From an uncultured Clostridia bacterium (lineage in GTDB: Bacteria > Bacillota > Clostridia > Oscillospirales > Oscillospiraceae): 55,354 bases of DNA. The stretch covers positions 1 through 55,354 of the forward strand of contig CAMCRV010000015.1 in NCBI GenBank assembly GCA_945877365.1, in the 5' to 3' direction. This document shows, piece after piece, positions 1 to 55,354 of the stretch. A program made the position numbers and the translations under genes. The first letter of the stretch is position 1. Each line of letters begins with the position of its first letter. Under the pieces are notes generated by a model. The model was not told the DNA's origin and did not search any database. It saw only the letters and a list, made by a program, of their open reading frames with translations.

Positions 1-1045
1 CCTCACACAGGAAGGCCAGAGCCACGCGGTCGCAGCCCAGAGAGGGCTCGATGACATAGGGGATATAGTGTTCGTTCTTCTCCTGATCGTAGTAGGTCAT
101 GTCCTTGCCGGAGGTGGTCTGGTGGGCGTTCAGGTCGAAGTTGGTACGGGAAGCAACGCCCCACAGCTCGCCCCAGCCGAAGGGGAATACGAACTCAAAG
201 TCGGTGGTGGCGTTGGAGTAGTGGCTCAGCTCCTCGGGGTCATGGTCACGAAGCCGCAGGTTCTCGTCCTTCATGCCCAGGCTCAGCAGCCACTTGTGGC
301 AGAAGTCCTTCCAATATTTAAACCACTCCAGCTCAGTGCCGGGCTGGCAGAAGAACTCCAGCTCCATCTGCTCGAACTCGCGGGTACGGAAGGTGAAGTT
401 GCCCGGGGTGATCTCGTTACGGAAGGACTTGCCGATCTGGCAGACGCCGAAGGGCAGCTTCCGGCGGGTGGTGCGCTGGACATTCTGGAAGTTGACGAAA
501 ATGCCCTGAGCGGTCTCAGGCCGCAGGTACACCACATTCTTGGCATCCTCGGTAACGCCCTGGAATGTGCGGAACATCAGGTTGAACTTGCGGATATCGG
601 TCCAGTTGAACTTGCCACAGGTGGGGCAGCAGATCTCATGCTCGTCGATAAAGGCCTTCATCTGCTCCTGGCTCATGGCATCCACGCTGTGACCCAGATC
701 GAAGCTATGCTCCTTGCACCAGTCCTCGATGATCTTGTCGGCACGGAAACGCTCCTTGCACTCCTTGCAGTCCATCAGGGGATCAGAAAAGCCGCCCACA
801 TGGCCGGAGGCCACCCAGACCTGAGGATTCATCAGGATAGCAGCATCCAGACCCACATTGTAGGGATTCTCCTGCACGAACTTCTTCCACCAGGCACGCT
901 TCACATTGTTCTTGAACTCCACACCCAGAGGGCCATAGTCCCAGGTGTTGGCCAGACCGCCGTAGATCTCAGAACCGGCGAAAATGAAGCCGCGGTTTTT
1001 GCTGAGGTTGACAATTTTTTCCATGGTCTTTTCGGTGTTTTTCAT
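1..1045 (-). CDS. glyQS: Glycyl-tRNA synthetase, single-chain type (3' end outside window)
   Basis: Class II glycyl-tRNA synthetase of the homodimeric alpha2 type, which charges tRNA-Gly in the cytosol. Only about 348 N-terminal codons are visible; the C-terminal catalytic part and anticodon-binding domain lie beyond the left edge. Seen in the translation: the N-terminal block [18 protein letters not shown], a Cys pair (CCPTCGK, near residue 138) in the insertion domain, RPETAQG near 175, and class II motif 2 ([10 protein letters not shown]) near 206. The ATG at 1045-1043 has GGGAGG seven bases upstream and a consensus promoter further up. Identification is firm; whether it is monocistronic cannot be judged. 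Confidence 0.95.
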
Positions 1046-1087
1046 GTTTTTACCTCCCATTTATTCTCAGTTTCTATAATGCGTCCC

Positions 1088-1116
1088 ATTATACAGGAAC
1101 TTCCAATAGAAATCAA
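1088..1116 (-). promoter_or_regulatory. Sigma-A promoter of glyQS
   Basis: On the minus strand TTGATT (1116-1111) and TATAAT (1093-1088) are separated by 17 bp, about 40 bp upstream of the glyQS ATG. No T-box-like leader is visible between promoter and start; the leader is too short for one. Confidence 0.75.
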
Positions 1117-1168
1117 GTCCAATTGATAAAATTGTATTGATATTTTGCAGGTTTCTTTTCTGCGCAGC

Positions 1169-1325
1169 AAATTGCTATTTAGTGAGCTCAAAGGCCCCCT
1201 TGTGTAAAGGGGGCTGTCAGCGAAGCTGACTGGGGGATTGACAACCCCTCCGGCAAAAATCAATAGATTTTTGCCACCTCCCCTTACACAGGGGAGGCTT
1301 TGGGCACCCCCACAAATTCCAATTT
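1169..1325. repeat. Dispersed ~155-bp structured repeat, family R1, copy 1
   Basis: First of six copies in the window (also 4125-4281, 41263-41418, 49173-49329, 53662-53818 and a partial one at 55277). Each is bounded by a 12-bp palindrome (AAATTGCTATTT at 1169 and AAATTCCAATTT at 1314 here). The core holds four hairpins: GCCCCCTT/AAGGGGGC, GTCAGC/GCTGAC, GGCAAAAATC/GATTTTTGCC and CTCCCCT/AGGGGAG. Short open frames inside it are shared by all copies and are not genes. It looks like a MITE- or REP-type element; no transposase is nearby. Confidence 0.85.
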
Positions 1326-1351
1326 ACCTATTCGCCGTATCCCCGCCGGGC

Positions 1352-2170
1352 TTATTCCGCCACCCGGAAATCCTCTCCCAGATCGGCAATCATGCTCTCG
1401 TAGACCCGGTCGCCGATCTCCACAGCAGTCTTACCTTTCAGCTCCTGCGCCGGGATCACCTCCACCAGATGCAGCTCCACCGGGGTGGTGCGCAGCTTTC
1501 TGAGGTTGGGGAAGATGTTCCGGGTGCCCTGAATGGTGCAGACCACAATGGGCACATTGGCCTTCTGGGCGATTTTGAACACGCCGCTGCGGAAGTGGTG
1601 GAGCTTGCCGTCCTTGCTGGTGTACCCCTCCGGGAAGGCAGCAACGCTGACCTTGTCCTCCTTGATCATCTGGATGCACTTGAGAATGCTCTTGAGGGAT
1701 TCCCGGTCGTTTTCCCGGTCGATGCTCTGGCAGAGGATCTTGTGCATGAACTTGTTGATGATGGGCATGGAATAGTTTTCCTTCTTGGTCAGGAAGGCCA
1801 GCTGGCTTTTCCGGAAGGCGTGGAGCAGGATGCCCGGGTCGGCGATGAACAGGTGGTTGCACACCAGCAGGAACCGGCCTTCCTTCGGGGTATTTTCCAG
1901 CCCCCGGGTGTGCAGCCGCACCAGCACCAGATTCATCAGCGCTTCAATATACACATACATAATGGAGCGGTAGACCGGGTCGTCCTCCTCCTGAGGCTTG
2001 TCCAAGTCCACCAAAGCGCAGACAATCCACAGAAAGGCCAGGGCAATGATGGCCAGACCCAGCCAGATTCCGGCAAACACCGGCACCAGCCAGACGATTC
2101 CAAAGCATCCCAGTGCCAGCAGAATCACAGACAGCAGGGCAGACAGCCCTGTAATGGTTTTAATCAGCAT
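1352..2170 (-). CDS. Lysophospholipid acyltransferase family protein (PlsC-like)
   Basis: Membrane-bound acyltransferase of the 1-acyl-sn-glycerol-3-phosphate acyltransferase family, which transfers an acyl chain to lysophosphatidate or a related lysolipid in phospholipid synthesis. The N-terminal ~60 residues form two hydrophobic segments. The catalytic HX4D motif is NHLFIADP near residue 105, and motif III FPEG near 177 is followed by a basic, Gly-rich acceptor region. Length (272 aa) is normal for the family. GGAGG stands about 8 bases before the ATG. It is divergent from an acyl-CoA synthetase, which suggests a shared lipid pathway. Exact acceptor is unknown; no other plsC is visible to compare. 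Confidence 0.85.
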   Translation of the reverse strand: MLIKTITGLSALLSVILLALGCFGIVWLVPVFAGIWLGLAIIALAFLWIVCALVDLDKPQEEDDPVYRSIMYVYIEALMNLVLVRLHTRGLENTPKEGRFLLVCNHLFIADPGILLHAFRKSQLAFLTKKENYSMPIINKFMHKILCQSIDRENDRESLKSILKCIQMIKEDKVSVAAFPEGYTSKDGKLHHFRSGVFKIAQKANVPIVVCTIQGTRNIFPNLRKLRTTPVELHLVEVIPAQELKGKTAVEIGDRVYESMIADLGEDFRVAE

Positions 2171-2201
2171 ATATTTCCTCCAAATTCATTTTTGTAACCG
2201 T

Positions 2202-2230
2202 ATTATACTCCTGTTTTCCCATCCGCACAA
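2202..2230 (-). promoter_or_regulatory. Promoter of the PlsC-like gene
   Basis: Minus-strand TTGTGC (2230-2225), 17-bp spacer, TATAAT (2207-2202), about 30 bp before the ATG. It is back to back with the acyl-CoA synthetase promoter, so one regulator could control both genes. Confidence 0.6.
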
Positions 2231-2258
2231 GGGGAAAAGCGTTTTTTCACAAAGGGGC

Positions 2259-2287
2259 TGGAAATTATCTGCCGGGACTGTTATAAT
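2259..2287 (+). promoter_or_regulatory. Promoter of the acyl-CoA synthetase gene
   Basis: A perfect TATAAT at 2282-2287 with a weak TGGAAA -35 element at 2259-2264 (17-bp spacer), about 70 bp before the ATG at 2362. Confidence 0.55.
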
Positions 2288-2361
2288 GTAGGGCAGCGTC
2301 ACGGCATAACATCAAAAAGATACGGCATTTTACGCCGGAGGATAGAAAGGAAACATTTCTT

Positions 2362-4080
2362 ATGGGTCTGTCTGCATCCGCGCCCTGGCTTGCCTACTAC
2401 GGCAATACCCCCGCTTCTCTGGAGTATCCCCACACCACCGTGTATCAGCAGCTGACATTGTCCGCCAGAAGAAACCCCGATACCCCTGCCTATGTGTTTT
2501 TCGGAAAGAAAACCACCTACGCCGCCTTTATCAAGCGGATTGAGGCCGCTGCAAAAGGCCTTTCCGCCATGGGCATTGAAAAGGGCGACCGGGTTACCAT
2601 CTGTATGCCCAACACCCCCCAGGCACTGGACTGCTTCTATGCCCTGAACCGCATCGGCGCCGTGCCCAATATGATTCATCCCCTGTCCGCCCCCAGTGAA
2701 ATCGCCTTTTACCTGAATTTCTCCCACTCCAAGGCCATTCTGACTCTGGATCAGTTCTACTACAAGGTAGCCGAGGTTCTGCCGGAGCTGAAGCAGCCCT
2801 GCCGGATTCTGGTGGCAAAGATCTCCGACGAGCTGCCCTTCCCCCTGAACGCCCTGTATCCCGTGAGCAAGGGCGCCCGGGCTGTGAAGAAGCTGCCCCG
2901 GACGGGCTACACCCTGTGGTATGACATGGTGTCCGCAGGAAAAAACACCATCCTGCCCCCGGACGACGGCAAGTTTGACGACTGCTGCGCCATTCTCTAT
3001 TCCGGCGGCACCACCGGCACCACCAAGGGCATCCTGCTGTCCAACCTGAACTTCAACGCCCTGGGTCTGCAAACCATCGCCGCCTCCGGCTATGAGAACA
3101 TTCAGGGCATGAAAATGCTGTCCGTCATGCCGGTGTTCCACGGCTTCGGTCTGGGCATCGGCATCCATACCGCCCTCATTGGCGGCGGCACCTGCATTCT
3201 GATTCCCCAGTTCAATGTGAAGGTCTACGCCGAAACCCTGATCCGGCAGAAGCCCGACCTGATTCCCGGCGTGCCCACCCTGTTCGAGGCTCTGCTTCGT
3301 GCCGAGGCGCTTCAGGGGCAGGATCTCAGCTTTCTGAAGGGCATCTTCTCCGGCGGCGACAGCCTCAGCCCCGAGCTGAAAAAGAAGGTGGACGCCTTCC
3401 TCCGGGAGCACGGCTGCACCCAGCAGATCCGGGAGGGCTACGGCACCACCGAGTGCGTCACCGCCTCCTGCCTGACCCCCAAGGACTACGCCAGAAGCGG
3501 CTCCATCGGCGTTCCCTTCCCGGATACCTTCTATAAGGTGGTCACCCCCGGCACCACCGAGGAGGTTCCCGCCAACACCGAGGGCGAGATCTGCGTCTCC
3601 GGCCCCACGGTGATGATGGGCTACATGGACAATCCCGAGGAAACCGCCGCCACCCTGCGCCGCCACTACGACGGCCGGATCTGGCTCCACACCGGGGATC
3701 TGGGTCACATGGATCAGGACGGCTTCATCTATTTCCGCCAGCGCATCAAGCGGATGATCGTCACCTCCGGCTACAATGTCTACCCCAGCCAGCTGGAAAA
3801 CATTCTGGACGGCCACGAGAAGGTGCTGCTGTCCTGCGTCATCGGCATCCGGGACAGCTACCGGGGTCAGCGAATCCGGGCCTATGTGGTGCCCATGCCG
3901 GGCGTTGAGCCCACGGAGGAATTGAAGCAGGAGCTGCTGGATTACTGCTCCAGCCACATTGCCAAATATGCCATGCCCCGGGAGCTGGAGTTCCGGAAGG
4001 AGCTGCCCAAGACCCTGGTGGGCAAGGTGGCCTACCGGGTGCTGGAGGAAGAAGCCAACGCCGCGGAAGGCGTGAGTTAA
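2362..4080 (+). CDS. AMP-forming acyl-CoA synthetase / fatty-acid ligase
   Basis: ANL-superfamily adenylating enzyme that activates a carboxylic acid, probably a fatty acid, as acyl-AMP and then as a thioester. Seen: the AMP-binding P-loop motif YSGGTTGTTKG near residue 213, the adenine-binding motif GYGTTE near 358, the hinge-proximal HTGDLG near 443, and the C-terminal catalytic lysine in LVGKVAYR near 553. Length (572 aa) fits FadD-type ligases. There is no membrane segment, so it is cytosolic or peripheral. It is divergent from the PlsC-like gene, which suggests that exogenous or recycled fatty acids are fed into phospholipid. Chain-length preference, and CoA versus ACP as acceptor, cannot be read from sequence. 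Confidence 0.88.
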   Translation: MGLSASAPWLAYYGNTPASLEYPHTTVYQQLTLSARRNPDTPAYVFFGKKTTYAAFIKRIEAAAKGLSAMGIEKGDRVTICMPNTPQALDCFYALNRIGAVPNMIHPLSAPSEIAFYLNFSHSKAILTLDQFYYKVAEVLPELKQPCRILVAKISDELPFPLNALYPVSKGARAVKKLPRTGYTLWYDMVSAGKNTILPPDDGKFDDCCAILYSGGTTGTTKGILLSNLNFNALGLQTIAASGYENIQGMKMLSVMPVFHGFGLGIGIHTALIGGGTCILIPQFNVKVYAETLIRQKPDLIPGVPTLFEALLRAEALQGQDLSFLKGIFSGGDSLSPELKKKVDAFLREHGCTQQIREGYGTTECVTASCLTPKDYARSGSIGVPFPDTFYKVVTPGTTEEVPANTEGEICVSGPTVMMGYMDNPEETAATLRRHYDGRIWLHTGDLGHMDQDGFIYFRQRIKRMIVTSGYNVYPSQLENILDGHEKVLLSCVIGIRDSYRGQRIRAYVVPMPGVEPTEELKQELLDYCSSHIAKYAMPRELEFRKELPKTLVGKVAYRVLEEEANAAEGVS

Positions 4081-4124
4081 TTGACAATTGACAATTGGCA
4101 GTTGACAGTTTTTTCTGTTCCGGT

Positions 4125-4281
4125 AAATTGGAATTTGTGGGGATGCCCAAAGCCTCCCCTGTGTAAGGGGAGGTGGCAAAAATCTATTGATTTTTGCCGG
4201 AGGGGTTGTCAATCCCCCAGTCAGCTTCGCTGACAGCCCCCTTTACACAAGGGGGCCTTTGAGCTCACTAAATTCCAACTT
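4125..4281. repeat. R1 repeat, copy 2 (inverted), with an adjoining AACTCCT-type tract
   Basis: Reverse-complement copy of the R1 element, bounded by AAATTGGAATTT at 4125 and a slightly decayed AAATTCCAACTT at 4270. It is followed by TATCCCCG-AGGATA and a run of AACTCCT-like heptamers to about 4340, sequence shared with the repeats at 42.7, 45.0 and 51.2-51.9 kb. Together they fill the 280-bp gap between the acyl-CoA synthetase and the next gene; I see no clear promoter in it. Confidence 0.85.
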
Positions 4282-4359
4282 ATTCTATCCCCGAAGAGGA
4301 TATCATAACTCCTAACTCCTCACTCCTAACTCCCAACTGTCTCAACTTGGAGGAACCTT

Positions 4360-5040
4360 ATGAAACTGAAAAAAATCCCCATTCCTGTCTATATGCTGGC
4401 GGTTTCCGCGCTGGGCGGATTTCTGCACAGCCTGCTGTACATGACGGGACTGGATGACAAGGGGCTGCTGATTCCCGGGCAGCCGGCTCAGCTGCTACTC
4501 TGGCTGGTCACCGCAGGCGCAGTGGCGCTGGCGGTGCTTTACAGCCGGCAGCCCCCCATGCCCCAGAACAGAAAGCTCCATGCCGTTGCCTGCTGGCTGC
4601 TGGCGGTGTGTATTCTGGCGGACATCTTTCTGGGCTTGACGGAGGTAAGAACCCGGCTGGGTTGGCTTACGCAAATCGCCGGAATTCTCTGCTGCGCCGG
4701 GCTTATCTGGTCAGGCGCCTGCCAGTTTACCGGCAAGCCGGTGTTCTTTCTGGCTCACGGCGCCGTTTGCCTGTATTTCGCCCTGCGGCTGGTGAGCTCC
4801 TACCATAACTGGAGCGGAACCCCCCGGATTCTGGACTATTTCTTCAGTATGTTCAGTCTGGTGTTTCTGGCGCTGTTTGCCTACCATCGCACTGCTGCCG
4901 ATGTGGGGATGGGAAAGCCCCGGATGCAGCGGCTGTGCGCCATGCTGGCTCTGTACTGCACCTTCGTGGGCAGCCCCATGAGCATCGCCCCCAGCTCCCT
5001 TGCCGCTGCCCTGTGGGTCTTCACCGATCCTCAGGAATAA
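4360..5040 (+). CDS. Polytopic membrane protein of unknown function
   Basis: I do not recognise a family. The 226-aa product has about six hydrophobic segments spread over its whole length, joined by short polar loops, and ends in a short hydrophilic tail. There is no signal peptide or obvious catalytic motif. The start is supported by TTGGAGG a few bases upstream of the ATG. It ends 13 bp before the ComEC-like lipoprotein gene, so the two are probably co-transcribed and may act together in the cell envelope; that functional link is inference only. Confidence 0.7.
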   Translation: MKLKKIPIPVYMLAVSALGGFLHSLLYMTGLDDKGLLIPGQPAQLLLWLVTAGAVALAVLYSRQPPMPQNRKLHAVACWLLAVCILADIFLGLTEVRTRLGWLTQIAGILCCAGLIWSGACQFTGKPVFFLAHGAVCLYFALRLVSSYHNWSGTPRILDYFFSMFSLVFLALFAYHRTAADVGMGKPRMQRLCAMLALYCTFVGSPMSIAPSSLAAALWVFTDPQE

Positions 5041-5053
5041 AAGGATTCTCGCC

Positions 5054-6103
5054 ATGAAAAAACGCTTTTTTGCCCTGCTGCTGAGTCTGTCCTTGCTCCT
5101 CAGCGGCTGCACAATCTACATAGAGCTTCCCTGGGAAGCGGACACCCAGCCCCAAACCGTCTCCGGAGACGGCCTTGTGGTACACTTTCTGGATGTGGGG
5201 CAGGCCGACTGCGCCCTGCTGGAATGTGACGGGCAGGCCATGCTCATCGACGGCGGCAATGTGGACGACAGCCAGCTTCTGGTTTCCTATCTGGAGCAGC
5301 AGTACATCGACACGCTCACCGCCGTGATCTGCACCCACGCCCACGAGGATCATGTGGGTGGCCTTCCGGCAGTTCTGGCCAAATATCAGGCCGAAACCGT
5401 CTACGCCCCTGTGACGGAATATTCCTCCAAGGTCTTTTCCGATTTTGTGAAGTACACCGGCAAGCAGGGGCTTTCCGTCACCATCCCCAGACCGGGGGGC
5501 AGCTTTTCTCTGGGTCAGGCTCATGTCACCTTTCTGGGTCCGGTGAAGCAGTATGAGGACACCAACAACACCTCCCTGGTGGTGAAGGTGGTCTACGGCC
5601 AGACCTCCTTCCTGTTCACCGGCGACATGGAGAAGGAGGCAGAGCACGACCTGCTGGACACGGAGCCGGATATCTCTGCTGATGTGCTGAAGGTGGGTCA
5701 CCACGGCAGCGACACCTCCAGCGGCTACCGCTTCCTCTACGAGGTCAATCCCACCTACGGCGTCATCAGCGTGGGGCAGGGCAACAGCTACGGTCATCCC
5801 CATGAGGAGGTCGTCTCCCGGCTGAAGGATGCCGGAATTGTCCAGCTTCGTACCGACCAGCTGGGCACCATCAAAGCCACCTCGGACGGAAGCGAAATCA
5901 CCTTCCGGTGGGAGAACCAGCAGGCCGCGCCGGAGGATGTCACCCCTGCCGGGGAGCGGTACTATGTGGGCAACAAAAATTCCAAAACCTTCCACGCCCC
6001 CACCTGCGGCAGCCTGCCTGCCAGGAAAAATCAGGTTCTGTTCACAGACTACACAGATGCCGTCAACCAGGGCTACACTCCCTGCCGCGGCTGTCTGGGT
6101 TAG
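5054..6103 (+). CDS. Secreted lipoprotein with ComEC-like metallo-beta-lactamase domain and C-terminal Cys motif
   Basis: Predicted exported hydrolase. The start at 5054 gives a typical lipoprotein signal (MKKRFFALLL, lipobox LLSG-C at about residue 19), which longer starts would spoil. The metallo-beta-lactamase fold follows: FLDVGQAD, the metal motif THAHEDHVGG near residue 93, TGDM near 188 and HHGSDTS near 216, as in the soluble domain of ComEC and related proteins. The last ~45 residues (GNKNSKTFH, HAPTCGS, PCRGCLG) resemble the Ada-like Cys-bearing module often found at the end of such proteins. Substrate is unknown; a phosphodiesterase or nuclease role outside the membrane is the family-based guess. 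349 aa is a usual length. Confidence 0.85.
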   Translation: MKKRFFALLLSLSLLLSGCTIYIELPWEADTQPQTVSGDGLVVHFLDVGQADCALLECDGQAMLIDGGNVDDSQLLVSYLEQQYIDTLTAVICTHAHEDHVGGLPAVLAKYQAETVYAPVTEYSSKVFSDFVKYTGKQGLSVTIPRPGGSFSLGQAHVTFLGPVKQYEDTNNTSLVVKVVYGQTSFLFTGDMEKEAEHDLLDTEPDISADVLKVGHHGSDTSSGYRFLYEVNPTYGVISVGQGNSYGHPHEEVVSRLKDAGIVQLRTDQLGTIKATSDGSEITFRWENQQAAPEDVTPAGERYYVGNKNSKTFHAPTCGSLPARKNQVLFTDYTDAVNQGYTPCRGCLG

Positions 6104-6109
6104 CGCATC

Positions 6110-6139
6110 ATCCCCCGGCTTTCCGGGGGATTTTTCTTT
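6110..6139 (+). terminator. Rho-independent terminator after the lipoprotein gene
   Basis: Stem ATCCCCCGG/CCGGGGGAT with a 4-nt loop followed by TTTTCTTTC. Confidence 0.8.
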
Positions 6140-6166
6140 CTGCGCCGCACAAATGTCCCCATATGA

Positions 6167-6195
6167 TTGACGATTCTGGGAAAATATGGTATACT
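6167..6195 (+). promoter_or_regulatory. Promoter of the amidohydrolase-peptidase operon
   Basis: TTGACG (6167-6172), 17-bp spacer, TATACT (6190-6195), about 57 bp before the first start codon. Likely drives the two amidohydrolase homologues and the prolyl oligopeptidase. Confidence 0.75.
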
Positions 6196-6252
6196 TTTGG
6201 GGAAAAATACGGTGCCCCTGCCGGGGGTATCCGAAAGGAGTGCAAACAAGAT

Positions 6253-7413
6253 ATGTTGATTCAAAACGGCAGAATCCACGATGGTCTCGGTTCCGTCACC
6301 ACCGCCGATCTGCGGCTTTCCCAGGGGCTGATTCAGGAAATCGGGCAGAGCCTGACCCCTGCGGACGGAGAAGAAGTATTCAACGCTGCCGGTATGGAGA
6401 TCCTCCCCGGCTTTGTGCAGGCCATCTCCAACTGGGGCGTCAACGGCGGTATTCAGGAGATCCGCCCTTCCTCCAATGACAATGACGAAAAAAGCAGCCC
6501 CATCACGCCGGAGCTGGACGGCTTCTATGCCTTCAACGGCCGCGCCGCCACCGCCCAGCAGCTGGGAGCCTTCGGCCTGACTGCCTGCGGCGTTGCCCCC
6601 ACAGACAACAACCTCTTCGGCGGCACCATCGCCGCCTTCACCATCGAGGGGCTGAACCCCTACAGGATGTGTTTGAAGCGGGACATCGGCATGATGTCCT
6701 CCGTTCATCCCAATCTGAAAAAGACCTATGGCACCCGCCCTGCCGCACCTCAGACCCGGATGTGGATCTTCGCCAATTTTGCCGACCAGCTCCGAAAGGC
6801 TGCGGACTACAAAAAAGAAGACGACAAGCCCGCCGATGAAAAGCTCATCGCCCTGAAACGGGTCACCGAAGGGGAGCTGCCCCTGTTTATCTCCTGCGAC
6901 AGTCTTGTCGCCATCCAGCGGGTGCAGGAAATCCTATCCGATTTCCCCAAGGTGAAGCCTGTTCTGGTCAACGGCTACGGCCTCACCGGCCGGGAAGCAT
7001 GGATTCTGGAAAACCGGATTCCCGTCATCGTCCGCACCCCCACCTCTCCCATGGATACCGAGGCTCTGGAGCTGGATCTGGGTGCCGTCGCCCGCCTGAT
7101 GCAGGCCGGAGTTCCTGTGGCTCTCAGCGGCAGCTGCGGCAACTCCCTCAACGCCCGGGAGGATCTGCTGTGGAACAGCGCCGAGATGATGAAGGTACTC
7201 CACGACAGCGAGGCCGTGCTGAAAATGGTCACCAGCATTCCTGCCGCCATTCTGGGCATTGACCAGCTCACCGGCTCCCTCCGGCCGGGTCTGCGGGCCG
7301 ATCTGGTGATCTGGAACGGAAATCCCATGCAGACCTATCAGGCTCACATTGTCCGCACCTATCTGGGCGGACAGGTCATCTATCAGGAAGGGGACGAGAT
7401 GAAATGTATGTAA
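6253..7413 (+). CDS. Amidohydrolase-family homologue lacking all metal ligands (likely pseudoenzyme)
   Basis: The 386-aa product is built like the imidazolonepropionase-related amidohydrolases and is clearly homologous along its whole length to the next gene. Every expected metal position is replaced: HxH is IxN (PGFVQAISNWG, near residue 52), the two later histidines are Ser and Asn (LFISCDS near 211, LVNGYG near 238), and the Asp is Gly (ALSGSCGN near 291). A hydrolytic role is therefore unlikely. The ATG at 6253 follows AAAGGAG by 12 bases. It overlaps the active paralogue by 10 bp, which suggests a catalytic/non-catalytic partner pair. The frame is intact, so it is not a decayed gene. Confidence 0.8.
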   Translation: MLIQNGRIHDGLGSVTTADLRLSQGLIQEIGQSLTPADGEEVFNAAGMEILPGFVQAISNWGVNGGIQEIRPSSNDNDEKSSPITPELDGFYAFNGRAATAQQLGAFGLTACGVAPTDNNLFGGTIAAFTIEGLNPYRMCLKRDIGMMSSVHPNLKKTYGTRPAAPQTRMWIFANFADQLRKAADYKKEDDKPADEKLIALKRVTEGELPLFISCDSLVAIQRVQEILSDFPKVKPVLVNGYGLTGREAWILENRIPVIVRTPTSPMDTEALELDLGAVARLMQAGVPVALSGSCGNSLNAREDLLWNSAEMMKVLHDSEAVLKMVTSIPAAILGIDQLTGSLRPGLRADLVIWNGNPMQTYQAHIVRTYLGGQVIYQEGDEMKCM

Positions 7414-8549
7414 TCCAAAACGGAACCCTGTATACCATGGATGGTCAGGGTGTTCTTCAGGCAGACCTGCGGATGGAAAACGGCAAGATCACCCAGATCG
7501 GCACCAACCTCTCCACGGAGGGCGCCACGGTGATTGACGCCGCCGGAAAGTGTGTCACCCCCGGCTTTGTGGACCCCCACAGCCATGCCGGCGGACTGGA
7601 GGCCTCCGGCGAGCAGGATCTCAACGAAATGACCAACCCCCTCACCCCGGAGCTGGATGCCTACTACGCCATCAATCCCGACAGCAAGGATTTTCGCCTG
7701 CTCATCCGGCAGGGCATCACCACCTCCTGCCTCGCCCCCGGCTCCGCCAATGTGGTGGGCGGCTGGGTATTCGCCTGTAAGTCCGCAGGCAAAGACCGGG
7801 TGGTGAAGCGCCCCGTGGCTCTGAAGGCCGCCATGGGCATCAACCCCAAGGGCTGCTATGCCGGGAAAAACCAGGCTCCCATGACTCGTATGGCCATCGC
7901 CAATATCCTCCGGGGCTATCTGCGGAAGGTAAAGGAATACATGGACAAGAAGGAGGCCGCCGGGAATGATCCGGAGAAGCTGCCTCCCTTCGACATGGGT
8001 CTGGAGCACGGCATCCCCGTGTTGAAACAGGAAATTCCCCTGAAGGTACACAGCTATATGCACGACATGATGACCGTTCTGGAAATTGCCCGGGAATTTG
8101 ACATCCGCATCACCCTGGATCACGCTCTGGGCGCCAGCGACTACTATGAGGAGCTTTGCGACCCTCATGTGCAGGGCGTCATCTTTGGCCCCACCTGCGA
8201 GCCTCTCTTCGGCGGCGAAGGCGGCAAGCTGGACCCCTGGTGCTGCAAGGGACTGGATGACCGGGGTGTCCCGGTGGCTGTCATGACCGACAGCCCGGTG
8301 ACGGTGGTAAATATGCTCACCTATGAGATGGGCGAGGCCGTCCGCTGGGGCATGGATCCCATTCGGGCGCTGGCCATGGTCACCTGCGGCAGCGCAAAAA
8401 TTCTGAATATCGACAGCCGGGTAGGCTCCCTCACCGTGGGCAAGGATGCCGACCTCCTGATCTGGGACAAGCTCCCCTCCCTGCATACCGATGCAATTCT
8501 GGAGCAGGTATTCATCGACGGCGAGTCCGTGTATCAGAAGGAGGACTGA
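7404..8549 (+). CDS. Metal-dependent amidohydrolase (imidazolonepropionase/prolidase-related)
   Basis: Cytosolic amidohydrolase-superfamily enzyme (381 aa) with a complete metal site: HSH in PGFVDPHSHAG near residue 52, KVHSYMHD near 214, TLDHALG near 237 and Asp in MTDSPV near 294. Characterised members of this branch hydrolyse cyclic amides or Xaa-Pro/Xaa-Arg dipeptides. The peptidase genes around it make a dipeptidase role attractive, but that is inference. Its start overlaps the upstream pseudoenzyme by 10 bp and its stop lies 5 bp before the prolyl oligopeptidase start, so the three genes form one operon. A third paralogue with an intact site lies at 20886-22040. Confidence 0.85.
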   Translation: MYVIQNGTLYTMDGQGVLQADLRMENGKITQIGTNLSTEGATVIDAAGKCVTPGFVDPHSHAGGLEASGEQDLNEMTNPLTPELDAYYAINPDSKDFRLLIRQGITTSCLAPGSANVVGGWVFACKSAGKDRVVKRPVALKAAMGINPKGCYAGKNQAPMTRMAIANILRGYLRKVKEYMDKKEAAGNDPEKLPPFDMGLEHGIPVLKQEIPLKVHSYMHDMMTVLEIAREFDIRITLDHALGASDYYEELCDPHVQGVIFGPTCEPLFGGEGGKLDPWCCKGLDDRGVPVAVMTDSPVTVVNMLTYEMGEAVRWGMDPIRALAMVTCGSAKILNIDSRVGSLTVGKDADLLIWDKLPSLHTDAILEQVFIDGESVYQKED

Positions 8550-8554
8550 TCCCC

Positions 8555-10543
8555 GTGGCCAAGTATACTTACCCCCACTGCCCGGAATGTGACACCGTGG
8601 AGGACTGGTTCGGCATCCGCCTGCCTGACCCCTACGCCTGGCTCCGGGACGGAAAAGATCCCAGGGTTCTGGACTTTGTAGCCCGGGAGAACGCCTGCAC
8701 CGATGCCTTCTTCCCGGCAGAGGATCTCCGGGCGATGATTGCGGAGCTGAAAGCCCGCGCCGTAAAGCCGCTGCCCACGGGCATCACCCCCTGGAAGGAC
8801 GGCTATATCGGCACCATGCGGGAAAACGGCGATTACCGGCTTTACAGGCTGGATGCCGGTTTCAGGGCAACGGAGGAGCTGCCCCGGGCAGAGGAGCTGA
8901 ACGGCCTTCCCCTTTTCCGGGCAGAGGCCTGCCCCGCAGATCCGGACATCCTGGCCATGATGATCCAGTATCCCGGCGCCGCACGCCCCTGCCTGGCGGT
9001 GTGCCGCGTGTCCACCCGGGAAGTGCTTCGGGTATTCCCCAGCCTGTTCAGCTTCTGCTGGTGCAGCGGCGACGGGTGCGTCTATTATTCCTCCACTCAG
9101 TCCGACCCCGTCACCCAGCAGAGCCATTCCGTCTTCTTCAAGTACGACCCCGCCACAGATTCCAGCACGACGGTGTATGAGGACGACAGCTACTGCATTT
9201 TTGGTGAGGTTCATGCCTCCCGGGACGGCAGGTTTGTCCTTGCCGAGGTCTGTCTGGACTACGCCCACGCCCGGTGGGTGGCCATCGACAACAACGGCAG
9301 CTGCACCCTGCTGAACACCCAGCCCGTGGAGTGGCACTATCTGGACTCTGTGGATGGAAAGCACTGCTTCATCACCCTCAGCGAGGCCGAGCGGGGCGCC
9401 GTTATCGCCGTCTGCGGCCGGGAGCGCACCACCATTCTGCCGGAAAGCGCGCTGGTTCTCTGCGAGGGCTTCAGCGTGGCAGGGCAGCTGTATGTCATCG
9501 CCATGGAGGATGTCAGCAGCCGCCTGATCCGGGTCAGCGACGGCAGCCGGATTCCCCTGCCCAGCCCTCACGGCGCCCTGAGCTGCACCGGACGGACTGA
9601 CGCCGGCGTGCTTCTGGCATTTGAATCCTTCGTGGATGCCCCAAGGATTCTTCTGTTCACAGGGGATACCCTCAGCCCGGTGCTGCTGTCTGACGATACC
9701 ACCCACCCCGACCTGGTGGTGGAGCAGCACTTCGCCCCCTCCGCCCAGGACAACACCCCCATTCCCTATTACCTTGTCCGCCGGAAGGATGTTCAGCCCG
9801 ACGGTACCAACCCCACCTTTATGCACGCCTACGGCGGCTATAATGTGGGTCTGACTCCCCAGTACACCGAGGCCATCAGCGGCCTGCAGGTGGCCCGCTG
9901 GGCAGAAAACGGCGGCATCTATATCCAGTGCACCCTCCGGGGCGGCAGCGAGTACGGTCCCCGGTGGCATGAGGACGGCATGATGATGAACAAGCGTCAC
10001 TGCTATGAGGACTTCATCGGCGTTGCCCAGGAGATTCTCCGGCAGGGCTGGACCCGTCCGGAAAAGCTGGCCATCTGCGGCTGCTCCAACGGCGGATTGC
10101 TGATGTCCGCTCTGGTGACCATGCGGCCGGAGCTGTGGGGCTGTGTTCTGGATTCCGTCCCCCACACCGACATGATTCACTTTGTGGAGGACGACCGGGG
10201 TCCCATGTACATCACGGAATACGGAAACCCCAGAGAAAGCCGGGAGATGTTTGAATATCTGCTGAGCTACTCCCCCTATCACCATGTGCAGGAGCGGGCG
10301 TATCCGCCGGTGTACATCCAGACCGGCGAGCTGGACAACAATGTTCCTCCCTACCACGGGAAGAAGTTTGCCGCCCGGATGCAGAAGGCCAACCGCAGCG
10401 AAAACCCCATTCTCCTGCGGGTTCTGGCAGAGGGCAGCCACGACCGAGGCAAGGGGGAGGTCTACTGGCAGACCATTGCCGAAATGCACCTGTTCCTGAA
10501 ATATGCCATGGCGGGCAAAATGCCTTCCCCCGATTCCAAATAA
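8555..10543 (+). CDS. Prolyl oligopeptidase family serine peptidase (S9A)
   Basis: Cytosolic endopeptidase expected to cleave short peptides after proline. The N terminus carries the S9A signature DPYAWLRD, followed by a beta-propeller of about 370 residues that screens substrates. The C-terminal alpha/beta-hydrolase domain has the catalytic triad: Ser511 in GCSNGG, Asp594 in GELDNNVPP and His629 in GSHDRG. Length (662 aa) matches the family. There is no signal peptide. It starts with GTG, supported by AAGGAGG about 10 bases upstream, inside the end of the preceding gene. Last gene of the amidohydrolase operon. Confidence 0.92.
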   Translation: MAKYTYPHCPECDTVEDWFGIRLPDPYAWLRDGKDPRVLDFVARENACTDAFFPAEDLRAMIAELKARAVKPLPTGITPWKDGYIGTMRENGDYRLYRLDAGFRATEELPRAEELNGLPLFRAEACPADPDILAMMIQYPGAARPCLAVCRVSTREVLRVFPSLFSFCWCSGDGCVYYSSTQSDPVTQQSHSVFFKYDPATDSSTTVYEDDSYCIFGEVHASRDGRFVLAEVCLDYAHARWVAIDNNGSCTLLNTQPVEWHYLDSVDGKHCFITLSEAERGAVIAVCGRERTTILPESALVLCEGFSVAGQLYVIAMEDVSSRLIRVSDGSRIPLPSPHGALSCTGRTDAGVLLAFESFVDAPRILLFTGDTLSPVLLSDDTTHPDLVVEQHFAPSAQDNTPIPYYLVRRKDVQPDGTNPTFMHAYGGYNVGLTPQYTEAISGLQVARWAENGGIYIQCTLRGGSEYGPRWHEDGMMMNKRHCYEDFIGVAQEILRQGWTRPEKLAICGCSNGGLLMSALVTMRPELWGCVLDSVPHTDMIHFVEDDRGPMYITEYGNPRESREMFEYLLSYSPYHHVQERAYPPVYIQTGELDNNVPPYHGKKFAARMQKANRSENPILLRVLAEGSHDRGKGEVYWQTIAEMHLFLKYAMAGKMPSPDSK

Positions 10544-10546
10544 GCA

Positions 10547-10582
10547 AAAAATGCTGCAGCCGAAACCGGCTGCAGCATTTTT
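10547..10582. terminator. Bidirectional terminator between convergent peptidase genes
   Basis: Perfect 16-bp stem AAAAATGCTGCAGCCG/CGGCTGCAGCATTTTT with AAAC loop. The A and T tracts make it work on both strands for the S9A and S9C genes that end on either side. Confidence 0.92.
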
Positions 10583-10583
10583 A

Positions 10584-12392
10584 TCAGAATTTCATATACT
10601 TTTTCAGGAAAGCCGCCATCCGGGGGTAGCAATCCAGCTGGTTTTTCAGCTTGGTGATGCCATGACCCTCGTCCTCGTAGCAGAGGTACTCCACGGTGTG
10701 CCCCTTCCGGCGAAGGGTATCCACCACCTGCTCCGCCTCCTCGGCGGGAACCCGGGGGTCATTGCGGCCCTGAACCACCATCAGGGGAGCCTGAATGTCA
10801 TCGATTTTGGCAATGGGGGAAACCTCTCTGAGAATCTGGCGGTGGTGGGCAAGAGAGCCATACTCCGTCTCCCGGTGTGCCCGGCGGTACTCTGCCGTGT
10901 TCTCCAGGAAGGTCTCCAGATTGTACATTCCCACGGTGTCGATGGCGCAGCACCACAGATCCGGCAGCCGGGTGGCGCAGGACAGGGTCATAAAGCCGCC
11001 GTAGCTCATGCCGGTGACGGCCAGACGGGATGCGTCCGCAATCCCCTCCTGCACCAGATGTTCCACAAGGCTGGCAATATCCTTCACGCTGTCCAGCCGC
11101 TTTTCCACATCGTCCAGATGGGTGTAGGTGTAGCCATAGCCGGTGGAGCCCCGGACATTGGGGGCGGCAACGGCGATGCCCTCACTCACCAGATACTGGA
11201 TGAAGGGGGCGAAGGTGGGCAGCTCCTGTCCCTCGGGGCCGCCATGGATTTCCACCACCAGAGGCATATTCTTCGGCTCCACGCCCTTGGGCACATACAG
11301 CCAGAAGGGCACCTCCAGCCCGTCAAAGCTGCGGTAGTGGTGCAGCTCCGGCTCGGTGAGGTCGTCGGAGGTCAGTCCATGCATATCGGCGGTGGTGACT
11401 GCCCGGACGCTGTCCTGATCCAGATCCAGCAGCCAGACGCTCTCCGGGCGCTTGCCGCTGTTCAGGGTGAACAGCAGACGGTGACCCGTGGGGGACCAGT
11501 TCACGGCGCCGTAGGCACTGACCACGCCCTTGGGGGGCTGGGGTGCATTGACCCATGCCTTCTGCACCAGGTCGTAGATGTGCAGCGTGTAGTAGCCGTC
11601 CTCGTTGACGGTCATGGCCAGATAGCGGTTGTCGGCGGACACCCCCAGTGCATCCACCTCCCAGTCGAAGGCGAAGCACTTCTCCATGGTTGCAGAGGCA
11701 ATGTCATAGTAGGCAACATAGGGGAACTCCGCATCCCGGTCGGTGATGAGGTAGAAGCCGGCGCTGTCCGGCCGCCAGGCCGGGTTGGTCTCGGCGGAAA
11801 CCCGCTGGTCGGCAGGCACCCGGACGGCCTGGGCAGTGGTGAGATCCACCATCCACAGGGCATTGTCTGAGGTGCCCAGCAGCTTGTTGTACAGCATATA
11901 CCGTCCGTTGGGGGACAGAGCATCCCCGGCAGGCCAGTTGTAGTGGTCGCTGTTGCGCAGCACCATGGTCTTTTCGCCGGTGGCAACATCGCAGGTCCAG
12001 ATGTCAAAGGTCTCCGGGGTGCGGCTGTTGCAGGCATAGCTCAGGGTACGGCCGTCGGGGGACAGGCCGCCCAGAAAATGCCGGGCTTCCGGGGTGTTTG
12101 TGAGATCCCGGGGCTCCCGGGCATCCTTTTCCAGCAGGTAGATCTGCTCGTGCTCGTTTCCGCCCTTGTCCATGCAGAACAGGATGCTGCCGCTCTCCGG
12201 GCAGCCCTTGATATTCCAGATCCGGTCGTTGCCAAAGGTGCGCTGACGCTCTTCCCCAGTGGCAAGATCCAGCTGCCAGACTCTGGGGCCGCCGTCGCCC
12301 ACCCGGACGAAGGCAATGGTATTCTCTCCCACCCAGACCGCGCTGCGGGCGGAGCCGGTGCGGAGCAGAGATTCCAGCTTGTTCATATTCAA
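10584..12392 (-). CDS. S9 family peptidase (dipeptidyl-aminopeptidase/acylaminoacyl-peptidase type)
   Basis: Serine exopeptidase of the S9C/DPP-like group, 602 aa. Residues 1 to about 350 are WD/TolB-like propeller repeats (several SPDG/SPNG/SPTG blades). The hydrolase domain carries Ser463 in GMSYGG, Asp545 in GRNDPRVP and His577 in DEGHGITK. No signal peptide, so intracellular. It lies 9 bp after the M14 carboxypeptidase and is the last gene of the minus-strand transporter-peptidase operon, so imported oligopeptides are probably trimmed by it. Whether it releases dipeptides, acyl-amino acids or single residues cannot be told from sequence. Confidence 0.9.
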   Translation of the reverse strand: MNMNKLESLLRTGSARSAVWVGENTIAFVRVGDGGPRVWQLDLATGEERQRTFGNDRIWNIKGCPESGSILFCMDKGGNEHEQIYLLEKDAREPRDLTNTPEARHFLGGLSPDGRTLSYACNSRTPETFDIWTCDVATGEKTMVLRNSDHYNWPAGDALSPNGRYMLYNKLLGTSDNALWMVDLTTAQAVRVPADQRVSAETNPAWRPDSAGFYLITDRDAEFPYVAYYDIASATMEKCFAFDWEVDALGVSADNRYLAMTVNEDGYYTLHIYDLVQKAWVNAPQPPKGVVSAYGAVNWSPTGHRLLFTLNSGKRPESVWLLDLDQDSVRAVTTADMHGLTSDDLTEPELHHYRSFDGLEVPFWLYVPKGVEPKNMPLVVEIHGGPEGQELPTFAPFIQYLVSEGIAVAAPNVRGSTGYGYTYTHLDDVEKRLDSVKDIASLVEHLVQEGIADASRLAVTGMSYGGFMTLSCATRLPDLWCCAIDTVGMYNLETFLENTAEYRRAHRETEYGSLAHHRQILREVSPIAKIDDIQAPLMVVQGRNDPRVPAEEAEQVVDTLRRKGHTVEYLCYEDEGHGITKLKNQLDCYPRMAAFLKKYMKF

Positions 12393-12401
12393 ATCGTTCC
12401 T

Positions 12402-13808
12402 TTACTTCAGATCTACAGGGTGATCGTGGAGATACTGACCCACCAGCAGGCCGCACTCCAGCTGAATGGAGACCAGCTTCCGAATGGGAACCACCTCATA
12501 GTCGATCTCCTGCTCCAGCAGGTCGGTGAGCTCCTTGTGGTGGACAATGGCAATGTCCCTTGCCTTCTCCAGGGCGGCCTTCTTCTCCGGGTTCACTTCC
12601 CCGGCCTTCTCCATGGCCTCCAGCTCATATTCGTTGGCACGGATCAGCATACCGTAGGACAGGGACTTATAGAACCGGGACATCAGCAGATTGTCAAACT
12701 CCTCTGCCACGGTGGCGGTCTTGGCAAACTCCGGGTCGGTGTTTACCATATTCCGGGTAGCCTCGTCGCTGCGGGACTCCGTAAAGGCATCCAGCGCCAG
12801 CTTGAAGGGATTCAGGGGGGCAAAATACTGCCGGGAGATGGCCATGGTATCCAGAATGTAGCGGTTGCTCTCCTGATTGGTGTCCAGACTCTTCAGCACA
12901 GCCTCCCGCCGGGTCATGGTGCCGTCGGACTTGTCCATGATCCGCTTGTCATAGAAGTAGGGCAGCTCGGTCAGCAGGGTGAAGCTGCCGTGACGGGTGC
13001 GGGCGTAGGACTCGGAGTTGTTGCCCACCTTGAAATGGGCACCCACATCCGTTCCCTCCGGGGAGAACTTCTCAATGTAGTCGTACTCCTGCTCGATGCC
13101 CAGGCTCTGGTAGATGGCGGGGGCAAAGGGGACACAGTAGGGCGCCTCGGGCTCCCCCAGATTCAGGGGCACCTGAACCCGGTTGGCTGCAGCGTACATA
13201 TCGTCATACAGCTCCGGCAGCTGTCCGGACATATACCAGTACACGCCGCCGAAGCCGGCATTGTGCAGGGAATAGATGAAGGTGGGCTTGACCTCATCGA
13301 TGAGGGCCATCATGGCCTCTGCCTCGGGAATGGTGTCATGGAAGTGCAGGCCCTTGTAATCCACAGGGAAGGTCCAGTCCACCTGACGGTGGCCGGCGGG
13401 CCGGAAGAAGTTCCGGGAATAGTTGTAGATGCTGTAGGGTCCCTTCAGCCACTTCTCGTTCAGCTTCAGGCCGTCGGCATCCCATGCCTTCACCACATAC
13501 CAGGTGTAGTCCAGCTCATCCCGGAGTGCCTTGTTTTTCGCCAGGTTCTCGGTGAAGTATTCCAGCATCATGGTGCCGATGGGCTCATTGGGGTGGGGGC
13601 AGCCGAACATCAGGGCGTTCTTGGAGCCGTTACCGATCTTCAGGCACAGCAGCGGATAGTCGTCCTTGGTGCGTCCCATCTCAAAGATGCTCACCACATC
13701 CGGGTACTTCTCCGCCAGCGCGCGGGAACTGGCGTCCAGCTCCTCAAGCGTCAGGAATGTCTTGTAATCGGGAATCTTGTTCAGCAGCTCGGTAAAAATC
13801 GGATTCAC
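12402..13808 (-). CDS. M14 family zinc carboxypeptidase
   Basis: Metallocarboxypeptidase-like protein of 468 aa. The HxxE metal motif is His72-Pro-Asn-Glu75, the third zinc ligand is His182 (SLHNAGFG) and the catalytic Glu is Glu281 (LLTELPYF), with normal M14 spacing. A helical C-terminal extension of about 150 residues is of unknown role. There is no signal peptide, so it should act in the cytosol. Start is GTG with AGGAGGG about 9 bases upstream. It follows the oligopeptide transporter genes after a 317-bp hairpin-rich gap and precedes the S9C peptidase by 9 bp. Could also be a deacylase or amidase, which some M14 members are. Confidence 0.87.
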   Translation of the reverse strand: MNPIFTELLNKIPDYKTFLTLEELDASSRALAEKYPDVVSIFEMGRTKDDYPLLCLKIGNGSKNALMFGCPHPNEPIGTMMLEYFTENLAKNKALRDELDYTWYVVKAWDADGLKLNEKWLKGPYSIYNYSRNFFRPAGHRQVDWTFPVDYKGLHFHDTIPEAEAMMALIDEVKPTFIYSLHNAGFGGVYWYMSGQLPELYDDMYAAANRVQVPLNLGEPEAPYCVPFAPAIYQSLGIEQEYDYIEKFSPEGTDVGAHFKVGNNSESYARTRHGSFTLLTELPYFYDKRIMDKSDGTMTRREAVLKSLDTNQESNRYILDTMAISRQYFAPLNPFKLALDAFTESRSDEATRNMVNTDPEFAKTATVAEEFDNLLMSRFYKSLSYGMLIRANEYELEAMEKAGEVNPEKKAALEKARDIAIVHHKELTDLLEQEIDYEVVPIRKLVSIQLECGLLVGQYLHDHPVDLK

Positions 13809-13883
13809 AGTGTTTCACCCTCCTGTCAGAGTTATTTATCCCGGAATTTGCAGAAAAATCCGGGTTTTTCCGGTTTTGGCTAC

Positions 13884-14080
13884 AATTATAGGGCACACTT
13901 TCGCGTGCCCTATAATTTTATACTGATATTCAATTAAAAACTTTAATTCGTTAGAATTGAAGTTTTTAATATGAAGATCATAATGAGACGGGTTTCCATG
14001 GTTTTCTATCTCGAAAACCATGGAAACGACAACGCCGTTAGGCGGTGTCATCCTGATAAAACTTTATAGTTTTATCAGGA
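13884..14080. repeat. Array of five consecutive stem-loops between transporter and peptidase genes
   Basis: AT-rich 200 bp, unlike its GC-rich surroundings. Stems: 13884-13896/13905-13917 (13 bp, perfect); 13933-13949/13954-13970 (17 bp, one G-U); 13992-14006/14013-14027 (15 bp, perfect); 14028-14036/14041-14049 (9 bp, one mismatch); 14051-14063/14068-14080 (13 bp, perfect). It lies in the 317-bp gap between the binding-protein stop and the M14 start on the minus strand. None has a long T tract, so mRNA stabilisation or partial termination fits better than full termination. A 71-codon frame across it is probably fortuitous. Confidence 0.8.
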
Positions 14081-14125
14081 AAGAGTATTAGATATCAGAC
14101 AGCTGACGCTGCGCTAGCCTTCGGA

Positions 14126-15748
14126 TTATTCGAAGTAAGCGTAGTTCCAGTCACCCCAGCCCCACTGGCCTGCGCCGTCCTCGGGGGCATTCTTCAGGTT
14201 GGCGGGGCAGACGGTGTAGGAAGCGTAGCCGACCACATTGATGGCGGGTAGCTCCTCGATGATCAGCTTCTGAGCGGCCTTGTACAGCTCGGCACGCTTT
14301 GCGCTGTCGCCGGTGGCAGCAGCCTCGGCGCACAGAGCATCGAACTCAGCATTGCTCCAGCCTGCGTAGTTGGTGTTGGAGCCGGTGCCGTAACGGGTTG
14401 CCAGAGCAGCGGGGTCGGGACCCATGAAGCCGCCCTGAGCCTCCATCATGTAGTTGCCTTCGGGACCCACCTTCTGAGCCCATGCGTTGTACTCGGACAG
14501 GTTCAGCTTGATCTCGATGCCTGCTTCCTTGCAGGAGGCGATGATCAGGTTTGCCATGTCCTGCATACCCTCGAAGACTTCCCACTCGATGCCGCGGACA
14601 TAGTAGCCGTCAGCATCCTTGGTGTAGCCGGCATCCTCCAGAACCTTCTTGGCAGCCTCGATATCCTGAGAGGGGTACACATCGGTGGTGTTGGAGCACC
14701 AGGTGACGCAGGAGGGGTAAGCGCTGTACTCGGGGGGCATGATGTTGGCGTAGACCTTGGCGGAGATGTCCTCACGGTTGATGCACAGGGCAATGGCCTT
14801 ACGGACAGCCAGATCACCGACGATGGGATCGTTCACATTGAAGATGATACGGTAGGGAGAGGGATAGATATCCCGGATCATGCGGTAGTTGGGGTCGGCC
14901 AGCAGCTGGTCAGCATAGGCGCTGGGAACATTCTGCATATAGTCCAGCTCGCCGTTCAGCAGAGCCTGAATTGCGGTGGCGTCATCGGGGATGATGGAGA
15001 AGATGATCTTCTTGATGGCGGGAGCGCCCTCAACATAGTCCTCGTTGGCAACCAGGGTGATATCGGAGCCCTGGGTGTAGCTGCCGTACTTGTAGGGGCC
15101 GGAGGTGACGGGAGTGGTGGAAGCGGGGTTATCCTCCCACTTCTGGCCGTTGTTGAATACATGCTCGGGCAGGATGAAGGTGCCGTACCAGCCGATACGG
15201 GCAACGAAGGACATATCAGCGGTGTTCATATGGAAAACAACCGTCAGGTCGTCCACGACCTCGATGCTGTCCACGATCTGCATGCTGGTGCTGAAGTAGG
15301 TTTCGGGGTGCTCCTTGATGTAGTCGAAGGTATACTTGACATCATCAGCGGTCAGGGGCTCGCCGTCGGACCACTTCAGGCCGTCCTTCAGGTGCCAGGT
15401 GATGGTCAGGGCGTCGTCGGAGACATCCCAGGACTCAGCGGCATCGGGCACGGGGCTCTTGGTGGTGTCCAGCTTGGTCAGGCGGTGGAACATGCACATT
15501 GCAGCGTAGTACAGATTGTCATCGGCTGCAACGGTGGGGTTGAAGCTCATGGGATCGCCGGTGTTGCGGACGATCAGGGTGTCCATGGTGGAGACGGGAG
15601 CAGCAGGAGCGGGGCTTTCGCTGCCGGCTGCTGCGGGAGCATTGGTAGCGGCAGGAGCCTCAGTGCCGCCGTTTCCGCCGCAGGCTGCCAGTGCGGTCAG
15701 GCACAGAGCCATAACCAGGACGAGGGACAGGAACTTCTTCATTTTCAT
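14126..15748 (-). CDS. Oligopeptide ABC transporter, substrate-binding lipoprotein (DppA/OppA-like)
   Basis: Extracytoplasmic family-5 solute-binding protein, 540 aa, which captures peptides and delivers them to the DppBCDF-like permease. The N terminus has a lipoprotein signal ending in LTALAAC, then an Ala/Pro/Gly-rich linker that tethers the domain to the membrane. The body has the family pattern DTTKSPVPDAAESWDVS and LTADDVKYTF. The ATG at 15748 has GGAGG 8 bases upstream; a longer start is less likely. It is the fifth gene of the operon, 31 bp after the OppF-like ATPase. The true ligand could be di- or oligopeptides. Confidence 0.93.
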   Translation of the reverse strand: MKMKKFLSLVLVMALCLTALAACGGNGGTEAPAATNAPAAAGSESPAPAAPVSTMDTLIVRNTGDPMSFNPTVAADDNLYYAAMCMFHRLTKLDTTKSPVPDAAESWDVSDDALTITWHLKDGLKWSDGEPLTADDVKYTFDYIKEHPETYFSTSMQIVDSIEVVDDLTVVFHMNTADMSFVARIGWYGTFILPEHVFNNGQKWEDNPASTTPVTSGPYKYGSYTQGSDITLVANEDYVEGAPAIKKIIFSIIPDDATAIQALLNGELDYMQNVPSAYADQLLADPNYRMIRDIYPSPYRIIFNVNDPIVGDLAVRKAIALCINREDISAKVYANIMPPEYSAYPSCVTWCSNTTDVYPSQDIEAAKKVLEDAGYTKDADGYYVRGIEWEVFEGMQDMANLIIASCKEAGIEIKLNLSEYNAWAQKVGPEGNYMMEAQGGFMGPDPAALATRYGTGSNTNYAGWSNAEFDALCAEAAATGDSAKRAELYKAAQKLIIEELPAINVVGYASYTVCPANLKNAPEDGAGQWGWGDWNYAYFE

Positions 15749-15779
15749 TGGTTTTCCTCCTTTTTTATTGATAGCATGC

Positions 15780-16814
15780 TTAGGCATTGCTATTTGACGG
15801 GTTGCATTTGCCGCAGGCGGCGCAGTTCACCTTGCTGCACACGGCATAGTGGCCATTGCCCAGATCCACAGGCTCGGGATACTTTTGGAAGCATTCCTCG
15901 GTGGCCATATAGCAGCGGGGAGCAAAATAGCAGCCGGGGCCGGGGTTGATGGGCGTGGGGGGCTCGCCTTCGATATTGATCTCCTCCCGGGTCTCGAAGG
16001 GATCCACAGAGGCGCAGTTGGAAATCAGGGCACGGGTATAGGGATGCTGGGGGTTGCGGATCACCTCATCGGCAGAGCCGTACTCCACGATCCGACCCAG
16101 ATACATAACGGCGATGTTGTCGGAAATGTAGCGGGTCAGGGCAATGTCGTGGCTGATAAACACCAGAGCGGCATTGTGATTCCGGGCCAGATCCAGCAGC
16201 ATATTGATGATCTCCGCACGGACGGAGACATCCAGCATGGACACCGGCTCGTCGGCGATGATGAAGCCGGGGTTCAGGAACATAGCGCGGATGATGGAAA
16301 TTCTCTGCAGCTGGCCGCCGCTGAGCTCATGGGGATAGCGGCTCATAATATCCTCTGCCGGGCGAAGGCCGCCGGCCTCCAGAGCCTTGCGGATGATCTC
16401 CAGCCGTTCCTCGGTATCCTTGCCGATATTGTGGTGCTTCAGGGGACGCAGCAGAATCTTCTGGATGGTATCCCGGGGGGTAAAGGTATCGAAGGGATTC
16501 TGGAACACGATCTGCACCTGACGGCGGAAATGCTTGGGATCCTTCTTCAGCATCTGGGCAGTGGAGACACCGTCGATGAGAACATCGCCGCTGGTGGGAT
16601 CCTCCAGGCGAACCAGCAGCCGTCCCAGGGTGGACTTGCCGCAGCCGGATTCTCCGATGACACCCAGAATCTCACCGCGCTGAATGGACAGGCTCACCCC
16701 GTCCACAGCCTTGACCAGAGGCTTCTCCTCGCCGGGCTTGCGGAAGATCTTTCCGTCCTTATGGGGGTAGAATTTCTGAAGCCCCCGGATTTCTACATAA
16801 GCATTATTTTCCAT
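15780..16814 (-). CDS. Oligopeptide ABC transporter ATP-binding protein (DppF/OppF-like)
   Basis: One of two ATPases of the peptide importer. Seen: Walker [10 protein letters not shown], signature LSGGQLQR, Walker [13 protein letters not shown] and H-loop ISHD. The C-terminal oligopeptide-transporter extension has the Cys-bearing motif [14 protein letters not shown] and further Cys pairs at the end, probably binding an Fe-S cluster as in DppD/DppF. The ATG at 16814 has GAGGG 8 bases upstream and overlaps the DppD-like gene by 11 bp; a GTG at 16829 is an alternative. Confidence 0.92.
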
Positions 16815-17778
16815 TCTCTTCACCCTCACACAGCCAGCAGGCAGCGCCGCCGGATTCTCCGGTTTTGAACATGGGAGGCTTTTGGCTGAAGCAGCGCTCC
16901 GTGGCGTGGGGACAACGGGGTGCGAACACGCAGCCCTGGCAGGGCTTGGACAGATCCGGCAGGAATCCGGGAATGGACTCCAGCTTGCGGTTGTCGCCCT
17001 TCAGGGAGGGGAAGGAACGCTGCAGACCCTGGGTATAGGGATGGTGGGGGTGCGTCAGCACATCGGTGACCATGCCGTACTCCATCAGCTCGCCTGCGTA
17101 CATCACCGCCACCTTGTTGCAGGTGGTGGCCACCACGGACATATCATGGGTGATCATGATCCGGGTGGTGGACAGGGTCTTCTCCATCTCCACGATCTCC
17201 CTCAGGATCTGACCCTGGGTCACCACATCCAGAGCGGTGGTGGCCTCGTCGAAGATCAGAAGCTGGGGATGGTGCAGCAGACTGATGGCAATGGCCACAC
17301 GCTGCAGCATACCGCCGCTCATCTCGTGGGGATAGAGGTTATAAACCCGGGGAGGCAGATTCACCAGCTTCAAAAGCTCCATGGCCCGCTCCCGGATCTC
17401 GGCAGAGGATGCCTTGGGATAGTGCACCCGGTAGATATCCTCGATCTGCTGGCGGATGCGGTGGACGGGACTCAGGGCGTTCATGGCCTTCTGGAACACC
17501 ACCGCCAGCTTCACCCAGCGCAGCTCGTTCATCTCCTTTTCGGAGATGGTCAGCAGGTTTTTGCCCTCAAACATGGCCTCACCGGTGATCTCCGTTCCCT
17601 TGGGGTGGAGCCGGAGCAGCGCCATGGCCAGGGTGGACTTGCCGCTGCCGGACTCGCCCACGATGCCCAGAGAGTCGCCCTTGTTGATGGACAGGCTTAC
17701 ATCCCGAACCGCCATGACCCGGCGGCTCTTGTTGACATAGGTGACATTCAGATGATTGACAGACAGAATCGTTTCCAT
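16804..17778 (-). CDS. Oligopeptide ABC transporter ATP-binding protein (DppD/OppD-like)
   Basis: Second ATPase of the peptide importer, 324 aa. Walker A is GESGSGKST, signature MSGGMLQR, Walker B LLIFDEATTALD (Ala where DEPTTALD is usual; the catalytic Glu is kept) and H-loop ITHD. The C-terminal extension carries CQGCVFAPRCPHATERC, the Cys motif of this transporter class. It starts 2 bp after the DppC-like stop and overlaps the DppF-like start, so the genes are translationally coupled. Confidence 0.93.
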   Translation of the reverse strand: METILSVNHLNVTYVNKSRRVMAVRDVSLSINKGDSLGIVGESGSGKSTLAMALLRLHPKGTEITGEAMFEGKNLLTISEKEMNELRWVKLAVVFQKAMNALSPVHRIRQQIEDIYRVHYPKASSAEIRERAMELLKLVNLPPRVYNLYPHEMSGGMLQRVAIAISLLHHPQLLIFDEATTALDVVTQGQILREIVEMEKTLSTTRIMITHDMSVVATTCNKVAVMYAGELMEYGMVTDVLTHPHHPYTQGLQRSFPSLKGDNRKLESIPGFLPDLSKPCQGCVFAPRCPHATERCFSQKPPMFKTGESGGAACWLCEGEENGK

Positions 17779-17780
17779 GA

Positions 17781-18629
17781 TTACTTACCCCCCTGGCTAT
17801 ACTTGGGGTTGAGCACATGGTTCAGGCCGTCGCCAAGCATATAGAAGATAATCACCGTAATGATCACGGCAATACCGGAGAACGCAGTGATCCACCATGC
17901 AGTGGTGATATACTGCTTGCCCTGATAGATCATCTGACCCCAGGAGATGACATTGGGATCGCCCAGACCCAGGAAGGACAGGGATGCCTCCGTCAGGATG
18001 GCGCCGGCCATGCCGCGGGTGGTATTGGCCACCACCGGGAAGATGCCGTTGGGCAGAATGTACTTCACCAGCACCTGCAGCTTGGTTTCGCCCAGGGCGA
18101 TGGCGCTCTTGACAAAGGTACGCTCCCGAAGGGACAGCGCCTGGGCGCGCATCAGCTTGGCATTGCTGGACCAGGTGGTAAGGCCGATGACGATCATCAC
18201 ATTGCGGATATCGCTGCCGAACAGGGAGACAATCAGCATAATCAGGAAAAAGGTGGGGATCAGCAGGAATACATTGATCAGCTCCGAGATCACCACATCC
18301 ACCTTGCCGCCGAAATAGCCGCCGGCACCGCCGATGATGATACCCAGAACGCCGGAGATCATGGAGGCGGTGATGGCCACCATCAGGGAGGTGCGCACGC
18401 CATACACCAGCATGCTGAACACATCCTGACCCATGTGGTTGGTGCCCAGCAGGTGCCCGTTCTGACCGGGGGCTGCCAGGCTGTCCGGGCCGTAGAAATA
18501 GGGATCATGGGTGGCAATGACGGATCCGAAAATCACAATCAGGAATAACAGAGCCAGGCCGATGACACCCACCCGCAGCTGAGCATCGCTGCGAAGAGCC
18601 GAAAGGGTCTTGTTAAAAAATCTTTTCAT
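17781..18629 (-). CDS. Oligopeptide ABC transporter permease (DppC/OppC-like)
   Basis: Inner-membrane permease subunit, 282 aa, with an N-terminal anchor helix followed by about five further membrane segments. The family signature LGTNHMGQDVFS lies after the first segment, and the cytoplasmic EAA-type loop that docks on the ATPases is visible at ALGETKLQVLVKYILP. Fifteen bases separate it from the DppB-like gene and two from the DppD-like gene. Confidence 0.93.
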   Translation of the reverse strand: MKRFFNKTLSALRSDAQLRVGVIGLALLFLIVIFGSVIATHDPYFYGPDSLAAPGQNGHLLGTNHMGQDVFSMLVYGVRTSLMVAITASMISGVLGIIIGGAGGYFGGKVDVVISELINVFLLIPTFFLIMLIVSLFGSDIRNVMIVIGLTTWSSNAKLMRAQALSLRERTFVKSAIALGETKLQVLVKYILPNGIFPVVANTTRGMAGAILTEASLSFLGLGDPNVISWGQMIYQGKQYITTAWWITAFSGIAVIITVIIFYMLGDGLNHVLNPKYSQGGK

Positions 18630-18644
18630 CTCTTTTCACCAGCC

Positions 18645-19610
18645 TTAGTCGTAACGGATTCTAGGATCCAGCAGTGCGTACACAATGTCCGTGATAATCA
18701 TGACAACAACCACCGACACATTCATCACCAGATACACACCCATGAGGGTGGGGTAGTCACGCTGGTTGATAGCTGTCAGAGTCAGACGACCCATGCCGGG
18801 CCAGGAGAACACAATCTCAATCAGAGAAACACCGGTGATCAGGAATGCCACGGAGATGCCCAGCATGGTGACCGTGGGCAGGATGGCATTGCGGAAGATA
18901 TACTTATTGAAAATCTTTTTCTCAGGCATGCCGGTAGCCCGCATGGTGGTGATAAAGTCCTCGTTGGTAACCTGCAGGATGGAGGACTTGGTGATGCGGA
19001 AGTAGCCGCTCATGGTGATGAGCACCAGCGTCATGCAGGGCAGCACCAGATGGTGGGCCACATCCAGAACATACCGCCAGCCGGTGTAGCCCGCCCGGAC
19101 ATTGTACATACCCTGAGACGGCAGCAGATTCAGCTTGGTGGCAAAGATAATCATCAGCATCAGTCCCAGCCAGAAGGAGGGCATGGCGTCCGTGGCATAG
19201 GAGACTGTGGAAAGCACAGAGTCTATGAGACTTCCGTCCCTTCGGGCGCAGAAGATTCCCATGGCAGTACCCAACAGGAAGGAAATCAGCAGCGCCGACA
19301 GACCCAGAATCACCGTAGCCATAAGCCGTTCCGAGATCATATCATTGACGGAGCGGTTGTAGGTGATGGAGGTTCCCAGATCGCCCTTTATGGCATTGCC
19401 CAGATAGCTGAGATACTGCTCGTGCAGGGGCTTGTTCAGTCCCCACTTTTCCTCCAGAGCAGCCCGCAGGACAGGGTCGTCTGTCTCCTTTCCCATCAGG
19501 GTCTTGATCGGGTCACCGGGCGCACTCTTCACCAGCAGGAAGTTCATGGTGAACACCACCAGAATGGTGAGAATTCCGCTGAAGATGCGTCTGATCACAT
19601 ATTTCTTCAT
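18645..19610 (-). CDS. Oligopeptide ABC transporter permease (DppB/OppB-like)
   Basis: First gene of the transporter operon; partner permease of the DppC-like subunit. Starting at the ATG at 19610 (MKKYVIRRIF, with GAGGAG about 9 bases upstream) it is 321 aa with about six membrane helices. Family features seen: SAPGDP after helix 1, and the EAA loop RATGMPEKKIFNKYI. Upstream in-frame codons read through GC-rich leader sequence and are rejected as start. The leader from the predicted promoter is about 110 nt and contains a GC-rich inverted repeat. Confidence 0.93.
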   Translation of the reverse strand: MKKYVIRRIFSGILTILVVFTMNFLLVKSAPGDPIKTLMGKETDDPVLRAALEEKWGLNKPLHEQYLSYLGNAIKGDLGTSITYNRSVNDMISERLMATVILGLSALLISFLLGTAMGIFCARRDGSLIDSVLSTVSYATDAMPSFWLGLMLMIIFATKLNLLPSQGMYNVRAGYTGWRYVLDVAHHLVLPCMTLVLITMSGYFRITKSSILQVTNEDFITTMRATGMPEKKIFNKYIFRNAILPTVTMLGISVAFLITGVSLIEIVFSWPGMGRLTLTAINQRDYPTLMGVYLVMNVSVVVVMIITDIVYALLDPRIRYD

Positions 19611-19727
19611 GGTCACTTTCTCCTCTTTGTTAGTTGCCCCGCCGCGAGGGCACTTCGCCCCCCCGCCGGCGACCCGAATACGCTTGCCGAAAGACACTCG
19701 TTCATACATCGCATACAGGATTCTTAA

Positions 19728-19756
19728 ATTAGACCATATTTCGACAAAAATATCAA
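19728..19756 (-). promoter_or_regulatory. Promoter of the oligopeptide transporter-peptidase operon
   Basis: Minus-strand TTGATA (19756-19751), 17-bp spacer, TCTAAT (19733-19728). The 356-bp region between the DppB-like gene and the XRE regulator holds this promoter, the operator-like palindrome, and the regulator's own promoter. Confidence 0.7.
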
Positions 19757-19764
19757 CATTTTTG
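19745..19764. promoter_or_regulatory. Palindromic operator candidate over the -35 box
   Basis: CAAAAAT-ATCAAC-ATTTTTG, a perfect 7-bp inverted repeat that overlaps the -35 element of the transporter operon. A repressor bound here would block transcription; the divergent XRE regulator is the obvious candidate. Confidence 0.5.
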
Positions 19765-19824
19765 CCATCTACTACCAGTTGATCCTATCGCCTTTTAATT
19801 TTACATTATCAACTCACATTTGTA

Positions 19825-19853
19825 TTGCCTTTCTTTTCTCAACCTGCTATAAT
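19825..19853 (+). promoter_or_regulatory. Promoter of the XRE regulator gene
   Basis: TTGCCT (19825-19830), 17-bp spacer, TATAAT (19848-19853). The leader holds a hairpin GGTTCGGC/GCCGAACC at 19919-19938 just before the start region. Confidence 0.7.
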
Positions 19854-19966
19854 AATAGGGTCAATCGTTGCCAAATTTACCTGTTCCAGTAAAAACTTTA
19901 TCAGATCGATAATCTTTCGGTTCGGCTTTCGCCGAACCTCCGACGAACCCGGGAAGGAGCCTCCAA

Positions 19967-20809
19967 ATGTATCAAAATTCCTTTGGCACCATCATCCGCG
20001 AGCTGCGTCTGCGCAGCAATCTGACTCAGGCAGAGCTTGGGAAAATCGCAGGCGTTTCCATGCAGGCCATCTCCAAATGGGAGCGGGGCAGCATCCCGGA
20101 CATCAGCATCCTCATCGTGCTGGCAGACTACTTCCATGTCTCGCTGGATGCCCTGATGGGTCGGGATTCCCACGACGCCTGCAGTCCCGAAGATACAGCC
20201 TACCATACCGTACTCCACGCCCCGGCCGGGGATGCCTTCGATACCGCCGTCGGGCTGTGCTGGTCCGCCATGAAGGGCATCACAGGGATTCCGGATATCG
20301 CCTTTCTGAACTACAGCAACAGCACCGGTCTGGAAAATTCCCGCTTCCGGATCGCCAAGGACGGCGGCGTCGCCTACGGCATTGTCACGGAAGAGCTGCA
20401 GGCCATCTCCGTTATGCCGGAGCCGAAGGAGGGCTTTCAGAAGATCGCCGGAGATCCGGAAGCCCTGGCGGAGCTGTTTCATTTTCTGGGAAACCGGGAC
20501 ACCATGGAGCTGTTTCTCTTTGTGGGCACCCGGAGCCACACCCTCTTCACCGCCGGGCTGGCCGCCAGAGAGACCGGCATCCGGGAAGCCCGCACCCAGC
20601 AGATCCTTGCGGAATTTGTCAAACGGGGCTGGCTGACGGCAGAATCTGCCGATGTGGTCAACGGAAACATGACCCTGTACCGCTCTGCCTTCCGGGAGAA
20701 CTACCTGTTCTTTCTGCTGTTTGCCCGGGAAATGATGCAGCTGCCTCAGTTCTGGTATCTCAGCAGCTTCACCTCCCGGACAAAGCCCCTGATCAACAAG
20801 GCCCCCTGA
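19967..20809 (+). CDS. XRE-type transcriptional regulator with uncharacterised C-terminal domain
   Basis: DNA-binding regulator, 280 aa. Residues 6 to 62 are a canonical Cro/C1-type helix-turn-helix (LTQAELGKIAGVS, AISKWERG, DYFHVSLDALMG). The remaining ~215 residues are not a fold I recognise; they contain a two-part alpha/beta-like region followed by a winged-helix-like stretch and may sense a ligand. GGAAGGAG precedes the ATG. It sits between the divergent peptide-transport operon and the downstream amidohydrolase gene, so it may control both. Confidence 0.8.
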   Translation: MYQNSFGTIIRELRLRSNLTQAELGKIAGVSMQAISKWERGSIPDISILIVLADYFHVSLDALMGRDSHDACSPEDTAYHTVLHAPAGDAFDTAVGLCWSAMKGITGIPDIAFLNYSNSTGLENSRFRIAKDGGVAYGIVTEELQAISVMPEPKEGFQKIAGDPEALAELFHFLGNRDTMELFLFVGTRSHTLFTAGLAARETGIREARTQQILAEFVKRGWLTAESADVVNGNMTLYRSAFRENYLFFLLFAREMMQLPQFWYLSSFTSRTKPLINKAP

Positions 20810-20828
20810 AAAGCGTCTCCGGAAGCCC

Positions 20829-20856
20829 TTGCCATTTCTGTCGGATATGGTATAAT
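20829..20856 (+). promoter_or_regulatory. Promoter of the third amidohydrolase gene
   Basis: TTGCCA (20829-20834), 16-bp spacer, TATAAT (20851-20856), 30 bp before the start; GGAGG lies 7 bases before the ATG. The gene can therefore be transcribed separately from the regulator. Confidence 0.7.
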
Positions 20857-20885
20857 GCTGTTATACTACTTTCGGGAGGCGCACT

Positions 20886-22040
20886 ATGCTGTTAATCAAA
20901 AACGGAACCATTCACAATGCCATTGACCGGGATCCCTTCGTCGCCGACATTCTGGTGGACGGCGGCAAAATCCTGAAAATTCAGCCCAACCTCAGCTGCG
21001 ACGGCGCAGAAATTCTGGATGCCGCCGGGAAAGAAATCTACCCCGGCTTCGTGGAAGCTCACGGTCACTCCGGCCTGGATGGCTACGGCATCGGCTATGA
21101 GGGGCAGGACTACAACGAGATGGGCGACATTCTCTCCCCCCAGCTGCGTGCCATCGATGCCATCGAGCCCCGGGATCAGGCTCTGACGGAAGCCCGGAAC
21201 GCCGGCGTCACCACCATGTGCATCGGCCCCGGCAGCGCCAATGTCCTGGGCGGCACCTTCGCCGCCATCAAGCCTGTTGGCTGCCGGGTGGATCAGATGT
21301 GCATCCGGGAGGAAGTTGCCATGAAGTGCGCCTTCGGTGAAAACCCCAAGCGCTGCTATAAGGACAAGGGAAACTCCAGCCGCATGACCACCGCCGCACG
21401 GCTCCGGGAGACCCTCTTCAAGGCAAAGGAATATCAGGCCAGGCTGGAAAAGGCCGGCGACGATGTCTCCGCCCGTCCTCCCTTTGATATGAAGCTCAAC
21501 GCCATGCTACCGGTGGTGCGCAAGGAAATCCCCCTGAAGGCTCACGCCCATCAGGCCAACGATTTCTTCACCGCCCTGCGGATTGCCCGGGAATTTGATG
21601 TGAACATCACCCTGGAGCATGTCACCGAGGGCCATCTGGTGGCAGAGGAGCTGGCAAAGGAACATGTCATGCTGGCTGTGGGTCCCTCTCTGGGCCACGC
21701 CACCAAGTTTGAGCTGCGGAACAAGACCTGGAGCACCCCGGGGATTCTGGCTGCCCACGGCTGCCATGTCTCCATCATCACCGACTCTCCGGTGATCCCC
21801 CAGAAGTACCTGCCCATCTGCGCCGGTCTGGCTGTGAAGGCAGGCATGGACCCCTTTGAAGCTCTGAAGGCCATCACCATCAACGCCGCTGAGCACATCG
21901 GCGTGGCGGACCGGGTGGGTTCTCTGGAAGCCGGCAAGGATGCCGATATCGTCATCACCGACGGCAACCCCTTTGAGATCGAGACCACGGTGCTGGCTGT
22001 CTTCATCGACGGCAAGCAGGTCTTCTGTCAGGAGGCGTAA
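20886..22040 (+). CDS. Metal-dependent amidohydrolase (paralogue of the 7404 gene)
   Basis: Imidazolonepropionase-related amidohydrolase of 384 aa with an intact metal site: HGH in PGFVEAHGHSG near residue 53, KAHAHQAND near 218, TLEHVTEG near 242 and Asp in ITDSPV near 298. It aligns end to end with the protein encoded at 7404-8549, including the NPK-CY region, but the two have diverged widely. Its own promoter and its place beside the XRE regulator, on the far side of the transporter operon, suggest it serves the same peptide-degradation pathway on a different substrate. Substrate unknown. Confidence 0.83.
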   Translation: MLLIKNGTIHNAIDRDPFVADILVDGGKILKIQPNLSCDGAEILDAAGKEIYPGFVEAHGHSGLDGYGIGYEGQDYNEMGDILSPQLRAIDAIEPRDQALTEARNAGVTTMCIGPGSANVLGGTFAAIKPVGCRVDQMCIREEVAMKCAFGENPKRCYKDKGNSSRMTTAARLRETLFKAKEYQARLEKAGDDVSARPPFDMKLNAMLPVVRKEIPLKAHAHQANDFFTALRIAREFDVNITLEHVTEGHLVAEELAKEHVMLAVGPSLGHATKFELRNKTWSTPGILAAHGCHVSIITDSPVIPQKYLPICAGLAVKAGMDPFEALKAITINAAEHIGVADRVGSLEAGKDADIVITDGNPFEIETTVLAVFIDGKQVFCQEA

Positions 22041-22148
22041 TTCCGCTCTGCCGAAAAACCGCAAAGGGTTTCTCCTTTCCGTACATACACAGGAATCCGA
22101 AGGTTTTCATTCAGGCCGCACCGCAGCAGAAAAGGTGGAGCAGTAAGA

Positions 22149-23237
22149 TTACCGCTCCACCAGAAAGGCCAGATCCTCAGGACTGTCTGCGTCCATCAGC
22201 TCATATCTGTCCCGAACGCTTACCGTGCGCAGGCGTTCGGGATACTTTTTTACCAGAAGTCCCCCGCCTTTTCCCTCCGGCAGCTTCGTCAGCTCCGGAA
22301 ATGCCCATACGGGAAACAGCACCGGAGAGCCGGGGATCTCCTCAAAGGCGGTTCGCCAGATAAAGGCCCGGTCATTCTTCGCAGCCAGCGCCAGCGCGGC
22401 TACGGTTTCCCGGCGCAGCAGGGGCTGATCCCCGGGGCAGAACAGGCAGCCATCCACAGCGCCAACCGCTTCCAATCCCAGCCGGACGGTATCGCTGCGA
22501 TGGGGAAGGTCGTGCAGCACGGTTTCCATTCCCCGCCCCCGGCAGAGGGCAGCCACATCCTCATGGCGGGTTACCACAACCCGGCGGTGGAAAATGTCCT
22601 CCGTGGCAGACAGCGCCCGGCAGATCAGGGGCTCCCCCCGAAAAGGCGCCATCAGCTTATTGCCGCCGAACCGGGTTCCCAGCCCGGATGCCATGATGAC
22701 GCAGCCCAATTTCCCATAGGGCGCATCCAGATCCACCACAAAGACATCCTCCCGGCGGGTTATTTCCCGGAAAATGGGAGTATCCTGCTTCCGCACCACG
22801 GCGGCAAGGCGTTTGCAGGTCATCAGGCGGCGGATGGCATCGCAGTATTCCGGGCACCCGGTTTCCAGATAGCCGATCTCATCCATGGTCACCCATTGGC
22901 TCCTGCCGTCCATGCACCGTCGCAGGGCGCCGATGCCCAGGGAACGAAACCCCTCCGGGCATAGGGTCATTTTGTTTTCCCTTCCCGGCATGGTGCTGTC
23001 ATAGCAGCCCACCCGGGCACATTGCCCGGACTGGTTTTCCTTCAGCCAGACCGCCCTTCCGGGCTCTGCCCAGGTGGTGATACCGGGAAGGGGCTCCGGA
23101 AACAGAGCCTTCAGCAGGGTGGTTTTCCCGCTGCCCCGACCCCCGGTGAGGATCAGGTGGCGCTTACCGCTGCTCCGGAAAGAATTCCGGATACAGTCTG
23201 CGGTTGGCCTGAATACAGGCATCCCGGTAGGCTTCAT
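22149..23237 (-). CDS. Fusion of THEP1-like NTPase and MobA-like nucleotidyltransferase
   Basis: Two-domain protein of 362 aa. Residues ~25-175 are a nucleoside-triphosphatase of the THEP1 type: P-loop GGRGSGKT (32-39) and Walker B VTMDEIG (116-122). Residues ~178-362 are a MobA/MocA-like NTP-transferase: IMASGLGTRFGGNK with the nucleotide-binding Gly-rich loop and CPGDQPLL. Such transferases add CMP or GMP to molybdopterin. The gene is last in the putative molybdate operon and divergent from a molybdenum hydroxylase, so a role in maturing that enzyme's cofactor fits. The ATG chosen overlaps the ModE-like gene by 74 bp; an ATG at 23222 is possible, and the ribosome site is weak, suggesting coupled translation. 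Confidence 0.82.
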   Translation of the reverse strand: MKPTGMPVFRPTADCIRNSFRSSGKRHLILTGGRGSGKTTLLKALFPEPLPGITTWAEPGRAVWLKENQSGQCARVGCYDSTMPGRENKMTLCPEGFRSLGIGALRRCMDGRSQWVTMDEIGYLETGCPEYCDAIRRLMTCKRLAAVVRKQDTPIFREITRREDVFVVDLDAPYGKLGCVIMASGLGTRFGGNKLMAPFRGEPLICRALSATEDIFHRRVVVTRHEDVAALCRGRGMETVLHDLPHRSDTVRLGLEAVGAVDGCLFCPGDQPLLRRETVAALALAAKNDRAFIWRTAFEEIPGSPVLFPVWAFPELTKLPEGKGGGLLVKKYPERLRTVSVRDRYELMDADSPEDLAFLVER

Positions 23238-23505
23238 ACCGTCTCAGCCACTCCTTTCCCTGGGGTGTCAGGACACTGCCGCCCCCGTCCCTGCCCCCGG
23301 CGGTTCGCATGGTCAGGGGAAATCCCAGGGCAGCTTCCGCGCGGTTCAGCAGCTTCAGCGCCTTGGAGTAGGCCATCCCCATGGACAGTGCCGCAGCCCG
23401 CACAGACCCGGTTTCCTCCACTGCCGTCAGCAGGCGGCAGGGACCCTCCCCGAAAAACTTCTCACCGGCATCGTCAAAAAAGATGATTTTTGTTGCGGCT
23501 GTCAT
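23164..23505 (-). CDS. ModE-type winged-helix DNA-binding protein (N-terminal domain only)
   Basis: 113-aa LysR-like winged helix of the ModE N-terminal family (GPCRLLTAVEETGSVRAAA, SYSKALKLL-like recognition helix, then GGRDGGGSVLTPQG wing). Full ModE has two molybdate-binding TOBE domains behind this one; they are absent here. ModE N-terminal-only proteins are usually linked to molybdenum genes. Its ATG overlaps the ABC ATPase stop as ATGA. Either molybdate is sensed by another partner or the protein regulates without direct metal binding. Confidence 0.82.
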   Translation of the reverse strand: MTAATKIIFFDDAGEKFFGEGPCRLLTAVEETGSVRAAALSMGMAYSKALKLLNRAEAALGFPLTMRTAGGRDGGGSVLTPQGKEWLRRYEAYRDACIQANRRLYPEFFPEQR

Positions 23506-24296
23506 ATCCTTCCCTCCTTCAGCATCACCAGCTGTTCCTGCCCGGAGCGATTCTTGCAGCGCAGCAGAGACAGCTCTCCGTAGATTGTTTCCAGCATGGC
23601 TTCCATTTTGTCCAGATCGTCCTCTCCGGGACGGATGCAGCCCGTCAATACGCCGCCGGAGAGCAGCAGCAGCCGGTCACAGAAGTTCAGCGCCAGAGAC
23701 GGATCGTGAAGGGTGACGATACCGCAGCGGTCTGCCTCCGCAAGCCAGCTTCGGATGGTATGAAGCATCCGGTGACGGAGGCGGAAATCCAGCGCGCTCT
23801 CCGGCTCGTCCAGCAGGAGCAGCGAGCTGTCGGCTGCCAGCGTCCGGGCGAGGATGCACAGCTGCTTCTGCCCCTCGCTGAGATGCAGGTAATTGGTGTT
23901 TTCCATTCCCGTCAGTCCGACCCGGGTCAGCGCCTGGCGGGCGGCGGAGATCATGGCGCTGTCCGGACTCTCCAGCAGCCCCAGCCGGGGATTGAACCCC
24001 ATCAGCACCACATCCAGAGCGGAGATGTCGATGGAAATGCCGCTGCGCTGGGGGATATAGCTGCATCGCCTGGCCAGCTTTTTGGGGGAAAGCTCTTCCA
24101 GCCCTTCCCCCTTCAGCGTGCAGCTGCCGGAATGGGGGAGAATTCCGCAAATGGCCTTGAGCAGCGTGGTCTTGCCGCTGCCGTTGGCTCCCAGAATCCC
24201 GGTGAGCTGACCGGCTTCCACAGAAAAGGAGATATCCTTTATGATGTCATCTGCGCCATACCCGGCGGAAATGCCTTGTGCGGAAAAGAAGCTCAT
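23502..24296 (-). CDS. ABC transporter ATP-binding protein (FecE/MolC-like)
   Basis: ATPase of a siderophore/B12/molybdate-type importer, 264 aa. Walker A GANGSGKTT, signature LSEGQKQL (a relaxed LSGGQ), Walker B LLLLDEPESALD and H-loop LHDP are visible. The start at 24296 forms an ATGA overlap with the permease stop and has GGAGG 8 bases upstream, which settles it against longer frames. The neighbouring ModE-like and MobA-like genes suggest molybdate or tungstate as cargo rather than iron; family resemblance alone would not decide. Confidence 0.87.
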   Translation of the reverse strand: MSFFSAQGISAGYGADDIIKDISFSVEAGQLTGILGANGSGKTTLLKAICGILPHSGSCTLKGEGLEELSPKKLARRCSYIPQRSGISIDISALDVVLMGFNPRLGLLESPDSAMISAARQALTRVGLTGMENTNYLHLSEGQKQLCILARTLAADSSLLLLDEPESALDFRLRHRMLHTIRSWLAEADRCGIVTLHDPSLALNFCDRLLLLSGGVLTGCIRPGEDDLDKMEAMLETIYGELSLLRCKNRSGQEQLVMLKEGRI

Positions 24297-25294
24297 GGGC
24301 ATTTCCTCCCCTTGACAATCAGAAAAATCAGGAAGGGCGCACCCAGAAGGCTGGTAAAAATGCTGACGGGCAGCTCCGTGGCCGCGATGCTTCTTGCCAG
24401 AATATCCGCTCCGCACAGCAGACATCCCCCCAGCAGACCGCTCAGAAGCATGGTGCCCACGCGGTTATCTCTGGTCAGCAGCCTTGCGCCGTGGGGCGCC
24501 AGCAGACCCACAAAGCTGATAAGCCCCGACAGGCTGACCACGCTGGACACCACCAGTGTGGCAATCAGCAGAATCACAAGACGAAGCCTGCCCACATCCA
24601 CCCCCAGCATACGAGCCTCCCCCTCCTCCGCGCAGAGCAGAATTACCTGCCGGTGCAGCAGAAACAGAGCCGTCAGACATACTGCGCACAGCACCAGATT
24701 GCCGCCGATGGAATGAAGGCTGATGCCGTTGAGACTGCCCATAATCCAGTATTCAATGGATGCCAGCTGCCGTTCCGGGTCGGCGGTGAGCTTCAGGCAC
24801 ATCAGCGCCGTCTGTGCCAGAGAATGAACCGCAATCCCGGCCAGGACGATGGTGCTGTTTCTGCCCCTCTGATCCAGACCGGAAAGCGTCAGCGCCAGCA
24901 CCACCGCCAGCAGCGCACCGGCAAAGGCGGAAGCCGTCACTGCCGCAGCCCCGGACAGAAACAGAATCCCCGCCGCCGCTCCGGCGCTGGCGCCGGAGGA
25001 AACGCCGATGATGTCCGGGGAGGCCAGAGGATTGCGGAAAACGGTCTGATAAATAAACCCGGCCGCGCCCAGCGCAAATCCGCCCACAACGCCCACAATG
25101 GTTCGGCTGCACCGCAGAGTCCAGAAAACCCGCCGCTGCAGCTCGTCCCCGGCCAGCAGCTTCTCCGCAGACAGGGGATATTTCCCCACAAACAGGCTGG
25201 CAGCAGCCAGGACGGTCAGCAGAACCGCCCCGGCTCCACAGAGCGCTTTAGTTTTCGCTGTAGGTAAAGCCATAGAAGGTTTCATAGTATTCAT
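24293..25294 (-). CDS. ABC transporter permease, FecCD family (MolB-like)
   Basis: Polytopic permease, up to 333 aa with about ten hydrophobic segments, as usual for BtuC/FecCD proteins. Family marks: FRNPLASPDIIGVSSGA in the N-terminal half and SLSGLISFVGLLAPHGARLL in the cytoplasmic coupling region. It overlaps the binding-protein gene by up to 47 bp (in-frame ATGs at 25294, 25285 and 25273) and the ATPase gene by 4 bp, so the operon is tightly coupled. Confidence 0.88.
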   Translation of the reverse strand: MNTMKPSMALPTAKTKALCGAGAVLLTVLAAASLFVGKYPLSAEKLLAGDELQRRVFWTLRCSRTIVGVVGGFALGAAGFIYQTVFRNPLASPDIIGVSSGASAGAAAGILFLSGAAAVTASAFAGALLAVVLALTLSGLDQRGRNSTIVLAGIAVHSLAQTALMCLKLTADPERQLASIEYWIMGSLNGISLHSIGGNLVLCAVCLTALFLLHRQVILLCAEEGEARMLGVDVGRLRLVILLIATLVVSSVVSLSGLISFVGLLAPHGARLLTRDNRVGTMLLSGLLGGCLLCGADILARSIAATELPVSIFTSLLGAPFLIFLIVKGRKCP

Positions 25295-26321
25295 CCGTCA
25301 GGGCGATGCAGTCCGCCTCGGGGAAGGCATCGGGATGCAGCACATTGGCCAGCCACAGGGCGCCCAGAATGCCGCCGGGAACCGGGCTGTCCCAGGCCTC
25401 GGCCTTGCCGGGCATCTGATAGACCCTGCCGCCCTTTACAGCGGCGCAGTCCGCCAGATTGGGATCTGCCAGCACATCCTCCACGGTGTAGCCGGCATCG
25501 GAGGCCAGCAGAATATACTCAGGATTCCAGCTCAGCAGCTCTTCGTAGCTGATCTCCACCCAGTAGGTGTCGGTGATTTCGGCTGCTGTGTTCACGCCGC
25601 CGGCCAGACGGATCATATCGGACTGGTACATGGCGTCACCGGCGGTGGTGAGCAGGCCGGAGTTGCCTGCCAGATACACGCTGGGAGTCTCCAGCCCGGA
25701 CAGGGTTCGGGTCAGCATAGCCTCCTGAGCGGCTGTGAAGTCCAGCAGGGTCTGCGCCCTGTCTTCGGTATCGGTGGCAGCGGCAATCAGGGAGATCATC
25801 CCCTCCAGCAGCTCCTGATTTTCCGGGTTCACCAGCAGCACATCCATGCCCAGACCCTCCAGCGTTTCGGCGGCGTTTTTCAGCTTGAGGGGCAGAATCA
25901 CCAGATCCGGCTCCAGCGCGGCGCAGCCCTCCAGATCGAATTCCTTGGCGGTGCCCACATTGGGCAGGTCAATCAGCTCCGGGGCGGACAGCCTGTAGAT
26001 GGCACGCTTATCCGCCTTCGCTTCGATGCCCACCAGCCTGTCCTCCAGATCCAACGCAATCAGTGCACTGGTGGAGATGTAATAGCCGCTGACAAGACGC
26101 TCAGGTGCTTGCTCAATGGTCACCTCCCGTCCGGCCTGATCTGTTACGGTGATGGGATAGTGGCCGGCAGGAATGGTGGTTTCGGGAGCAGAGGTTTCGG
26201 AGGTCGTGGTTTCGGGGATCGCAGTCTCGGAAACGGCGGGCTGGGTTTCGCCGGATTGGCCGCAGGCTGTCAGGGACAGCACCATGGCAAGACACAGCAG
26301 AAGGGAAAGCAGCTTTTTCAT
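25248..26321 (-). CDS. ABC transporter substrate-binding lipoprotein (FecB/MolA-like)
   Basis: Extracytoplasmic binding protein of the helical-backbone (TroA/FecB) type, 357 aa. Lipoprotein signal ending LSLTAC, then a Thr/Ser/Glu/Pro-rich linker to about residue 50, then the fold typical of the class (VTDQAGREVTIEQAPERLV, LEPDLVILPL). AGGAG precedes the ATG. It is the first gene of an operon that also carries ModE-like and MobA-like genes and is divergent from a molybdenum hydroxylase, so molybdate or tungstate is the favoured ligand; iron chelates remain possible. Confidence 0.86.
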   Translation of the reverse strand: MKKLLSLLLCLAMVLSLTACGQSGETQPAVSETAIPETTTSETSAPETTIPAGHYPITVTDQAGREVTIEQAPERLVSGYYISTSALIALDLEDRLVGIEAKADKRAIYRLSAPELIDLPNVGTAKEFDLEGCAALEPDLVILPLKLKNAAETLEGLGMDVLLVNPENQELLEGMISLIAAATDTEDRAQTLLDFTAAQEAMLTRTLSGLETPSVYLAGNSGLLTTAGDAMYQSDMIRLAGGVNTAAEITDTYWVEISYEELLSWNPEYILLASDAGYTVEDVLADPNLADCAAVKGGRVYQMPGKAEAWDSPVPGGILGALWLANVLHPDAFPEADCIALTDEYYETFYGFTYSEN

Positions 26322-26362
26322 GGTTTTTTCTCCTGTCGTTATAGTTATAAAAATATAACGGA

Positions 26363-26391
26363 ATTATAGCAAACTGTCTTTCCAAAATCAA
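26363..26391 (-). promoter_or_regulatory. Promoter of the putative molybdate-uptake operon
   Basis: Minus-strand TTGATT (26391-26386), 17-bp spacer, TATAAT (26368-26363). Its -35 region interleaves with the divergent hydroxylase promoter, so the two transcription units can compete or be co-regulated. Confidence 0.72.
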
Positions 26392-26407
26392 TCTTTACTG
26401 GTATAAT
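26379..26407 (+). promoter_or_regulatory. Promoter of the molybdenum hydroxylase operon
   Basis: TTTCCA (26379-26384), 17-bp spacer, extended -10 TGG-TATAAT (26402-26407). The start codon is 44 bp further on. Confidence 0.65.
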
Positions 26408-26450
26408 TTATCCTGAAAAACCGCAAACCCGCCAAAAAGGAGCATCGACC

Positions 26451-27239
26451 ATGATCACCATACAGAACTATGTCCGGGCGCAGAGTCTGGAAGAGGCGTG
26501 GAGCCTGAATCAAAAGAGGCAGAACCGCATCCTGGGCGGTATGCTGTGGCTGCGGCTGGGCAAGGGCAGCATCCATACTGCCATCGACCTTTGCAATCTG
26601 GGGCTGAATGGCATTGAGGAAAACGATACGGAGTTTCGCATCGGCGCCATGGTCACCCTCCGGGATCTGGAACTGCATGACGGACTGAACGCCTACACCC
26701 GGGGGGCGGTAAGAAACGCCGTGAAGGATATTGTGGGCGTGCAGTTTCGCAACATGGCCACCGTGGGCGGCAGCATCTGGGGGCGGTTTGGCTTTTCGGA
26801 TGTTCTCACCGTTTTTCTGGGGCTGGACACCTATGCAGAGCTGTATAAAGGGGGCATGGTTCCTTTGGAAACCTTTGTCTCCATGAAGAAGGACAACGAT
26901 ATTCTGGTTCGGCTGATTGTCAAAAAGGCTCCTGCCAGAATCGTTTACACCGCCATGCGCAACCAGCGTACGGATTTCCCTGTGATTGCCTGTGCCGTTT
27001 CTCAGCTGGGCGGGGAATATCGGGCAGCTATTGGTGCCCGGCCTGCCCGGGCTATGGTGATCCGGGATGAACAGGGCTTGCTCTCCGATGGCATCACCGC
27101 CGAAAGCGCAAAAGCCTTTGCGGAATATACTGCGAAAAAGGCTCCCACGGAGAACAATGTCCGGGGCAGCGCCGCCTACCGCACCCATCTGATCCGGGTT
27201 TTGACCCAGCGGTCTGTGCTGGAACTGGGAGGTATCTGA
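26451..27239 (+). CDS. Xanthine dehydrogenase family protein, FAD-binding subunit
   Basis: Medium subunit (262 aa) of a three-subunit molybdenum hydroxylase; it passes electrons from the Fe-S subunit to FAD and then to NAD+ or another acceptor. The CO-dehydrogenase/XDH flavoprotein pattern is seen: RILGGMLWLRLG near residue 25 (FAD pyrophosphate) and ATVGGSIWGR near 105. The first of three genes, with a 1-bp gap to the 2Fe-2S subunit. AAAGGAG precedes the ATG. Confidence 0.88.
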   Translation: MITIQNYVRAQSLEEAWSLNQKRQNRILGGMLWLRLGKGSIHTAIDLCNLGLNGIEENDTEFRIGAMVTLRDLELHDGLNAYTRGAVRNAVKDIVGVQFRNMATVGGSIWGRFGFSDVLTVFLGLDTYAELYKGGMVPLETFVSMKKDNDILVRLIVKKAPARIVYTAMRNQRTDFPVIACAVSQLGGEYRAAIGARPARAMVIRDEQGLLSDGITAESAKAFAEYTAKKAPTENNVRGSAAYRTHLIRVLTQRSVLELGGI

Positions 27240-27240
27240 T

Positions 27241-27696
27241 ATGGAGATCAAACTGATACTCAATGGCAGACAGGTCGTGGGCCATGTGGATGCCGACACG
27301 GTGCTGCTGGATTTTCTGCGGGAAAAGGGCTGCCTCAGCGTCAAGCGGGGCTGCGACACCTCCAACTGCGGACTGTGCACGGTTTTGATGGACGGAAAGC
27401 CCATCCTGTCCTGCTCCACGCTGGCAGTTCGTGCCGATGGGCATGAGGTTTTCACACTGGAGGGACTTCAGGGGGAAGCCGCCGACTTTATCGGCTTTAT
27501 CGCCGATCAGGGCGCGGATCAGTGCGGCTTCTGCAATCCCGGCTTTGTGATGAATACCATCGCCCTGCTCCGGGAAAATCCCGACCCCACAGACGAGGAA
27601 ATTCGGGCATTTCTGGCAGGGAATCTGTGCCGCTGCTCCGGCTATGACGGACAGCTCCGGGGTATCCGCAATTATCTGAACAGCCGCGGAAGATGA
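27241..27696 (+). CDS. Xanthine dehydrogenase family protein, 2Fe-2S subunit
   Basis: Small electron-transfer subunit (151 aa) with two 2Fe-2S clusters. The plant-type ferredoxin domain has GCDTSNCGLCTV followed by a fourth Cys in ILSC; the helical second domain has CGFCNPGF and NLCRCSGYD. All eight cluster cysteines are present. Middle gene of the B-C-A ordered operon. Confidence 0.94.
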   Translation: MEIKLILNGRQVVGHVDADTVLLDFLREKGCLSVKRGCDTSNCGLCTVLMDGKPILSCSTLAVRADGHEVFTLEGLQGEAADFIGFIADQGADQCGFCNPGFVMNTIALLRENPDPTDEEIRAFLAGNLCRCSGYDGQLRGIRNYLNSRGR

Positions 27697-27706
27697 GGAG
27701 GACACC

Positions 27707-30019
27707 ATGGAAAACAGAGAATACAAGACGGTAGGCAAGTCCTTCCGAAAGAAGGACGCCATGCAGCTTTTAACCGGCAAGCCTGTCTATGTGGATGATA
27801 TCACACCCCGAAACGCCCTGGTGGTGATGCTGCTGCGCAGCCCCCATGCCAACGCAATCGTTCAGGAAATCCGGACGGATGCGGCTAAAAAGGTTCCCGG
27901 TGTTGTGGATATCTACACCTGGCAGGATGTCCCCCAGACCCGGTTCGCCATTGCAGGCCAGACCTATCCCGAGCCATCCCCCTATGACCGGCTGATTCTT
28001 GACCGCCATGTGCGGTTTGTGGGGGATGCAGTGGCAATCATTGCCGCCGAAACGGAAAAGGCCGCCCGGAAGGCCATGAAGCTCATCAAAGTAAAATACG
28101 AGGTGCTGGAAGCGGTTCTGGATTTCCGCGCCGCCAAGGATAACCCCGTGCTGGTTCACCCGGAGGCGGACTGGTTCCCTCCCTGTGAGGTTGGCGGCGA
28201 TAACAGGAGAAATCTGGTGGCCAGCGAGGTCAGCGCCCATGGCGATGTGGATGGGGTCATGGCGGACTGCGATATCGTCATTGACCGCACCTATCACACC
28301 AAGGCCTTCCATCAGGCCATGATGGAGCCCTTCATCTGCTATACCGAGCTGGATCGGTATGGACGGCTCCATGTGGTGTCCTCCACCCAGATCGTGTTCC
28401 ACACCCGCCGGATTCTCAGCCGGGCGCTGGGCATCCCCAAAAGCCGGATTCGGGTGGAAAAACCCAGAATCGGCGGCGGCTTCGGGGCAAAGCAGACTGC
28501 CGTGTGTGATGTATACCCTGCATTTGTCACCATGAAAACCGGCAGGCCTGCCAAGATCAGCTATACCCGGGAGGAGGCTCAGATTTCCGGTTCTCCCCGG
28601 CATGAGATGGAAGTCCGGGTTCGTTTGGGCGCCAGCAGGGAGGGTAAAATCCGGGTGATGGATCTTTACACCCTGTCCAATACCGGCGCCTACGGCGAGC
28701 ATGGGCCTACCACGGTTGGCCTGTCCGGTCACAAGTCCATCCCCCTGTACACCGGCTCTCTGGAAGCCCACCGCTTTTCCTACGATGTGGTTTACACCAA
28801 TTTGCAGGCCGCAGGGGCGTACCGGGGCTACGGTGCAACCCAGGGAATTTTCGCCGTGGAATCCGCAGTCAACGAGCTGGCGGAAATGCTGGGCATGGAT
28901 CCCACTGTCATTCGTGACAGGAACATGGTCAAGGAGGGCATGGTCATGCCGGCCTACTACGGGGAGCCTGCCAATGCCTGCGCCCTGGATCGCTGCATGG
29001 AGCACTGCCGCCAGATGTTCCGCTGGGAGGAGCGGTATCCTGTCCGGGACATGGGCAACGGAAAGGTGCGCTGCGCCGGTGTTGCCATGGCCATGCAGGG
29101 CAGCTGCATTTCCAATATCGATGTAGGCTCCGCCACCGTCAAACTCAGCGAGGACGGCACCTATAACCTGCTGATTGGTGCCGCGGACATGGGCACCGGC
29201 TGCGATACCATTCTGGCGCAGATGGTTGCCGAGTGCATGGACTGCCGCCTTGCGGATGTTGCCGTGTTCGGCGCGGATACCGACGCCTCTCCCTATGATT
29301 CCGGCTCCTATGCCTCCTCCACCACCTACATCACCGGCAAGGCTGTGGAAAAGGCCTGCACCCAGCTGAAAGACCAGATCTGCGCCATTGCAGCCCAGAT
29401 GATGGGATGTGAGAAAGAAGAAGTGGTCTTTGAGAGCACCCGGGTTCGCCGGATGGATACAGATCAGGCCGTGTCTCTGGCAGACATCGCCTACAAGGCT
29501 CAGGTGGGAAACACCCAGCCCGCCGAGGCCACAGCCACCCACTCCTCCCCCATCTCGCCTCCGCCCTACATGGTGGGCATGGTGGAGATTGAGCTGGACA
29601 AGCTGACGGGTCTGGTGACCATTCTGGATTACATGGCCGTGGTGGACTGCGGCATTCCCATCAACCCAGCTCTTGCCAGAATTCAGGCCGAGGGCGGCAT
29701 TGTCCAGGGCATCGGCCACACCCTGATGGAGAATGTGACCTATGACCGCAACGGCCGTCCCATCGAATCCTCCTTTATGCAGTATAAAATTCCCACCCGT
29801 CTGGATATGGGACACCTGAGGGTGGAGTTTGAACACAGCAATGAGCCCACCGGCCCCTTCGGCGCCAAGTCCATCGGCGAAATCGTCATCAACACACCTG
29901 CCCCTGCCATCGCCCACGCCATCTATCGAGCCACCGGTGTCTGGCATCGGGAGCTGCCCATCACTCCGGAAAAGGTGGCAATGTCCCTGGTGGAAAAGCA
30001 GCATGAAATTCAGGCGTGA
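27707..30019 (+). CDS. Xanthine dehydrogenase family protein, molybdopterin-binding catalytic subunit
   Basis: Large subunit, 770 aa, where the molybdenum cofactor hydroxylates the substrate (purines, nicotinate or another heterocycle or aldehyde). Seen: the Moco-binding loop IGGGFGAKQ near residue 256, AYRGYGATQG near 370, the substrate-channel region HQAMMEPF near 205, and the GAKSIGE motif near 720 whose Glu is the conserved catalytic base. Length is normal. GAGGAGG lies a few bases before the ATG. The neighbouring molybdate-uptake and MobA-like genes probably supply its cofactor. Substrate cannot be assigned from sequence. Confidence 0.9.
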   Translation: MENREYKTVGKSFRKKDAMQLLTGKPVYVDDITPRNALVVMLLRSPHANAIVQEIRTDAAKKVPGVVDIYTWQDVPQTRFAIAGQTYPEPSPYDRLILDRHVRFVGDAVAIIAAETEKAARKAMKLIKVKYEVLEAVLDFRAAKDNPVLVHPEADWFPPCEVGGDNRRNLVASEVSAHGDVDGVMADCDIVIDRTYHTKAFHQAMMEPFICYTELDRYGRLHVVSSTQIVFHTRRILSRALGIPKSRIRVEKPRIGGGFGAKQTAVCDVYPAFVTMKTGRPAKISYTREEAQISGSPRHEMEVRVRLGASREGKIRVMDLYTLSNTGAYGEHGPTTVGLSGHKSIPLYTGSLEAHRFSYDVVYTNLQAAGAYRGYGATQGIFAVESAVNELAEMLGMDPTVIRDRNMVKEGMVMPAYYGEPANACALDRCMEHCRQMFRWEERYPVRDMGNGKVRCAGVAMAMQGSCISNIDVGSATVKLSEDGTYNLLIGAADMGTGCDTILAQMVAECMDCRLADVAVFGADTDASPYDSGSYASSTTYITGKAVEKACTQLKDQICAIAAQMMGCEKEEVVFESTRVRRMDTDQAVSLADIAYKAQVGNTQPAEATATHSSPISPPPYMVGMVEIELDKLTGLVTILDYMAVVDCGIPINPALARIQAEGGIVQGIGHTLMENVTYDRNGRPIESSFMQYKIPTRLDMGHLRVEFEHSNEPTGPFGAKSIGEIVINTPAPAIAHAIYRATGVWHRELPITPEKVAMSLVEKQHEIQA

Positions 30020-30504
30020 CCGCGCCCACCGGAGCAAACAGAACAGTGAGCCGCCAATGCGCAGGCAGCAAATATTTTAGAAATGTGCATATCAGCTTGC
30101 GTCAACAAAGCGATAAATTGAAATTTGGCGGCGAGTCGCCGCTGACAATGCGTTACGGACTGCGGGTAGACAATCCACATCCTTTGGGCCCCTCGACCGG
30201 AACTGCGTAGGTTATATAGAATAGACCACCACCGCAAAAACGAACCGGGCGTGCCCAAAGGATGGAAAGATCACCACCCGGGCGAAGGCTCGCATTGCCC
30301 GTGGGGGCATCCCCACAAATAACAATTTCTCAACCGGCTGCACAAACCCGATAAGCACATTTAGGGCAACACCGCACAATGGGATCTGCGGGCTTCGGCG
30401 GATCTTTTGTCCCATTTGCCTTAGAAAAAAGCGTAAATCTATCGACATACAGCCCCCTTCCATGATATAATGCGGAATATGATTCATGGAAGGGGGCGTT
30501 TTAT
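30020..30504. other. 485-bp intergenic region with a palindrome-bounded repeat module
   Basis: Holds no credible gene. The boundary palindromes AAATTGAAATTT (30115-30126) and AAATAACAATTT (30317-30328) enclose a ~190-bp module; its right end (30243-30328) is the reverse complement of 51285-51363. Outside both palindromes lie inverted tail sequences with GATATGCACATTT-like ends. A weak terminator hairpin with a short T tract lies at about 30381-30405, and the promoter of the next gene is at its end. Confidence 0.65.
30442..30497 (+). promoter_or_regulatory. Promoter of the GTPase-NYN gene, embraced by a 14-bp inverted repeat
   Basis: TCGACA (30442-30447), 18-bp spacer, TATAAT (30466-30471). 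A perfect inverted repeat GCCCCCTTCCATGA (30452-30465) and TCATGGAAGGGGGC (30484-30497) brackets the -10 box; its right arm also contains the ribosome-binding site GGAAGGGGG, 8 bases before the ATG at 30505. It may be an operator; in any longer transcript it would hide the ribosome site. Confidence 0.65.
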
Positions 30505-33042
30505 ATGCCTGACCAAGTAAATAAGACGCCATGTTGTTTGGGCTTGCTTGCCCATGTGGATGCCGGAAAGACAACGCTGTCGGAGGCGCTGCTGTTCCGG
30601 AGCGGCGCCCGGCGGACGCTGGGTCGGGTGGATCACCGGGATGCCTTTCTGGACACCCATGCGCTGGAACGCAGCCGGGGCATCACCATCTTCTCCAAGC
30701 AGGCCATTTTTGAGACGGACCACCGGCAGATTACCATGGTGGACACCCCCGGCCATGTGGACTTCTCCGCAGAGACAGAGCGGATTCTGCCTGTTCTGAA
30801 CTGCGCTGTTCTGGTGATCAGCGGCACCGACGGCATTCAGGCACACACCCTGACCCTCTGGCGGCTGCTGGAACGGTATCAGGTGCCGGTTATCATGTTT
30901 ATCAACAAAATGGATCTGCCGGGAATCCCCCGGGAAACCCTAATGCAGCAGCTGCAAAGCCAGCTCAGCCCCGGGTGCATCGACTTCGGGCAGGAGGCGG
31001 AGCAGATCGCGGAAAGCGCCGCCATGTGTGACGAAGCCCTGCTGGAAGCCTATCTGGAAACCGGCAGCGTCACGGAGGGGAATCTGCGCTCCCTGATTGC
31101 TCACCGCAAACTGTTCCCCTGCTGCTTTGGCTCTGCCCTGAAGCTGCAGGGCGTGGAGGAGCTGCTGGAACTGCTGGATCGGTTTGCCCCCGACCCCGAA
31201 TACCCGGCAGAATTCTCCGCCCGGGTGTTCAAAATCTCCCGGGATCCTCAGGGCAACCGGCTGACCTGGGTCAAGCTGCTGGGGGGCAGCCTGAAGGTGC
31301 GCTCCGTTCTGCGTTATGTAAACCGGTCAGGAGAGACTTTGGAGGAAAAGGCGGTGCAGCTGCGGCAGTATTCCGGGGAAAAGTTTAACGCCCCGGAGGA
31401 AATCTTTGCCGGACAGATTGCCGCAATTACCGGCCTGACCGCCACATGGTCGGGGCAGGGTCTGGGCTGCGCCCAGAGCAGTCTGCCTCCCCTGCTGGAA
31501 CCGGTGATGACCTACCGGGTGAATCTGCCCAAAGGGGTTGCCCCGGCCACAGCCTATCCCAGACTGCGGCAGCTGGAGGAGGAAGATCCCCAGCTCCATC
31601 TGGTGCAGGAGGGCGGTCAGCTCCATGTGCAGATCATGGGCAAGGTGCAGCTGGAAATCTTCCGCAGTTTGGTAGCCCAGCGTTTTGGCATGGACATCAC
31701 CCTGGATGACCAGCGGATTTTCTACAAGGAAACCATCGCCAACACCGTGGAGGGCGTGGGGCACTATGAGCCCCTGCGGCACTACGCCGAAGCCCATATT
31801 CTGCTGGAGCCCCTGAGTCGGGGCAGCGGTCTGGTGCTGGACACGGTATGCCCCACGGATGTGCTGGACGGGCAGTATCAGAAGCTGATTCTCACCCATC
31901 TGGGGGAGAAGGTGCATAAGGGTGTTCTCACCGGCTCTCCCATCACCGACATGAAGCTGACCCTGCTGGTGGGCAAGGCGCATCTGAAGCACACCGAGGG
32001 CGGCGATTTCCGTCAGGCCACCTACCGGGCGGTGCGGCAGGGCCTGATGCAGGCCCGGAGTGTTCTGCTGGAACCGTGGTACGACTTCACCCTCACCATG
32101 CCCACAGAGCAAATCGGGCGCGCCATCACCGATTTCAAGGCCATGGGCGGCCAGATGGATGCCCCGGAAGCCCAGGGAGGCATCTCCACCCTGACCGGGC
32201 AGGTGCCTGCCGCCGAAGTGCGGGACTATGCCGAAACCCTGGCGGCCTATACCCAAGGCCGGGGACGGCTTCAGCTGACCCTCCACGGCTATTTTCCCTG
32301 CCACAACACGGAGGAGGTGGTGGCACAGCTGGGCTATGACCCGGAGGCCGACACGGAAAACACCCCGGACAGCGTGTTCTGCGCCCACGGCGCCGGATTC
32401 CTTGTGAAGTGGAATCAGGTCAGGGACTATATGCATCTGGAAAGCGGCCTGCGGCAGGAAAAGGCTCCCCAGCTGATTCCCCGGAATGTGTGGGGGGAGG
32501 ATCGGGAGCTGGAAAAAATCATGGAACGGGAGTTCGGCAACCGGCAGCGGCCTCTGTACCGCGCCAGGGCGGAGGAAATCCCTGCCACGCAAACCCTCTC
32601 CATCCGCCCGCCCCGGGAAACCTACATCATCGTGGACGGCTACAACATCATCTTTGCATGGGACGCTCTGGCGGAGACCGCCCGGAGTGATCTGGATGCC
32701 GCCCGGCGGCAGCTTCTGGATATCCTCAGCAGCTATGCAGGCTTCACCAAATGCCGCATGGTGGTGGTGTTTGACGGCTACAAGCGCAAGGGCAATCCCG
32801 GGGAAAAGTCGGTGCTTCACAACCTTCAGGTGGTCTACACCCGGGAGGGGGAAACCGCCGACCAGTATATCGAGTCGTTGGCCAGTGAAATCGGCAGCAA
32901 CTACTGCGTCAAGGTGGCCAGCAACGACTCGCTGATTCAGCTTTCTGCCTTCCGCAGCGGCACCCTTCGCCTCTCCGCCGGGGAGCTGGAACAGATGGTT
33001 CGGGAGGCATCCCGGGAAATGGAAGCATTTTTCGGCAAATAG
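30505..33042 (+). CDS. TetM/EF-G-like ribosomal GTPase fused to a C-terminal NYN (Rae1/YacP-like) nuclease domain
   Basis: 845-aa fusion. Residues 1 to about 640 follow the ribosomal-protection/EF-G layout: G1 AHVDAGKTT (16-24), G2 Thr61 in SRGITI, G3 DTPGH (80-84, with the catalytic His), G4 NKMD (134-137), then domains II to V. Residues ~704-840 match the NYN/PIN-like fold of YacP (Rae1), a ribosome-associated endoribonuclease: YIIVDGYNII (Asp710), VVVFDGYK (Asp757), ETADQYIE (Glu783/Asp786) and SNDSL (Asp808), all plausible metal ligands. TetM-type proteins are about 640 aa and lack this tail. A likely role is entry into the A site with GTP and cleavage of mRNA there; tetracycline protection is possible but untested. 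Stand-alone gene with its own promoter. Confidence 0.87.
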   Translation: MPDQVNKTPCCLGLLAHVDAGKTTLSEALLFRSGARRTLGRVDHRDAFLDTHALERSRGITIFSKQAIFETDHRQITMVDTPGHVDFSAETERILPVLNCAVLVISGTDGIQAHTLTLWRLLERYQVPVIMFINKMDLPGIPRETLMQQLQSQLSPGCIDFGQEAEQIAESAAMCDEALLEAYLETGSVTEGNLRSLIAHRKLFPCCFGSALKLQGVEELLELLDRFAPDPEYPAEFSARVFKISRDPQGNRLTWVKLLGGSLKVRSVLRYVNRSGETLEEKAVQLRQYSGEKFNAPEEIFAGQIAAITGLTATWSGQGLGCAQSSLPPLLEPVMTYRVNLPKGVAPATAYPRLRQLEEEDPQLHLVQEGGQLHVQIMGKVQLEIFRSLVAQRFGMDITLDDQRIFYKETIANTVEGVGHYEPLRHYAEAHILLEPLSRGSGLVLDTVCPTDVLDGQYQKLILTHLGEKVHKGVLTGSPITDMKLTLLVGKAHLKHTEGGDFRQATYRAVRQGLMQARSVLLEPWYDFTLTMPTEQIGRAITDFKAMGGQMDAPEAQGGISTLTGQVPAAEVRDYAETLAAYTQGRGRLQLTLHGYFPCHNTEEVVAQLGYDPEADTENTPDSVFCAHGAGFLVKWNQVRDYMHLESGLRQEKAPQLIPRNVWGEDRELEKIMEREFGNRQRPLYRARAEEIPATQTLSIRPPRETYIIVDGYNIIFAWDALAETARSDLDAARRQLLDILSSYAGFTKCRMVVVFDGYKRKGNPGEKSVLHNLQVVYTREGETADQYIESLASEIGSNYCVKVASNDSLIQLSAFRSGTLRLSAGELEQMVREASREMEAFFGK

Positions 33043-33125
33043 GCATGAATTTTTTCAAAACAGGGCTTCCATTTTGTTCAATTTTGCTGTACAATAGAAG
33101 AAAACTACAAATCAGGAGGCCGCCC

Positions 33126-33584
33126 ATGAGTAATCACCCCATCCATGTCTCCGATCCCGAGCTGGAGGAGATCATCCAAAAGTTGGCCAAAAAGGATCGC
33201 AGGCATGAACATATCTTCCGCAGAGTGCTTCATGTGGTGGAATGGTTCATCGCCGCCATCACCGTCGCCGCCCTGGTCGTTGCCCTGTTTGTGGAAATGT
33301 ACCACATGGTCAGCGTTCCCGGCTACTTCTCCGATGTGCACAGCATTCTCCACAACCTGCTGACCATCGTCGTGGGCCTGGAGTTTGTGCGTATGCTCAT
33401 CGACACCAGCCCTGCCAACATTCTGGAGGTTCTGACTGTGGCTATCACCCGTCATGTGGTGCTGACCCACGACGATCCCCTCAGCAATCTGTCCAGTATC
33501 GCCTGTATCGCCGCCCTCTTCGCTATCCGCCGTTTCCTGGTCCGCCGGAACGAGCTGAAGGAAGAGATGATCGATATCAAATAA
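33126..33584 (+). CDS. PsiE-like small membrane protein
   Basis: 152-aa protein with a charged N-terminal ~45 residues and four hydrophobic segments. The spacing of segments and the motif TVAITRHVVLTHDDPLSN recall the phosphate-starvation-inducible PsiE family (there AIVRLIIVDHKSP). Function of the family is unknown. The ATG at 33126 is chosen because AGGAGG lies 7 bases upstream; a longer frame starting at 33045 would lack a ribosome site. Separate transcription is likely, with a TACAAT -10 box at 33090. Confidence 0.65.
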   Translation: MSNHPIHVSDPELEEIIQKLAKKDRRHEHIFRRVLHVVEWFIAAITVAALVVALFVEMYHMVSVPGYFSDVHSILHNLLTIVVGLEFVRMLIDTSPANILEVLTVAITRHVVLTHDDPLSNLSSIACIAALFAIRRFLVRRNELKEEMIDIK

Positions 33585-33590
33585 ATGCAG

Positions 33591-33618
33591 AAAAAGCACG
33601 GGCTGCCCCGTGCTTTTT
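33591..33618. terminator. Bidirectional terminator
   Basis: Perfect 12-bp stem AAAAAGCACGGG/CCCGTGCTTTTT with a CTGC loop, between the convergent PsiE-like gene and small XRE gene. Confidence 0.9.
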
Positions 33619-33622
33619 TGCG

Positions 33623-33844
33623 TTATTTCGGCGGATAGGGTTCCTTGCAGTTGGTTCTGCCCAGCAGATAGTCCACGCTGACATGATAGAAATCCGCCAG
33701 GATATGCAGGGCAGACACAGGAATGTTCAGCCTGTCCAGCTCATAGTCGGAGTAGGTGGTCTGGTGGATCTTCAAAAGATCCGCCAGCTGCTTCTGCTTT
33801 AAGTCCCGATCCTCCCGTAAGTCTCTCAGACGGTTTTGATACAT
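33623..33844 (-). CDS. Small XRE-family transcriptional regulator
   Basis: 73-aa stand-alone Cro/C1-type helix-turn-helix (LKQKQLADLLKIHQ, YSDYELDRLNIP, DYLLGRT). It has no second domain. The ATG at 33844 has AAGGG 8 bases upstream; a GTG 9 bp earlier is the alternative. The start lies inside a palindrome (33842-33867), and a second palindrome follows upstream, which suggests autoregulation. It is divergent from a small helical protein gene. Confidence 0.82.
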   Translation of the reverse strand: MYQNRLRDLREDRDLKQKQLADLLKIHQTTYSDYELDRLNIPVSALHILADFYHVSVDYLLGRTNCKEPYPPK

Positions 33845-33890
33845 AATAATCACCCTTGATTATTATGTAATAAGGGTTAATCCCTTATTG
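33842..33890. promoter_or_regulatory. Two adjacent palindromes upstream of the small XRE gene
   Basis: CATAATAATCA-CCC-TTGATTATTATG at the start of the regulator gene and AATAAGGG-TTAAT-CCCTTATT just beyond. Both are perfect or nearly so and lie between divergent genes; they are typical of dimeric repressor sites. Confidence 0.6.
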
Positions 33891-33945
33891 ATTTTTAAGG
33901 CTATATCCCTTAAAATAGTAGAAAAACATTTTGGGGGGGCATTCT

Positions 33946-34173
33946 ATGGACTGGATGAAAGAATTGAGCAACCGAGCAAAAGCCGATCTAAGGTATCGGC
34001 AGCTATTGTCTGTTGTAAAGAATCGCGAGCAGGATTATCTTCAAATTCAGGCACTACTAACTCCCGGTAATCAAATCAGGCTGGATAACTACATCAGTGC
34101 CTGCGAAGAACTGGAACAGGCACTGATTGTATTGGCATATCAACTGGGGCAGGAAGCCTCTGCTACAGAATAA
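33946..34173 (+). CDS. Small helical protein of unknown function
   Basis: 75-aa, highly charged, predicted all-helical product with no membrane segment; I do not know its function. Similar short proteins starting MDWMKELSNRAKAD recur in gut Firmicutes beside small XRE genes. The ATG at 33946 is preceded by a run of seven G. It is richer in A and T than its neighbours, which hints at foreign origin, and its last 11 bp overlap the 3' end of the convergent sfsA gene. Confidence 0.6.
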   Translation: MDWMKELSNRAKADLRYRQLLSVVKNREQDYLQIQALLTPGNQIRLDNYISACEELEQALIVLAYQLGQEASATE

Positions 34174-34840
34174 CTGGCACTTGCTTTCCAATCTCCATGG
34201 TATCCGGGGTCACCCGGCAGTCCATGGCCAGCACCTTCACCCCGCCCAAGGCAGCGTTGCGCAGAGCCTGTCCGAATTCCGGGTCGGTAGCATCGTTGGG
34301 GTGCAGATACGCCACATCTTCCATCTGAATCACAAACAGCACATAGGCTTCAAGCCCCTGCCCGGCGGCCTGGGTCAGCTCTCTCAGGTGTCTGGCTCCC
34401 CGTTGGGTGGGGGCATCCGGGAAAGCGCAGATGCCGCCGTCCTCCAGCGTGACCCCCTTCACTTCCAGAAGACACTGTTTCCCATCTTTCACAAAGGAAA
34501 AGTCAAACCGGGAGCCGCCCCAGGTGGTCTCCGGCCGCAGCTGCTCCACCTGCCCCAGTCCCCCGGCCAGCAGCCATTCCCGGACTGCGGCGTTGGGCGC
34601 CTGCGAATCCATGTTGATGAGCCTGTCCCCCTTCTGTGCGGCGATGAGGTCGTATTTTGTCTTTCTGTCCGGGTTATCCGACCTCTGGCACCAGACCTTC
34701 GCCCCCTCAGGCAGAAGCTCCCGGCAGCGGCCTGTGTTTTTCACATGAACCACCTGCTCCTGCCCATCGATGACCACATGGGCGATGAACCGATTGGGCC
34801 GCCGCAGGAAAACCCCGGGCACCATTCCGGCATAGATCAA
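34163..34840 (-). CDS. sfsA: SfsA family DNA/RNA nuclease-like protein
   Basis: 225-aa SfsA protein, historically 'sugar fermentation stimulation', with an N-terminal OB-like part and a nuclease-like C-terminal domain. Family marks: RRPNRFIAHV, HVKNTGRCRELL, the catalytic-type GGSRFDFSF and LLEVKGVTLE, and FPDAPTQRGARHL. The start is taken as TTG at 34840 because AGGAGG lies 9 bases upstream and the extra N-terminal residues (YAGMVPGVF) match homologues; ATG at 34825 would remove them. No operon partner. Confidence 0.9.
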   Translation of the reverse strand: MIYAGMVPGVFLRRPNRFIAHVVIDGQEQVVHVKNTGRCRELLPEGAKVWCQRSDNPDRKTKYDLIAAQKGDRLINMDSQAPNAAVREWLLAGGLGQVEQLRPETTWGGSRFDFSFVKDGKQCLLEVKGVTLEDGGICAFPDAPTQRGARHLRELTQAAGQGLEAYVLFVIQMEDVAYLHPNDATDPEFGQALRNAALGGVKVLAMDCRVTPDTMEIGKQVPVIL

Positions 34841-34915
34841 GACTTATCCCCTCCTTTTTTCCCTAGGATACCAGATTTCAACCGGAATGAAAAGAGAAAG
34901 TTACAGAAATAATGG

Positions 34916-34943
34916 TTGACATTCCGAAAATGTATGGTATAAT
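34916..34943 (+). promoter_or_regulatory. Promoter of tRNA-Val
   Basis: Fully consensus TTGACA (34916-34921), 16-bp spacer, TATAAT (34938-34943), 15 bp before the mature 5' end. Confidence 0.92.
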
Positions 34944-34958
34944 CTAACTGTTCTGTTC

Positions 34959-35035
34959 GGAGGCTTAGCTCAGCTGGTTAGAGCGCATGCTTCACACGCA
35001 TGAGGTCACAGGTTCGAGTCCCGTAGTCTCCACCA
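34959..35035 (+). tRNA. tRNA-Val (anticodon CAC)
   Basis: 77-nt cloverleaf with encoded CCA. The acceptor stem GGAGGCT/AGTCTCC has one G-U pair, the D stem is GCTC/GAGC, the anticodon stem CATGC/GCATG with loop TTCACAC gives CAC, reading GUG, and the T loop is TTCGAGT. Discriminator base A. Confidence 0.96.
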
Positions 35036-35074
35036 AAATGAAAACCCACACCAGAAGGTGTGGGTTTTCATTTT
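35036..35074 (+). terminator. Terminator of tRNA-Val
   Basis: Near-perfect 17-bp stem ending in GGTGTGGGTTTTCATTTT directly after the CCA end. Confidence 0.88.
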
Positions 35075-35080
35075 GATGAA

Positions 35081-35186
35081 GCAGGGACTCGAACCCATCC
35101 AATGCAGATGTCCGGTGGACATCTGCCACAGCCAGTGCAAACACTGGCTGTCTCCATAGTGTAATCGAGTCCCGTAGTCCTGCCCC
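35081..35186. repeat. tRNA-tail hairpin unit 1 (Val locus)
   Basis: Begins with a reverse-complement copy of the tRNA-Val T arm (GGGACTCGAACCC), continues with hairpins GCAGATGTCC-GGT-GGACATCTGC and ACAGCCAGTG-CAAA-CACTGGCTGT, and ends with a sense copy of the tRNA 3' region (TCGAGTCCCGTAGTC). The two T-arm copies can pair and close the unit. A weak terminator (ACCACCC/GGGCGGT, then CTTTTA) follows at 35198-35223. Together with unit 2 it fills the gap to the LysR gene. Confidence 0.8.
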
Positions 35187-35231
35187 CATTTGTATGTACC
35201 ACCCTTCGGGCGGTGCTCTTTTATTGGTGGA

Positions 35232-35337
35232 GCAGGGACTCGAACCCATTCCATGCAGATGTCCGGTGGACATCTGCCACAGCCAGTGCAAACACTGGCT
35301 GTCTCCATAGTGTAATCGAGTCCCGTAGTCTTGCCCC
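35232..35337. repeat. tRNA-tail hairpin unit 2 (Val locus)
   Basis: Second copy at a 151-bp period; by eye only three of 106 positions differ from unit 1. It is followed by its own strong terminator at 35345-35369. Confidence 0.82.
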
Positions 35338-35344
35338 ACCTTTT

Positions 35345-35369
35345 GCGCCGCTGTGAGCGGCGCTTTTTT
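35345..35369 (+). terminator. Terminator after the tRNA-tail units
   Basis: GCGCCGCT-GTG-AGCGGCGC followed by six T on the plus strand. Confidence 0.85.
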
Positions 35370-35387
35370 CATACTCCCGTTCCCGGT

Positions 35388-36290
35388 TCACTCCGCGTGT
35401 TTTTGCAGATGCTGCACCAGACGGGGCAGCACCGGGTTGGGATTGCTCCGGCTCCAAACCACCGTGATTTCCTCGATCTCATTCTCCCCCTCCAGCGGAA
35501 TGAACACCAGATTGTCCGCATTGGTCAGCTTGTTGGTGCAGTAGTCCGGCAGAATGGAGACGCCCTCCTCGGCGGCAACCATGATGAGAATGCTCTCCGT
35601 GTCCGAGGAGCGGAAAATGATATTGGGTCTGAATTCCGCCACCTGATACAGATTCATAAAAAAGGCATCGCCATAGGAATCCTGGCTGTCTGAGGGGGAC
35701 ATATAGAGGATTTTCTCATCCTTCAATTCCCTCCGGGACAGGGATGCCCGTCCGGCCAGAGGATGGCTGGGGTACAGTGCCACCACCAACCGGGCACCGG
35801 CCATGCGAAAGCTGCTCCACTGGGGGTTGGCGGCCAGATTGGTGCTGTCCCAGGTGACAATGAGATCCAGATCCTGATTGCTCAGGGCGGCGGCAAGGGC
35901 ATCCGTGGAGTTGCGGTACAGGCTCAGCAGAACATTGGGATATTTTTTATGGAAGGAGCGCAGAAGGTTGGACAGGTTGCTGCGCTCATAGCCCCGGACA
36001 TAGCCAATGCGCAGGGTGCCCTCCAGACCGGTGGAGGCCTCCTTGATGTGCTCCAGGGATACATCGATCCGTTCCAGTATGGCGCGGGCATCCAGCAGAA
36101 AGGCCACCCCTGCCGGGGTCAGGGATACCGGACGGGTACTGCGGTCAAACAGAGGCGCCCCCACGGTTTCCTCCAGTGCGCGAATCTGCTGGGTCATGGC
36201 GGTCTGGGTGATGTAAAACTGCTCGGCTGCCTTGGTAAAGCTCCTGAGCCTTGCGGCGGCAACGAAATAGCGAAGCTGTGTGGTGGTCAT
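35388..36290 (-). CDS. LysR family transcriptional regulator
   Basis: 300-aa LysR-type regulator: N-terminal winged helix (TQLRYFVAAARLRSFTKAA, QTAMTQQIRALE) followed by a two-lobed effector domain from about residue 90. The ATG at 36290 has GGAG 6 bases upstream; a TTG 12 bp earlier is possible. It is divergent from a YitT-like/NSS transporter operon, the arrangement usual for LysR control of the neighbouring genes, so an amino acid or amine is a likely effector. Confidence 0.9.
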   Translation of the reverse strand: MTTTQLRYFVAAARLRSFTKAAEQFYITQTAMTQQIRALEETVGAPLFDRSTRPVSLTPAGVAFLLDARAILERIDVSLEHIKEASTGLEGTLRIGYVRGYERSNLSNLLRSFHKKYPNVLLSLYRNSTDALAAALSNQDLDLIVTWDSTNLAANPQWSSFRMAGARLVVALYPSHPLAGRASLSRRELKDEKILYMSPSDSQDSYGDAFFMNLYQVAEFRPNIIFRSSDTESILIMVAAEEGVSILPDYCTNKLTNADNLVFIPLEGENEIEEITVVWSRSNPNPVLPRLVQHLQKHAE

Positions 36291-36341
36291 AGAATTCTCC
36301 AAACATAGGTTTTTTATTATGTTATCATACAGAACTAGCGG

Positions 36342-36369
36342 TTGTAAAGAAAAATTCTGCTATTATAAT
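36342..36369 (+). promoter_or_regulatory. Promoter of the YitT-like/NSS operon
   Basis: TTGTAA (36342-36347), 16-bp spacer, TATAAT (36364-36369), 32 bp before the start, in the LysR-controlled divergent region. Confidence 0.7.
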
Positions 36370-36401
36370 AAGAACAAGTTACGAAAAACGAGGACAGAAT
36401 C

Positions 36402-37061
36402 ATGGAACATACCATCGGCGCACCCTTGCTCAGCATCCTGAAAACCGGGGCTTCCACTCTGGAAATGCTTCTGGGCACCGCCCTTTCTGCCATGGCCTTC
36501 GGGCTGTTTATCCTGCCCGGGGGCTTTGCCGCTGCCGGGGTTACCGGGCTGGCCTCTGTGATTTGCGCGTTTCTTCCCCTTTCCCTGTCCCAGCTTGTCC
36601 TTGCCATCAATCTGCTGTTTCTGGCGCTGGGGCTGGTGTTTGTGGGAAAGGGCTTCACCGTCAAAACCGTGGCCTCCAGCCTGCTGTTTCCCCTGTTTTT
36701 GCAGATCTTTTCCCAGAATGGGACGCAGCCTCCTGCCAGTCCGCTGGTCTGCGCCCTGATTGCCGGGACCCTGCTGGGGGCAGGCACCGGCCTGCTTCTG
36801 CGCAGCGGTGCCTCCTCCGGCGGCTTCTGCGTGCTGGGGGTGATTCTGCAAAACCGTTGGAATTTCCCCATTGCGCTGACGCTGAATGTGGTGGATGCCT
36901 CCATCATTCTGATACAGGTTTTTCGACAGTCTCTGCTGCAAACCTTGTACGGCATTCTTGTCATCACCTTCAGCGCGTTTCTGGTGGGGCAGCTTGTCTC
37001 CGCGGAAAAACGCGCTCCTCAGATTTCCTTCCAATCTCCCCGTAGAAAGGCTGTAAGTTAA
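36402..37061 (+). CDS. YitT-like membrane protein
   Basis: 219-aa polytopic protein with about six hydrophobic segments and the repeat-like motifs of the YitT/DUF161 family (GGFAAAGVTGLASVI and LLRSGASSGGFCVLGVIL). The soluble C-terminal DUF2179 domain of full YitT is missing. Transport activity is suspected for the family but not established. GAGGA precedes the ATG. It ends 1 bp before the NSS symporter start, so both are co-translated and may serve one transport task. Confidence 0.72.
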   Translation: MEHTIGAPLLSILKTGASTLEMLLGTALSAMAFGLFILPGGFAAAGVTGLASVICAFLPLSLSQLVLAINLLFLALGLVFVGKGFTVKTVASSLLFPLFLQIFSQNGTQPPASPLVCALIAGTLLGAGTGLLLRSGASSGGFCVLGVILQNRWNFPIALTLNVVDASIILIQVFRQSLLQTLYGILVITFSAFLVGQLVSAEKRAPQISFQSPRRKAVS

Positions 37062-37062
37062 C

Positions 37063-38385
37063 ATGAACAGAGAAAAGATCGGCTCCCGGTTGGGCTTTAT
37101 CATGCTCAGTGCAGGCTGCGCCATCGGCTGCGGCAATGTCTGGAAATTCCCATGGATGGTGGGGCAGAACGGCGGCGGTGCCTTTGTGCTGCTGTATGCC
37201 GTCTGTCTGCTGCTTCTGGGCATTCCGGTGATGACCATGGAGTTTGCTATGGGCCGGGCTGCTCAGGCCAGCCCTGTCCGGATGTATCAAGCTCTGACCC
37301 CCACCAAAAAGGTATGGCATCTCCACGGCTATGTGGCCCTTTTCGGCAACATTTGCCTCATGGCCTTTTACACCGTGGTCACCGGCTGGATGATGTATTA
37401 CGCCGTGTCCTTCCTGCTGGGAAGCTATGAGAGCCTCAGCTTCGCCGGGATGGCTGCCTGCCCGGTCATCAACGCAGGGTATATGCTTGCGGCTGTGGCG
37501 CTGGGCTTCTTCATCCTCACCTTCCAGCTGCAAAAGGGACTGGAAAAAGTTACCAAGTATATGCTGTCGGCTCTGCTGGTGCTGATGGTGGTGCTGGCGG
37601 TGAAATCCGCCACCCTCCCCGGGGCGGCGGAGGGGCTTTCCTTCTACCTTGTCCCGGATTTGGGCAAAATCACCCCCGGCGTGGTGGTGGCTGCCATGAA
37701 TCAGGCATTTTTCACCCTGTCCATCGGCATTGGCGCCATTGCCATTTTCGGCAGCTACATCGACAAGCGCCGCACCCTCATGGGGGAGAGTCTCAGCGTC
37801 ATTCTGCTGGACACCTTCGTGGCCATTGTGGCCGGTCTGATTATCTTCCCAGCCTGCTCCACCTTCGGTCTGGAGGTCACCGCCGGGCCCTCCCTGCTGT
37901 TTGACACCATGGCTACGGTGTTCCGGAACATGGCCGGGGGCAGAATCTGGGGAACGATGTTCTTCCTGTTCATGGTCTTTGCCGCCTTCTCCACGGAGCT
38001 GGCGGTGTGCGAGAATATTCTGGCCTGTGTCCGGGAGATGACCGGCTGGTCCCGGAAGAAGGGAAGCCTGATCTGCGGCGTGGGAATCGCTCTGATTTCC
38101 CTGACCACCGCTCTGGGCTTCAATGTCCTTCCCTTCCATCCCTTTGGGCCGGATTCCGTATTTCTGGATTTCTGGGATGCCATTGTCAGCACCCACCTGC
38201 TGCCTCTGGGCGCGCTGATCTTTACGCTGTACTGCGTCAGCAGCCGCCTTGGCTGGGGCTGGGATGCCTTTGTGGCGGAGGCCAATTCCGGCAGAGGTCT
38301 GAAGGTTCAGAGCTGGATGCGCCCCGTCTTTACCTTCGTAGTTCCGGCCTGCATTGTATGGATCTATGTCATGGGCATTTTGTAA
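37063..38385 (+). CDS. Sodium-dependent transporter, NSS (SNF) family
   Basis: Na+-coupled amino-acid symporter of the LeuT fold, 440 aa, with about eleven helices as in bacterial NSS members that lack TM12. The TM1 signature GCGNVWKFPWMVGQNGGG (sodium and substrate site) is intact, and TM6 has NQAFFTLSIGIGAIA. Substrate may be tyrosine, tryptophan, methionine or another neutral amino acid. Control by the divergent LysR regulator is likely. Confidence 0.92.
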   Translation: MNREKIGSRLGFIMLSAGCAIGCGNVWKFPWMVGQNGGGAFVLLYAVCLLLLGIPVMTMEFAMGRAAQASPVRMYQALTPTKKVWHLHGYVALFGNICLMAFYTVVTGWMMYYAVSFLLGSYESLSFAGMAACPVINAGYMLAAVALGFFILTFQLQKGLEKVTKYMLSALLVLMVVLAVKSATLPGAAEGLSFYLVPDLGKITPGVVVAAMNQAFFTLSIGIGAIAIFGSYIDKRRTLMGESLSVILLDTFVAIVAGLIIFPACSTFGLEVTAGPSLLFDTMATVFRNMAGGRIWGTMFFLFMVFAAFSTELAVCENILACVREMTGWSRKKGSLICGVGIALISLTTALGFNVLPFHPFGPDSVFLDFWDAIVSTHLLPLGALIFTLYCVSSRLGWGWDAFVAEANSGRGLKVQSWMRPVFTFVVPACIVWIYVMGIL

Positions 38386-38393
38386 AGCATACG

Positions 38394-38425
38394 ATAAAAG
38401 CGATGCGGTTTGCATCGCTTTTATT
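38394..38425. terminator. Terminator between the NSS gene and the second LysR gene
   Basis: ATAAAAGCGATGC/GCATCGCTTTTAT stem; works for both convergent genes. Confidence 0.88.
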
Positions 38426-38455
38426 CTTCCCGAAGCAAAGACTGCACTGCGTTCT

Positions 38456-39334
38456 TTACAGCCTGTCGTGGATAAATTGCAGCACGCAGGTTTTCAGCTG
38501 CTGCATTCCCTCGGTGGGTCTGGTCTTTACATGGGTGCCCATCCCCAACTCCCGGCGGGCGGCCGGCTCCACCGGAACGCACAGCACATCGTCCGTCCGG
38601 CCCCGGATCATCAGCTCCGACATCATGGAAACTCCCAAGCCCCGACCTACCATGCGGATCACCGTCTCGTCGTCCACCCGGGCGACGGTCTCCTTCAGGC
38701 GCACCCCCAGCGGCTCTGTCACAGCCCGGACATCGTTGTCAAATTTGCCGTAGGGCATGAGAAATTCCTGCCCGGCAAATTCCTCCACCGGGAAGGTGGT
38801 TCGCCCCTTCAGAGGGTAGCTTTGGGGGAGAATGGCGTACATTTTGTCGTCATACAGGGGTGTCCAGTCGCAGAAGCTGTAGTTCTGGCGGCTGGCGAAG
38901 ATGATGTCTGTCTGGCCGCTTTCCAGCATCTCAAAGGGCTCCAGTGCGTGATCCACCATCCGCAGATCCACATTGATCTCCGGGCAGGCGCGCCGGAACC
39001 GGTAGAGCACCTCCGGCATCCAGTGCATGGCGATGCTGGCGTAGGCCGCAATCCGGATCACCTCGTTTTTCTGGCTGGCAATAGCGCGGATCTGGTTTTC
39101 CAGATTGGCGTTGGCCTGCAAAAATTCCCGGATGGCAGGCATCAGCGCCGCCCCCTGCTCGCTGAGCTGAATGCCGTTGTGGCTGCGCTGCAGAAGGGGA
39201 AATCCCACCTCCCGTTCCAGCGCGTCCATCATGTGGGTCAGCCCCGACTGGGTGTAGCCCACCACCTCCGACGCCCGGGTGAAGCTCCCCAAGTCCGCTG
39301 CCGTCATGAGAATCTCCAGCTTTTTGCTGTCCAT
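38456..39334 (-). CDS. LysR family transcriptional regulator
   Basis: 292-aa LysR-type regulator with the N-terminal winged helix (LEILMTAADLGSFTRASE, TQSGLTHMMDALE) and an effector domain with VIRIAAYASIAMHW as first strand. GAGG stands just before the ATG. It is divergent from a BrnQ-type carrier and probably regulates it in response to branched-chain amino acids; the effector is inferred from context only. Confidence 0.9.
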   Translation of the reverse strand: MDSKKLEILMTAADLGSFTRASEVVGYTQSGLTHMMDALEREVGFPLLQRSHNGIQLSEQGAALMPAIREFLQANANLENQIRAIASQKNEVIRIAAYASIAMHWMPEVLYRFRRACPEINVDLRMVDHALEPFEMLESGQTDIIFASRQNYSFCDWTPLYDDKMYAILPQSYPLKGRTTFPVEEFAGQEFLMPYGKFDNDVRAVTEPLGVRLKETVARVDDETVIRMVGRGLGVSMMSELMIRGRTDDVLCVPVEPAARRELGMGTHVKTRPTEGMQQLKTCVLQFIHDRL

Positions 39335-39379
39335 CTTTCCTCACTCCATTCTGCTACTATGACATTTTCTCATATCCCT

Positions 39380-39408
39380 ATTATAAACAAGCGTTTCTCA
39401 GAATGCAA
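39380..39408 (-). promoter_or_regulatory. Promoter of the second LysR gene
   Basis: Minus-strand TTGCAT (39408-39403), 17-bp spacer, TATAAT (39385-39380). Confidence 0.7.
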
Positions 39409-39423
39409 GGGGGATGGTAAAAT
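39395..39423 (+). promoter_or_regulatory. Promoter of the BrnQ gene
   Basis: TTCTCA (39395-39400), 17-bp spacer, extended -10 TGG-TAAAAT (39418-39423). It overlaps the divergent LysR promoter, so LysR binding would affect both. Confidence 0.55.
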
Positions 39424-39453
39424 AGGCTTAGCTTCAACGGGAGGTTGGAAAAC

Positions 39454-40800
39454 ATGGAAAAGCGATTGACCCTGAAACAAAAGATTCTGGTGGCCGGCAC
39501 CCTGTTCGGAATGTTCTTCGGCGCAGGCAACCTGATTTTCCCGGTGCATCTGGGACAGCTGGCAGGCCGGAATGTGATTCCCGCCATGATCGGCTTTATC
39601 ATCACCGCCGTGGGCATCCCCATTCTGGGAGTGGCTGCCATCGGCAACACCCATTCCGACGGCCTGCAAACCCTGTCCAATAAGGTGGGACGGGGCTATG
39701 GCTACTTCTTCACCTGCGTGCTGTATCTCACCATCGGCCCCTTCTTTGCCATCCCCAGATGCGCCACCACCTCCTTCACCACGGGCATCGCCCCCATGCT
39801 GGGGGGCAGAATCTCCGAGGCGGCGGCTCTGCTGGTGTTCTCCCTGATTTTCTTTGCCGTGGTGCTGGTGCTGTCCCTGCGCCCGGCTGGCATCACCGTG
39901 TGGATCGGCAAGATCATCAACCCGGTGTTTCTGGTGTTTCTGGCCATTCTGGTGATCTCCGCCCTGCTGAACCCCTCCGCCCGGATTGCCGAGGTGGAGC
40001 CCACGGCAGGTTATGAGAGCGGCGCATTATTCTCCGGCTTCATCGAGGGCTACGGCACCATGGACGCCATTGCCGGACTGGCCTTCGGCATCGTGGTCAT
40101 CGACATCGTCCGCTCCATGGGCGTGGAGCAGGATGGGGCTGTTGCCCGGGATGTACTCTCCTCCGGTATTCTCACCGGCATTCTCATGGCAGTGATCTAC
40201 TTCGCCACCATCCTCATGGGCACCCAGTCCCGGGGACTGTTTCCCGTGTCGGAAAACGGCGGCATTGCTCTGGCTCAGATCTCCGGCCACTATCTGGGCA
40301 CCGCAGGCAGCCTGGTGCTGGCAGTTACCATCACCTTCGCCTGCCTGAAAACCTCCATCGGTCTGGTGACCAGCTGCGCCGATACCTTCGCCCGGATGTT
40401 CCGCAAGGCTCTGTCCTATCGGAGCTGGGCCATTCTCTTCACGGTGTTTTCCTTTGTGATTTCCAATTTCGGTCTGTCCCGGATCATCAGCTATTCCCTG
40501 CCGGTGCTGATGTTCCTGTATCCGCTGGCCATCACCCTGATCCTGCTGGCTCTGTTTGGAAACTGCTTTGACCACGACCGGGTGGTGTATGTCAGCGTCA
40601 CCGCCTTCACCTGTGTGGCTGCCGTGTTTGACCTGATCAAGACTCTGCCGGATGCCATGCGAGCCGGGCTGCGTCTGGAGGGTGCCGTGGCACTGGCTCA
40701 GAAGATCCTTCCCTTCTTCAACATCAATCTGGGCTGGGTGGTGCCTGCCGCCATGGGTCTTGCCCTGGGGCTGTTCCTCCGCGCCCGGCGGAAGGGCTGA
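39454..40800 (+). CDS. brnQ: Branched-chain amino acid carrier protein (BrnQ/LIVCS family)
   Basis: Na+-coupled Leu/Ile/Val symporter, 448 aa with about twelve membrane segments. The N-terminal signature MFFGAGNLIFP and the second-helix region PAMIGFIITAVGIPILG are typical. The ATG at 39454 has GGGAGG 9 bases upstream; a TTG 9 bp earlier is rejected because it overlaps that site. Single gene, convergent with nothing, followed by the tRNA-Gln promoter. Confidence 0.93.
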   Translation: MEKRLTLKQKILVAGTLFGMFFGAGNLIFPVHLGQLAGRNVIPAMIGFIITAVGIPILGVAAIGNTHSDGLQTLSNKVGRGYGYFFTCVLYLTIGPFFAIPRCATTSFTTGIAPMLGGRISEAAALLVFSLIFFAVVLVLSLRPAGITVWIGKIINPVFLVFLAILVISALLNPSARIAEVEPTAGYESGALFSGFIEGYGTMDAIAGLAFGIVVIDIVRSMGVEQDGAVARDVLSSGILTGILMAVIYFATILMGTQSRGLFPVSENGGIALAQISGHYLGTAGSLVLAVTITFACLKTSIGLVTSCADTFARMFRKALSYRSWAILFTVFSFVISNFGLSRIISYSLPVLMFLYPLAITLILLALFGNCFDHDRVVYVSVTAFTCVAAVFDLIKTLPDAMRAGLRLEGAVALAQKILPFFNINLGWVVPAAMGLALGLFLRARRKG

Positions 40801-40809
40801 AAATATTCC

Positions 40810-40837
40810 TTGACTTTTTGCCGGAAATGGGTATAAT
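40810..40837 (+). promoter_or_regulatory. Promoter of tRNA-Gln
   Basis: TTGACT (40810-40815), 16-bp spacer, TATAAT (40832-40837), 17 bp before the mature 5' end. Confidence 0.88.
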
Positions 40838-40854
40838 ATAACCGTTCGGCAGAT

Positions 40855-40928
40855 AGAGGATTAGTGTAACGGTAGCACACCGGACTCTGACTCCGTTCGC
40901 GGGGGTTCGAATCCCTCATCCTCTGCCA
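40855..40928 (+). tRNA. tRNA-Gln (anticodon CTG)
   Basis: 74-nt cloverleaf with encoded CCA. Acceptor AGAGGAT/ATCCTCT, D stem GTGT/GCAC, anticodon loop CTCTGAC (CTG, reading CAG), T loop TTCGAAT, discriminator G. The outermost anticodon-stem pair is a C-U mismatch. Confidence 0.94.
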
Positions 40929-40974
40929 ATAGGAAAAGCCACCCGAATGGGTGGCTTTTCCTATTGGCAGAGGA
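40919..40974 (+). terminator. Terminator of tRNA-Gln, extended into an inverted copy of the tRNA 3' end
   Basis: A perfect 26-bp stem around loop GAAT (40945-40948) whose left arm begins inside the tRNA acceptor (TCCTCTGCCA) and whose right arm ends with its complement. The inverted homology goes on past 40974 into the T arm with a 3-nt insertion. A terminator that includes mature tRNA sequence is unusual. Confidence 0.82.
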
Positions 40975-41246
40975 TGAGACGGGATTCGAAAGGGCGGCAC
41001 CAGTGCGCACACTGGTGCAAAAAGTGTCCAGTGGACACTTTTTAGCCCGTGGGAGAATCCATGGATCGATGAACGCACCCGGTACGGGTGTGGGCATCGA
41101 TCCATCTTGTTTGGATAAAAGAACAAAGGATTCGAACCGATTTCCATGCAACAGCCCGGTGGGCTGTTGCGGCCACCAGTTCAAAAACTGGTGGCTTCCT
41201 TACTTTTCGCCAAAGGCGAAAAGGCAATCGAATCCCTCATCCGATC
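40975..41246. repeat. tRNA-tail hairpin units (Gln locus)
   Basis: Two units. The first has an antisense T arm (GGGATTCGAA) and hairpins GCACCAGTG-CGCA-CACTGGTGC and AAAAAGTGTCC-AGT-GGACACTTTTT. A long hairpin with ATGGATCGATG/CATCGATCCAT arms (41061-41105) follows. The second unit (41128-41242) has an antisense T arm (GGATTCGAACC), hairpins GCAACAGCCC-GGT-GGGCTGTTGC, GCCACCAGTT-CAAA-AACTGGTGGC and CTTTTCGCC-AAA-GGCGAAAAG, and a sense T arm (TCGAATCCCTCATCC). The layout and loops match the Val units though the stems differ. No gene lies in the 567 bp between tRNA-Gln and the SLH gene. Confidence 0.78.
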
Positions 41247-41262
41247 CCCCCAGCAGGCAGAG

Positions 41263-41418
41263 AAATTGGAATTTGTGGGGGTGCCCAAAGCCTCCCCTGT
41301 GTAAGGGGAGGTGGCAAAAATCTATTGATTTTTGCCGGAGGGGTTGTCAATCCCCCAGTCAGCTTCGCTGACAGCCCCCTTTACACAAGGGGGCCTTTAG
41401 ATCGCCAAATTCCTATTT
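41263..41418. repeat. R1 repeat, copy 3 (inverted)
   Basis: Bounded by AAATTGGAATTT at 41263 and AAATTCCTATTT at 41407; same four-hairpin core as copy 1. It follows directly on the tRNA-tail units. Confidence 0.85.
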
Positions 41419-41495
41419 CCCCCAACAAATCTTGAATAATTTTCCAACCGCTGGCAAACACTACCACCGGAAATCTAATTTCTGGAGGTAATATC

Positions 41496-42677
41496 ATGTT
41501 GAAACAGCGATTTCTTTCCGCCCTTGCCGCCTTCCTTCTGGGGCTTTCCATGCTGGCAGTCCCCACCGCCGCGGTGGAGGTGGACAGCGGCAGCACCTAC
41601 TGCTTCTCTCCTGCGGATTTTTCTCAGGAGGAAGCCATCCGGGGCATCTGCATCACCGGCCTGCCCAACGAGGAACTGGGCAGCACCCAGCTGGGCAGCC
41701 GGGTGCTGCGCCCCGGTGACATTCTCACTGCCGATCAGGTGGCGCAGATGACCTTCTGCCCGGTGAAAACCGAGACGGATATCACCGCACAGGTGGAGTA
41801 TCTGCCCATCTATGAGGGTCGGGTTGCCGAGGCTGCGGTGATGACCATCGGCATCCGGGGCAAGGAGGACAAGCCCCCGGTGGCTGAGGATTCCACGGCG
41901 GAGACCTACAAAAATCTGCCCAGCACCGGCAAACTCCGCGCCTCCGACCCCGAGGGGGAGGCTCTGACCTTCACTGTTGTCCGTCAGCCCAAGCGGGGCA
42001 CCGTGGCCATTGCCGAGGACGGCACCTTCACCTATACGCCCAAGAAGAACAAGGTGGGGGTGGACTCCTTCGTCTATACCGCCACTGACCCGGCCGGGAA
42101 AACCTCCCGGGAGGCTACCGTGACCGTCACCATTCTGAAACCCGGTGATGCGCCCCAGTACACCGACACCACCGGCACCACCTGCTCCTTCACCGCCGAG
42201 TGGCTGAAGCACACAGGCATCTTTCAGGCGGAGCAGATTGCCGGGGAGCCCTGCTTCCAGCCGGACAAGCCGGTGACCCAGGGGGAGTTCCTCACCATGC
42301 TGGTGAAAACTTTGGACATCCCCACGGAGGATGCCGTGTTTACCGGCAGTGAGGACACCCCTGCGTGGCTGCGTCCCTATGTTGCCGCCGCTGTCCGCTC
42401 CGGCCTGACCGCCGGGCTGCCGGAGCAGGAGGTAAAAGCCGACCAGCCCATCACCGGGGCGGAGGCTGCGGTGCTTCTCAGCAACGCGCTGGAGCTGGCG
42501 CAGTCGGAAACCTCTGCTGAGGAAGACTCCGCCCTGCCCGTGTGGGCTGCTTCCTCGGTGGCCGCCCTTGCCCGGGAGGGGATGGAGCTGGATGCCCAGA
42601 CTCTGACCCGGGCTCAGGCTGCCCAGGTGCTGTATCAGACACACTGCATTCTGGCAGCAGAACAGAACCCTGCCTGA
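41496..42677 (+). CDS. Exported protein with Ig/cadherin-like domain and SLH-like C terminus
   Basis: 393-aa secreted protein. Signal peptide of about 26 residues (FLSALAAFLLGLSMLAVPTA). Residues ~27-125 are unassigned. Residues ~128-215 form one cadherin/VCBS-like beta domain (LRASDPEGEALTF, DGTFTYTPKKNKVGVDSF). Residues ~225-385 look like two to three S-layer-homology repeats (QPDKPVTQGEFLTML, AWLRPYVAAAVRSGLTAG, ADQPITGAEAAVLL), which usually anchor proteins to cell-wall polymers. GGAGG precedes the ATG. A structural or surface-display role is likely. A strong hairpin (42684-42716) without T tract follows. Confidence 0.78.
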   Translation: MLKQRFLSALAAFLLGLSMLAVPTAAVEVDSGSTYCFSPADFSQEEAIRGICITGLPNEELGSTQLGSRVLRPGDILTADQVAQMTFCPVKTETDITAQVEYLPIYEGRVAEAAVMTIGIRGKEDKPPVAEDSTAETYKNLPSTGKLRASDPEGEALTFTVVRQPKRGTVAIAEDGTFTYTPKKNKVGVDSFVYTATDPAGKTSREATVTVTILKPGDAPQYTDTTGTTCSFTAEWLKHTGIFQAEQIAGEPCFQPDKPVTQGEFLTMLVKTLDIPTEDAVFTGSEDTPAWLRPYVAAAVRSGLTAGLPEQEVKADQPITGAEAAVLLSNALELAQSETSAEEDSALPVWAASSVAALAREGMELDAQTLTRAQAAQVLYQTHCILAAEQNPA

Positions 42678-42739
42678 ACTCGGAACATCCCCCGGGATAC
42701 CCTCCCGGGGGATGTTGGTTGGGGAAAGGAGCACTTAGT

Positions 42740-42953
42740 CGAGTTAGGAGTGAGGAGTGAAGAGTTAGGAGTTATGGTATCCCCTTCGGGGATGAAAAAA
42801 TACCAAATATTTCATTGCTCTCGTAGGGGCGGCCATTGGCCGCCCGATACCTTCGATGCGGAACTTCCCGATTCGGGCGGCCGATGGCCGCCCCTACGAA
42901 AGAAGTGGAAGAATTTACTCACTCCTAACTCCTAATTCCTAACTCCTAACTCA
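42740..42953. repeat. GGGGCGGCC-type composite repeat, copy 1
   Basis: Arms of AACTCCT-like heptamers in opposite orientation enclose TATCCCCTTCGGGGAT and two facing copies of a GTAGGGGCGGCCATTGGCC hairpin (42823 and 42875). The same combination recurs at 44966-45189. It occupies most of the 356-bp gap between the SLH gene and rny; the rest is a CCCCCGGGG hairpin (42998-43028) that probably ends the rny transcript. Confidence 0.8.
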
Positions 42954-43033
42954 GTGAAAGTCCGCTTTACCGCAGGAACGCTCCGAAGCGCAGAAAGATT
43001 CCCCCGGGGTATTTCTTCCCCGGGGGATGGTGT

Positions 43034-44584
43034 TTACTTTGCAAATTCCACGGCCTTGGTTTCCCGGATCACATTGACCTTGATCTGACCGGGGTATTCC
43101 AGCTCGGCCTCGATCTTCTTGGCAATATCCCGGGCCAGCAGGATCATGTTGTCCTCGGTGACCACCTCGGGCTTGACCATAATCCGAACCTCCCGGCCTG
43201 CCTGAATGGCGAAGGCCTTCTCCACGCCGGGATAGGAGCCGGTGAGCTCCTCCAGCTTTTGCAGACGGCGAATGTAGTTCTCCACATTCTCCCGGCGGGC
43301 GCCGGGACGGGCGGCGGAGATGGCATCGGCGGCCTGCACCAAAACGGCAATCACCGTCTTGGGCTCCACATCGCCATGGTGTGCCTCGATGGCGTTGACC
43401 ACCACGGGATTCTCCTTGAACTTCCGTGCCAGATCGGCGCCCAGCTGCACATGGCTGCCCTCAACCTCGTGGTCGATGGACTTGCCAAGGTCATGCAGAA
43501 GGCCTGCCCGCTTGGCGGTGGCCACATCCACACCCAGCTCGGCGGCCATCAGGCCGGCGATATGGGCAACCTCGATGGAGTGGTTCAGCACATTCTGACC
43601 GTAAGAGGTGCGGTACTTCTGGCGTCCCAGAGTCTTCACCAGCTCGGGGTTCAGGTTGTGGATGCCGGTTTCGTAGCAGGCGCGCTCGCCCTCCTCCCGG
43701 ATGGTGCGATCCACTTCCTTGCGAGCCTTCTCCACCATGTCCTCGATGCGGGTGGGGTGAATCCGGCCGTCCACAATCAGCTTCTCCAGCGCCAGACGGG
43801 CAATCTCCCGGCGGACGGGGTCAAAGCTGGAGACGGTGATAGCCTCGGGGGTGTCGTCGATGATCAGGTCAACGCCGGTGATGGTTTCCAGGGTACGGAT
43901 GTTCCGACCCTCCCGGCCGATGATCCGACCCTTCATCTCGTCATTGGGCAGAGCCACCACGGAAACGGTGGTTTCTGCGGCGTGGTCGGCGGCGCACCGC
44001 TGGATAGCGGTGGCGATGATCTCCCGACCCTTTTCCTCGGCCTCGTCCTTCAGCTGCTGCTCGATCTCCTTGATCTTCATGGCGGCATCGTGGCGAACCT
44101 CTTCCTCCACGCTGCTGAGCAGATGCTGCTTGGCCTGCTCCTGAGTCAGCCCGGAGATTTCCTCCAGGGTGGTCAGCTGCTGCTGCTTGATCTGCTCGGC
44201 CTGCGCCTGGGTTTCGGTGACCTTGGCCAGCTTCTTGGCCAGTTCCTCTTCCTTGCGCTCAAAGGCCTCGGTCTTCTTGTCCAGGGTTGCTTCCTTCTGT
44301 TCCAGCCGGCGCTCCTGCTTGCTCAGCTCGGCGCGGCGCTCTTTGACTTCCTTGTCGTGTTCTGTGCGTGATTTATGGATCTCGTCCTTGGCCTCCAGAA
44401 GCATTTCCTTCTTCCGGCTCTCACCGGAGCGGATAGCCTCATTGATCAGACGGGTAGCCTCCATCTCGGCGGAGCCAATCTCCCGTTCTGCCACCTTCTT
44501 GCGGTAGGCGACACCCAGGCCGAAGCCCACAGCCGCACCAACAAGGACGCCAGCAACAATGAAAATAATTTCAAACAATCCCAT
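43034..44584 (-). CDS. rny: Ribonuclease Y
   Basis: Membrane-anchored endoribonuclease that starts mRNA decay in many Firmicutes; 516 aa, as expected. One N-terminal transmembrane helix (residues 3-25), then a long Glu/Lys/Arg-rich coiled coil to about residue 190, a KH RNA-binding domain ([12 protein letters not shown] near 215) and an HD phosphodiesterase domain ([12 protein letters not shown] near 360, with the metal-binding HD pair). GGAGG lies about 12 bases before the ATG. It has a long untranslated leader. Confidence 0.97.
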
Positions 44585-44851
44585 AAACTTTCAGCACACC
44601 TCCTTCATAATAGTCAGCATCGAAGGGGGTGGGCGCTCTGTCCCCATGTGAAATCAGGCATGAAAAGTCTCCGGAGAATCTCCGGTCAGAAAAATTCCAT
44701 TACTATAAAGTCTGCCGTGCGGCACTGCGTGCTGTCCGCAGGCATCCCCAAACCCCATACGGGTACATACAGCCATACCCCGGCATCTAGCTGCCGGTTA
44801 TCCATGAAACACTGGGGGCAGTTCGCCCCCAGCGTACACTATACCGAACTT

Positions 44852-44880
44852 ATTGTACCCGGATAGAATGGGAATGTCAA
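44852..44880 (-). promoter_or_regulatory. Promoter of rny with a ~260-nt leader
   Basis: Minus-strand TTGACA (44880-44875), 17-bp spacer, TACAAT (44857-44852). The leader down to 44585 holds hairpins CTGGGGGC/GCCCCCAG, CCGGCA/TGCCGG and CCGGAGA/TCTCCGG. I do not recognise a riboswitch class; a further TATAGT box lies inside the leader. Confidence 0.7.
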
Positions 44881-44950
44881 GGGTAAATCCCGGAAAATTC
44901 CCCATCCGGAAGAGCTTTTTCTGCTGATCGCCATGACGCAGCGGATAGAG

Positions 44951-45201
44951 AAATTGTTATTTAGTGAGGAGTTAGGAATTAGGAGTGAGGAGTGATTGAA
45001 GTTCTTTCACTTCTTTCGTAGGGGCGGCCATTGGCCGCCAGAATCGGGTAGTTCCGCATCGAGGGTTGAGGGCGGCCGATGGCCGCCCCTACAAGAGTAG
45101 CAAAAGAATTCCATCAAGTTATTTTTTTAATCTATCCCCGAAGGGGATACCATAACTCCTAACTCCTAACTGCTAACTCCTAACTCGTTAAATTCCAATT
45201 T
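44951..45201. repeat. GGGGCGGCC-type composite repeat, copy 2, bounded by 12-bp palindromes
   Basis: AAATTGTTATTT at 44951 and AAATTCCAATTT at 45190 enclose AACTCCT-like arms, facing GTAGGGGCGGCCATTGGCC hairpins and a TATCCCC-GAAG-GGGATA palindrome. It fills the gap between the divergent rny and aspS promoters. Confidence 0.8.
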
Positions 45202-45252
45202 GCCGCTTTCCCGGCTTATGCCGATATGCGCAAAGCTTTTTTCGTCAAATGA

Positions 45253-45281
45253 TTGACATTCTTCGGAATGTGTGAGAAAAT
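45253..45281 (+). promoter_or_regulatory. Promoter of aspS
   Basis: Consensus TTGACA at 45253-45258 with a weak GAAAAT -10 element at 45276-45281 (17-bp spacer). Confidence 0.55.
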
Positions 45282-45315
45282 AAGTCGATTACAATGAGAA
45301 AAGAGGATTTTCGCT

Positions 45316-47085
45316 ATGATGCAATCCAGAACACATAACTGCGGTCAGCTCCGGGCCGAAAACGCCGGTCAGCAGGTCACCCTGGTGGGGTGGATGGAAA
45401 CCGTCCGGGAGGTTGGCGCAAACTTCGCCTTCGTGGTGCTCCGGGACTACTACGGCACCACTCAGGTGGTCATCGAAAATGAGCAGATGATGCAGATTGT
45501 CAAGGGGCTCAACAAGGAGTCCACCATCTCCGTCACCGGCACCGTCCGGGAGCGGGAGAGCAAGAATCCCAAGCTGCCCACCGGCGAAATCGAAGTGGTT
45601 CCCGAAAAAATTGAGGTTCTGGGCAAGTGCGTCCACAACCAGCTGCCCTTTGAGATCAACAAGAGCCGGGAGGCAGACGAGAATACCCGGCTCAAGTATC
45701 GCTTCCTGGATCTGCGGAATCCCGCTGTCAAGTCCAACATTGTGCTGCGCTGCCAGGTGGTTGCCGAGCTGCGCCGGCTTATGACGGAACAGGGCTTTTT
45801 GGAGATCACCACCCCCATTCTGACCTCTTCCAGCCCCGAGGGGGCCCGGGACTATCTGGTTCCTGCCCGGAATCACCCCGGCAAGTTCTATGCGCTGCCC
45901 CAGGCACCCCAGCAGTTCAAGCAGCTGCTGATGACCTCCGGCTTTGACCGCTACTTCCAGATCGCCCCCTGCTTCCGGGACGAGGACGCCCGTGCCGACC
46001 GCACCCCCGGCGAGTTCTACCAGCTGGATATGGAGATGGCCTTCGCCACCCAGGAGGATGTCCTCACCACGCTGGAGGAGGTTCTGGTGCCTGTGTTCCA
46101 GAAGTTCGGCAAGTACAGCCGGGTTTCTCAGGCTCCCTTCCGCCACATTCCCTTCAACGAGGCCATGGAGCGCTACGGCTCCGACAAGCCCGACCTGCGG
46201 ATTGATCTGGAGATTCAGGACATCTCTGCCGAGGTGCAGGGCTGCGGCTTCGGCCCCTTTGAGGGCAGCACCGTGAAGGCCGTGGTGGTGCACGACTTCA
46301 ATCAGGCCAGAAAGTGGATTGACAAGCTGCTGGCAGATGTGGAAATGCAGACCGGCAACAAGGCCTGCTGGGTGAAGGTGGACGAAAACGGCGCCCTCAC
46401 CGGCGGCGTTTCCAAGTTCCTTGGCGACTGCGCCCCTGCCCTGACGGAAAAGCTGGGTCTGAAGCCCGGCAGCTTCGTGTGCATGGCAGCCGGCAAGAAG
46501 GCCGCCGCCCAGAAGACCGCCGGCGTCATCCGCACCCTGCTGGGTCGGCGCATTCCCGGCCATTTCGACGAGGAGCAGTACGCCCTCTGCTGGATTGTGG
46601 ACTTCCCCATGTACGAGCTGGGGGAGGAATCCGGCCAGCTGGAATTCTGCCACAACCCCTTCTCCATGCCCCAGGGCGGTATGCAGGCTCTGCTGGATGC
46701 CGAGGGGGATATGGAGAAGCTGCTGGCCATCAACGCCGACCAGTACGATCTGGTGGTGAACGGCTATGAGTCCGCCTCCGGCGCAGTCCGGAACCACGAT
46801 CCCGAGATCATGGTCAAGGCCTTCCAGATGGTGGGTCTGGGGGAGGAGGATGTGAAGGCCAAGTTCCCTGCCATGTACAACGCCTTCACCTACGGCGCAC
46901 CTCCCCACGCAGGCGCAGCCCCCGGCGTGGATCGCCTCATCATGCTGCTCACCGGCGAGGAGAGCATCCGGGAGGTCATCACCTTCCCCATGAACAAGAA
47001 CGCACAGGATCTGATGATGGGCGCACCCACCACCGTAGATCAGAGCCAGCTGGATACGGTGCACATTGCCATTTCCGAGAAATAA
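45316..47085 (+). CDS. aspS: Aspartyl-tRNA synthetase, bacterial type
   Basis: Class II aminoacyl-tRNA synthetase, 589 aa. N-terminal OB-fold anticodon-binding domain (VTLVGWMETVREVGANFAF), then the catalytic domain with motif 2 FRDEDARADRTPGEF, a GAD insertion domain at roughly residues 300-410, and motif 3 GAAPGVDRLIMLL near the end. Two adjacent ATG codons could serve as start. Whether it also charges tRNA-Asn cannot be told from what I see. The XRE-cupin gene follows after 99 bp. Confidence 0.96.
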   Translation: MMQSRTHNCGQLRAENAGQQVTLVGWMETVREVGANFAFVVLRDYYGTTQVVIENEQMMQIVKGLNKESTISVTGTVRERESKNPKLPTGEIEVVPEKIEVLGKCVHNQLPFEINKSREADENTRLKYRFLDLRNPAVKSNIVLRCQVVAELRRLMTEQGFLEITTPILTSSSPEGARDYLVPARNHPGKFYALPQAPQQFKQLLMTSGFDRYFQIAPCFRDEDARADRTPGEFYQLDMEMAFATQEDVLTTLEEVLVPVFQKFGKYSRVSQAPFRHIPFNEAMERYGSDKPDLRIDLEIQDISAEVQGCGFGPFEGSTVKAVVVHDFNQARKWIDKLLADVEMQTGNKACWVKVDENGALTGGVSKFLGDCAPALTEKLGLKPGSFVCMAAGKKAAAQKTAGVIRTLLGRRIPGHFDEEQYALCWIVDFPMYELGEESGQLEFCHNPFSMPQGGMQALLDAEGDMEKLLAINADQYDLVVNGYESASGAVRNHDPEIMVKAFQMVGLGEEDVKAKFPAMYNAFTYGAPPHAGAAPGVDRLIMLLTGEESIREVITFPMNKNAQDLMMGAPTTVDQSQLDTVHIAISEK

Positions 47086-47184
47086 TCACGGGTCAAAAGC
47101 CTGTAGTCAGGGAGCTTCCCCATGAATCTTCCGCAGCCGCGAGCCGATTCTCCGGAGCTTCCCGCAAAAAGGAAGGAAATCCCA

Positions 47185-47742
47185 ATGGAAGAACAGGCAA
47201 ACATTGAAGTCGGGAAAAAAATCCGGGCACTTCGGAAAATCCGCGGAATCTCCCTGCAGCAGATGTCTTCCCAGACCGGCATGAGCTATTCCTACCTGTC
47301 CGGCCTGGAAAACGGCAAGCATTCGGTGTCTATTACGAATCTGCAGCGGATTGCCGCATTCTTTGAGGTGGATATGGTCTACTTCCTGCAGCCCATGGGG
47401 CAGGTGCCCCGGGTGATTCGGATGAAGGATCTGTTCCACGATTCCAGCACCTTTGACGATCTCTTCTACCGGGTTGTCACCCCGGCGGACTCCGGCTTTC
47501 TCCAGGCCAGCTATGTGTATATGCCGCCCCATTCTCCGGAAGAGAGGCGTATCCACAAGCACAAGCAGGGTCAGGAGATGATCCTCACCCTCTCCGGCTG
47601 CATCTGCGTCTATGTGGAGGAGGAGCGCTACCTTCTGAGGTCGGGAGACAGCATCGTGTTTGAGGCAAATGTGGAGCACCTGATCTGTACGGAAGAGCAG
47701 CCCGCAACCTTTGTGATTGTTTCCAGTCCGCCCTACGGCTAG
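47185..47742 (+). CDS. XRE-family regulator with C-terminal cupin domain
   Basis: 185-aa regulator: helix-turn-helix in residues ~8-65 (IRGISLQQMSSQTG, YSYLSGLENGKHSVS) and a small-molecule-binding cupin barrel from about 110 on (HKHKQGQEMILTLSG, LLRSGDSIVFEANVEH). Such proteins commonly respond to amino acids, polyamines or sugars. The ATG at 47185 is preceded by AGGAAGG. Target genes are not evident; the polar amino-acid transporter downstream is a candidate. Confidence 0.87.
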   Translation: MEEQANIEVGKKIRALRKIRGISLQQMSSQTGMSYSYLSGLENGKHSVSITNLQRIAAFFEVDMVYFLQPMGQVPRVIRMKDLFHDSSTFDDLFYRVVTPADSGFLQASYVYMPPHSPEERRIHKHKQGQEMILTLSGCICVYVEEERYLLRSGDSIVFEANVEHLICTEEQPATFVIVSSPPYG

Positions 47743-47814
47743 GGTACAGCGCAGCAGGCCGGATCAAAACCACAGTCCGGAAGCACCACCCCCAGAATGA
47801 TATACCCTTGACCC

Positions 47815-48105
47815 ATGGAAAGGGCGGCCTTTGGCCGCCCCAGCGTGTCAAAAAAGTATGTCATTCCGAGGACGCGAAGCGGCCGTGGGAATCCGTTTCC
47901 CCAAGAATGCACTTATTTTTCGTAAAACCAGCTAAAAACAGAACACTTTGGAGAACGGATTGCCACACCAGTGGCGCTCCGCGCAGCGAATCCATAATCG
48001 CAATGATTGCCAGTGGCAATCATACCTCATTTTTTCTGAGGACTGGTTCGCAATGACAAGTTTTCCGACAGTCTGGGGCGGCCTTTGGCCGCCCTTCTTT
48101 TTCAT
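47815..48105. repeat. Composite repeat flanked by GGGCGGCCTTTGGCCGCCC hairpins
   Basis: The same hairpin stands at 47821 and, inverted with its flanks, at 48075. Between them is a GTCATTCCGAGGACGCGAAG / GTTCGCAATGACA type of intergenic repeat that also occurs at 51390-51510. The 3' hairpin is followed by TTCTTTTTC and could terminate transcription. The remaining ~190 bp to the next gene contain only its promoter. Confidence 0.7.
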
Positions 48106-48221
48106 CCCAAGGGGGCAGCTTAACCATCGGCTTTCCTGTGCTGCTTTACCAAACTAAAGTGCTAAAGAGAGCTTTCTTTTTATGCACCTATACAAAACTG
48201 GCAGAAACTGCAAATTTCCTC

Positions 48222-48250
48222 TTTACTTCTTTAGCGTAATAAAGTATAAT
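48222..48250 (+). promoter_or_regulatory. Promoter of the amino-acid binding protein gene
   Basis: TTTACT (48222-48227), 17-bp spacer, TATAAT (48245-48250), 43 bp before the start. Confidence 0.65.
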
Positions 48251-48293
48251 CCAGCCATGACAAAAACCCAGGAAAAAGGAAGGTAAGAAAACT

Positions 48294-49076
48294 ATGAAAA
48301 AGACAATCGCTCTCGTGCTGGCACTGGTATTGATGGCCGGTGTGCTGGCCGGCTGCAGCAAGGCAGACCCGGACTCCGATCTGGCCTACATCAAAAAGCA
48401 GGGCAAGCTCATCGTAGGCATCACCGACTATGCTCCCATGGACTACAAGGACGAAAACGGCCAGTGGACGGGCTTCGACGCCGAGTACGCCCAGCTGGTG
48501 GCCAAGGAGCTGGGTGTGCAGTGCGAGTTCTTCGTCATCGCCGACTGGGGTCAGAAGTTCTTCGAGCTGGACAGCAAGAACATTGACGCCGTCTGGAACG
48601 GCATGACCATCACCGAGGAAGCCCGGCTCAACGCCAGCGTCTCCGACCCCTATGTCATCAACGCCCAGGTGGTGGTGATGAAGGCCGATGCCGTTGCCAA
48701 CTACCCCGACACCGACAGCCTGAAGGGTCTGAACTTCGCCGTGGAGAGCGGCTCCGCCGGTGAGGATGCTCTGAAGGAGCTGGGTATTGACGGGTATGTT
48801 ACCGTGCAGGATCAGGCCAAGGCCGTCATGGAGGTTGCCGCCGGTACCGCCGACGCCTGCGTCATCGACATCACCATGGCCAACGCCATGACCGGCGAGG
48901 GCACCAGCTATGCAGACCTCACCTCCGGCATCGCCCTGACCAGCGAGGAATACGGCATCGCCTTCCGGAAGGACTCCGACCTCACCGCCAAGGTCAACGA
49001 GATCACCAAGAAGCTCATTGCCGACGGCACCCTGCCTGCTCTGGCAGAGAAGTACAGCTTGACTTTAGCCGGTTAA
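48294..49076 (+). CDS. Polar amino-acid ABC transporter, substrate-binding lipoprotein
   Basis: Family-3 extracytoplasmic solute-binding protein, 260 aa. Lipoprotein signal with lipobox VLAGC; the mature part opens with KLIVGITDYAPMDY and has the family pattern GFDAEYAQLVAKELG and AVWNGMTITEEA. GGAAGG precedes the ATG. It supplies the permease and ATPase encoded downstream, but a terminator-like hairpin and an R1 repeat stand between. Ligand may be glutamine, glutamate, arginine, cystine or a similar amino acid. Confidence 0.92.
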   Translation: MKKTIALVLALVLMAGVLAGCSKADPDSDLAYIKKQGKLIVGITDYAPMDYKDENGQWTGFDAEYAQLVAKELGVQCEFFVIADWGQKFFELDSKNIDAVWNGMTITEEARLNASVSDPYVINAQVVVMKADAVANYPDTDSLKGLNFAVESGSAGEDALKELGIDGYVTVQDQAKAVMEVAAGTADACVIDITMANAMTGEGTSYADLTSGIALTSEEYGIAFRKDSDLTAKVNEITKKLIADGTLPALAEKYSLTLAG

Positions 49077-49089
49077 TGCGATAAAGTAT

Positions 49090-49127
49090 CACAGGGAGGG
49101 GCTTTCCCTCCCTGTGCTTTCGGTTTT
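49090..49127 (+). terminator. Terminator-like hairpin inside the amino-acid transporter operon
   Basis: Stem CACAGGGAGGG/CCCTCCCTGTG, then CTTTCGGTTTTTC. It may reduce read-through so that the binding protein is made in excess over the membrane subunits. Confidence 0.75.
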
Positions 49128-49172
49128 TCGGATAAAAAGAATCTGCGCATCGGCTTTGCGCAGCCGGTTGAG

Positions 49173-49329
49173 AAATTGGGATTTGCGGGGGTGCCCAAAG
49201 CCTCCCCTGTGTAAGGGGAGGTGGCAAAAATCTATTGATTTTTGCCGGAGGGGTTGTCAATCCCCCAGTCAGCTTCGCTGACAGCCCCCTTTACACAAGG
49301 GGGCCTTTGAGCTCACTAAATTCCAATTT
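49173..49329. repeat. R1 repeat, copy 4 (inverted), between transporter genes
   Basis: Bounded by AAATTGGGATTT at 49173 and AAATTCCAATTT at 49318. Outside both ends lie inverted tail sequences related to GCCGATATGCGCAAA, shared with copies at 30.1, 45.2 and 53.8 kb. Confidence 0.85.
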
Positions 49330-49378
49330 ACCGCCCTGCTGACTTGAGCCGATATATGCAAAAAGAAAGAGGTAATCT

Positions 49379-50020
49379 ATGTTCCTTTCCGTAACCATGG
49401 AGCTGCTTCGGGGCTTCTGGGAAACCGTGCAGATCTTCGCCCTGACGCTGGTGTTCTCCCTGCCCCTGGGTCTTGTGGTGGCCTTCGGCTCCATGAGCAG
49501 GTTCCAGCCCCTGAAATGGCTCACCAGGAGCTTTGTCTGGATCATCCGGGGCACCCCCCTGATGCTGCAGCTGATTCTGATTTTCTACGGCCCCGGCCTG
49601 ATCTTCGGCATCAACGGTCTGGGGCGGTTTCAGGCCGTGATTCTGGCCTTTACCATCAACTACGCCTGCTATTTCTCCGAGATCTACCGGGGCGGCATCG
49701 AGAGCATCCCCCAGGGGCAGTACGAGGCCGGACAGGTGCTGGGCATGACCAGGAGCCAGATTTTCTTTAAAGTGGTGCTCCTTCAGGTCATCAAGCGGAT
49801 TCTGGCGCCCATGGGCAACGAGTTCATCACGCTGGTGAAGGACACCGCCCTGTCCCGGATCATCGCCATCTACGAGATCACCTATGTGGGCGAATCCTTC
49901 GTCAAGAAGGGTCTCATCTGGCCTCTGTTCTACACAGGTGCGTTCTATCTGCTGTTCAGCGGCCTGCTCACCATTCTCTTCTCCCAGCTGGAGAAGAAGC
50001 TGAACTATTTCCGGGGGTAA
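49379..50020 (+). CDS. Polar amino-acid ABC transporter permease
   Basis: 213-aa HisM/GlnP-type permease with about five membrane helices. The family motifs IIRGTPLMLQL, the EAA loop EAGQVLGMTRSQIFFKVVL and YEITYVGE are present. A single permease gene implies a homodimeric channel. GAGG lies a few bases before the ATG, and the gene ends 3 bp before the ATPase start. There is no clear own promoter beyond the repeat. Confidence 0.92.
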   Translation: MFLSVTMELLRGFWETVQIFALTLVFSLPLGLVVAFGSMSRFQPLKWLTRSFVWIIRGTPLMLQLILIFYGPGLIFGINGLGRFQAVILAFTINYACYFSEIYRGGIESIPQGQYEAGQVLGMTRSQIFFKVVLLQVIKRILAPMGNEFITLVKDTALSRIIAIYEITYVGESFVKKGLIWPLFYTGAFYLLFSGLLTILFSQLEKKLNYFRG

Positions 50021-50023
50021 GCT

Positions 50024-50770
50024 ATGGCAGTATTGGAAGTAAAAAACATTCAAAAGAGCTTCGCGGGCACTCAGGTGCTGAAGGGGGTCAGCTTTTCGCT
50101 GGAAAAGGGACAGGTGTTGGCCATCATCGGCTCCTCCGGCAGCGGCAAGACCACCTTGCTTCGGTGCCTGAACTTTCTGGAAACCCCGGACGCGGGGGAA
50201 ATCCGGGTAAACGGCAGCCTCCTGACGGGGCAGAACCTCACCGATGCCCAGATCCGGCAGAACCGGCTCCACTTCGGACTGGTGTTCCAGAATTTCAACC
50301 TGTTCCCCCAGTACACGGTGCTGGAAAATATCACCATGGCTCCCACCCTGCTGAAAAAAGCCCCGGCAGACCGGATTCGCAGCAACGCGCTGGCGCTGCT
50401 GGAAAAGGTGGGGCTGTCCCAGAAGGCAAATGCCTACCCCTACCAGCTCTCCGGCGGTCAGCAGCAGCGGGTGGCCATCGCCCGGGCGCTGGCGCTGAAC
50501 CCGGAGGTGCTGTGCTTTGACGAGCCCACCAGTGCCCTTGACCCCGAGCTGACCAACGAGGTGCTTCGGGTCATCCGCAGCCTCAAAAATCAGGACAACA
50601 CCATGGTGGTGGTGACCCACGAGATGGATTTCGCCCGGAGCGTTGCCGATGTGGTGATGTACATGGCGGACGGCGTCATCGAGGAAATGGGCACCCCCGA
50701 AGAGGTCTTTGGAAATCCCAGAAGCGAAAAAACCCGGAGCTTCATCCGGGGCACACAGGAAAGTTTTTAA
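50024..50770 (+). CDS. Polar amino-acid ABC transporter ATP-binding protein
   Basis: 248-aa GlnQ/HisP-type ATPase: Walker A GSSGSGKTT, Q-loop FQNFNLFP, signature LSGGQQQR, Walker B VLCFDEPTSALD and H-loop VTHE. Length is standard. Translationally linked to the permease (3-bp gap) and followed after 12 bp by the YerC gene. Confidence 0.94.
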   Translation: MAVLEVKNIQKSFAGTQVLKGVSFSLEKGQVLAIIGSSGSGKTTLLRCLNFLETPDAGEIRVNGSLLTGQNLTDAQIRQNRLHFGLVFQNFNLFPQYTVLENITMAPTLLKKAPADRIRSNALALLEKVGLSQKANAYPYQLSGGQQQRVAIARALALNPEVLCFDEPTSALDPELTNEVLRVIRSLKNQDNTMVVVTHEMDFARSVADVVMYMADGVIEEMGTPEEVFGNPRSEKTRSFIRGTQESF

Positions 50771-50782
50771 AAGGAGAAATCA

Positions 50783-51061
50783 ATGGCAGACACCGCAAAG
50801 CAGCAGCGCATGGAATTTTTATACCAGCTCTTGGCCGGAATTCAGACCCCGGAGGACATGGCAGCCCTTCTGGAGGATCTGTGCACCCGGAAGGAAGTGG
50901 AGAACATGGCCGAGCGGGTCTTCGCCGCCAGGCTCCTGCTGGAAAACAACACCTATGCCCAGGTGATGGAGCAGTGCAGCATTTCCTCCGCCACCCTGAG
51001 CCGGGTCTCCCGGTGCGTACAGTACGGCACCGGCTACCGCCGCGCCATTACGGGAGAATAA
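50783..51061 (+). CDS. YerC/YecD family TrpR-related protein
   Basis: 92-aa DNA-binding protein of the TrpR-like YerC/YecD family. The family core DLCTRKEVENMAERVFAA and the helix-turn-helix YAQVMEQCSISSATLSRV are evident, ending in VQYGTGYRRAI. TrpR-superfamily proteins bind DNA as dimers; the ligand and targets of YerC are not known. AGGAG precedes the ATG. It is last in the transporter operon, which suggests it senses amino-acid supply, an inference from position. Confidence 0.88.
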   Translation: MADTAKQQRMEFLYQLLAGIQTPEDMAALLEDLCTRKEVENMAERVFAARLLLENNTYAQVMEQCSISSATLSRVSRCVQYGTGYRRAITGE

Positions 51062-51066
51062 GACAG

Positions 51067-51100
51067 CCCCTGCCGTTTATCCGCGGCAGGGGAGCTTTTT
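51067..51100 (+). terminator. Terminator of the amino-acid transporter operon
   Basis: CCCCTGCCG/CGGCAGGGG stem followed by AGCTTTTTT. Confidence 0.88.
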
Positions 51101-51128
51101 TGCCCCAAAGGTGTGCGGCAGTGGATTT

Positions 51129-51981
51129 GGTACGTACGTACGCAGCAAAAACCGCAAGTTCACCTGTTGCACAGCAGTTGGCAGTGGGGAGGGAGGAGTG
51201 AGGAGTGAGGAGTTATGGTATCCCCTTCGGGGATAGCGAATAAAAAGCTGCGTCACATTCTTCAGCTGCTCACTCCTACAAATTGTTATTTGTGGGGATG
51301 CCCCCACGGGCAATGCGAGCCTTCGCCCGGGTGATAATCTTTCCATCCGCTGCACGCCCGGTTCTTTCTTGCCTGTTTAGTCTAGTATGTCATTGCGAGC
51401 CAGTGCGCACACTGGCGTGGCAATCCGCATCCCCTTACGCATTCTAACGACGAAAATGCCAAAAGGAGAACGGATTGCCACACCAGTGACATCGGTCACT
51501 GGTTCGCAATGACAGCGTTGTCGTGGTGCGGTGCAACTCGCCAAATTGGAATTTGACGCTTTCTTGGCTCCCCCTCTGGGGGAGCTGTCGCGAAGCGACT
51601 GAGAGGGCCCTCTCCGCCCCCTACGGGGGCACCTCTCCCAACGGGAGAGGCAAGCGCGGCTGCCTGACAAATTCCAATTTGCACAACTGTTGTCATCCTG
51701 AGCGAGCGCAAGCGAGTCGAAGGATCTTCGCACTTGGTTTGTGCCATGCAGTAGGTAAATGTGAAGATTCTTCGACTTCGCGCTACGCGCTTCGCTCAGA
51801 ATGACAGCGTGGGTGGAGAACTCGCCAAATTCCAATTTGCAGGAGTGAGCAGCTGAAGAATGTGATGCAGCTTTTTATTCGCTATCCCCGAAGGGGATAC
51901 CATAGCTCCTCACTCCTCACTCCTCGCTCCCAACTGCTGTGCAACAGGTGAACTTGCGGTTTTCGCTGCGTACGTACGTAC
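51129..51981. repeat. 853-bp composite non-coding element with ~145-bp inverted arms
   Basis: Left arm 51129-51277 and right arm 51841-51981 are near-identical inverted repeats that begin and end with GGTACGTACGTACGCAGC and its complement. Between them three modules are strung together, separated by single palindromes at 51280 (AAATTGTTATTT), 51543 (AAATTGGAATTT), 51669 and 51827 (AAATTCCAATTT). Module 1 contains sequence shared with 30243-30328 and the GCGAGCCAGTG type repeat; module 3 recurs at 53511-53661. I see no gene in the 1,039 bp between yerC and the UvrA-like frame. Confidence 0.85.
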
Positions 51982-52100
51982 CGGAACGGCGCAGGTGCAG
52001 GCAGTCCCTCAGCCCGGGGCTTTTGTCAGCAAAAAAAGTCGAGACAAATATTTCGGAATGCTGTATGATAGCTTCATCACAAGGAAAGCGAGGGAACCTT

Positions 52101-52517
52101 ATGCAGCCCGATTCCATCCTCATCCGGGGACTCCGGCAGAACAACCTGAAAAATGTATCCGTGGACATTCCTTTGAATGTGCTGACGGTGGTCACCGGCG
52201 TGGCAGGCTCCGGCAAAAGCTCCCTGATCCGGGATGTGTTTGCAAAGCAGTATGACGACCGGGTGATTCTGGTGGATCAGTCCCCGGTGACCGCCACCGG
52301 CCGCTCCACCCCTGCCACCTTTCTGGGGTTCTTCGACGAGATCCGGAAGGTGATGGCTTCGGAAACCGGAGCGGAGGCTTCCCTGTTCTCCTTCAACAGC
52401 AAGGGCGGCTGCCCGGTCTGCGGCGGCCGGGGCGTGGTGGTGTTTGCCGGCACCCCGGCTCAGATGTGCGCCGAGGGTCAGACCATCACCGCGGAATATC
52501 TGCGGAAATCCCTTTAG
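52101..52517 (+). pseudogene. Internally deleted UvrA-like ATPase remnant
   Basis: 138-aa open frame that matches the second ATPase half of UvrA-type proteins: LIRGLRQNNLKNVSVDIP, Walker A GVAGSGKSS (33-41), VDQSPVTATGRSTPATF near 55-70, and a zinc-finger start FSFNSKGGCPVCGGRG near 98-112. It then jumps to a stretch resembling the C-terminal end of the family (FAGTPAQM, TAEYLRKSL). The rest of the zinc finger, the LSGG signature and Walker B are missing, so it cannot hydrolyse ATP normally. An in-frame internal deletion is the simplest reading. It may have been a drug-resistance-type UvrA paralogue; it is 13 bp upstream of an AraC-GyrI regulator. Confidence 0.72.
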
Positions 52518-52530
52518 AAAGGATGCGTCC

Positions 52531-53415
52531 ATGGAGGAACATCTGCTTAGCGTCCAGCGGATGCAGGACTGGATTGCCCAGAACCCCGGCAGGGAAATCA
52601 CCCTGTCGGAGCTGTCCCGGGTGTCCCTCTTTTCCCCGTGGTATTCCCACCGGCTGTTCCGGGAGCATCTGGGGCTGACCCCGGCGGAGTATGTCCGCAA
52701 GCTGCGGCTTTCCATGGCAGCTGTGCGGCTGAAAGAGGGAAAGGAGCGGATTCTGGACATTGCCTTCGACCTGGGCTTTTCCAACGCCGACACCTTTACC
52801 CGGGCATTTTACCGGGAATTCGGGCTGAATCCCAGGGATTACGCCAGAAATCCCGTGCCCATCCCATTATTTATCCCCTACGGTGTAAAATACCGGGCAT
52901 TGCGAAAGGAGAAACTGGATATGAGTAACCTTCAAACCGTGTTCGTCCGGGTGATCCGGAAGCCGGAGCGGCTGTGCATTATCAAGCGTGCCGAACGCGC
53001 CGAGGACTACTTCCCCTACTGCGAGGAGGTCAGCTGCGACATCTGGGGCATTCTCACCAGTATGCCCTCCCTGTGCGGCGAGCCGGTGTGTATGTGGCTG
53101 CCGCCCCGGTACAAAAAGCCGGGCACCTCCACCTATGTGCAGGGTGTGGAGGTGCCTCTGGACTACGCCGGGGTGATTCCCGAGGGCTTTGACACCATCC
53201 GTCTGCCGGAGGCGGAGTATCTGCTGTTTCAGGGGCCGGTGTTCCGGGAGGAGGATTACTGCCAGGCCATTCAGGCCGTCCAGTACGCCATGGATCAGTT
53301 TGACCCCACCCCCATGGGCTATGGGTGGGACGACGAAAACCCCCGGATTCAGCTGGAACCCCGGGGGGAGCGTGGGTATATGGAGCTTCGGGCGGTGAAA
53401 CCGGCAAAAGCATAG
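52531..53415 (+). CDS. AraC-family regulator with GyrI-like effector domain
   Basis: 294-aa regulator. The N-terminal ~105 residues are a double helix-turn-helix of the AraC/XylS type (REITLSELSRVSLFS, RLFREHLGLTPAEYVRKLRL, ILDIAFDLGFSNADTFTRAF). Residues ~135-290 form a GyrI-like/SOUL-type small-molecule-binding domain (FVRVIRKPERLCIIKR, GYGWDDENPRIQLE). Such proteins often regulate drug resistance. The ATG at 52531 has AAAGGA upstream. It probably shares a transcript with the UvrA-like remnant. Confidence 0.88.
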   Translation: MEEHLLSVQRMQDWIAQNPGREITLSELSRVSLFSPWYSHRLFREHLGLTPAEYVRKLRLSMAAVRLKEGKERILDIAFDLGFSNADTFTRAFYREFGLNPRDYARNPVPIPLFIPYGVKYRALRKEKLDMSNLQTVFVRVIRKPERLCIIKRAERAEDYFPYCEEVSCDIWGILTSMPSLCGEPVCMWLPPRYKKPGTSTYVQGVEVPLDYAGVIPEGFDTIRLPEAEYLLFQGPVFREEDYCQAIQAVQYAMDQFDPTPMGYGWDDENPRIQLEPRGERGYMELRAVKPAKA

Positions 53416-53499
53416 CCCTTCGGTGCTTTGCGATTGCTATCCCGGCAGGTATGTGGTACAATTTTTTATATGCTTATCGGTTTTCCTCAGCCACTTGAA

Positions 53500-53673
53500 A
53501 AATTGGAATTTATACACCTGTTGTCATCCTGAGCGAGCGCAAGCGAGTCGAAGGATCTTCGCACTTGGTTTGTGCCATGCAGTAGGTAAATGCGAAGATT
53601 CTTCGACTTCGCTCCCAACGGTCGCTACGCTCAGAATGACAGTGTGGGTGGAGAACTCGCCAAATTGTAATTT
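53500..53673. repeat. GTCATCCTGAGCG-type repeat module, second copy
   Basis: Bounded by AAATTGGAATTT at 53500 and AAATTGTAATTT at 53662. The module is nearly identical to 51680-51826 and contains a long imperfect hairpin (CATCCTGAGCGAGCG versus CGCTCAGAATGAC). It shares its right boundary palindrome with the following R1 copy. Confidence 0.85.
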
Positions 53674-53818
53674 AGTGAGCTCAAAGGCCCCCTTGTGTAA
53701 AGGGGGCTGTCAGCGAAGCTGACTGGGGGATTGACAACCCCTCCGGCAAAAATCAATAGATTTTTGCCACCTCCCCTTACACAGGGGAGGCTTTGGGCAT
53801 CCCCACAAATAACAATTT
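53662..53818. repeat. R1 repeat, copy 5 (same orientation as copy 1)
   Basis: Bounded by AAATTGTAATTT at 53662 and AAATAACAATTT at 53807; followed by the conserved tail GCTGACTTATGTCGATATGC. Confidence 0.85.
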
Positions 53819-53895
53819 GCCGGTTTGCTGACTTATGTCGATATGCACATTTTCTGATACCAATATCCGTCCACAGCCGAGGGGAGAAATGCACC

Positions 53896-55278
53896 ATGAC
53901 CAATTCGGAAATTCAGAATCTGCTGAAAAACCAGCGCGCCTTCTATCAGACCGGGGCCACCATTCCCGTGGCCTTCCGGATAGCTCAGCTGAAAAAGCTC
54001 TACGCTGCCATTGCCGCCCATGAAGCCGCCATCGCCCGGGCTTTGCAGGAGGATCTGGGAAAAAGCCCCTTCGAGGGCTTTATGTGCGAAACCGGGCTGG
54101 TGCTGTCGGAGCTGTCCTTCCTGATTCGCAACACCAAAAGGCTTGCCCGGGGAAAAACCGTCCCCACCCCTCTGGCGCAGTTTCCCTCCCGCAGCTTCAC
54201 CCAGCCGGTGCCCTATGGCAGCACCCTGATTATGAGCCCCTGGAACTATCCCTTTCTGCTGACCATGGAGCCTCTGGCGGATGCCATCGCCGCCGGAAAC
54301 ACCGCCATCGTCAAGCCCAGCGCCTACGCTCCTGCCACGGGACGGCTCATTGCCGAAATTCTGTCCCGGTGTTTTGACCCGGCCTATGTGGCTGTGGTCA
54401 CGGGAGGTCGGGCGGAAAACAGCGCCCTGCTGGAGCAGAAATTCGACTTCATTTTCTTCACCGGCAGCCAGAGGGTAGGCCGGGAGGTACTGCGCCGGGC
54501 GGCGGAGCATCTGACCCCCGTGGTGCTGGAGCTGGGGGGCAAAAGCCCCTGCATCGTGGAGGAAACCGCCGATATTCCCCTGGCTGCCAGGCGCATTGTC
54601 TTCGGCAAATTTCTCAACTGCGGCCAGACCTGCGTGGCTCCGGACTACATTCTCTGCCACGCTTCCGTCAAGGAAAAGCTGGTGTCCCAGCTTGCTGAGC
54701 AGATCCGGGCGCAGTTCGGCGAGCATCCGCTGGACAATCCCCACTACGGCAGGATCATCAACGAAAAGCACTTTCACCGGCTGTGCGGCCTGATAGACCC
54801 GGACAAGGTGGTGGTCGGGGGACAGCAGGACGCGGCAGCGTGCCGCATCGCCCCCACGGTGATGGATTATGTGACCCGGGAGGATCGGGTGATGGGAGAG
54901 GAGATCTTCGGCCCCATTCTGCCCATTCTGACTTACGAATCCTTTGCGGAAGTGGTTTCCGGCCTGAAAAATGCCAAAAAGCCCCTGGCGCTCTATTTGT
55001 TCTCATCCGACAAAAATCACATCCGCCGGGTCAGCACAGAGCTGAGCTACGGCGGCGGCTGCATCAACGATGTGGTGATTCACCTTGCCACCAGCAGCAT
55101 GGGCTTCGGCGGCGTGGGAGAGAGCGGCATGGGCGCCTACCACGGCAGGGAAGGCTTCGAGACCTTCTCCCACCGGAAATCCATTGTGGATAAAAAGACC
55201 TGGCTGGATCTTCCCATCCGCTACCAGCCCTATAGCAGTACCCTGTATGAAAAGCTGCTGCATATTTTCCTGCGGTAA
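53896..55278 (+). CDS. Aldehyde dehydrogenase, class 3-like
   Basis: NAD(P)+-dependent aldehyde dehydrogenase, 460 aa, resembling the class 3/fatty-aldehyde group that lacks the N-terminal extension. Seen: the active-site Asn region SPWNYPFLLTMEPLADAIA near residue 115, the general-base Glu in LELGGKSP near 210, the catalytic Cys in NCGQTCVAPDY near 245 and EEIFGPILPI near 335. A C-terminal hydrophobic LLHIFLR ends the protein. The ATG at 53896 has GAGGGGAG upstream; longer frames read through the R1 repeat. The TAA stop runs into a repeat-boundary palindrome. Substrate unknown; oxidation of aldehydes from lipid or amino-acid breakdown is plausible. Confidence 0.9.
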   Translation: MTNSEIQNLLKNQRAFYQTGATIPVAFRIAQLKKLYAAIAAHEAAIARALQEDLGKSPFEGFMCETGLVLSELSFLIRNTKRLARGKTVPTPLAQFPSRSFTQPVPYGSTLIMSPWNYPFLLTMEPLADAIAAGNTAIVKPSAYAPATGRLIAEILSRCFDPAYVAVVTGGRAENSALLEQKFDFIFFTGSQRVGREVLRRAAEHLTPVVLELGGKSPCIVEETADIPLAARRIVFGKFLNCGQTCVAPDYILCHASVKEKLVSQLAEQIRAQFGEHPLDNPHYGRIINEKHFHRLCGLIDPDKVVVGGQQDAAACRIAPTVMDYVTREDRVMGEEIFGPILPILTYESFAEVVSGLKNAKKPLALYLFSSDKNHIRRVSTELSYGGGCINDVVIHLATSSMGFGGVGESGMGAYHGREGFETFSHRKSIVDKKTWLDLPIRYQPYSSTLYEKLLHIFLR

Positions 55279-55354
55279 ATTGGAATTTGTGGGGATGCTC
55301 AAAGCCTCCCCTGTGTAAGGGGTTGTGCTCCGCGCAGCGAATCAAAATCTCCAT
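55277..55354. repeat. R1 repeat, copy 6 (partial or rearranged, cut by the window end)
   Basis: Starts with AAATTGGAATTT overlapping the aldehyde dehydrogenase stop codon, follows R1 to about 55322 (CTCCCCTGTGTAAGGGG), then diverges into GCTCCGCGCAGCGAATC, which also occurs in the repeat at 47.97 kb. A module switch inside an R1 copy is possible. Confidence 0.7.

Follow-up and report, generated by a model that had tools for sequence, protein, structure and literature searches.

Analysis of the window, by which we mean the whole stretch of 55,354 bp, revealed on its forward strand a gene in which a translational GTPase and a nuclease domain of the NYN_YacP type are joined in one open reading frame (ORF). 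This agrees with an earlier note on this DNA, which had described GTPase motifs of the TetM/EF-G kind followed in frame by an NYN domain. The following features were assigned to the gene and its upstream region.

30442..30471, + strand: candidate sigma-70-like promoter, TCGACA - 18 nt - TATAAT (consensus match only)
30452..30497, + strand: perfect 14-nt inverted repeat (arms 30452-30465 and 30484-30497)
30505..33042, + strand: fusion gene, ATG start, 845 aa (ORF call and translation)
30538..31191, + strand: GTPase (G) domain, residues 12-229 (Pfam GTP_EFTU, E 1.1e-48)
31210..31704, + strand: EF-G domains II and III, residues 236-400 (Pfam matches below cut-off; whole-length fold match)
31717..32055, + strand: domain IV, residues 405-517 (Pfam EFG_IV, E 7.2e-16)
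32062..32307, + strand: domain V (EFG_C), residues 520-601 (Pfam, E 4.7e-18)
32308..32439, + strand: C-terminal mini-domain, residues 602-645 (motif ENTPDSVFCAHGAGF..W)
32458..32604, + strand: linker, about residues 652-700, mostly disordered (pLDDT)
32626..33024, + strand: NYN_YacP (Rae1-type) nuclease domain, residues 708-840 (Pfam, E 1.6e-41)

The protein displays both the five-domain EF-G fold and the GTPase motifs of the translational GTPase superfamily (AHVDAGKTT, RGIT, DTPGH, and NKMD), and residues D19, K22, T61, D80, H84, K135, and D137 of the GTPase were invariant in 56 sequences. Domains II and III were visible below the Pfam cut-off of 27 (EF-G_D2 with 24.3 bits, EFG_III with 20.9 bits), while domain IV showed the highest mean conservation among the parts compared. 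In the predicted model the mini-domain is folded, the alignment with TetM (3j9y_w) reaches model residue 641, and pLDDT values lie below 50 at residues 652-665 and 677-700. The full-length model had a pTM of 0.65, so that the placement of the NYN domain within the fusion is not predicted. An assembly chimera was ruled out by the presence of the same fusion in all 80 fetched loci, each with a single ORF of 831-916 aa carrying the GTPase motif and then the NYN motif (L061 is cut at the contig start).

The candidate promoter matches the consensus at 11 of 12 positions and has a TG ahead of the -10 box. The arms of the inverted repeat flank the -10 box, the Shine-Dalgarno stretch lies under the 3' arm, and a z of -4.91 was obtained for positions 30440-30540; related repeats were read by eye upstream of two other loci (L002 and L008). 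The gene sits between molybdenum-hydroxylase genes and a PsiE-like gene, not beside rlmB. A search for a conserved neighbor gene gave none among the 25 largest neighbor clusters of the 80 loci (ORFs of at least 110 aa). The biggest clusters look like shadow frames of the fusion gene, and the likely real neighbors, going by their sequences, are a membrane acyltransferase-like protein (10 loci) and a PsiE-like protein (5 loci).

The fusion is chromosomal and kept over much of the class, and it also occurs in records of Faecalibacterium and Agathobaculum. An acquired resistance gene was rejected, with 3 of 1369 matching plasmid records covering at least 80% of the query; among the plasmid matches listed, one such record was the fusion on a 518-kb Monoglobus replicon, and the next match listed was from L. 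fermentum with 74% of the query covered. A phage-borne gene was rejected as well, since the near-relative search in viral_contigs gave no relative. At least 80% of the query was covered by 2 of 111 matching 'phages' records, both of them UNVERIFIED metagenome scaffolds without annotation.

The GTPase part, Tet proteins, and EF-G

The earlier note had called the GTPase part ribosomal-protection-type, a designation that was not supported: with 384.4 bits it stayed far below the cut-off of 775 for the Tet equivalog NF012153, it fell outside the Tet clade, and it lacks the proline of the domain-IV tip. The EF-G equivalog TIGR00484 gave 273.7 bits against a cut-off of 659.4. NCBIfam ranked tet_protect first for the protein, while a sequence search of the PDB with the whole protein revealed EF-G as best and TetM/TetO as next. 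The overall fold is shared with EF-G (Foldseek, best E 1.2e-54), and the best 50 rows of the whole-protein structure searches, filled by EF-G-like proteins, held no NYN match.

Three GTPase trees were calculated with 29, 18, and 14 fused GTPases. In the careful tree, the Tet clade (support 99/94) excluded all 29 rows of the fusion-GTPase family, and in a quick tree including TetB(P) it excluded all 25 (support 96), with only 5 or 6 Tet rows in these two trees. The clade outside which the window GTPase lies holds TetM/O/W, TetB(P), and an OtrA-like protein. The trees show Tet, the fusion-GTPase family, and EF-G as separate groups; they do not establish the fusion GTPases as 'sister' of Tet, since the EF-G outgroup forces three groups into that arrangement.

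The family-specific tip of domain IV (HLKHTEGGDF, residues 493-502) has in common with EF-G the histidine of the HxVDS position. At the tip position corresponding to TetM P509, proline was present in all five named references (TetM, O, W, B(P), and OtrA-like; the TetB(P) tip reads SP.STPADF) and absent from 25/25 rows of the fusion family, the window protein having Lys. One protein that branches with Tet (L175) carries the tip HVMHSNPGDF, which is nearer to the fusion family than to TetM and has Met at this position, and with 600.3 bits it also missed the Tet cut-off. Since this member of the Tet clade fails both, neither the cut-off nor the proline is proof alone. Altogether, Tet(M), Tet(O), TetB(P), and Otr(A) differ from the fusion in clade, domain-IV tip, and C-terminal mini-domain and have no NYN domain, and our alignments and trees place the GTPase outside Tet, in a clade that has a tip and a mini-domain of its own. 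This separate GTPase clade, which also exists without NYN, is new here.

The NYN domain and the stand-alone rae1 gene

Profile and structure-database searches identified the NYN part as a Rae1 homolog: NYN_YacP scored 142.5 bits (curated cut-off 24.6), and a PDB search by sequence matched only Rae1/YacP (5mq8/5mq9, E 4e-20). The predicted fold is based on sequence and the predicted model. Rae1/YacP of Bacillus subtilis shares with the fusion the NYN_YacP domain and four equivalent aspartates, but is a free protein of 170 aa, whereas the NYN domain of the fusion forms the C-terminus of an 845-aa GTPase at another locus. Asp711, Asp757, Asp786, and Asp808 correspond to Rae1 D7, D53, D81, and D104, which are presumably catalytic; three of these positions were given correctly in the earlier note, while the first had been placed at 710, which is Val. 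The four residues are present in every one of 112 fused and 56 stand-alone relatives, and both kinds share the same conserved core columns. Duplicate or cut rows (L001, L113, and L177) were omitted, and this count excludes L142, a short ORF at a contig end counted elsewhere as fused.

A major difference was detected at the C-terminus, where the NYN match of the window protein stops at model position 137 of 170 and the basic 165/166 tail (the R165/R166 region of Rae1) is missing. The tail was lost or unrecognisable in 91 of the 112 fusions, which end before model position 160, and all 56 stand-alone domains reach at least position 166. Loss was seen in fused forms only and requires just three changes on the tree. 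New here is that most fusions appear to have lost a recognisable Rae1 tail and kept the catalytic core.

Also new here, the fusion appears to stand in for rae1, because fused and stand-alone NYN domains split almost cleanly on the tree and rarely share a genome. Among 148 genomes of the class, 53 had the fusion only, 45 the stand-alone gene only, none had both, and 50 had no NYN_YacP at all; three families include genomes of both kinds. The Fisher p of 1.6e-11 for this exclusion, with kinship not corrected for, is too strong because the exclusion is phylogenetically clustered. Fused and stand-alone kinds were counted on the 148 genomes, and the number of matches per genome in a 391-genome draw was taken from the full table; in that draw, one genome (G713) carried both fusion and stand-alone rae1. 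Two matches each were observed in the phylum genomes G223 and G328. The 53 fused genomes include G443, in which two adjacent ORFs of 588 and 351 aa encode the two parts, as well as three cut or broken cases (G460, G471, and G524). For G522, a further NYN match that stayed below the cut-off was uncounted, and G517 (605-aa frame near the contig start) and G531 (35% identity) were counted neither as fused nor as NYN-less.

In B. subtilis, rae1 adjoins yacO/rlmB (PMC6613710). In two fusion genomes (G417 and G539), a sigH-like gene comes next after rlmB and rae1 is gone, while the order rlmB-rae1-sigH is retained in G507, which has no fusion, and in G713. Such a plain rlmB-sigH gap was found in 2 of 5 fusion genomes having rlmB over the cut-off. 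The NYN tree, built from 48 of 113 fused domains with few columns and one kind of support, needed two changes in all, and a single branch (support 98) set apart 55 of the 56 stand-alone rows; the tree is unable to separate gain from loss.

Proposed role and alternatives

We propose, with a probability of slightly more than one half, that the gene encodes a chromosomal housekeeping-type translation factor, i.e., a GTPase-tethered Rae1 that would enter slow or stalled ribosomes and cut the mRNA in the A site. A-site entry and mRNA cutting had already been suggested in the earlier note, and this suggestion gains from the finding that the genomic distribution of the fusion is that of a replacement for stand-alone rae1, whose product has been described as an endonuclease of the A site (PMC6613710, PMC12320835). 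Known Rae1 substrates include S1025, named in PMC11780869, and the bmrCD leader, which appears in a reference title of PMC12320835. In its GTP form, the fusion protein would bind slow or stalled ribosomes at the factor-binding site, where domain IV would probe or clear the A site; once GTP has been hydrolyzed or a domain has shifted, the A-site mRNA would be cut by the tethered NYN domain in a Rae1-like manner, and the truncated message would be passed on to trans-translation and decay. Targeting to the ribosome, for which Rae1 may depend on its C-terminal tail, would be taken over by the GTPase. We infer that GTP hydrolysis is coupled to cutting; the order of events must be assumed because domain IV and NYN cannot fill the A site together. 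More tentative, and less likely than not, is the idea that the protein enters stalled ribosomes under GTP control and then cuts the message there, with the GTPase controlling selection and timing of the attack by its tethered A-site nuclease, and that in much of Clostridia this protein is a main route from stalled ribosomes to trans-translation, replacing free Rae1.

The two parts might also act uncoupled, with the GTPase doing its own job and NYN being a passenger Rae1 that is near the ribosome through the fusion alone. NYN-less sister GTPases of about 650-670 aa, found in Paenibacillus cellulosilyticus and in genomes of f7, f11, f155, f167, and f171, have clade, tip, and mini-domain in common with the fusion, but stop within a few residues of the mini-domain, most with MHC, linker and NYN being absent (L077_noNYN, an antisense ORF, was left out). 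Four of the seven occur in genomes without Rae1, and tracking of stand-alone Rae1 by these GTPases was rejected (3/7 genomes vs. 45/95 non-fused); therefore, the GTPase has a task independent of Rae1. The long disordered linker points in the same direction, as do one genome (G626) with a free fused-type NYN and an NYN-less GTPase on different contigs and an NYN-less member from L. salivarius that lies inside the fused clade, a placement outside not being rejected (AU p 0.158). However, a large part of the class has retained the fusion, and only fused forms have lost the Rae1 tail, so that we consider uncoupled action unlikely.

How far the fusion had been studied was left open in the earlier note. 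It was already noted in 2015, when Atkinson described in one passage, from ten clostridial species, 'Tet proteins' that carry a YacP-like NYN domain and suggested a possible resistance mechanism (PMC4342817). Judged by the description given there, these proteins have the same architecture as the window protein and very probably belong to the same family; among the matches listed, we found no follow-up study in the open-licence literature. A tetracycline ribosomal protection protein whose added nuclease provides a new resistance mechanism, as suggested in that paper, seems improbable to us. The score is indeed nearer to Tet than to EF-G (384 vs. 274 bits) with tet_protect ranking first, one NYN-less member is labeled Tet protein by NCBI, and L175 within the Tet clade misses cut-off (600 of 775) and tip proline, too. 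On the other hand, the fusion GTPase reaches about half of the Tet cut-off, branches outside the Tet clade, has no proline at the P509 position in any of 25 rows, and showed no conserved adjoining gene among the largest neighbor clusters of 80 loci. Furthermore, F. prausnitzii, of which the ATCC 27768 record carries the fusion (L078), is mostly susceptible according to data in PMC8876097, whose strains were not checked for the gene (MIC50 0.25 ug/ml, 14.8% resistant, the lowest occupied MIC bin of about 0.25 holding 18 of 27 strains); passages of PMC5492426 contain mixed tetracycline results. Altogether, a tetracycline role is not supported, and a ribosome quality-control factor is more likely than a tetracycline-resistance gene because the fusion seems to be in place of a separate nuclease gene in many Clostridia.

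Slightly less probable again is a ribosome-assembly factor whose NYN part matures rRNA or tRNA. Such a function had earlier been proposed for NYN domains, as cited in PMC4342817, and EF-G-like GTPases do bind ribosomes, but Rae1 as the closest characterised relative acts on mRNA in a translation-dependent manner (PMC10100781, PMC6613710). A toxin or anti-phage effector halting translation through mRNA cutting on ribosomes is highly improbable, for although RelE-kind toxins are among the ribosome-dependent mRNA cutters (PMC12320835), the gene is chromosomal and widely kept, the largest neighbor clusters of the 80 loci (ORFs of at least 110 aa, above the size of small antitoxins) contained no conserved neighbor, and the near-relative search in viral_contigs gave no relative.

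According to PMC12320835, bacterial nucleases opening the A site to trans-translation are only partly known. If the proposed GTPase-tethered Rae1 proves true, many Clostridia would possess a regulated breakage of messages on stalled ribosomes, and the fusion would make it possible to study whether the timing of RNA cleavage can be set by a translational GTPase. The first description of this architecture, which labeled it Tet, would be corrected, and surveys of gut metagenomes would have to be careful not to score such genes as tetracycline resistance.

Spread of the GTPase-NYN fusion and its place among translation factors

The earlier note had described the product of the gene at 30505–33042 as a GTPase joined in one protein to a Rae1/YacP-like NYN domain, and this observation was right for the 845-aa product (+ strand). 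A scan of genome_contigs revealed at least 576 relatives, fusions and possibly others, and the best 80 of these matched along nearly the full length of the window protein and all represented the same fusion (80/80), with record titles naming Oscillospiraceae, Butyricicoccus, Faecalibacterium, Agathobaculum, Ruminococcus, Lachnospiraceae, and others. The GTPase-NYN fusion is common and no freak; NCBI names one such protein 'translation factor GTPase family protein'. According to Atkinson 2015 (PMC4342817), a YacP-like NYN RNase domain has been gained by Tet proteins in ten clostridial species, possibly as a novel resistance mechanism. No later study of the fusion was found in the open-licence literature; the core Rae1 papers, which lie outside that scope, may mention it.

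In three trees (53, 42, and 39 rows), the fusions fell in one clade with several NYN-less proteins, i.e., sister GTPases of about 650–670 aa (support of 100, 100/100, and 100), the Tet rows (TetM, TetO, TetW, OtrA-like, and sequence L175; TetB(P) only in the 39-row tree) in a separate one (92, 99/94, and 96), and EF-G/EF-G2 in a third (100), the closest pair among the three being root-dependent. The window protein scored higher against Tet (384 bits) than against EF-G (274 bits). A tree in which the fusion family groups with TetM/O/W and both OtrA and L175 lie outside that group was rejected (AU p 0.0004). The GTPase constitutes a separate family. Within it, fused and NYN-less rows separated (95 and 95, 99/96 and 99/97, and 97 and 99 in the three trees), with the exception of a NYN-less protein of Ligilactobacillus salivarius placed among the fused rows; an alternative tree with this protein outside them was not rejected (AU p 0.158). 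This member (L200, NZ_CP114502) is annotated as a Tet protein, possibly a false resistance call, and perhaps arose by transfer from Clostridia with loss of the NYN. An unannotated NYN-less GTPase of the family (L163; broken into two ORFs of 516 and 133 aa) was seen 3' of gpsB in Limosilactobacillus fermentum CP033372. The EFG_IV matches in the window's assembly (G000:C31; L112 and L178) comprised just the fusion and an EF-G2-like protein (LGHSGSGKT); canonical EF-G was not found among them, probably due to an assembly gap.

The surroundings of the fusion gene in the window hold the following genes:
26451–30019: three subunit genes of one molybdenum hydroxylase (FAD, 2Fe-2S, and molybdopterin subunits), directly upstream of the fusion gene
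34959–35032: tRNA gene (Rfam)
40855–40925: tRNA gene (Rfam)

Within window 30442–30500, a perfect 14-nt inverted repeat lies on both sides of the -10 box; the 5' arm falls inside the promoter spacer, and the 3' arm is the Shine-Dalgarno stretch. The ribosome site would be hidden in read-through transcripts and exposed in the gene's own transcript. Of 79 fusion genes, 16 (about 4 expected) displayed unusually strong pairing of the upstream arm with the Shine-Dalgarno stretch (p ≤ 0.05 vs. shuffles), in a set including some guessed starts and some near-copies.

Domain-IV tip, mini-domain, and tetracycline

The label 'ribosomal-protection-type' given in the earlier note and the Tet label of 2015 were not upheld on the tests made: the window protein failed as a Tet protein on score, clade, and domain-IV tip. 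At this tip (residues 493–502), the fusion family typically displays H-x-K-H-T-x-G-G-D-F (sequences L176, L199, and L200 deviate), whereas the five named Tet/Otr proteins display (S/A)-P-x-S-T-x-x-D-F and EF-G H-x-V-D-S. L175 is intermediate, grouping with the Tet branch in the trees, yet lacking the tip proline and scoring under the Tet cut-off. The fusion is present in the record of F. prausnitzii ATCC 27768 (L078). For this species, Table 2 of PMC8876097 places 18 of 27 strains, taken irrespective of whether they carry the gene, in a tetracycline MIC bin of about 0.25 µg/ml, with 14.8% resistant, and PMC5492426 describes variable tetracycline results among isolates. In B. toyonensis, according to PMC5209696, intrinsic tetM does confer resistance.

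Behind domain V, residues 602–645 form a mini-domain with a motif like D-x-E-N-T-x-x-S-V-F-C-x-H-G-x-G-F, a family feature missing from the Tet and EF-G rows of the alignment. It is folded in the predicted structure of the window protein, and the structural alignment with TetM extends to model residue 641. Since the C-terminal end of NYN-less members lies at most a few residues from the mini-domain, the nuclease was apparently added behind an already complete factor. Cys599, Cys626, His628, and His644 (residues 599–645, window 32299–32439) show complete or almost complete conservation across 56 fusions and represent a possible metal site.

Fused and stand-alone nuclease across genomes

A NYN_YacP gene was detected in 98 of the 148 class genomes, fused in 53, stand-alone in 45, and in both forms in none, while 50 had none (Fisher p 1.6e-11 for exclusion, kinship ignored). 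Among the 39 families, 17 held the fused form alone, 19 the stand-alone form alone, and 3 genomes of both kinds. A wider draw of 391 genomes yielded a match in 249, with two matches in five of these: G713 harbored a fusion and a stand-alone gene, G519 (61% complete) two fusions, and in three the second match was under the cut-off. The sole match in the window's genome (97.3% complete) is the fusion.

The gene order rlmB, stand-alone rae1, sigH-like gene (our reading of a sigma-factor-like gene) was found in G507, which has no fusion, and in G713. In fusion genomes G417 and G539, rlmB directly adjoins the sigH-like gene and the nuclease gene is gone; in G440 and G069, the other two fusion genomes with rlmB over the cut-off, the flanking sequence covered showed neither arrangement. 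The window's genome had no rlmB over the cut-off, and in stand-alone genome G447 rlmB is some 13 kb distant from the nuclease gene, which adjoins the sigH-like gene. The fusion seems to stand in for, or to have replaced, stand-alone Rae1.

The NYN tree (104 rows) split fused from stand-alone rows with two changes in total, 55 of 56 stand-alone rows lying behind one branch (support of 98); the sole exception was a free NYN of the fused type from G626. A single fusion event with rare later separation would explain this most simply, the direction not being given by this tree alone. In G626 (L130/L191 and L204), the free 190-aa fused-type NYN and a NYN-less GTPase belonging to the family are found on different contigs, possibly a natural separation of the two halves.

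D711, D757, D786, and D808 did not vary across the sequences compared, 112 of them fused and 56 stand-alone. The Rae1 C-terminal tail was present in 56/56 stand-alone proteins, but reached position 160 of the stand-alone-built model in only 21 of 112 fusions, and is therefore lost or unrecognisable in 91. Stand-alone proteins carry Arg or Lys at Rae1 positions 165 (52/56) and 166 (53/56); at 166, 87 of 112 fusions show a gap and 11 a Lys. R166P is listed among the loss-of-function rae1 alleles of B. subtilis (PMC6613710, Table 1). The pattern, with about three changes on the tree, fits a tail that would serve ribosome binding and become dispensable after attachment of a ribosome-binding GTPase.

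Proposed action on the ribosome

Rae1 is described as an A-site endonuclease whose access may increase when ribosomes are stalled (PMC6613710, PMC10100781, and PMC12320835). With an EF-G-like GTPase placed ahead of the nuclease, the GTP-bound fusion would likely enter the ribosome, domain IV would take up the A site, GTP hydrolysis or a domain shift would follow, and the tethered NYN would then cut the exposed A-site codon, an order that we infer; domain IV and the NYN cannot occupy the A site simultaneously. NYN-less members were also present in genomes in which no Rae1 was found (4/7 genomes); therefore, the GTPase has work of its own, which speaks against tight coupling of GTPase and nuclease. 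The architecture was already noted in 2015; what is new and testable is that a GTPase-tethered form has apparently taken the place of Rae1.
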